Shown here: positions 1 through 27,501 of the stretch, in pieces
How positions within the stretch are numbered: position 1 is the stretch's first letter
Layout of the letters: every line of letters starts with the position of its first letter
Virus record (IMG/VR): IMGVR_UViG_3300033981_000172
Location: 1 to 27,501 of that record
Origin: a virus
Direction: 5' to 3' (one strand)
Length of the DNA: 27,501 nt
The notes under the pieces: generated by a model
The model's input: the letters and a program-made list of their open reading frames with translations, nothing else
What the model was told of the DNA's origin: nothing
Databases searched by the model: none
Program-made: the position numbers and the translations under genes

Positions 1-2
1 CT

Positions 3-800
3 GAAGATATATCTAAATATTTACCAAAATTATATAATTTAAATATTAGCTTTTATAATAATCAAATTATGTATTCAAAAAATGGATCAGGGTATTTATC
101 CAAAATTGAAAATTTAGAATACTATTTGGGATCAAAAAAATATTCAGTTGTATCTAGAGATTTAAGAAATGGGATATTATCGCCAAGCGAATCTGGATTT
201 AAAATTAATTTAACTAATAAAATAAAAAGCATTGAGTTTTTTTATACCCCATTTTTCCTGCTTCCAGTAACCGATGCAGAAATTGTAAACATTCCTTTAT
301 CTCAAAACAATGTTATTAATGCTGAAATTAATCCAAATACAGAAACTATAGACGTAAACCCAGCAGAAGTGGTAGACCTACTTCCTAAATTTAGCGGATT
401 AATTTTACAAGATTCAACAGAAACTGGGTATTATTGGGATAGTCTAGGAAATGTCAATAAAGATAATATTGACTCTATATACGTAAATGGTGTGGATGCG
501 ACCCCAGAAACTAATATTTCTAATATATTTAAATATAATAATTTATATCATGTAGTCATTAACTTAACGGAGCCAGTAGAAGGGGAATTAACTATAAATC
601 ATAAATCTAATGGATCGGTAAAGGCTCTATATCAATATATGTCATTTTACCAAAATTCATTAGATTATAATAAGATTATTAATCATTATGATTTATATAC
701 CTCTAGGCAGTCCTATCAAACCAGCGGATCTTCCATAACCTTGTCCGAAAATTCAGTAAACCTATATAATAATGACTGGCTTGTGATACAAAACTCATAA
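3..800 (+). CDS. LamG-like jelly-roll protein, C-terminal part (5' truncated by window)
   Basis: The frame is open from base 3, so the gene begins upstream of the window; the first Met codon (base 69) is probably internal. 265 residues are visible. The last ~110 residues look like the end of a laminin-G/concanavalin-A type lectin sandwich: a 'YHVVINLTEP' strand, then 'SNGSVKALYQYMSFYQ' and a closing 'IINHYDLYTSRQSYQ' segment, the usual last strand and helix of LamG domains in virion proteins. The earlier part is a generic beta-rich segment rich in Asn, Ile and Ser. Such proteins usually bind carbohydrate or decorate the particle. Its place just before the portal region is unusual for a fibre, so a head decoration or adhesin role is possible. 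The domain call is by eye from motif shape; the function is not established. Confidence 0.6.
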   Translation, partial: EDISKYLPKLYNLNISFYNNQIMYSKNGSGYLSKIENLEYYLGSKKYSVVSRDLRNGILSPSESGFKINLTNKIKSIEFFYTPFFLLPVTDAEIVNIPLSQNNVINAEINPNTETIDVNPAEVVDLLPKFSGLILQDSTETGYYWDSLGNVNKDNIDSIYVNGVDATPETNISNIFKYNNLYHVVINLTEPVEGELTINHKSNGSVKALYQYMSFYQNSLDYNKIINHYDLYTSRQSYQTSGSSITLSENSVNLYNNDWLVIQNS

Positions 801-845
801 TTCTGTCAATTGTCTTGACAAAATATGGACTTTAACTACAAGTAA

Positions 846-854
846 TGGTAGAAT
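846..854 (+). promoter_or_regulatory. Extended -10 promoter, TGgTAGAAT
   Basis: In the 63-base gap after the LamG-like gene there is TG-n-TAGAAT (TAGAAT at 849-854), and the next ATG is at 864, nine bases downstream. A start of transcription about 7 bases after the -10 would fall on or next to the ATG, so the mRNA would be leaderless; no Shine-Dalgarno sequence precedes this ATG. A TTGACA lies at 815-820 but is 28 bases from the -10, too far to be its -35. The same arrangement recurs at 21344-21361. Confidence 0.4.
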
Positions 855-863
855 TAATACCTA

Positions 864-1199
864 ATGGATATTAAAAATGTTAATCAAAAAGTAATAGAAG
901 AAACAACTCTAGGAATATACGTGTGGGAAATGCCAGACGGAAGATGGATTGGCGATGACGATGGAAATTTTTTATCAATAACATCTAAAAAAGGTAATCG
1001 GTCAAAGATAGACTTGCTAGCCAGAGAAGTAAGATCATTTGGAATATATGAAGGTCAGCCTAAATTTTTATCAGGTAGACGTAAAATTGATGATGAAGAA
1101 TTTGAACACCAAAAACAAAGATTAGATTGGGGTCTAACACCAGATCCGCTAGATATCGGCGTATACAAAGATTCAATTAAAAATGGAGGAAAGCCTTAA
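864..1199 (+). CDS. Small conserved-type protein upstream of portal, function unknown
   Basis: 111 residues with no signal peptide or membrane segment. The sequence is polar with recognisable blocks: 'GIYVWEMPDGRWIGDDDGN' near residue 17, then 'IYEGQPKFLSGRRKIDDEE' and 'QKQRLDWGLTPDPLDI'. I associate this pattern with short proteins lying directly before the portal gene in actinobacterial siphoviruses, but no biochemical function is known to me. The stop (TAA 1197-1199) overlaps the portal ATG by one base, and the portal ribosome site GGAGGA (1185-1190) lies inside this gene, so the two are translationally linked. The start at 864 has no Shine-Dalgarno sequence and sits directly behind a promoter-like -10. 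A role in DNA packaging or portal assembly would be a guess. Confidence 0.75.
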   Translation: MDIKNVNQKVIEETTLGIYVWEMPDGRWIGDDDGNFLSITSKKGNRSKIDLLAREVRSFGIYEGQPKFLSGRRKIDDEEFEHQKQRLDWGLTPDPLDIGVYKDSIKNGGKP

Positions 1200-2785
1200 T
1201 GGAATTTATTAATGATGATACAGAGTTTGTTCAAAATATAGATATATCAAATTCTGCTGATTGGGTAAGATTTAATAGCAAAGAGGTTGTAGTAGATAAT
1301 GACCCATTTAATATCGGAGAATCAGAATTAAAAAAAGTTAATGGCCTTAGCACTAATTTTAGACGAAAAATGTCTAGAGAGTTTTCAAAAAGATTTATTG
1401 GTCAAGACGGAACTGGAACGCAACAAAATTTATTGCAACAGGCAGTTACTGGATATGCAATGTTCGATTTGGTTCAACCAGTCTATAACCTAGAATACCT
1501 TTCAAAAATTTATGAAATATCACCGTACAACTACGCAGCAATTAATGCAAAGGTTGCAAATATTGTAGGACTTGGGTATACATTTATAGAAACAAAAAAA
1601 GCAAATGATGCTTTAGACAATATTTCAGACGACAAACAATTAGATAGAGCACGTAGAAAATTAAACAAGCTTCGCCAAGATTTAGATAATTGGCTAGAAG
1701 AAACAAATGAAGAAGAAACATTTACAGAAACATTAATTAAAGCCTATACAGATTTAGAAGCTACGGGTAATGGATTTATTGAAATTGGTAGAACTACTTC
1801 AGGAAACATAGGATATGTCGGACATATCCCAGCTAAGACCATGCGTGTTCGTCGTTTGCGTGATGGATTTATTCAATTGTTATACGGAAAAGCCGTATAC
1901 TTTAGAAATTTCGGTGATCAAGAAACTCCTAATCCAATAGCCGACGGAACAGATAGACCAAATGAAATTATTCATTTAAAGAAATATACACCAATGAACA
2001 ATTACTATGGCCTTCCAGATATAGTCGCAGCACAAACATCAATGGCTGGCAATGAGTTTGCTGGTAAATATAATTTAGATTATTTTGAAAATAAAGCAGT
2101 TCCAAGATATATAATTACTGTTAAGGGCGCAAAGCTCTCACCAGAATCTGAAAGAAAATTATTGGAGTTTTTTCAAGTAGGGCTAAAGGGTAAAAACCAC
2201 AGATCATTATATGTACCACTTCCACCAGACAGTCCAGACTCAAAGGTTGAATTTAAAATGGAGCCAATTGAGGCAAACTCTCAAGAGTCTTCATTTAATG
2301 TTTATAGAAAAGCAAATAGAGATGAAATACTATTAGCCCATAGAGTTCCTATAAATAAAATAGGAGTTCCAGAAGGAATTAGTTTAGCGTCTGCTCGTGA
2401 TGCAGATAAAATGTTTAAAGAGCAAGTATGTAGACCAGCACAAGATATTTTAGAGAAAAAAATAAATAGAATTATTTCAGAAAAAACAGATGCATTAATG
2501 CTTAAATTTAATGAATTAACTTTAACAGATGAGGACACTCAGTCTAAAATTGATGAGCGATATTTAAGAATGCAAGTAATTACCCCAAATGAAGTTAGAA
2601 TTAGAAAGGGCATGGTTCCTAGAGATGGCGGAGATGATGTCGTTGATTTAAAAGCACAGGGAGCGGCAGAGCAAAGAGCCCAGGCTGGTAATTCAAGACA
2701 AAGAACTCAGGAGAGATCTGCAAATTCTCCCGATATTTCTGGGGAGGCCAGAAATCCAAAAGGTGAGGGTAGAACCACAGCTTAA
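1199..2785 (+). CDS. Phage portal protein
   Basis: 528 residues, the usual size for an HK97/PBSX-type portal. It would form the dodecameric ring at one capsid vertex through which DNA is packaged and to which the connector proteins attach. Family-like signals are the N-terminal 'EISPYNYAAINAKVANIVGLG' clip-side segment, the 'GLPDIVAAQTSMAGNEFA' helix, 'NYYGLPD', and the 'IPAKTMRVRRLRDGF' to 'GKAVYFRNFG' beta region. The 'AHRVPINKIGVPEG' stretch followed by the 'KMFKEQVCRPAQDILEKKIN' stem helix is typical of this fold. The C-terminal ~50 residues are a Gly/Arg/Asn-rich disordered tail. Start ATG overlaps the upstream stop and has a good GGAGGA site eight bases before it. A terminator-like hairpin follows immediately. 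Confidence 0.95.
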   Translation: MEFINDDTEFVQNIDISNSADWVRFNSKEVVVDNDPFNIGESELKKVNGLSTNFRRKMSREFSKRFIGQDGTGTQQNLLQQAVTGYAMFDLVQPVYNLEYLSKIYEISPYNYAAINAKVANIVGLGYTFIETKKANDALDNISDDKQLDRARRKLNKLRQDLDNWLEETNEEETFTETLIKAYTDLEATGNGFIEIGRTTSGNIGYVGHIPAKTMRVRRLRDGFIQLLYGKAVYFRNFGDQETPNPIADGTDRPNEIIHLKKYTPMNNYYGLPDIVAAQTSMAGNEFAGKYNLDYFENKAVPRYIITVKGAKLSPESERKLLEFFQVGLKGKNHRSLYVPLPPDSPDSKVEFKMEPIEANSQESSFNVYRKANRDEILLAHRVPINKIGVPEGISLASARDADKMFKEQVCRPAQDILEKKINRIISEKTDALMLKFNELTLTDEDTQSKIDERYLRMQVITPNEVRIRKGMVPRDGGDDVVDLKAQGAAEQRAQAGNSRQRTQERSANSPDISGEARNPKGEGRTTA

Positions 2786-2790
2786 TTATT

Positions 2791-2814
2791 AGGCAACTAG
2801 TTATTTGCCTTTTT
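2791..2814 (+). terminator. Hairpin terminator or attenuator after portal
   Basis: AGGCAA (2791-2796) pairs perfectly with TTGCCT (2805-2810) across an 8-base loop, and the 3' arm runs directly into a T-run ending at 2814. The stem is short and only half GC, so it may be a partial terminator that lowers read-through from portal into the protease/capsid unit. Confidence 0.55.
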
Positions 2815-2827
2815 ATGTATACAAAGA

Positions 2828-2833
2828 TAAAAT
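2828..2833 (+). promoter_or_regulatory. Possible -10 element (TAAAAT) before protease gene
   Basis: TAAAAT lies seven bases before the protease ATG at 2841, just after the hairpin at 2791-2814. The spacing matches the leaderless arrangement seen at 864 and 21361, but there is no TG extension and no -35, and AT-rich DNA gives such hexamers by chance. Recorded as weak. Confidence 0.2.
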
Positions 2834-2840
2834 TAAGCAT

Positions 2841-4145
2841 ATGAATATCGAAAAATCTTATTGGTCCAGTAATGGCGATGATATTAGTTTATCTATTCCT
2901 TTCACAAAAGTCAATCGTGAAAAGAGAACAGTTTCTGGTTTTGCAACACTAGACAACATTGATCAAACAGGAGATGTTGTAACCGCAGAAGCAAGCTTAA
3001 AAGCTTTTGAAGGTTTTAGAGGCAATATCAGAGAAATGCATTCATCCAATGCAGTTGGCAAAATGGTTTCATTTAGACCAGAAACTTATTATGATACAAA
3101 ATCAGGTGAATTTTATAATGGAGTATATGTAGATGCATACATATCAAAAGGCGCACAAGATACCTGGGAAAAAGTTTTAGACGGAACTCTTCAAGGATTT
3201 TCAATTGGCGGAAAGATTGTAGATTCAGAAAACGAAGTAAATAAGTCTACAGGAAATCCAGTAAGATTTATTAAAGAATACTCATTGATAGAACTATCAG
3301 TTGTAGATTCACCAGCAAATGAATTATGTAATATTTTATCTATTCAAAAAATGAATGGACAATTAATTTTTAAAGGAATAGCAGCAGATACCATTACGGA
3401 AAATATTTTTTATTGTGAAGATAGTGATTCCGTATTTATGTCAACAGAAGCAACCTATACCTCACCAGTAACTGGCAAACTAGCAAGTTTAATTGGCTGG
3501 GTAGAAACTAACGATGTTAACAAAGCAAAAGAAATAGATAAAATTCTTGCTTCATTTAAGAAGTCAAGATTTACGTTGCCTGAAACACAAATAGCAAAAC
3601 AGGCAAACGCAAAAGGAGGTAATGAAGTGTCAGAAAACACAGAAACAGTAGCAGTTGAAGAAACTGCTCCAGTAGAAGTTTCAATCCCTGCAGAAGCAGT
3701 AATTGAAAAAGCTGTTACAGAAGATGTAGTAGCAGATGCTTCTGCCGAAATCGTTGAAAAAGCAGCAGACGTCTCAGAAGTCGTCGTTGATGAACCTGAT
3801 TTTGCAAAAATGTTAGGTGACCTAAAAGGCTTTTTCTCAGAAACTCTAAGCAAGGCTTCAGAAGCAAATGCAGCACAAGTTACAACTATTAAAGAAACAG
3901 TTGAATCTTTTAGCAAGAGCGTAGAAGCCAGAATATCAGAGTTGGCAGAACAACACTCAGAACTCAACAAAACTGTTGAGAACATCAAAAACACGATTGA
4001 TGGTGTAGAAAAGCGTGTCGATGCAGTAGAATCAGAGACTGCAATTAAGAAGTCCTCAGACCTTGGCGGGTCTCAGGAAGTAAAAATCCAAAAATCAAAA
4101 TGGAATGGTTCTTTCCTCGGTTCCGTAAACGAACTATTTAAATAA
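2841..4145 (+). CDS. Prohead protease with C-terminal scaffold domain
   Basis: 434 residues from the ATG at 2841. The TTG at 2805 would sit in the 3' arm of a terminator hairpin, so I prefer the ATG. Residues ~1-165 are an HK97-type (S78/U35) prohead protease: 'SGFATLDNIDQTGDVV', candidate catalytic His67 in 'REMHSSN', Ser121 in 'LQGFSIGG', and the family motif 'IELSVVDSPAN'. After a ~90-residue linker domain, residues from ~263 are Glu/Ala/Val-rich, then heptad-like ('VTTIKETVESFSKSVEARIS', 'LNKTVENIKNTIDGVEKRV'), as in scaffolding/delta domains. The protein would guide shell assembly, then cleave scaffold and itself before DNA packaging. The major capsid gene follows after 18 bases. An internal start at 3627 probably yields the scaffold separately. 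Confidence 0.92.
   Translation: MNIEKSYWSSNGDDISLSIPFTKVNREKRTVSGFATLDNIDQTGDVVTAEASLKAFEGFRGNIREMHSSNAVGKMVSFRPETYYDTKSGEFYNGVYVDAYISKGAQDTWEKVLDGTLQGFSIGGKIVDSENEVNKSTGNPVRFIKEYSLIELSVVDSPANELCNILSIQKMNGQLIFKGIAADTITENIFYCEDSDSVFMSTEATYTSPVTGKLASLIGWVETNDVNKAKEIDKILASFKKSRFTLPETQIAKQANAKGGNEVSENTETVAVEETAPVEVSIPAEAVIEKAVTEDVVADASAEIVEKAADVSEVVVDEPDFAKMLGDLKGFFSETLSKASEANAAQVTTIKETVESFSKSVEARISELAEQHSELNKTVENIKNTIDGVEKRVDAVESETAIKKSSDLGGSQEVKIQKSKWNGSFLGSVNELFK
3612..3620 (+). promoter_or_regulatory. Internal ribosome binding site inside protease gene
   Basis: AAAGGAGGT is one of the best Shine-Dalgarno sequences in the window, yet it lies in the middle of the protease reading frame. Seven bases after its last G of GGAGG is a GTG (3627-3629) in the same frame as the protease. 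An out-of-frame ATG at 3622 is too close to the site and its frame closes within about ten codons, so the in-frame GTG is the sensible start. Confidence 0.6.
3627..4145 (+). CDS. Nested in-frame scaffold protein (internal start)
   Basis: 172 residues, identical to the C-terminal part of the protease, starting at GTG behind a strong internal ribosome site. The start falls exactly at the change from folded protease/linker sequence to an acidic Ala/Val/Glu-rich stretch followed by a predicted coiled coil ('FFSETLSKASEANAA', 'LNKTVENIKNTIDGV') and a short basic tail ending 'FLGSVNELFK'. Known parallel: lambda Nu3 scaffold is translated from within the C protease gene in the same frame. Inference: free scaffold is made in excess over protease-scaffold fusion to build the prohead, and the basic C-terminal tail contacts the capsid protein. 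The composition and ribosome site are seen; separate expression is not proven. Confidence 0.6.
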   Translation: MSENTETVAVEETAPVEVSIPAEAVIEKAVTEDVVADASAEIVEKAADVSEVVVDEPDFAKMLGDLKGFFSETLSKASEANAAQVTTIKETVESFSKSVEARISELAEQHSELNKTVENIKNTIDGVEKRVDAVESETAIKKSSDLGGSQEVKIQKSKWNGSFLGSVNELFK

Positions 4146-4163
4146 AGGGTAGGTAAATAAATT

Positions 4164-5222
4164 ATGAGCAATGAATTATTAGAAAAGGCAATTGCAACTG
4201 GCACAACAGCCACAGGCACTTTCGCTTCAACAACTGGAGGAGAAGGAATTCACACAGGGTCAGAAAGTGGCAATGGTGGATTACTTAATCCAGAACAATC
4301 AGCTCGATTTCTAGACTACATGTTCGACGCAACCGTAATTGGTAAAGTCGCACGTACCGTTAGAATGAAATCTGATACAACTGAAATTGATCGCATGGGC
4401 GTAGGCGAAAAGCTTATGAAGCTTGCGACAGAAGGAGATGACGCAAACAGTGGCAACTCTGCTGTGACATTCTCAAAAATTTCTTTGACAACAAAGAAGT
4501 TACGTCTAGATTGGGAACTTTCAACTGAGTCTCTAGAAGACAACATTGAAGGTGCAGATCTAGAAGATCATATTGCACGTCTGATGGCAACACAGGCTGG
4601 TAATGATATTGAAGACTTGGTTCTTAACGGAAACACAGCTCTATCATCTGATCAACTTTACAAAGCATTTGACGGAACAGTTAAGCTTGCAAAAGCAAAC
4701 GGTCACGTAGTAGATGCAGGTGGAGCCGCAATTAGTCGTGCTACATTTAATAGCGCATTAAAGGCACTTCCACGTAAGTACAAGCAACGTCGTACAGACC
4801 TTCGCTTCTTGTCAGGTTCAAACTTGATTCAAGATTATTTATACTCAGCATCATTACTTGGTGCAGATGGATCAGCTAACCCACAAGATATCGCTTCAAG
4901 CGTTATCCGTGGAGGCGTACAGCCACTAGGCGGTCCAGCAGGATACGTAGCACCTTTCGCATTTGGTATTCCAATTGTTGAAGTTCCGCTATTAAGCGAG
5001 ACACAAACTGGCTCATACTCAGGAGCAACAGGATCACACGGTGACGTCCACTTGACATTCCCAAATAACGTAGTTATTGGTATCAAGCGTGATGTAACTG
5101 TATACCGATTCTTCTGGCCAAAGAAGGACTCAATCGAGTACACAATGTATACTCGTGTTGGCGTTCAAATTGAGCAAGCAGACGCTTGGGTAGTAGTAAA
5201 GAACGTTAAGATTGCTTCCTAA
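4164..5222 (+). CDS. Major capsid protein, HK97-like fold
   Basis: 352 residues. It follows the protease-scaffold gene directly, as the shell subunit does in HK97-type head modules. The N-terminal ~50 residues are Gly/Thr/Ser-rich and may be flexible or trimmed. Then come 'LNPEQSARFLDYMFDATVIG' (N-arm/E-loop entry), 'LRLDWELSTESLEDNIEGAD' (spine helix entry), 'NDIEDLVLNGNT', 'ALPRKYKQRRTDLRFLSGSN' and 'FAFGIPIVEVPLL', a block order typical of HK97-fold capsid proteins. Start ATG has AGGGTAGG about 10 bases upstream. Arginine codons are almost all CGN (14 of 15), unlike most neighbours, consistent with very high expression. A perfect hairpin terminator follows 18 bases after the stop. Confidence 0.95.
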   Translation: MSNELLEKAIATGTTATGTFASTTGGEGIHTGSESGNGGLLNPEQSARFLDYMFDATVIGKVARTVRMKSDTTEIDRMGVGEKLMKLATEGDDANSGNSAVTFSKISLTTKKLRLDWELSTESLEDNIEGADLEDHIARLMATQAGNDIEDLVLNGNTALSSDQLYKAFDGTVKLAKANGHVVDAGGAAISRATFNSALKALPRKYKQRRTDLRFLSGSNLIQDYLYSASLLGADGSANPQDIASSVIRGGVQPLGGPAGYVAPFAFGIPIVEVPLLSETQTGSYSGATGSHGDVHLTFPNNVVIGIKRDVTVYRFFWPKKDSIEYTMYTRVGVQIEQADAWVVVKNVKIAS

Positions 5223-5240
5223 TTAGGAATTAATCTAAAT

Positions 5241-5270
5241 AAAAGCCCCCAATTAATCTTGGGGGCTTTT
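5241..5270 (+). terminator. Rho-independent terminator after major capsid gene
   Basis: A perfect 12-bp stem, AAAAGCCCCCAA (5241-5252) with TTGGGGGCTTTT (5259-5270), with a six-base loop TTAATC. The C5/G5 core stands out in AT-rich DNA and the 3' arm ends in TTTT. It would isolate the capsid gene from the connector genes. Confidence 0.92.
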
Positions 5271-5286
5271 CATTTGAATTTAGTAA

Positions 5287-5295
5287 TGATATAAT
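5287..5295 (+). promoter_or_regulatory. Extended -10 promoter, TGaTATAAT
   Basis: A consensus TATAAT at 5290-5295 preceded by TG one base away lies 17 bases after the capsid terminator. No good -35 is visible; an extended -10 can work without one. Transcription would start near 5302 and give a short leader containing AGGAG (5311-5315) before the ATG at 5321. This restarts transcription for the connector genes. Confidence 0.65.
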
Positions 5296-5320
5296 TAAAT
5301 AACTAGACTAAGGAGAATAT

Positions 5321-5716
5321 ATGTCATTTGAGACATTAAAACTATCTGAGATAAAAAAAATAGCCGAAGACTTTGGCGTAGATATACAAACACTAAAAAG
5401 CAAGAACGATATTATTGCATCATTAGCTGAAGAGGGCGTGACATGGTCAATATATCAAAAGACTATTAAAGATATAGACGACAATAAAGAAGAGATTGAA
5501 GTTTTACCAAGATTTGATGCTAAAAAGAGTCAAGATAAAGATTCAGTTTTAGTTAGAATGGAAAGAGCAAATCATAGATACGATGCTATGGGATTTACAT
5601 TTACAAGTACACACCCATTTGTAGCAATGTCTGAGGAACAAGCTCAAGAAATTTTTGATAGGGAGGAAGGTTTTAGATTAGCCACACCAAAGGAAGTTCA
5701 AGACTTCTATAACTAA
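5321..5716 (+). CDS. SAP/Rho-N-like small protein of head module
   Basis: 131 residues. The first ~38 ('LSEIKKIAEDFGVDIQTLKS', then 'KNDIIASLAEEGVTW') have the helix-loop-helix pattern of SAP or Rho-N-like modules, often found in phage virion proteins. The second half has 'VLVRMERANHRYDAMGF', 'TSTHPFVAMSEEQAQEIFDR' and 'EEGFRLATPKEVQDFY', a block I associate with uncharacterised proteins just after the capsid gene in actinobacterial phages. It has its own promoter and a good AGGAG ribosome site (5311-5315) five bases before the ATG. It may be a head accessory or decoration protein, or bind DNA or capsid through the SAP-like part. No catalytic motif is visible; the role is unknown. Confidence 0.85.
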   Translation: MSFETLKLSEIKKIAEDFGVDIQTLKSKNDIIASLAEEGVTWSIYQKTIKDIDDNKEEIEVLPRFDAKKSQDKDSVLVRMERANHRYDAMGFTFTSTHPFVAMSEEQAQEIFDREEGFRLATPKEVQDFYN

Positions 5717-5730
5717 TCTAAGCCTTTAAT

Positions 5731-6726
5731 ATGGCAGAGATATACAAAGATACGGTAACACCAGTAAAAACTAAGATATTCTGGAATAATGAAATAGTTG
5801 ATGCTGATGACGATTTAGTTACGGCTAGAATTTATGACATAACTAATGATATTACTATTAGTCCATCTATAAGCCCAACAACAGTAATTTCTACAAGCAC
5901 TGCTGATAAAGTAGAATCTGATATTGGAACGTATCAAGTATCACTGTCTACATTTTATACATCTAGGAATAGAAAATTTAAAATTATATGGAGTTACAAT
6001 ATTGGCGGATTAAATGGAGAACATGCAACCTATTTAGATATTGTAACTCCATATTGTAGCTTTGCCGAAGCAATAGATGATTTAAAAATTGGAAGCGATC
6101 CATCCGATCCTAAGTATAAAAATTATCATGATCTGTCCATGGCAGAAAAATATGCTCGTAAAATAATAGAAGATTTTACTGGGCAGAATTTTTATTTATA
6201 TCAAGAAGAAGAAGTAATATACGGTAATGGATCAGACATTCTTCCTATGCCTCATAAAATAAATCAAATACACAAATTATATGCAGACGACTTTTTGTTA
6301 ATTGATAACTTATCTAGCCCTCAAGTAAATAACTGGGGATACACACCAGTAATATCAGAAACTGGATTTGGTATTAGACTAGATAGAACTGAACTTATTG
6401 ACAATACTGTATATGTAGCAAATGGAATGATACCGCCATCAATTAATGATTTGTACACAGGACAAGCTTTTAGAAAAAACGTTAGGTATAGAGTAGTTGG
6501 AACATTTGGTTGGGAATCTGTCCCAGATGAAGTTGAGCAAGCAGCAGTTCAATTAATTGGACAATATTTTGCAAAAGATAGAATGTGGACAGATAGATAC
6601 TTAAAGAGCGTTTCAACATTTGACTGGGACTTTGAATACTCAAGTAATGCATTTTCTGGAACTGGCTCTGCATATGTAGATAAATTACTTGCCCCGTATG
6701 TTATAACAAACATGGTGCTTATCTAA
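5731..6726 (+). CDS. Head-tail connector (adaptor) with N-terminal Ig-like domain
   Basis: 331 residues in two parts. Residues ~1-107 form a beta-sandwich-like domain ('VKTKIFWNNEIVDADDDLVT', 'GTYQVSLSTFYTSRNRKFKI', 'GEHATYLDIVTPY') resembling Ig/BppU-like accessory domains. Residues ~110-331 look like an alpha-helical head-tail adaptor of the HK97 gp6/SPP1 gp15 type: 'SMAEKYARKIIEDFTGQNF', a central beta insertion, 'VRYRVVGTFGWESVPDEVEQ' and 'AAVQLIGQYFAKDRMWTDRY'. The adaptor ring would bind the portal; the extra domain may project from the neck. Start ATG follows the upstream stop by 14 bases with no clear Shine-Dalgarno sequence, so re-initiation is likely. Its stop overlaps the next ATG (TAATG). 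Confidence 0.82.
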   Translation: MAEIYKDTVTPVKTKIFWNNEIVDADDDLVTARIYDITNDITISPSISPTTVISTSTADKVESDIGTYQVSLSTFYTSRNRKFKIIWSYNIGGLNGEHATYLDIVTPYCSFAEAIDDLKIGSDPSDPKYKNYHDLSMAEKYARKIIEDFTGQNFYLYQEEEVIYGNGSDILPMPHKINQIHKLYADDFLLIDNLSSPQVNNWGYTPVISETGFGIRLDRTELIDNTVYVANGMIPPSINDLYTGQAFRKNVRYRVVGTFGWESVPDEVEQAAVQLIGQYFAKDRMWTDRYLKSVSTFDWDFEYSSNAFSGTGSAYVDKLLAPYVITNMVLI

Positions 6727-7154
6727 TGATCGATATCATGGAAGCAGTGCTATCCATGAAAATGGATATATATAAACAATTGGATGTACAAAACCCAGAT
6801 ACTGGGGCTATAATAAAAGAATGGAATTATTATAAAACATTAGATTGTCATGCAAAAGGAGTAATAACAAACTCTGCAACGACAAGATCTGGGGACAAAC
6901 AGATATTTAGTAATAAATATAACAACGAGCAGGTAATTCAAGTACGCACCTCAGAAAGACTTACGGCTAGAGAAAAAATTACTAATATTAGAGATAGCAA
7001 TGAAGAAGCAATTTGGACAGAATTAAACTATCCATCTGATACCCCAACTGTTTTTGAAATAATTGGAACGACCCCTATAACAGATCCATTTGGACAAGTT
7101 TTAGCATACAACTCAACATTAAAGAGATCGGAGAACCAGCAAATTGGAATCTAA
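6726..7154 (+). CDS. Head-tail stopper/joining protein
   Basis: 142 residues. A predicted beta-barrel with 'MDIYKQLDVQNPDTGAIIKE' near the N-terminus, 'SGDKQIFSNKYNNEQVIQVR' in the middle and 'FEIIGTTPITDPFGQVLAY' near the end matches the layout of small stopper proteins (SPP1 gp16/HK97 gp7 type) that close the connector and hold DNA. Size and place, between adaptor and neck protein, agree. Its ATG overlaps the upstream stop (TAATG), so translation is coupled; the 3' end overlaps the next gene by 11 bases. Assignment rests mostly on order and size, as these proteins share little sequence. Confidence 0.75.
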   Translation: MIDIMEAVLSMKMDIYKQLDVQNPDTGAIIKEWNYYKTLDCHAKGVITNSATTRSGDKQIFSNKYNNEQVIQVRTSERLTAREKITNIRDSNEEAIWTELNYPSDTPTVFEIIGTTPITDPFGQVLAYNSTLKRSENQQIGI

Positions 7155-7932
7155 CGCAATGCTTCTCCAGGCTGCTTCTGGTCTTGAAAGATTAATGTAT
7201 AATAAAAATCCAAAGGGGGCTATTAATGATAGTAATGTGGCGCAAATATCAGCAGCCTTATATTACCAAGCTAATGTAATTGCCAAACTAAGCAATAGCA
7301 AAAAGTTTAAAAATTCTTTTAAAAAAATAGTATTTACTCAAATAGAAAAAGATTTTGGAAATTATATAGATGCTCAGGCAAGAACAAAGCCTAAATCATT
7401 TCACCATGTATATGAATGGAAAAAGTCTGGAAATAAGAATGCTAGATTATTTAAGTTAACATCTATAGATTCTGAAGGAATATCGTTTAAAATTGATTTT
7501 GAATTCCTTATGTCTAAGTCATTAGTCCCAGCATCAAATAGTAAACGTAGACATGTATTTGCAGCAAAAGCTTCTATCATGGAAGCTGGCATGCCCCTTA
7601 AAATTGCTCCACGCCATTCTGAGAGGTTAGTATTTGAAGTTGATGGTAATACAGTGTTTATGCCTAAAGGTGCCTCAGTGACCGTTAAAAGGCCAGGAGG
7701 AACTAGTGTAATGAATCAATTTAAATTACAATATTCAAGATTCTTTAGTGGGGAATTGGTAAATAGTTCTATTAAAAAATCTGGATTTAAAGAACTATTT
7801 AATTCAGAGTCACTAAGGGCTCTAAGAATTCCAGCCACAATCAGAACAGTTAAGTACTCATTTTCTCCAAATTTAATTAGATCAATGGCGGACGCAGCAT
7901 CAGAAAAAGCATTTGGAGCGTCAATGATATGA
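7144..7932 (+). CDS. Neck / tail completion protein (HK97 gp10-like position)
   Basis: 262 residues from the TTG at 7144, which has GGAG (7130-7133) ten bases upstream; an ATG at 7159 is the alternative start but lies too far from that site. The protein is Lys/Ser/Phe-rich with no membrane segment. Notable blocks are 'TKPKSFHHVYEWKKSGN' near residue 80 and 'VFAAKASIMEAGMPLKIAPR'. By order it sits between stopper and tail terminator, where neck proteins (Ne1 or gp10-like) are found; the 'SFHHVYEW' type block is one I associate with that group in actinobacterial phages. The C-terminus is helical ('NLIRSMADAASEKAFGAS'). The stop overlaps the next ATG by ATGA. Confidence 0.7.
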   Translation: MESNAMLLQAASGLERLMYNKNPKGAINDSNVAQISAALYYQANVIAKLSNSKKFKNSFKKIVFTQIEKDFGNYIDAQARTKPKSFHHVYEWKKSGNKNARLFKLTSIDSEGISFKIDFEFLMSKSLVPASNSKRRHVFAAKASIMEAGMPLKIAPRHSERLVFEVDGNTVFMPKGASVTVKRPGGTSVMNQFKLQYSRFFSGELVNSSIKKSGFKELFNSESLRALRIPATIRTVKYSFSPNLIRSMADAASEKAFGASMI

Positions 7933-8441
7933 CAGCCAATTTTAAATTAGACGCTATGCTAGAAATAAGAAAATTCTTATGGGCAGAACTATTAGAGGCA
8001 AAGATATTTGATGAGGATGATTATTATAGCGATAACGTAGGAAGTGCAATAGTCCCTATTATTCCAGTCCAACAATCTCCAGAAATGAACCAATTCTTGA
8101 GTGGAAAAAAGCATATAATTTATGACAAGATTGGTCTTTCATACGAGGACAACTGGCTAATATGCTGTGAGCAAATTCTCTTTACAGTTTACTCCACAGA
8201 TGTCTCAGAAATTAATGAAATAAGAAATTTTATGACCGACCTATTTAGGAGAATGGATGACTCTGCAAAAGATGTAAATAGGTTTGAGTCCCTAAATAAC
8301 AAGTTTAAATTCCATAGTATTTTTATAGCCGATATATCCCCTACCGAACCATCCGAAGAGCTAAAAGGCTTCCTGTCAACAGACATTATTTTAGAGGCTA
8401 AATATTCAAGAATAACAGACCAAACTGGTCGATTTCTTTAA
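7929..8441 (+). CDS. Tail terminator / tail completion protein
   Basis: 170 residues. The ATG overlaps the previous stop (ATGA), giving tight coupling. The order helix ('DAMLEIRKFLWAELLEAKIF'), strand ('AIVPIIPVQQSP'), strand ('EQILFTVYSTDVSEINEIRN'), long helix ('FMTDLFRRMDDSAKDVNRF') and strands ('STDIILEAKYSR') matches the alpha/beta fold of tail terminator proteins (lambda gpU/SPP1 gp17 type) that cap the tail tube and bind the head connector. It directly precedes the major tail protein gene, the expected place. The assignment is from position and secondary-structure pattern. Confidence 0.75.
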   Translation: MTANFKLDAMLEIRKFLWAELLEAKIFDEDDYYSDNVGSAIVPIIPVQQSPEMNQFLSGKKHIIYDKIGLSYEDNWLICCEQILFTVYSTDVSEINEIRNFMTDLFRRMDDSAKDVNRFESLNNKFKFHSIFIADISPTEPSEELKGFLSTDIILEAKYSRITDQTGRFL

Positions 8442-8452
8442 ATTGCTTTAGA

Positions 8453-8482
8453 CCTCATTATGCCGTATTATAGGACATGAGG
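8453..8482 (+). other. Imperfect hairpin in leader region before major tail gene
   Basis: CCTCAT (8453-8458) pairs with ATGAGG (8477-8482); further out GCTTT (8445-8449) can pair with GAAGC (8486-8490, one G-U). The loop is 18 bases and there is no T-run, so it is not a standard terminator. It could slow or end transcription from the connector unit or stabilise an RNA end. It lies in the 111-base gap 8442-8552. Confidence 0.3.
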
Positions 8483-8499
8483 AAAGAAGCCTAGCCAGC

Positions 8500-8529
8500 T
8501 TGAACTTAAGATTTAAATATATATATATT
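8500..8529 (+). promoter_or_regulatory. Candidate promoter for major tail gene
   Basis: TTGAAC (8500-8505) and TATATT (8524-8529) are separated by 18 bases. A start near 8536 would put the ribosome site AGGAGG (8537-8542) at the very 5' end of the mRNA. The -10 lies in an ATATAT run, so chance similarity is possible. Confidence 0.35.
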
Positions 8530-8552
8530 GAAATATAGGAGGAAACAAAACT

Positions 8553-9260
8553 ATGGCACAATCCGTAGGTAATGCAAAAAATATTCTCGTTGGTGCGTCA
8601 CCACTGTTTTTATCAACAGTTGACGTAAACGATGCAGATTATATTGCTAACGCAGAAGCAGGTGTAGCGGTAGCTTCAGGTGCAACAACAGTTGGTGTAC
8701 CAGCTTTCGCATCAGGAGTTTCATACACAACTTCATTAAATGCAGTAGATCAAGAAGCAGGTAAGTTTGGATATCGTAACGTTGGTTTTACTAACAACGG
8801 TCTTCAAATTACTTACAACCCAACATACGATTCAGTAACCGTTGACCAATTGCTAGATACAGCTAAGCTGTTTAAATCTGCAATGGAGGTTATGATTGCA
8901 ACAGAAATGTCAGAAGGTACTCTAGAAAACATTGTAGCGGTATTCGGACAGAATGCATCATCTTTATCAACATCAGGAACTGGACTAACTAAGAAAGACG
9001 TTTTAGGTCTTGAGGCAGGTTCCCTAGGAGCGGCTCCAACAGAGCGTCAATTAATTGCAGTAGGTCTAGCTCCAACAGCTAGCTCAACCGCATCAGAGCG
9101 TGTATATTATGCTCGTCGAGTATTGTCTGTACAACAGTCACAATTCTCACTTGCACGTACCACTCCAACCACATTCCCAGTAACATTCCGTCTTCTACCA
9201 GATGCTAACTACTCTGGCTCAGAATACGGTAAGATTATTGACCGTGTGTTAACAGTTTAA
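8553..9260 (+). CDS. Major tail (tube) protein
   Basis: 235 residues, Ala/Ser/Thr/Val-rich and beta-strand patterned, as tail tube subunits are. It would stack as hexamers around the tape measure. The N-terminus 'AQSVGNAKNILVGASPLFLS' and the central 'FGYRNVGFTNNGLQITYNPT' followed by 'YDSVTVDQLLDTAKLFKSA' match tube proteins, where residues around a 'vTvDq' turn begin the assembly loop/helix; the C-terminus 'FPVTFRLLPDANYSGSEYG' is a closing sandwich strand. AGGAGG lies ten bases before the ATG. All eight Arg codons are CGN, like the capsid gene and unlike the rest. A terminator follows, then the chaperone genes, the classical order. Confidence 0.9.
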   Translation: MAQSVGNAKNILVGASPLFLSTVDVNDADYIANAEAGVAVASGATTVGVPAFASGVSYTTSLNAVDQEAGKFGYRNVGFTNNGLQITYNPTYDSVTVDQLLDTAKLFKSAMEVMIATEMSEGTLENIVAVFGQNASSLSTSGTGLTKKDVLGLEAGSLGAAPTERQLIAVGLAPTASSTASERVYYARRVLSVQQSQFSLARTTPTTFPVTFRLLPDANYSGSEYGKIIDRVLTV

Positions 9261-9281
9261 TTTAACTAATTTAAATTATAG

Positions 9282-9305
9282 AGGCCCCCATTAATTTGGG
9301 GGCCT
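9282..9305 (+). terminator. Rho-independent terminator after major tail gene
   Basis: AGGCCCCCA (9282-9290) pairs perfectly with TGGGGGCCT (9297-9305), loop TTAATT, followed by a T-rich stretch. It has the same C5/G5 core and nearly the same loop as the terminator after the capsid gene, so the two may be related copies. Confidence 0.9.
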
Positions 9306-9311
9306 TTCTAT

Positions 9312-9340
9312 TTGTAGTGATAATACCATTATGTTATAAT
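9312..9340 (+). promoter_or_regulatory. Promoter with extended -10, TGtTATAAT
   Basis: TATAAT at 9335-9340 with TG at 9332-9333, plus a weak -35 (TTGTAG 9312-9317) at 17 bases spacing. It follows the tail-tube terminator by a few bases and would drive the chaperone and tape measure unit from about 9347, leaving a leader with AGGAGG (9356-9361) before the TTG start at 9367. Confidence 0.65.
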
Positions 9341-9366
9341 AATTAAGACAATCCTAGGAGGATAAA

Positions 9367-9699
9367 TTGGCTACAACAGTATACGACATAGAAGAAATTG
9401 AACTTCAAAATGGCTCAAAGGTAAAACTAAAACCATTGACTATTAAAGCTTTAAGAAAGTTCATGGCAGAAATTAAAAAAACAGAAACTTCGTCAGGAGA
9501 AGACGAAACACTTACAATTCTAATTACAGCATGCGGAATTGCAATTGAATCTCAGGTACCAGAATTGGTAGCTGATAAAGATAAACTGGAAGATGCACTA
9601 GACATGCCTACCATTAATAGAATTCTAGAAGTATGTGGTGGAATTAAACTTGACGACCCAAACCTTCTAGCGGCAGCGGTTCTGGCTGGTCAGAACTAG
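9367..9699 (+). CDS. Tail assembly chaperone, short form (gpG-like)
   Basis: 110 residues, starting at TTG with a full AGGAGG five bases before it. Beta-strand N-terminus ('TVYDIEEIELQNGSKVKLKP', 'LTIKALRKFMAEIKK') and a helical second half ('VADKDKLEDALDMPTINRIL', 'EVCGGIKL') match gpG-like chaperones that coat the tape measure during tail assembly. It lies between tail tube and tape measure, where nearly all siphoviruses encode this pair. Translation ends at TAG 9697-9699 unless ribosomes slip at 9657-9663. The stop lies inside the predicted stimulatory RNA structure. Confidence 0.87.
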   Translation: MATTVYDIEEIELQNGSKVKLKPLTIKALRKFMAEIKKTETSSGEDETLTILITACGIAIESQVPELVADKDKLEDALDMPTINRILEVCGGIKLDDPNLLAAAVLAGQN

Positions 9700-10025
9700 A
9701 TTTAGCCGCTTTATTAGGAGAAGTTTTTCTTTTAGGTAATTGGAAAAATTACGAAGAATTAGAAGAAAGCCTCTCAATGCCAGAACTGATACAAACATTT
9801 AAGGCAATGCAAAAAACTGAAGATGAGAAAAGAAAATTCTTAGCATCTCTTCAGGGAGTAAACTTAAATGATGAACAAGAAAAAGAAGGTCCTACATTTG
9901 ACGACATACGAAGAAGGGCTCTTGGAGTAAAAGCAAGCGGTAGTGATGTACTATCATTACAAGGAAGCTTTGCCTCAGAAGCAGGATTCGGAATAAACGC
10001 AGGTTTAGGATACTCTAAGGAGTAA
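9367..10025 (+). CDS. Tail assembly chaperone, -1 frameshift fusion (gpGT-like)
   Basis: A fusion of join(9367..9663, 9663..10025), about 219 residues: 99 from the short form, then 120 in the -1 frame. The -1 frame is open only from 9654 (TGA at 9651 in that frame) to TAA 10023-10025, so slippage must occur between 9654 and 9699, and CCCAAAC at 9657-9663 is the only fitting heptamer. The downstream part has 'LDLAALLGEVFLLGNWKNYE' and 'SMPELIQTFKAMQKTEDEKR', then 'DEQEKEGPTFDDIRRRALG', the helical T domain that binds the tail tube protein while the G part binds the tape measure. An internal ATG (9777) exists but has no ribosome site, so separate translation of the T part is unlikely. Confidence 0.82.
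9657..9710 (+). promoter_or_regulatory. Programmed -1 frameshift signal: slippery CCCAAAC plus nested stem
   Basis: C CCA AAC (9657-9663) is an X-XXY-YYZ heptamer in the correct phase of the short chaperone frame. Five bases later AGCGGC (9669-9674) pairs with GCCGCT (9705-9710), and inside it GTTCTG (9679-9684) pairs with CAGAAC (9691-9696) around a six-base loop; both stems are perfect 6-mers. Slippery site, spacer and stem together match the known layout of frameshift sites in tail chaperone genes. Confidence 0.8.
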
Positions 10026-10036
10026 AATTATAGTAA

Positions 10037-13000
10037 ATGGCTGAAGAACAGATAGTCACCCGAATAGTCGCCACGTCCGACTTTTCAAATCTTATCGCAG
10101 ATCTCGGTAAGGTATCTTCAGCCTTAACTAATCTTCAAACAAAATTAAACGCAACAAATAAGAATTTAGCAGCACAAGTTGCTGTAATGAATCGTTCTTT
10201 TGCAGACACACTTAGAAGCACTGGACAATTTTCCACACACTTTGTAAATTTAACATCTGATGTAGATAAATTTGGATCTCAATTAGACAAAGGCCAAATC
10301 AAATTAAAACAATTTTTTCAAGTATATCAAGGACATTTAAAAACTAATGGCGGATTAATTAGACAATTAGCTCAACAACAAGTTCAGCTACAAAATGCAA
10401 TTCTTCAACCTCTTGGCAAAAATGCCGAAGGTTTGATGCAGTACAATGTTCACATTCCAACTGGCCTTGATAAGGTAAAAAGCAAAACAGCTTTAGCAAG
10501 ACAAGAACTACAAATTATGAATCGTGTAGTTCAAGAAGGAGCAAACTCATTAATTAATTGGGGTAAGAATACCCAGTGGGCTGGTCGTCAATTAACCGTA
10601 GGATTAACTGTTCCATTAGCAGCATTTGGAGCTGCATCTGCAAAAGCATTTCGAGAAGCCGATCAAGAGTTAACTCGTTTAACAAAGGTTTATGGTGGTT
10701 TAGCTGCTACATCAGCAAGTGATTTAGGCAAAATAAGAAAACAAGTTACTGAAACCGCATCTGAATTATCTAAAGCATACGGTTCTTCATTTAAAGAAAC
10801 AATTGCATTAGGTGCTGACATTGCTGCAACTGGAAAGCAAGGTAACGAATTATTAGGCTCAATTAAAGAAACAACTCGTCTAGCAGTTCTTGGTGAAGTA
10901 GATAGACAAGATGCAATGAAGGCAACATTAGCAATTCAATCTGCATTCAAACAAAATACTGATGAACTAGCAGAATCAATTAACTTTTTAAACGCAGTTG
11001 AAAACCAGACATCAACAACTCTTAATGACTTAGTAGAAGCAATTCCTAAAGCTGGTCCAATTATTAAAGGTCTTGGAGGTAGCGTAGAAGATTTAGCATT
11101 GTATTTAACTGCAATGAGAGAAGGCGGAATCAATGCATCAGAAGGCGCTAACGCTTTAAAGTCAGGACTTGCATCTTTAATTAATCCAACTAAAGTAGCA
11201 AAAGAAATGTTTGCTGGATTTGGAATATCATTAACTGACATTGTTCAAAAAAATGCTGGAAACACAACAAATACATTATTGGCATTACAATCAGCATTAG
11301 ACAACTTAGATCCATTACAAAAACAACAGGCATTAGAACAATTATTTGGTAAATTCCAATTTGCTCGTATGAATGCTTTATTTGAAAACCTTGGAAAGCA
11401 AGGAAGCCAAACCTTACAAGTAATGGATTTAATGAAAGCAAGTTCTCAAGATTTAGCAAACATTGCTGGTCGAGAATTAAGTATGGTTACAGAATCCGCT
11501 TCTGGTAAGTACAGGAGAGCTCTTGAAGGATTAAAGGCAGATCTAGCTGTAGTTGGCGAACAGTTTTTAACAATAAATACACATCTAATAAATATTGTTA
11601 GTGGAATATTAAAATTTATAGATAAATTACCTGGACCAATAAAAACAATTCTAGCTTTCTTTGGAGGACTTACTGCGGTAGCTGGACCACTTATTATGCT
11701 TACTGGTGTTCTTGCAAACTTCTTTGGTTATGTAATTAAAGGTGCATCTCATTTTAGAGCTATGTTTAAAGGTGGAGAAGGCTGGAGACTCTTAACACCA
11801 GAAATACTTGCAGCAAATAAAGCAGGGTCACTTGCAGAACAAACATTTTATAGTGATGCTAAAGCAGCAGATATATTAAATCAAGCAATATCTAGACTGT
11901 CTGCTTCATATAATAAATTAGCAGCAGATGCATCAAATGCAATAATTCAAACAAACCCAGGAGTATCTACTATGGGTGGAACAAATATTATTGCTGGACA
12001 AAGAGTAGTAAATCCTAATCACCCGCTTGTGGGAGAGGTAGGCACAAGAGCTGCTTCACACCATAATCCAAGAGCATTAATGAGTAAAGGACAAAGAGAT
12101 GCTCAAACAATTCACTCTGTTACCCCAGGATCAATTGATGTAAATCAAAAAATAGGAACTGTTCCTCAAATATTTATGGCAGGGGATCTGCCAAAAATTG
12201 AAGGATTAACATCTTCAAGAGGGGCTTCTACGGGAATAGTTGCTGGAGAAGCAGCAAAGTGGCATTCTCTAATGGGTACATTGTCTATGATGACAAAAAG
12301 AGAAGTTGCAGATTTAAAGAAAGAAATTGCTAGAACAGGAACATTTAGCACAGAAATAAATACTACATTCGGACAGCTTCTTCCAGCAATGACAAAAATA
12401 ACAACCAATGCAGCATCACAATCTGCATTAATTGTTCAACAACTACAAGCAGGAAAAATTACGTTAGATACTGCTCGTGCAAAAATTATTGCAATAAATT
12501 CACAGCTAGAAGCAATGATGGCGCAAACAACTGCTCAAGTTGCTGCAGATCTTGGAAGAACCGCTAATTTAACACAAGTTCCTTTAATTAATCAGCCAAT
12601 AGTTGGACCTACAGGTAAAGCAAACATTAAAGAAATTTTTAGACCAAATAGGCCAGCATCAAAAATCATAGATAAAATTGCAAGATCTCTTGGGGTAAGG
12701 ACATACGGGGCAGGATATTCAACAGAAACAACAATGCCAAAGAAATTTGCAACAGGCGGAATGGTTGTTCCTGGGCCAAGATCAGACACAACAGATACTC
12801 AATTTATGAATTTGGTAGAGGGAGATATTGTATTAAATAGAAAAGCATCAGATAATTTAATGGGTTACAATCAAGGTGGAAAAGTAGTACCAGCAATGGT
12901 AACTCCTGGAGAAATTATAATTAATAATCCGACACCATCAGAATCTGAAATGCTATTAGCCTATAACAATCAATTTGCAGTTGGCGGCAGGGTTGTAGCT

Positions 13001-16000
13001 TCAAAAAATAATTATGGAATTCCCTCTCTTGTTGCAAAATACGCAGCAGCCTCCAAAATTTTCTCAGGATTTAGATCTCCAGGTAAAGAGTACTATAGAG
13101 CAAGTAGAGGGGTTATGGATAGAACTGGCTCTACTACTCAATCATTTTCAGAACCTGGATCTTTAATGAGATTTAATGATTACAGATTAACTAGAGGTAG
13201 TGTTTATAAAAATGAAAGTAATAAAAATTATGGAATAACCCCCACACTTCCTGGACAAACTTTAACTCACGCCTATAGTCCTTCTTTTATAAAAAGACTT
13301 AAAAAAATGGGCTACGGTCCAGACGATAATATTCCAGTAGATGTTTTAAAATCAATAGGCGTACCAGTACCATCTGGAGCAAAGTACGTAACTCTAAAAG
13401 CTTTATCTAGTACATGGGTTAAAACTTCAAAAAGATTTAATGAAGCTATAAAAAGTAATTTACCAGAAACAAATACAAATGGAACTGGCTGGAGAGACAA
13501 CTGGGAACCTGTTGGCCCTGAAAGCATGCAAAGTTTACTTATAAAATTAAAATCAATGGGAGTAATGCCAATTGAAGCAAAAAGAATATCTGAATACGCA
13601 GGGACTAGACTAAACGGTTTTGTTTCAAAACATAAGGGCCCCATGACAGAATCTGATTGGGGAAGATACGTAAATGCTGCTGAAATTGGTGGCATAAATG
13701 ATAGCAGTAAAAGAAGTCATGGCGGTTCATTTATTAGAGGCATAAGATCAACACAACAAAATAGATATAACAAAGAAGACTCCGATCTATTATCAGCTAT
13801 GAACATGGGCGGAAAAGTTAGAGGATATAATCGTGGTGGAGTTGTTGGTGGACGAGTAAAGCGTGGAAAAAATAATTATGGAATACCGTCTGTTATGGGG
13901 AATCTTGGAACAACAGCTGCTTATATAGGTGGCAGTACTGCTGGTGCAGCATTAGGTCAAAAAGCTGGCGGAAACTTAGGGTCTTTAGCTGGAATGATAC
14001 TTGTCCCAACCATACTGCAATCTATTATGCAAAAGCTTGGCCAGGTATCTGCACAAGGAACATCAACTGCTGGAATACTTGGAAGGCTTGGACCTTTATT
14101 AGCAAATCCATATGTAGCAGCTGGTGCCGCAATAGTAGGAGTAACAGCAGCTTTAATTAAATTTAAAAAGAATCAAGAAGAATCTGCTAAGTTAAATAGA
14201 CTAGCATTTTCTGGTGGTGTAAAACCAATTAAAGATTTTGACTCACAATTAAAGCAAGTTACAAAAACAATAGAAGATACCAGAGCAACCGCAGCGTTAT
14301 TGCATGCACAAATGAATACTGCTGGACTATCTGGTTTAACATTAACTATAAAACAATTTGCTGACTTAAGAGAAAAAGTAAAGTCTACGTATCCAGAATT
14401 AGTTAAATTGTTTAAAGAGACACCATCGGATAAATTAATCACAGTTGCACAAGGATTAAAAGCTCAATTTGTTGCTGCTGGAGAGTCAGCAGCACAAGCT
14501 AATGCAAAGATAGCTGCATTACTTGCAGAATCTGGAAAGTCTGGTTTTATTCAAATAGTACTAGGAGATAAAGGGCTAGCTGGCATTACAAGTGCAAAAA
14601 CTGCAATTGAATCTATGCTTGTTGCTATGTCTAAATTTACAGACAGCAAAGATAGGGCTGCTGGACTACTTCAAATATTTTCATCAATGGGAGACTACAT
14701 AGAAAATGCCACAGATAAATCTTTAGCGTTAAAAGAACAATATAATGCAATAGAAAAATCTGGACAAGGTAATGTAAAATTAACTCAAGATCTAATAGTT
14801 GAAATATCAAAAACTTCCCCAGGATTAGCTGAAATATTAAGCACATCAGATGATGTTGAAACGGCTTTGTCAAAATGGAGAATTGTTCTTGGCGGAGTTC
14901 AAAAAGATTTAAGCGGATTAGATAAAGGACAATTAAAAAAACTTGCTTTTGCAGTAGAAGAAGTAACCAATAACTACAATAAATTATTAGATGTTACAAG
15001 CAAAAAAGCTCAAGAAAATTCCTTAACTGGAAAAATGGCCAAAGACATTGACGCCTTTAATAAAAAACAAGCAACTGCAAGCAAAACAGCAATTCAAAAT
15101 CTTGAAACTCAAATTAGCTTAAAGAATAAACAAATTGAACAAATTAAAAAAGAAGGCGATGAAAGAAAGAAAGCTTTAAGAGATCAGCAACAGTCTGAAG
15201 ATATTAAGCTTCAAATACAGCAAGAGCAATTAAATTATCAAACAGCTCTTGCTAAAGGTGATATGGTTGGTGCCGCACAAGCACAAATTAGTATTCAAAG
15301 ACTTGTTGGAGCACAACAATTAAAGGTAGCAGAAGATGCAATAGACAAGGCAGTACAATCTAAGATTGATGCTTTACAGGCACAAATAGATGTTTTAAAT
15401 AAAAAATCTACAGCAGTAAGCAACGCAGCTTCAACAGCAAAGCCAAAAGAATCCCCACTTACAGGAATTTATCAACAAATTCAAGGTGTCTACAAAGACA
15501 GGGCTTTAGAAAACATAACAGAAGAAGAAGCACTTACTCAATTAAATGATTTAATTAAAAAATTAGAAAGAACACCAGGAGGAAATAAATACTTAAAAGA
15601 TTTAGGAGTAACAGAATCTGTTCAAAATATAACTCGTGACGACGGTCAAACTATTGTTGGAAAAATAAACACAGATTCTGTACAAGGAAATGCTTTATTA
15701 AATTCTTTAAAGAAAGGGTCAGATGTTATAGCTGGCAAACAGCTTGTGGTATTGCAACAAATACTTGCAGTATTAAAAAATGAACCAGGTAAAACTTATA
15801 CACCAACACAAAATCAGACTCAAAATGCTGGTGCAACAACTGCAGCTGGCGGAACCTACGCAGTAGGTACAATTAAAAATTATACAGATTCAGCTAGCAG
15901 TATTAAATCTGCAGCATTAAAAGCATTTTCTGATAGTAGCACTGGACGTGCAACAGTTGGAAATAGAACATATAGATTATTTAAATGGAATGATAGAGCT

Positions 16001-17179
16001 TATGGAATTGAAACATCAAGCAGAATGGTTTATGACTGGGATACCAATAGTAATACAATTGGAAAAACATTAATTTTAGATGCATCTAAAAAATCTAACT
16101 TTGCAATGGGCGGATACGTTAAAAATTACGAAAAAGGTTCACCTGGAGGAGTAAAAGGACCAGGAACCGCAACATCCGATTCTATCCCAGCCATGCTTTC
16201 AAATGGAGAGTACGTTGTAAAATCATCTTCTGTAAATAAATATGGAATCCCATTCTTTGATGCAGTAAATGCACAAAAGTTTGCAGAGGGAGGTTCGGCT
16301 AGCGCAGTATCCAAAACAGGATTTTCTGGAAAAGGCGGACAGTTAATGGATTGGAAAGCCGCATGGAAAGAAGCCAATAAAAAAGTTATTCAAATTAAAA
16401 TTCCACCAATCACAGCTAATTTTGATACAAACTCTTTTGAATTAAATAAAGAACAAAAATTAGAGCTTGAAGTAATTTCTAAAGATCTGATTAATAATCA
16501 ATTAAAATCAATAATTATTCAAGGTCATACAGACTCAGTAGGAAAAGAAAAAGATAATGACATTCTTTCACAAAATAGAGCAAAGGCTATTGCAGAATAT
16601 TTATCAAAACTAGTTCCTGGCACAAGCTTTGTTCCAGTTGGATATGGCGAATATAAGCCTATTGCTCCAAATACAAATTCTGAAAATATGGCTAAGAATA
16701 GAAGAGCAGAGCTATTCCTACCAGATAAATATAAAACAATTTATCCAGAATATAATCCTAAAAAGCATACAGCAATGATAACTGGAACGGGTAAGTCTGA
16801 TTTTTCAGGAGGATCTTTATCTGGAGGCCAATTATCTTCAAGCATTGATTTTGGTAAACTCTTTAACAAAATTAAATTAGGACTTGGTTTTGCTAATGGC
16901 GGGGCTGTCCAGATACCTAAATTTGAACACGGCATAAATAGTGTACCAGCAAATATGCTTGCACTGCTTCATAAAAACGAGGCGGTTATTCCATCAAACA
17001 TGAATCCATTTAATCCAAACGCTAATAATGCTACAATGGGAACCGTATATAATGTTGGAGACATAACAATGAAGTTTGAAAATGTTCATGAGATGGATGG
17101 CAAAAAATTATTTAAAGAATTTAAAACGCTACTTGCACTCGAAAATACAAAAACTGGACCAAGTAGGGTAATAGCATGA
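10037..17179 (+). CDS. Tail tape measure protein with OmpA-like domain
   Basis: 2380 residues, by far the largest gene, next to the chaperones. Residues ~205-400 are a TP901-type tape measure core ('FREADQELTRLTKVYGGLA', 'AIPKAGPIIKGLGGSVEDLA', 'GINASEGANALKSGLASLIN'). Hydrophobic segments lie at ~535-567 and ~1294-1375 and could enter the host membrane at DNA ejection. A coiled-coil stretch is at ~1684-1740. Four 'PAMLSNGEYVV'-like motifs (near 920, 955, 2045 and 2305) are common in tape measures. Residues ~2117-2230 are an OmpA-like fold: 'FDTNSFELN', 'GHTDSVG' (D2166), 'SQNRAKAIAEYL' (R2181), 'GYGEYKPIAPN', 'NRRAEL'. D2166 and R2181 match the Asp/Arg pair that grips peptidoglycan peptide in OmpA. 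An extra ~290-residue module lies at ~990-1277. AAGGAG lies 14 bases before the ATG; the stop overlaps the next start (ATGA). Confidence 0.95.
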   Translation: MAEEQIVTRIVATSDFSNLIADLGKVSSALTNLQTKLNATNKNLAAQVAVMNRSFADTLRSTGQFSTHFVNLTSDVDKFGSQLDKGQIKLKQFFQVYQGHLKTNGGLIRQLAQQQVQLQNAILQPLGKNAEGLMQYNVHIPTGLDKVKSKTALARQELQIMNRVVQEGANSLINWGKNTQWAGRQLTVGLTVPLAAFGAASAKAFREADQELTRLTKVYGGLAATSASDLGKIRKQVTETASELSKAYGSSFKETIALGADIAATGKQGNELLGSIKETTRLAVLGEVDRQDAMKATLAIQSAFKQNTDELAESINFLNAVENQTSTTLNDLVEAIPKAGPIIKGLGGSVEDLALYLTAMREGGINASEGANALKSGLASLINPTKVAKEMFAGFGISLTDIVQKNAGNTTNTLLALQSALDNLDPLQKQQALEQLFGKFQFARMNALFENLGKQGSQTLQVMDLMKASSQDLANIAGRELSMVTESASGKYRRALEGLKADLAVVGEQFLTINTHLINIVSGILKFIDKLPGPIKTILAFFGGLTAVAGPLIMLTGVLANFFGYVIKGASHFRAMFKGGEGWRLLTPEILAANKAGSLAEQTFYSDAKAADILNQAISRLSASYNKLAADASNAIIQTNPGVSTMGGTNIIAGQRVVNPNHPLVGEVGTRAASHHNPRALMSKGQRDAQTIHSVTPGSIDVNQKIGTVPQIFMAGDLPKIEGLTSSRGASTGIVAGEAAKWHSLMGTLSMMTKREVADLKKEIARTGTFSTEINTTFGQLLPAMTKITTNAASQSALIVQQLQAGKITLDTARAKIIAINSQLEAMMAQTTAQVAADLGRTANLTQVPLINQPIVGPTGKANIKEIFRPNRPASKIIDKIARSLGVRTYGAGYSTETTMPKKFATGGMVVPGPRSDTTDTQFMNLVEGDIVLNRKASDNLMGYNQGGKVVPAMVTPGEIIINNPTPSESEMLLAYNNQFAVGGRVVASKNNYGIPSLVAKYAAASKIFSGFRSPGKEYYRASRGVMDRTGSTTQSFSEPGSLMRFNDYRLTRGSVYKNESNKNYGITPTLPGQTLTHAYSPSFIKRLKKMGYGPDDNIPVDVLKSIGVPVPSGAKYVTLKALSSTWVKTSKRFNEAIKSNLPETNTNGTGWRDNWEPVGPESMQSLLIKLKSMGVMPIEAKRISEYAGTRLNGFVSKHKGPMTESDWGRYVNAAEIGGINDSSKRSHGGSFIRGIRSTQQNRYNKEDSDLLSAMNMGGKVRGYNRGGVVGGRVKRGKNNYGIPSVMGNLGTTAAYIGGSTAGAALGQKAGGNLGSLAGMILVPTILQSIMQKLGQVSAQGTSTAGILGRLGPLLANPYVAAGAAIVGVTAALIKFKKNQEESAKLNRLAFSGGVKPIKDFDSQLKQVTKTIEDTRATAALLHAQMNTAGLSGLTLTIKQFADLREKVKSTYPELVKLFKETPSDKLITVAQGLKAQFVAAGESAAQANAKIAALLAESGKSGFIQIVLGDKGLAGITSAKTAIESMLVAMSKFTDSKDRAAGLLQIFSSMGDYIENATDKSLALKEQYNAIEKSGQGNVKLTQDLIVEISKTSPGLAEILSTSDDVETALSKWRIVLGGVQKDLSGLDKGQLKKLAFAVEEVTNNYNKLLDVTSKKAQENSLTGKMAKDIDAFNKKQATASKTAIQNLETQISLKNKQIEQIKKEGDERKKALRDQQQSEDIKLQIQQEQLNYQTALAKGDMVGAAQAQISIQRLVGAQQLKVAEDAIDKAVQSKIDALQAQIDVLNKKSTAVSNAASTAKPKESPLTGIYQQIQGVYKDRALENITEEEALTQLNDLIKKLERTPGGNKYLKDLGVTESVQNITRDDGQTIVGKINTDSVQGNALLNSLKKGSDVIAGKQLVVLQQILAVLKNEPGKTYTPTQNQTQNAGATTAAGGTYAVGTIKNYTDSASSIKSAALKAFSDSSTGRATVGNRTYRLFKWNDRAYGIETSSRMVYDWDTNSNTIGKTLILDASKKSNFAMGGYVKNYEKGSPGGVKGPGTATSDSIPAMLSNGEYVVKSSSVNKYGIPFFDAVNAQKFAEGGSASAVSKTGFSGKGGQLMDWKAAWKEANKKVIQIKIPPITANFDTNSFELNKEQKLELEVISKDLINNQLKSIIIQGHTDSVGKEKDNDILSQNRAKAIAEYLSKLVPGTSFVPVGYGEYKPIAPNTNSENMAKNRRAELFLPDKYKTIYPEYNPKKHTAMITGTGKSDFSGGSLSGGQLSSSIDFGKLFNKIKLGLGFANGGAVQIPKFEHGINSVPANMLALLHKNEAVIPSNMNPFNPNANNATMGTVYNVGDITMKFENVHEMDGKKLFKEFKTLLALENTKTGPSRVIA
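13003..13884 (+). repeat. 18-base direct repeats bracketing a module in the tape measure gene
   Basis: The same 18 bases (A6 followed by TAATTATGGAAT) occur at 13003-13020 and 13867-13884, 864 bases apart (288 codons, same frame). They encode 'KNNYGIP' both times. A shorter 14-base version is at 13223-13236 ('NKNYGIT'), and a related 'VNKYGIP' is near 16240. The segment between the two long copies has no tape-measure look and may be an inserted module. Confidence 0.6.
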
Positions 17180-17649
17180 GTATAGTATCAATGCCAAGAG
17201 GATCCATACTACAGATACAGGCATATGACTTATCTTTAAATGGTGGAAGCGGAACCCTTAAATACAACAAGGTAACAGAGCATAATAGATCTGCATTTGA
17301 TATTAGTACCGAAAGAATTGAAAAAAGTACAAGAATGGCCAATGGTCTATTAAGAAAATTCTTTATTGCAGATAAGAAAACATTTTCTTTATCATGGGAT
17401 ATGCTACCATCATATAGAACTTTAACTGTAGATGGAGCTTGGGGAGCAGAAGATTTAAGATCATTTTATAATAGTGCAGAAGGACAATCTTCTTTTAATA
17501 TAAGAGTTAATTTAGCAAAAAATGGTTCAAATCAAGAATCTTCTGGTTACGAAGAATATACAGTTGTATTTGGAGACTGTAATTTTTCTGTATTAAAAAG
17601 AGGACTTCAACCATTTTGGAGTGTGTCGTTAACCCTGGTAGAGGTTTAA
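17176..17649 (+). CDS. Distal tail-like minor tail protein
   Basis: 157 residues. The ATG overlaps the tape measure stop (ATGA). The sequence is beta-rich: 'ILQIQAYDLSLNGGSGTLKY', 'IEKSTRMANGLLRKFFIADK', 'FSLSWDMLPSYRTLTVDGAW', then a closing 'YTVVFGDCNFSVLKRGLQPF' and 'WSVSLTLVEV'. The single domain with a tube-like end, directly after the tape measure, fits a Dit-like or tube-completing ring at the tail tip. All nine Arg codons are AGA. I cannot name a family with certainty; the tail-tip role rests on gene order and strand pattern. Confidence 0.7.
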   Translation: MSIVSMPRGSILQIQAYDLSLNGGSGTLKYNKVTEHNRSAFDISTERIEKSTRMANGLLRKFFIADKKTFSLSWDMLPSYRTLTVDGAWGAEDLRSFYNSAEGQSSFNIRVNLAKNGSNQESSGYEEYTVVFGDCNFSVLKRGLQPFWSVSLTLVEV

Positions 17650-19683
17650 ATGATAGCAGGATCAGCAAATTTAAAAACTTTATTATACAATAGCACAAAT
17701 ATTAAAATTGGTTCTGGATGCTATATTGAATATAATATGAACACAATGTTAGATGGAGTTTCTGCCTCTAATAATATAGCAGACACATCTTATACTTCAC
17801 AAATTGTAGATGCAATTGGTCAATCTGCTTGGCCAAGCAGTAGGCCAAATCCATATAAAAAATTATTTCCTGTAGACTCAATTATTAAACCGTTCAGACC
17901 AGTAGCATCTGGAATTAAATATTTTATTTTAGAAAAACCAGTTGCAAACGGTGGACCAACAGAAATACAAAAAAATACTTTTTCAAACTATAGATCTGTA
18001 TCGTATCCAGAAAATCAACCTAGAATATATTATCCAGGGGAAAGCACATATTATAAATATTGGGTAACACCTAAAGATACTGGTGTAAATATTACTATTA
18101 ATTATTTAACTAATCTTACTCAATATGCACTAACAAATAAAATAGTTTTAAAATTTGAAAGCACGCACAGTCTTCCATCTACATACACAATTAAAATAGT
18201 TAAATCAAACAATACAGAAGAAACTATTGCCAATGCATTAACAACACCAACAAATGGATTAGTTGAGTTGTATTATAATGGAACATCATGGTCAACAGTG
18301 GAATCAAATTTATTTGCAACACCAGTAACAATTAAATCAATAATAGTTACAACACCAAGTGCTGGGTCTAACAGAATAATTGGAGTAACTGAAGTGTCTG
18401 CTAGGTGGATAAAAGATATTTCAACAGACGTGGTATCATTTGAAATAAGCAAAGAGTCATCTTCTAGCTCAGAAGACTTGTTGCCAGTAGGAAAGGTAAC
18501 AGCAAATAGCATTAACTTAGAATTAAATAAATATAATCAAACCAGACTTGATTATGTTTCATACAATAGAGCATCTTCTTTAGACTCATCTTTAACCTAT
18601 ATGGTAAAAAATGCAAAACTAATACCATTTTTTAAAATATATCATGAAAATGGATCAGTAACAGAAGGCTCAGAAAAGTATGATCAAATTAATCAAGGAG
18701 ATTTTTATATAAATGAATTTAACATCTCTAGCCAAGGAGAAGTATCACTAACAGCCCTAGATTCAGCAAAATATTTAATGGAAGTTATATGCCCAGACAT
18801 ACTGTGTGAGTCTTATCCAGTTACTGCAATTATTAGAAGATTGTTAGATTCAGTTGGATATACTAATTATAAATTTAATTTGTCTACTGGAGCAGACTCT
18901 TCCGTACCATTAATTAATTATTTTTGGACAGATGGTTCAAAAACAGTATGGGAATACATACAAGAACTATGTAGAGATATTCAAATGAATGCTATTGTAG
19001 ATGAAAATGATGTGTTGCAATTTTATAGTAGAAACTATATGTATTCACGAACAACAAAAGATTGGAATTTTTATCAAGAAAAAGAAGGAAGTGCTTTACC
19101 AAACATTATTGATTTTTATAAAAAGGAAATGCCATCTGCTAATCAAGTTAAAATAAGATGGAGTACTCCAACAACTAGTGAGTATTTACAATCATCAGAT
19201 CCTTTATGGCAATCCTCAGAGTCATTTATAATTGCTGGCGGACTTACAGAGTCACTAAATGCTTCTGGTAATAGCAATATTGCAATTGATTTATCTGGAC
19301 CTAGTGTATATAATAAATTAATATCTGGATTTAATTTTGAAGGATATTTTTTAGTAGACTCAGAAATTATTGAATATGATGCAATGGGGTATCAGTACAT
19401 ACCATCAGAAACAACAAACACCACGGTTACAGATGCAATTAACGGCACTGTTTTAAATAATGGAACAAACCCTGTAAACATATGGGTAGAATCGGCATCT
19501 GATTTAAGTAAATATACTGCTTTATCAAAACCACCTACAGGCACAACTATTCAAATAAATATAAAACCAAATGGTAGATATAGAATTAAAACAAGAGGCG
19601 CTTTAGGAACTACTGCTGCTGCACATAATTATAGTGGCGCACCATCTTCAAGTTATTCATGGACAGGAGTTTTAGTAGGATGA
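17650..19683 (+). CDS. Tail hub / baseplate hub protein, first part
   Basis: 677 residues. The ATG follows the previous stop directly, with a weak GAGG ribosome site. Residues ~1-200 include an inserted beta domain of carbohydrate-module appearance. From ~255 ('VVSFEISKESSSSS', 'NRASSLDSSLTYMVKNAKLI') through 'FNISSQGEVSLTALDSAKYL', 'ESYPVTAIIRRLLDSVGYTN' and 'TVWEYIQELCRDIQMNAIVD' followed by 'ENDVLQFYSRNYMY' it follows the pattern of gp27-like hub proteins of siphovirus tail tips. The end has 'DSEIIEYDAMGYQYIPSE' and 'GRYRIKTRGALGTTAAAHN', also typical of hub proteins. The hub plugs the tube and carries the fibres. The final hub strands seem to be in the next gene, suggesting a two-chain hub. 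Confidence 0.78.
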   Translation: MIAGSANLKTLLYNSTNIKIGSGCYIEYNMNTMLDGVSASNNIADTSYTSQIVDAIGQSAWPSSRPNPYKKLFPVDSIIKPFRPVASGIKYFILEKPVANGGPTEIQKNTFSNYRSVSYPENQPRIYYPGESTYYKYWVTPKDTGVNITINYLTNLTQYALTNKIVLKFESTHSLPSTYTIKIVKSNNTEETIANALTTPTNGLVELYYNGTSWSTVESNLFATPVTIKSIIVTTPSAGSNRIIGVTEVSARWIKDISTDVVSFEISKESSSSSEDLLPVGKVTANSINLELNKYNQTRLDYVSYNRASSLDSSLTYMVKNAKLIPFFKIYHENGSVTEGSEKYDQINQGDFYINEFNISSQGEVSLTALDSAKYLMEVICPDILCESYPVTAIIRRLLDSVGYTNYKFNLSTGADSSVPLINYFWTDGSKTVWEYIQELCRDIQMNAIVDENDVLQFYSRNYMYSRTTKDWNFYQEKEGSALPNIIDFYKKEMPSANQVKIRWSTPTTSEYLQSSDPLWQSSESFIIAGGLTESLNASGNSNIAIDLSGPSVYNKLISGFNFEGYFLVDSEIIEYDAMGYQYIPSETTNTTVTDAINGTVLNNGTNPVNIWVESASDLSKYTALSKPPTGTTIQINIKPNGRYRIKTRGALGTTAAAHNYSGAPSSSYSWTGVLVG

Positions 19684-21335
19684 GCACCTATACAGCAATT
19701 ATTGATTTAGTTGTAGAGGCTTCTCAAACTGGAGCCACTATCAATGCAGCAACATACCCAGGATTATCTAATCCTACAAATTATAATGTTATTATAAATA
19801 AAATAACAGATCAAGGTCAAGAAGAGGTACAAAATTTTAATGTATCTTCACAACCAATTACTGTAAGCAATTTAATAGCTGGAACTTCATATGAGGCTGT
19901 TGTTATTCCATCCTTAAACGGTGTATTTGATCCACGGGGTCGTTGGACAAAGAAATTTAGTACTACATCTAGTTATGGGGGACAAACAGTTTCTTCAACA
20001 AGGCAAGATTTTAAAGTTAGCAAATCTTATTTACAATTAGCAGTAACTGCAGCCCAATATAAAAATAAACAGTCTGCTGTTTTTTATAGAAATTTTGATT
20101 CATTAACAATTCCAACCACGTCAGCAGTTTCAACAACTAACGGAAATTCATATAATGCTGGGTATTTTTCTTTTGGAACAAGTCTAATAATGAAAGATAC
20201 TTTAGAAAATACATTACATGCTGGAGGACTAGGATTCTTTTTAAATGAATCAGCAACAAGTGGCTATTATATAATTATGGAATCAACTTCCTCGTCTGCT
20301 GCAATTTTAGATAAAAAATCTGTAAGAATTGAAAAGTGGATAGGAAGTAACAAAATACCATTAAAAGAAGTAGGAACAAGAACTGAATCTACCATAGAAG
20401 GAATATTTGGCGGAAGAACATATAATGTTGATATTAAGGTTAAAATACAAAATCAATCTGTTACTATTACAGCATTCATAAATGGATACGGCATTACAGT
20501 AACTGATACAACATATAAAATAAATAATAAGGTAGAAGCAAAATCCACAATTTTACCTCCTACTAAAAAAATGTCATTAGTTTGCACTAGAGGTGAAGTT
20601 GCCTTTGACTATGCATATGCCAATACCCTAACGCCATTTCAGTATAACGACAGGCTTTCAGAATTAAATATATATCAAGGTCAATTCAATAACGATTTAA
20701 TAAATGCATCATATGGCGATTTAATTTATATGAGTAACTATCAAGCTGACGAGATAGCAGCAAATAACAAAAAGGCAGTAGCCGTAGACGAATTTGGAAC
20801 AGTGGTAAGAGAAATTATTAAAAGAGACGTATCCTTTAATAAAAGGCCAGCTTATCCAACAATGTGGAGTACTGGAATAAATCCTTTTGCAAAAATACTT
20901 GGCAAAAAGATTTCTAATTTTGGGTCACAAATATTTGTTATGAATAATACTTCACAAACAATTCCGCTATCAAATGGAGCAGAAGCATCATTTCTTTTAT
21001 TAGGAAACAGCTTAGGTAGTTCAGGAGATTTAGAGTATGTCACAGATGAGTTAAATGATTATGTAACAAAAGAACCAGCAGTATTTATTTCTAGTTGGTT
21101 GCAAAACGAATCAGATGTAAAATCTCTTGCTAATTGGATTAAATCAAATGTTATAAATAAAGGAAGAATTGTCAATATGACAATCTTTGGAAACCCTCTA
21201 GTTTCAGTCGGAGATATAGTCTCAATTAAAAATACATACCAAGGACTTGCTGGAACAGAGAATTTTATTGTTACAGAAGTAAAACATTCATTTTCTGAAG
21301 GATTGGAGACATCAATTACCTGTAGAACTTTATAG
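19680..21335 (+). CDS. Tail hub-associated protein, second part, with FN3- and ConA-like domains
   Basis: 551 residues from the ATG at 19680, which overlaps the previous stop (ATGA) and has AGGAG (19665-19669) ten bases before it; an ATG at 19659 has no such site. Residues ~1-85 resemble an FN3 domain ('PTNYNVIINKITDQGQEEVQ', 'ISNLIAGTSYEAVV'-like). Residues ~110-325 look like a concanavalin-A type sandwich ('GGLGFFLNESATSGYYIIME', 'RTYNVDIKVKIQNQSVTITA', 'TKKMSLVCTRGEVAFDYAYA'). The C-terminus, 'DVKSLANWIKSNVINKGRIV' to 'FGNPLVSVGDIVSIKNTY' and 'TENFIVTEVKHSFSEGLETS', is the closing piece usually found at the end of gp27-like hubs. The two proteins probably form one hub complex at the tail tip. 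Confidence 0.75.
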   Translation: MSTYTAIIDLVVEASQTGATINAATYPGLSNPTNYNVIINKITDQGQEEVQNFNVSSQPITVSNLIAGTSYEAVVIPSLNGVFDPRGRWTKKFSTTSSYGGQTVSSTRQDFKVSKSYLQLAVTAAQYKNKQSAVFYRNFDSLTIPTTSAVSTTNGNSYNAGYFSFGTSLIMKDTLENTLHAGGLGFFLNESATSGYYIIMESTSSSAAILDKKSVRIEKWIGSNKIPLKEVGTRTESTIEGIFGGRTYNVDIKVKIQNQSVTITAFINGYGITVTDTTYKINNKVEAKSTILPPTKKMSLVCTRGEVAFDYAYANTLTPFQYNDRLSELNIYQGQFNNDLINASYGDLIYMSNYQADEIAANNKKAVAVDEFGTVVREIIKRDVSFNKRPAYPTMWSTGINPFAKILGKKISNFGSQIFVMNNTSQTIPLSNGAEASFLLLGNSLGSSGDLEYVTDELNDYVTKEPAVFISSWLQNESDVKSLANWIKSNVINKGRIVNMTIFGNPLVSVGDIVSIKNTYQGLAGTENFIVTEVKHSFSEGLETSITCRTL

Positions 21336-21343
21336 TTTTAAAA

Positions 21344-21352
21344 TGGTATAAT
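21344..21352 (+). promoter_or_regulatory. Extended -10 promoter, TGgTATAAT, leaderless arrangement
   Basis: Perfect TATAAT (21347-21352) with TG at 21344-21345, in the 25-base gap before the ATG at 21361. A transcript beginning about seven bases after the -10 would start on or one base before that ATG. No Shine-Dalgarno sequence is present. The fibre cluster may thus be expressed from its own leaderless mRNA. Confidence 0.6.
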
Positions 21353-21360
21353 AAAAAGAT

Positions 21361-22155
21361 ATGAATACTCCAAATAAAAGACTAAGTGTAAGTGACCTTA
21401 ATAGAGGTCAAGTCTTTGTTCTTACCGATTCCAGCCCAGAAACAGTACTAGCATTTCCAGGCACATATTTAATATTAAAGGGAAGCGGAATAGATTACTC
21501 TAAATATTTAACCGCAAACTTGTATTCATCTGGGGCATCAGGCTATGTAAACAAAGATGGTGACACATTAACGGACACTCCAACACTAGAAGATCTATTG
21601 GATATACCAGAGCTTTCAGATATAGAAAGTATAACTTATGAACCATATTATGACATTGCAACAAAAGTTCAAAAGGTTAGAGCTATATTAAGAGTTAGAA
21701 ATTCAAGCCAAAATAAAACTAATGTAGATGGGGTAGATGTTAGAATATCAAATCCTACTACAATTGTTCAAGTTGCAAGCAAATCATCTTTATCTGTTCC
21801 ATTTGTTACTCCAACCCCCAGTGTGCCTTCTGTATACTTTAAAAGAGATGGGACAAGAATTTCTTGGGGATGGGACAATGTTTCTGGACTTGGATCATAT
21901 TCAAGTGTAAGATATGATTGGATAATAAGTTCATCAAGTGGATCATCCGCCACTGCTTTAAACAGTGGATCAAAAACTTACTCTACAACAAATTCAAATA
22001 ATATTGGAAGTAGCAATGTTATAAAAACTTATAGAGTAGACTCACGAGACGGAGACACATTAGCAACATCTTCATCTAGATGGCTCAGAGTAAAAGCTGT
22101 AGTAACAGGAACAAACGGAACGGAATATTCCTCTGCATATTCCACACCAATTTAG
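21361..22155 (+). CDS. Tail fibre/tip protein with C-terminal FN3-like domain
   Basis: 264 residues, no signal peptide. The N-terminal ~60 residues ('KRLSVSDLNRGQVFVLTDSS', 'FPGTYLILKGSGIDYSKYLT') are unlike known families to me. The middle contains 'DTLTDTPTLEDLLDIPEL', a short acidic helix, and a beta stretch 'VQKVRAILRVRN'. The last ~90 residues ('VPSVYFKRDGTRISWGWDNV', 'SVRYDWIISSSSGSS', 'RWLRVKAVVTGTNGTEYSS') have the strand spacing of an FN3/Ig sandwich. The gene starts the fibre cluster behind its own promoter. The next gene's ribosome site AGGAG overlaps its stop region. It is probably a virion surface or fibre-base protein. Confidence 0.65.
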   Translation: MNTPNKRLSVSDLNRGQVFVLTDSSPETVLAFPGTYLILKGSGIDYSKYLTANLYSSGASGYVNKDGDTLTDTPTLEDLLDIPELSDIESITYEPYYDIATKVQKVRAILRVRNSSQNKTNVDGVDVRISNPTTIVQVASKSSLSVPFVTPTPSVPSVYFKRDGTRISWGWDNVSGLGSYSSVRYDWIISSSSGSSATALNSGSKTYSTTNSNNIGSSNVIKTYRVDSRDGDTLATSSSRWLRVKAVVTGTNGTEYSSAYSTPI

Positions 22156-22162
22156 GAGAAAA

Positions 22163-23290
22163 ATGATTAAAGGAACATATATATACTATCAAGACGGAAA
22201 AGAAATTGCCCGTTCTTCAAATGTTATTACAAAATTTGGTAAAAGATTTTTAACAAATACAATTGCTGGTAATGTATCTAATTTAAAAAAAGATATAGCG
22301 GTAGGAATTGATTACATATCTGCCACAGAAAATGACACCAAACTTGGATTTGAATTCTACAGAGTACCAGTATTTTTTGGATCATCTGACATACAGACAG
22401 TAGAAGGAGCATCTACATATTCTGCAATTTTTAAAACATCTATACCACAAGATGTAGAGGGACATATTAATGAAATAGGTTTATATCCATCAACTCGTTC
22501 TTCTATAAATAATTTTGATAGTAAATTTTTAACAGATTTTTCTAGCTATTTAGATTGGACTGACGAGGATTTATTTAAAGCAGATTTTTCTACTGACAAT
22601 CCAAGAATAGGAAATAACTTAGTAGTAATGCAGTCAGACGGATCAGCATCAAATGAATATTTTTATAACATTTCACCAATTGATTTATCTGGGTATAGTA
22701 CAAATGATACTTTAAGATTAGCATACAACAAATTAGATGCGAATTTAAGTTCTATTAAGATTAGACTTTATAGTTCTCCTACTCAGTATTTTCAGTATCA
22801 AATAAGCGCACCATCTAGCTTAGGACATACTATTACAAGCGACATCCCAATGTCTTTAATTTTTTCTGGAGCAAGCGTGTCGGCACCAGACAAATCATCT
22901 ATTAATAAAATTGGAATTACAATAACCCCATCTGGAAGTTCTACTACATATGTTGGCTTTGATGGATTAAGAATTAACGATGAAGATACTTTTGATCCAT
23001 TCTTTGGATTAATTAGTAGATCTGTTGTTATTAATTCAACATCAATATCTGGAACATCTGGACAAAATACTATAACGGTTGGATCAATAAATAATTTATT
23101 TGTAGGACAACCAGTTTCTGGAACTGGAATAGCGTCTGGCGCATTAATTTCAAGTATATTAAATAACACGGTAACTCTTTCAAAAAATAATACTGCAACA
23201 GTATCTGGTAGTGGATCTTTTTATGGAATTAAAAAAATTGCTGGTAGATCCTTGGATATAGAATATAAACTAGACCTAGACTGGAACTAA
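22163..23290 (+). CDS. Tail fibre protein with carbohydrate-binding type domains
   Basis: 375 residues; AGGAG (22154-22158) precedes the ATG by four bases. Residues ~1-115 ('NVITKFGKRFLTNTIAGNV', 'FYRVPVFFGSSDIQ', 'DVEGHINEIGLYPS') look like a virion-attachment domain of phage fibres, where 'g.I.EiGLy' is common. Residues ~125-275 are a beta-sandwich of CBM-like pattern ('FYNISPIDLSGYSTNDTLRL', 'LSSIKIRLYSSPTQYFQYQI', 'SSTTYVGFDGLRINDEDTF'). Residues ~290-350 hold 'NTITVGSINNLFVGQPVSGT' and 'GIASGALISSILNNTVTLSK', a Gly/Ser beta motif seen in many phage fibres and marine adhesins. It likely recognises a host surface glycan. The stop is one base before the next ATG. Confidence 0.72.
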   Translation: MIKGTYIYYQDGKEIARSSNVITKFGKRFLTNTIAGNVSNLKKDIAVGIDYISATENDTKLGFEFYRVPVFFGSSDIQTVEGASTYSAIFKTSIPQDVEGHINEIGLYPSTRSSINNFDSKFLTDFSSYLDWTDEDLFKADFSTDNPRIGNNLVVMQSDGSASNEYFYNISPIDLSGYSTNDTLRLAYNKLDANLSSIKIRLYSSPTQYFQYQISAPSSLGHTITSDIPMSLIFSGASVSAPDKSSINKIGITITPSGSSTTYVGFDGLRINDEDTFDPFFGLISRSVVINSTSISGTSGQNTITVGSINNLFVGQPVSGTGIASGALISSILNNTVTLSKNNTATVSGSGSFYGIKKIAGRSLDIEYKLDLDWN

Positions 23291-23291
23291 A

Positions 23292-25253
23292 ATGGCAGCA
23301 TATCAAGATTTATTAAAAGACACCTCAGTTGCCGTAGAAAACGGTAATTATTTTGTCGTAACTATTACAGATCTTGAATTAAATACAAACTACCCAATTC
23401 AACTTAGATGGAAATATAAAGATGGAACATTTGGATTATGGTCTGCATCAAAAGTTTTAACTACTCCAGGAGAAACTCTTCCAGGAACTCCAGACCTACC
23501 AGTTGGCAGTGTAACTGCAGAGCCAGGTTTAATTAAAATAACTTGGAACGGAAATGATGCAGCTGGCAGAGCAATTACAAATATAGATAGAATTGATATA
23601 TATATTGATGGTTCTCCATTCGATGGAACAAAGCCAGCAGGAAGTTTTAAAGCTGCAGGCACACAAACAATTGCAGCACCAGCAGGAGAGTATGCAGTAG
23701 CATTATATGCTATATCAAATTATGGAAGTAGATCTGCAGTAAGTTTACCAAGGTCAATATTGGTTCCAGCAGTTGGAGAAATTGTTTTATCTCCAGAAGA
23801 TCCAGACACACCAATAGTAACTGCAGGACTAGCTTCTGTTATTGTTGAATGGAGCGGTAAAAGTTTAGATACAAATGGCGACCCAGTAGACTTTACTAAA
23901 GGTAGTTTTGCTGGAGCAAAAGTATTTATAGGAACAGCATCTAACTTTACACCAAGTAACGATAACTGGGTTCACACATTAAATTTTGCAAATGGATCAA
24001 ATAAAGTTTCAATAGGTGTTGGAACTATTATTGATAAAACACTAGGAACACTTCTTCAATATGGAGTTCCGTATTATATTAAAATAGATACAATAAATGC
24101 TAATGGGGTTGCAAATGGGCAACCAGTTTCTGCAGACGGTAACCCAATTACTGTATTAAAATTACCAGCTAGCGAAATAAGTACTGGTACATTAACTGCA
24201 GATAACTCAATTACAGCAGGAGTTAGCGGAGGTCAAAGAGTTGTTATATCTGGAAGCTCCTCTCCATTTATTATCTATGGAACAGACGGAACTACAAAAT
24301 TATTAGAATATTTAACATCTGGAACTACTGGGACACTTGCAATAAAAGGATCTGGAACATTTACTGGAGATTTAGAAATAGGATCAGGCAACACAATATT
24401 TAAAGCTGTGCCAGCAACTGGAATCTGGTTAGGAAATGCTAACTATTTAAGCGCTCCATTCCGTGTATCTAATAGCGGATATATTACAGCAACATATGGA
24501 GATATTGGTGGATGGAATTTAGGAGAGTCTTACCTACAAAACTCTACAGGAACTTTAAAAATAAATAGCGGAACAGATCCAAATATATTTTTAGGAAGTA
24601 GTTCTGGGTATCATTTTAGATTAACCCCATCTTCCATCTCTCATTATAATGGCGGATCTCCAACTGGTAAATTTACATTAACAGCATCTCCTGGAACTGG
24701 AGACTCACATTTATCTATGTCTGGAAATATAACTGGCTCAACAATTACAGGATCTTCTTTTACATTAGTAGAAGGAAGCACTGACAATGTATGGAATACT
24801 ACAAGATTTAGAATTGGAGATTCAAATACAAAAATTGAATCTATAAATGCTACTGGAGTAATAACATTATATTCAGGACAACTACCTGCTGATATTGAAG
24901 GCGGAGGCGCTGGTACTTATCTTGATTCAAAAATAGAATTAAGTACATCTGGTTTAAAAATATATAATATTCCTACTCTTGGAAATAATGTAACTGCAAT
25001 AGGTAGACTAACACTAAATGCAGATGGAACTAGCGGAGCACCAAATACGGCAATCACTCAGTATGGGTCTGAGTATCCAGCAAGCACAGGGTACGGATCA
25101 GCTGCAAGACAAAGAATGATTGTTTCTGATCCTTACAATAATAACATGTTAAAAAGAGGTTTTGGCGTGTACTACGGAACTAGAACTACTGCACAAGCAG
25201 AACCATCTCCTACCACAGGAGTTGTTGGAGATATCTGGATTAGCTGGGCCTAA
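23292..25253 (+). CDS. Host-specificity tail fibre with FN3 domains
   Basis: 653 residues. Two to three FN3-like domains occupy residues ~1-285 ('YPIQLRWKYKDGTFGLWSAS', 'LPVGSVTAEPGLIKITWNGN', 'GEYAVALYAISNYGSRSAVS', 'GLASVIVEWSGKSLDTNGDP'). Next comes 'LPASEISTGTLTADNSITAG', a stem found in gpJ-like and related fibres, then a Gly/Ser/Thr-rich repetitive beta part ('TGDLEIGSGNTIFKAVP', 'GSTITGSSFTLVEGSTDN') with the look of a trimeric beta-helix shaft. The end 'TTGVVGDIWISWA' resembles the last strand of fibre tips. It is probably the main receptor-binding protein. ATG is one base after the upstream stop; its own stop overlaps the next ATG (TAATG). Confidence 0.78.
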   Translation: MAAYQDLLKDTSVAVENGNYFVVTITDLELNTNYPIQLRWKYKDGTFGLWSASKVLTTPGETLPGTPDLPVGSVTAEPGLIKITWNGNDAAGRAITNIDRIDIYIDGSPFDGTKPAGSFKAAGTQTIAAPAGEYAVALYAISNYGSRSAVSLPRSILVPAVGEIVLSPEDPDTPIVTAGLASVIVEWSGKSLDTNGDPVDFTKGSFAGAKVFIGTASNFTPSNDNWVHTLNFANGSNKVSIGVGTIIDKTLGTLLQYGVPYYIKIDTINANGVANGQPVSADGNPITVLKLPASEISTGTLTADNSITAGVSGGQRVVISGSSSPFIIYGTDGTTKLLEYLTSGTTGTLAIKGSGTFTGDLEIGSGNTIFKAVPATGIWLGNANYLSAPFRVSNSGYITATYGDIGGWNLGESYLQNSTGTLKINSGTDPNIFLGSSSGYHFRLTPSSISHYNGGSPTGKFTLTASPGTGDSHLSMSGNITGSTITGSSFTLVEGSTDNVWNTTRFRIGDSNTKIESINATGVITLYSGQLPADIEGGGAGTYLDSKIELSTSGLKIYNIPTLGNNVTAIGRLTLNADGTSGAPNTAITQYGSEYPASTGYGSAARQRMIVSDPYNNNMLKRGFGVYYGTRTTAQAEPSPTTGVVGDIWISWA

Positions 25254-27501
25254 TGTCAGCAAAAATTTATGTTAAAGTTACACAAGATTTGTGGAAGCCA
25301 GCAAATAGAATTTATGTTAAAGTTACACAAAATTTATGGAAACAAGTAAATAGAATTTATGTCAAAGTTACACAAAATTTATGGAAAGCTACATTTGGCG
25401 CCGATAACTCACCAGTACAAATAACTAGACCTAAATTAACTGGAACTGGTAGAGTTGGAACTACAGTAACTAGATCCTCTGGAACATATAGCAATTATAA
25501 TTCATTAATTACTAGAATATTTTATACAACTGAAGTTGCTGTTCAATCTTCTGGGTCTACCGATGATCCTAGTGGAGGAAATGTAACATCTACAAATCCA
25601 TATACAATTACTGAATACGATGCAAATCCACCGCCATATTATTTTTATGCAAGAGATGAAGTAGTTGGAGTAGATAATGTAACCTATTATTACTACAGCA
25701 CACCTCCAATTGAAGCACAAGTTCCATCTTTGTCAGATGATTTTAATAGAACTGTATCGGTTGGATTAGGTACTGCAAGTGGTGGATTTACTTATGGCGG
25801 ACCATCAAGAGGCAACAATACCTGGAGTGTAAATGGAAGCAGGGCAGTAAATTCTTCTGGCGATTTAGGCGACAACCCAATGAAAACTGTTGATGCAGGT
25901 AGTTTTAACCAATCGGTTTCTGTTGATACTTTTGGTGGTGGCCTTGGAGCAGCAGTATGGGTAGCATCAACATCTTCTTTTTGGTCAGTAGTACCAGATT
26001 ATACATATATATTAAATCCAGGTGATGGCTTTGTTTATAGATGTTCAACTAATTTAACTACAATATACGATCCAAATGAAGATTGTCCACCTTTAGCAAT
26101 ATTAGGATCAAATCCACAATCTGAAGGATATACATTTAGTGATGTTGGATTAAGATGTAGTGCATGTACTACATCAACAACAAATGTAACAACTTATCCA
26201 TGCACACTTTCAGCAACATCATACTCATGTCCAGACACTGGTCCATTAGGCGGAGATAGGTGTACTTCTTGTGCAACTTCTAGTAGCTATCCATGTACTG
26301 GAAGCATAGTTACAACTTCAACCTGTCCAGATTTTGGATCAATAGGTGGAGATAGATGCACTGCTTGTACAGAAAATGCAACTATAACAGAGCAGTTAAC
26401 TTGTTCTGGATCAAATTCAGGAAGCACTTGTCCAGGAACTGGAAGCTTAGCAGGACAAAGATGCGGTGCTTGTAACTCTGTTGCAGCATGTACTGGATCA
26501 CAAGTTTCTACAACCTGTCCAGATACTGGACCAAACGTAGGAGATAGATGTGGATCTTGTTCAGGAGAACCAGAAACAATTTCTGTATTAACCTGTTCTG
26601 GATCTGATAGTTCGACATCTTGCCCAGGTACTGGAAGTTCTGTAGGACAAAGATGTGGTGCTTGTAACTCTTTTGCATCATGTAGTGGTTCTACTACAAC
26701 TAGTTCATGTCCAGATACTGGACCAAACGTAGGAGACAGATGTGGTGCTTGTTCAACAAATATAGATTCTTACATTACAATAACTTGTTCTGGTTCTAGC
26801 TCTGGAGGATCTTGCCCAGGTACTGGAAGTAGTGTTGGACAAAGATGTTCATCATGTAGTTCATCTACATCAACTTCAAATCTTTGTACTGGTTCTAGCA
26901 GCTCAGCATCTTGTCCAGGCACTGGGCCAAATGCTGGAGACCGATGCGGTGCATGTTCTTCTAGCACTTCAACATCTTATTCATGTACTGGATCAGGTAC
27001 ATTTGCATCACCACAATCAACGGGAGGTTGTAACGCAAGTAGAGTAAACCTGGCATGTTCATTTACTGGAACATCTGGAACTGGAGATAGGTTAAGATAT
27101 AACTATACATTATGTCGAGCAAATAGCACTACAACAAATACTTATGCTATAAGACAAAGTGTAACAACAACAACCTATAGCTGGTCAACAAATCAATCTC
27201 AAACCATAACAACAACAAGCTATAGCTATTCAGTTAGAGTACAAGCTTATACTTATTCAACTAATGCTTATCAAAATCAAACAATAATATATTATACTTA
27301 TGCAATTAGACAACAAGGATATACATGGTCAACAAATGCGCTTGAAAATGTTACAACATATACTTATACATATCAGGTAAGAGATACAGCACTTGGATAC
27401 ATATACACTAAGAGAGATACTGTTACTGAAGAAGTTACTAGAAAAACATATTATGCAGTAGAAGAAGTTTCTGCAGATGTGTATACTTATTACTCAGAAT
27501 T
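25253..27501 (+). CDS. Cysteine-rich repeat fibre/adhesin (3' truncated by window)
   Basis: The frame is open from the ATG at 25253 (overlapping the previous stop, TAATG) to the window end: 749 residues and no stop. Parts in order: three 15-residue repeats 'IYVKVTQNLWKxxNR' (residues 5-49); a bacterial Ig-like domain (~55-156, 'PKLTGTGRVGTTVTRSSGTY'); a LamG/ConA jelly roll (~162-259, starting 'SDDFNRTVSVGLGTASGG'); a Cys-rich array (~264-621) with 40 Cys and eight clean units of CPxTGxxxGxRCxxC followed by C[ST]GS; and a Tyr/Thr-rich region (~623 to the end, 'TYSWSTN', 'AYTYSTN', 'GYTWSTN'). There are no Cys before residue 264 or after 621. As the last gene of the fibre cluster it is likely a surface-exposed tail fibre. 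The array could be disulphide-linked or metal-binding; I know no family with this repeat. Confidence 0.85.
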   Translation, partial: MSAKIYVKVTQDLWKPANRIYVKVTQNLWKQVNRIYVKVTQNLWKATFGADNSPVQITRPKLTGTGRVGTTVTRSSGTYSNYNSLITRIFYTTEVAVQSSGSTDDPSGGNVTSTNPYTITEYDANPPPYYFYARDEVVGVDNVTYYYYSTPPIEAQVPSLSDDFNRTVSVGLGTASGGFTYGGPSRGNNTWSVNGSRAVNSSGDLGDNPMKTVDAGSFNQSVSVDTFGGGLGAAVWVASTSSFWSVVPDYTYILNPGDGFVYRCSTNLTTIYDPNEDCPPLAILGSNPQSEGYTFSDVGLRCSACTTSTTNVTTYPCTLSATSYSCPDTGPLGGDRCTSCATSSSYPCTGSIVTTSTCPDFGSIGGDRCTACTENATITEQLTCSGSNSGSTCPGTGSLAGQRCGACNSVAACTGSQVSTTCPDTGPNVGDRCGSCSGEPETISVLTCSGSDSSTSCPGTGSSVGQRCGACNSFASCSGSTTTSSCPDTGPNVGDRCGACSTNIDSYITITCSGSSSGGSCPGTGSSVGQRCSSCSSSTSTSNLCTGSSSSASCPGTGPNAGDRCGACSSSTSTSYSCTGSGTFASPQSTGGCNASRVNLACSFTGTSGTGDRLRYNYTLCRANSTTTNTYAIRQSVTTTTYSWSTNQSQTITTTSYSYSVRVQAYTYSTNAYQNQTIIYYTYAIRQQGYTWSTNALENVTTYTYTYQVRDTALGYIYTKRDTVTEEVTRKTYYAVEEVSADVYTYYSE
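25265..25399 (+). repeat. Three tandem 45-bp repeats at start of Cys-rich fibre gene
   Basis: Units at 25265-25309, 25310-25354 and 25355-25399 encode 'IYVKVTQDLWKPANR', 'IYVKVTQNLWKQVNR' and 'IYVKVTQNLWKATFG'. Units two and three differ at few bases in their first two thirds. A conserved Trp-Lys ends each strand pair, like the short 'vyVkv.g.Wk' repeats seen near the start of other phage fibres. Confidence 0.9.
26324..26899 (+). repeat. 192-bp super-repeat (three copies) encoding Cys-rich units
   Basis: Cys-Pro unit starts fall at 26228, 26324, 26429, 26516, 26621, 26708, 26813 and 26912. Units alternate in spacing (105 and 87 bases) and in type (CPDxG..GDRC, then CPGTGS..GQRC), so a 192-bp pair repeats exactly from 26324, 26516 and 26708. 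Copies starting at 26516 and 26708 are almost identical over their first ~35 bases. One single unit precedes (26228) and one follows (26912). Confidence 0.9.

Follow-up and report, generated by a model that had tools for sequence, protein, structure and literature searches.

Phage tail proteins are usually regarded as poor in cysteine. The last gene of the virus record IMGVR_UViG_3300033981_000172 encodes a tail protein in which 40 cysteines are crowded into a single array, and this locus raises the question of what holds such an array together and what it might do. The window analyzed here is the whole stretch of 27,501 nucleotides (positions 1 to 27,501 of that record), and the features of the array gene are listed in Table 1. 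The window represents the structural module of a siphovirus, in which genes for the portal, protease, head proteins, tape measure and minor tail proteins lie upstream of the array gene. The latter directly follows the tail genes, and in relatives tail-fiber genes also precede the corresponding family member. The immediately preceding gene of the tail module (23292-25253) encodes a 653-residue protein with no PHROG or Pfam match. A complete version of the array protein, of 844 residues, is found in the IMG/VR relative L003, and is identical to that of the window across the visible part; immediately downstream, L003 encodes a small cysteine-containing protein (CLNCPSLIKATKTCKKCGCFM...CPLGKW; 9936-10211). 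Both the portal (55-58% identity) and one tail protein match Streptomyces phages. These similarities suggest that the host of the window phage is actinobacterial.

Table 1. Coordinates of the array gene and its parts within the window.
Feature	Position	Strand	Remarks
Tail protein gene with Cys array	25253..27499	+	749 codons within the record, which ends before the 3′ end of the gene
N-terminal triple 15-residue repeat, IYVKVTQxLWKxxNR	25264..25387	+	Tandem 45-bp repeat, three copies, 92% matches
Jelly roll (ConA/lectin-like), first half	25736..26008	+	DFNRT...GGGLGAAVWVASTSSFWSVVPDYTY, no Cys; 242 IMG/VR relatives; fold predicted with AlphaFold2 and Foldseek
Insert between two adjacent jelly-roll strands	26009..27484	+	Residues 253-744; same site in all relatives
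Cys array	26042..27115	+	40 Cys in ten four-Cys units, C[ST]GSx(5-8)CPx[TF]GxxxGxRCxxC
Unit 1, diverged, long loop	26042..26167	+	CSTNLTTIYDPNEDCPPLAILGSNPQSEGYTFSDVGLRCSAC
Unit 2	26201..26272	+	CTLSATSYSCPDTGPLGGDRCTSC
Unit 3	26294..26368	+	CTGSIVTTSTCPDFGSIGGDRCTAC
Unit 4	26402..26473	+	CSGSNSGSTCPGTGSLAGQRCGAC
Unit 5	26489..26560	+	CTGSQVSTTCPDTGPNVGDRCGSC
Unit 6	26594..26665	+	CSGSDSSTSCPGTGSSVGQRCGAC
Unit 7	26681..26752	+	CSGSTTTSSCPDTGPNVGDRCGAC
Unit 8	26786..26857	+	CSGSSSGGSCPGTGSSVGQRCSSC
Unit 9	26885..26956	+	CTGSSSSASCPGTGPNAGDRCGAC
Unit 10, diverged	26984..27115	+	CTGSGTFASPQSTGGC...ACSF...YNYTLC, from translation
Cys-free return segment, alternating-Tyr repeats YAIRQ..YTWSTNA..	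27116..27484	+	Terminal part predicted to return to the jelly roll as a long strand
Jelly roll second half, first residues	27485..27499	+	Remainder past the end of the record, seen in L003 and L004

All 40 cysteines fall within residues 264-621, and the other 391 visible residues have none; this count over the reading frame bears out the confinement noted in a preliminary description of this DNA. The pattern CPx[TF]GxxxGxRCxxC occurs eight times, at nt 26228, 26324, 26429, 26516, 26621, 26708, 26813 and 26912, with start-to-start spacings of 96, 105, 87, 105, 87, 105 and 99 nt. The strict form, CPxTG, has seven matches, against none in 100 shuffles. The eight units first described are thus recovered when T or F is allowed, but their border had been placed one cysteine too late. 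The natural unit begins at C[ST]GS and continues through CPxTG to GxRCxxC; ten four-cysteine units of this kind, eight of them clean and the first and last diverged, account for every cysteine, and nine of the ten contain CxxC. The alternation of 29- and 35-residue spacings (87 and 105 nt) was correctly described. The 192-bp period is exact for the steps from 26429 to 26621 to 26813 only; for the other unit type, the step that follows, from 26708 to 26912, is 204, and TRF finds 2.2 copies. Nor are the DNA copies nearly identical, as had been stated, since the best pair is 71% identical and TRF gives 76% matches. Elsewhere in the protein, the IYVKVTQxLWKxxNR repeat is kept in L003-L005 and in L038, in a diverged form in L004 and L038.

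That the frame might not be translated had been named as a way in which the preliminary description could fail. Between close relatives, dN/dS across the array is 0.26-0.48, and all 36 of the cysteines that can be aligned between L003 and L004 are kept at 81% identity, the other four falling in a gap. These comparisons indicate that the array frame is translated and under purifying selection. They also bear on the idea that the array is a functionless filler, rich in Ser, Thr and Gly, that has drifted and carries cysteines by accident. Such drift would account for the simple composition of the inserts and for the fact that related inserts often cannot be aligned, but it is disfavored by the selection on the frame, by the retention of the cysteines and by the strict parity of their number described below, and we consider it scarcely credible.

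Profiles of the first jelly-roll block were compared with viral contigs, which gave 175 and then 242 relatives, the best 80 of each being kept. The family extends over more than two hundred uncultured phage contigs in IMG/VR. Besides L003, relatives of the array gene include L004, L005 and L007 (801 residues from the start codon, 36 cysteines), L008/L009 (666 residues, 28 insert cysteines), and L021 and L038/L044 (30 and 44 cysteines). In this comparison, two conserved, cysteine-free jelly-roll halves border every insert, namely DNFNRT..LGT...GVAFWVT..NSWWA..Y before the array and ..L.LY..VSGT....G.IK.P...N.GT..DNFS after it. The scaffold profile also matches proteins of about 3,000 residues, for which Pfam names DUF6531, in 12 of 297 actinobacterial genomes. 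In these RHS/DUF6531 proteins, the profile of an insert-less phage domain aligns straight across the insert site (best domain E-value 9e-17, for a small set of loci), and the site is occupied by a hairpin of a few residues. The array is therefore inserted into a hairpin of a known kind. It interrupts a single hairpin of a lectin-like jelly roll and does not fit the free-standing rod repeat that was first envisaged; the 192-bp repeat is only a local version within a set of inserts that differ completely from phage to phage. Several of the RHS/DUF6531 proteins (L318-L326) carry tandem, insert-free scaffold copies, mostly with a single CC pair, and the domain may have been exchanged between the tails of phages and the surface proteins of their hosts.

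The earlier statement that the array belongs to no described family is borne out, in that the array-bearing protein has no sequence match in Pfam, PHROG, the PDB or cultured phages. The whole protein gives no Pfam hit at E<=1, and hence none to EGF, TNFR/GCC2_GCC3 or similar cysteine-repeat families; the scaffold has no curated match in Pfam or PHROG in 6-8 members, and a sequence search of the PDB with the scaffold profile returned nothing significant. Searches by tblastn with the whole protein, the array alone and a small member found no cultured phage (low-complexity masking may have obscured the array, though it should spare the scaffold), and the family has no sequence match among 50,697 phage records. 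In genome contigs, the array pattern gave single matches only, with no reading frame containing more than one copy of the motif, and these matches are taken as chance. Text searches of the literature, which cover few subscription journals and so constitute weak evidence of novelty, found no description of such proteins.

Insights into the fold were obtained from the simplest family member, L204, whose gene (4001-4777) encodes a mirror-like ladder of 14 cysteines, with CDTCYQTCYQTCYQTCYQTCYSC on the way up and YNCNPYNCNPYNCNPYSCNPYSCNC on the way down. The AlphaFold2 model of this protein, computed from 42 sequences (pLDDT 89.6, pTM 0.75), is a two-sheet beta-sandwich jelly roll. Strands 79-99 and 154-177 form a ribbon that leaves the jelly roll: the last strand of the first half extends outward by about 20 residues, a second long strand leads back, and between the two the tip makes up a small region of its own. 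The model thus predicts a stalk in the form of a two-stranded beta-ribbon, carrying a cysteine-rich knob. For the 685-residue domain of L003, structure prediction yielded a pLDDT of about 25 in the array, whose fold was not obtained; the predicted base strands, 83-112 and 565-597, mostly scored 70-88. The stalk and knob are therefore a prediction for the family, and we infer a similar arrangement for the array in the window. Matching lengths of the up- and down-strands were considered as further evidence, and were set aside as too irregular and available for few relatives.

A Foldseek search of the PDB with the L204 model placed the central fiber of mycobacteriophage Douge first (E-value 1.4e-3, probability 1.00, TM-score 0.47, the E-values being modest), followed by GH43 proteins, rotavirus VP8*, VIP36, ERGIC-53 and legume lectins. 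In BFVD, the matches were uncharacterized proteins of uncultured Caudovirales phages and then tail proteins of Rhodococcus, Gordonia and Streptomyces phages. The tail fiber of Rhodococcus phage ReqiPepy6, a fold match, was considered as a sequence homologue and rejected, as neither profiles nor hhalign detected a relationship. Given its fold and the precedent of the Douge central fiber, the jelly roll may bind carbohydrate.

To examine how the cysteines might be paired, profiles were used to delimit the insert and the two flanking halves of each domain. Every one of the 87 distinct complete domains, among them those of the window's group, is cysteine-rich (6-64 cysteines), with the proviso that many family records are fragments and that the domain borders are those given by the profiles. 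One of the 87, L233, has no detectable second half and was left out of the insert count. The inserts occupy the same site and are otherwise largely unrelated in sequence: some are ladders (L204, CYQTCYQTCYQTC...CNPYNCNPYNC), others are CDQSQVTNTSNPPAGNCCSGV repeats (L242), irregular knobs (L178) or tandem four-cysteine units (L240). In L240 (850-3162), about a dozen units of the form CTGGTVSCTDSTNTCTPSNSCGT are followed, on the return path, by about a dozen cysteine-free TYTRTSPSN repeats. One contig, L254, has two copies of the jelly-roll protein (1376-2221 and 4001-4840).

The number of cysteines in the insert is even in all 86 delimited inserts, a set that comes from searches seeded mostly by one scaffold profile and whose members are related to varying degrees. 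When inserts are clustered by identity, the number is even in 59 of 59 clusters at 70%, 47 of 47 at 50%, 36 of 36 at 40% and 27 of 27 at 35%, with p-values from about 3e-18 (59/59) to 1.5e-8 (27/27). Odd totals arise in four domains, each with one stray cysteine in a flank. The parity of S, T, N, Y, G, Q, A and P in the inserts is about 50%, and other reading frames of the same loci with at least six cysteines are divided equally, 12 even and 12 odd. Inserts that are at least 50% identical and differ in cysteine number do so by two (13 pairs) or four (9 pairs) only.

The preliminary description had left open whether the units are braced by disulfides or are a string of zinc knuckles, with one metal ion per four-cysteine unit. 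Taken alone, the window is compatible with the latter, in that every unit has four cysteines, nearly all with CxxC, and 40 is ten times four. In the family at large, however, the cysteine number, though always even, is 2 mod 4 in 26 of the 59 clusters, about 40% of the 86 inserts are not multiples of four, and related inserts can differ by two; metal-thiolate sites do not predict such parity, and no Pfam zinc family is matched. Metal knuckles are thus very improbable as an explanation, and of the two options first offered it is the disulfide that is favored. The even number, often 2 mod 4, and the differences of two or four together argue that the insert cysteines would be paired by disulfides within one chain.

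As judged from aligned sequences, the inserts diverge far faster than the scaffold, and they recombine. Among pairs whose first halves are 70-80% identical, the inserts are 31% identical at the median; in individual pairs, first halves 85-87% identical go with inserts only 26% identical, and across N-terminal halves 70-90% identical, insert identity is down to 25-31% in many pairs. Synonymous divergence between L003 and L004 is 0.24 in the array, versus 0.44-0.49 in the flanks, with an abrupt change at the array; between L004 and L005, it is 0.17 in the array, versus about 0.05 in the flanks. L004 and L005 differ by 0-4% in the flanks and by up to 23% inside the array. Moreover, L005 is closer to L003 than to L004 near residues 425-475 and 650-675, despite flanks almost identical to those of L004. 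The three relatives are thus mosaics, and L003 and L004 differ in array length by one unit, in line with the earlier proposal that the array could change length by recombination. Reverse transcriptase (PF00078) is absent from the ten nearest records, which may be incomplete genomes; recombination and ordinary mutation are therefore the likely sources of insert variation.

These rates also speak to whether the insert could be a mere spacer, i.e., a rigid, protease-resistant rod laddered by disulfides that lengthens the tail tip while the jelly roll itself binds. The ladder of L204 and the tandem units of L240 and the window do look mechanical, and the jelly roll has a lectin-type fold. A spacer, though, would have no need to diverge faster than the rest of the protein, and insert identity is 25-31% where that of the scaffold is 75-85%; some inserts are also irregular knobs without repeats, whose sequences are very different. 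We therefore regard the spacer as unlikely, albeit the most serious of the alternatives considered.

A lectin-like domain that ends a tail protein and bears a fast-changing, disulfide-braced projection is most simply read as a module for host contact. Our proposal, which we hold to be probable, is that the array is a hypervariable, disulfide-braced receptor-contact insert in the jelly-roll domain that ends a tail-tip or tail-fiber protein, in an uncultured siphovirus whose host is probably actinobacterial. A pair of jelly-roll strands would extend outward as a beta-ribbon stalk; the cysteine units would form small disulfide-braced knobs or ladders that line this stalk and reach past it; and the cysteine-free, tyrosine-rich strand would run back into the jelly roll. 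The insert would present the exposed surface that touches the host, and would be replaced, shuffled and re-sized between phages while the scaffold is kept. The bacterial cytoplasm is reducing, and thioredoxin, as a linked oxidation helper, is absent from the window's group and occurs elsewhere in the contig in four of 20 family records; the intrachain disulfides would thus most likely form once the virion has left the cytoplasm. The thioredoxin-encoding contigs (L222, L236, L245 and L199) hold larger family members, and in L222 a protein matching a beta-1,4-glycosyltransferase family (phrog_13126, E-value 1.9e-120; 1640-2731) is encoded upstream of the family member. More tentatively, and at somewhat less than even odds, the design may be antibody-like as a whole: on a constant scaffold with a lectin fold, a single hairpin would open out into a disulfide-braced stalk and knob of almost unlimited sequence, whose paired cysteines close after lysis, and which is exchanged as a recombining cassette to change host range.

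The family is of interest because the variable part of a tail protein seems to be held by disulfides, against the expectation that such proteins are cysteine-poor. It would provide a natural source of small, disulfide-stable binders to bacterial surfaces, and a testable case of how a virion assembled in the cytoplasm gains many correct disulfides; any new set of sequences can be put to the simple test of whether the cysteine count is even. Among known systems, the RHS/DUF6531 domains of L318-L326 are homologous to the scaffold to either side of the point of insertion, and differ in having a turn of a few residues and few cysteines, and in belonging to cellular proteins. The Douge central fiber gp20 (8zdp) is, like the family, a tail-tip protein of an actinobacteriophage, and its likeness comes from the fold search, no sequence relation to the family having been detected. 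Its domains bind mycobacterial glycans and its terminal domains resemble carbohydrate-binding proteins; the word 'disulfide' is absent from the text of the article (PMC13033339). Proteins diversified by DGRs share with the family a hypervariable module on a conserved tail-protein scaffold. DGR variation consists of adenine-directed substitutions, whereas the family varies in length, cysteine number and whole sequence. Receptor-binding proteins such as the Tentaclins exemplify this DGR class (PMC10743442). Agrobacterium phage Milano likewise has extensive disulfides in its virion despite assembly in a bacterial cell; there, a network ties sheath and baseplate subunits and resists contraction (PMC10811340). 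The bonds of Milano lie between subunits, whereas the parity in the family points to bonds inside one chain and limited to one variable insert.

The closest likeness in design is to the bovine ultralong CDR-H3, in which a beta-ribbon stalk likewise rises from one hairpin of a beta-sandwich and bears a disulfide-rich knob with a varying number and pattern of cysteines. The bovine inserts reach about 70 residues and have the conserved motifs CPDG and YxYxY (PMC5994613), which the CPDTG and YTYTY-like stretches of the phage protein resemble; the phage inserts range from about 105 to more than 600 residues. The cow uses an immunoglobulin VH scaffold, an insert encoded by a D gene, and AID; the phage uses a ConA-like jelly roll, with phage evolution and recombination. 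The resemblance is one of architecture, with no homology, and the family would represent a second, independent evolution of the stalk-and-knob idea.
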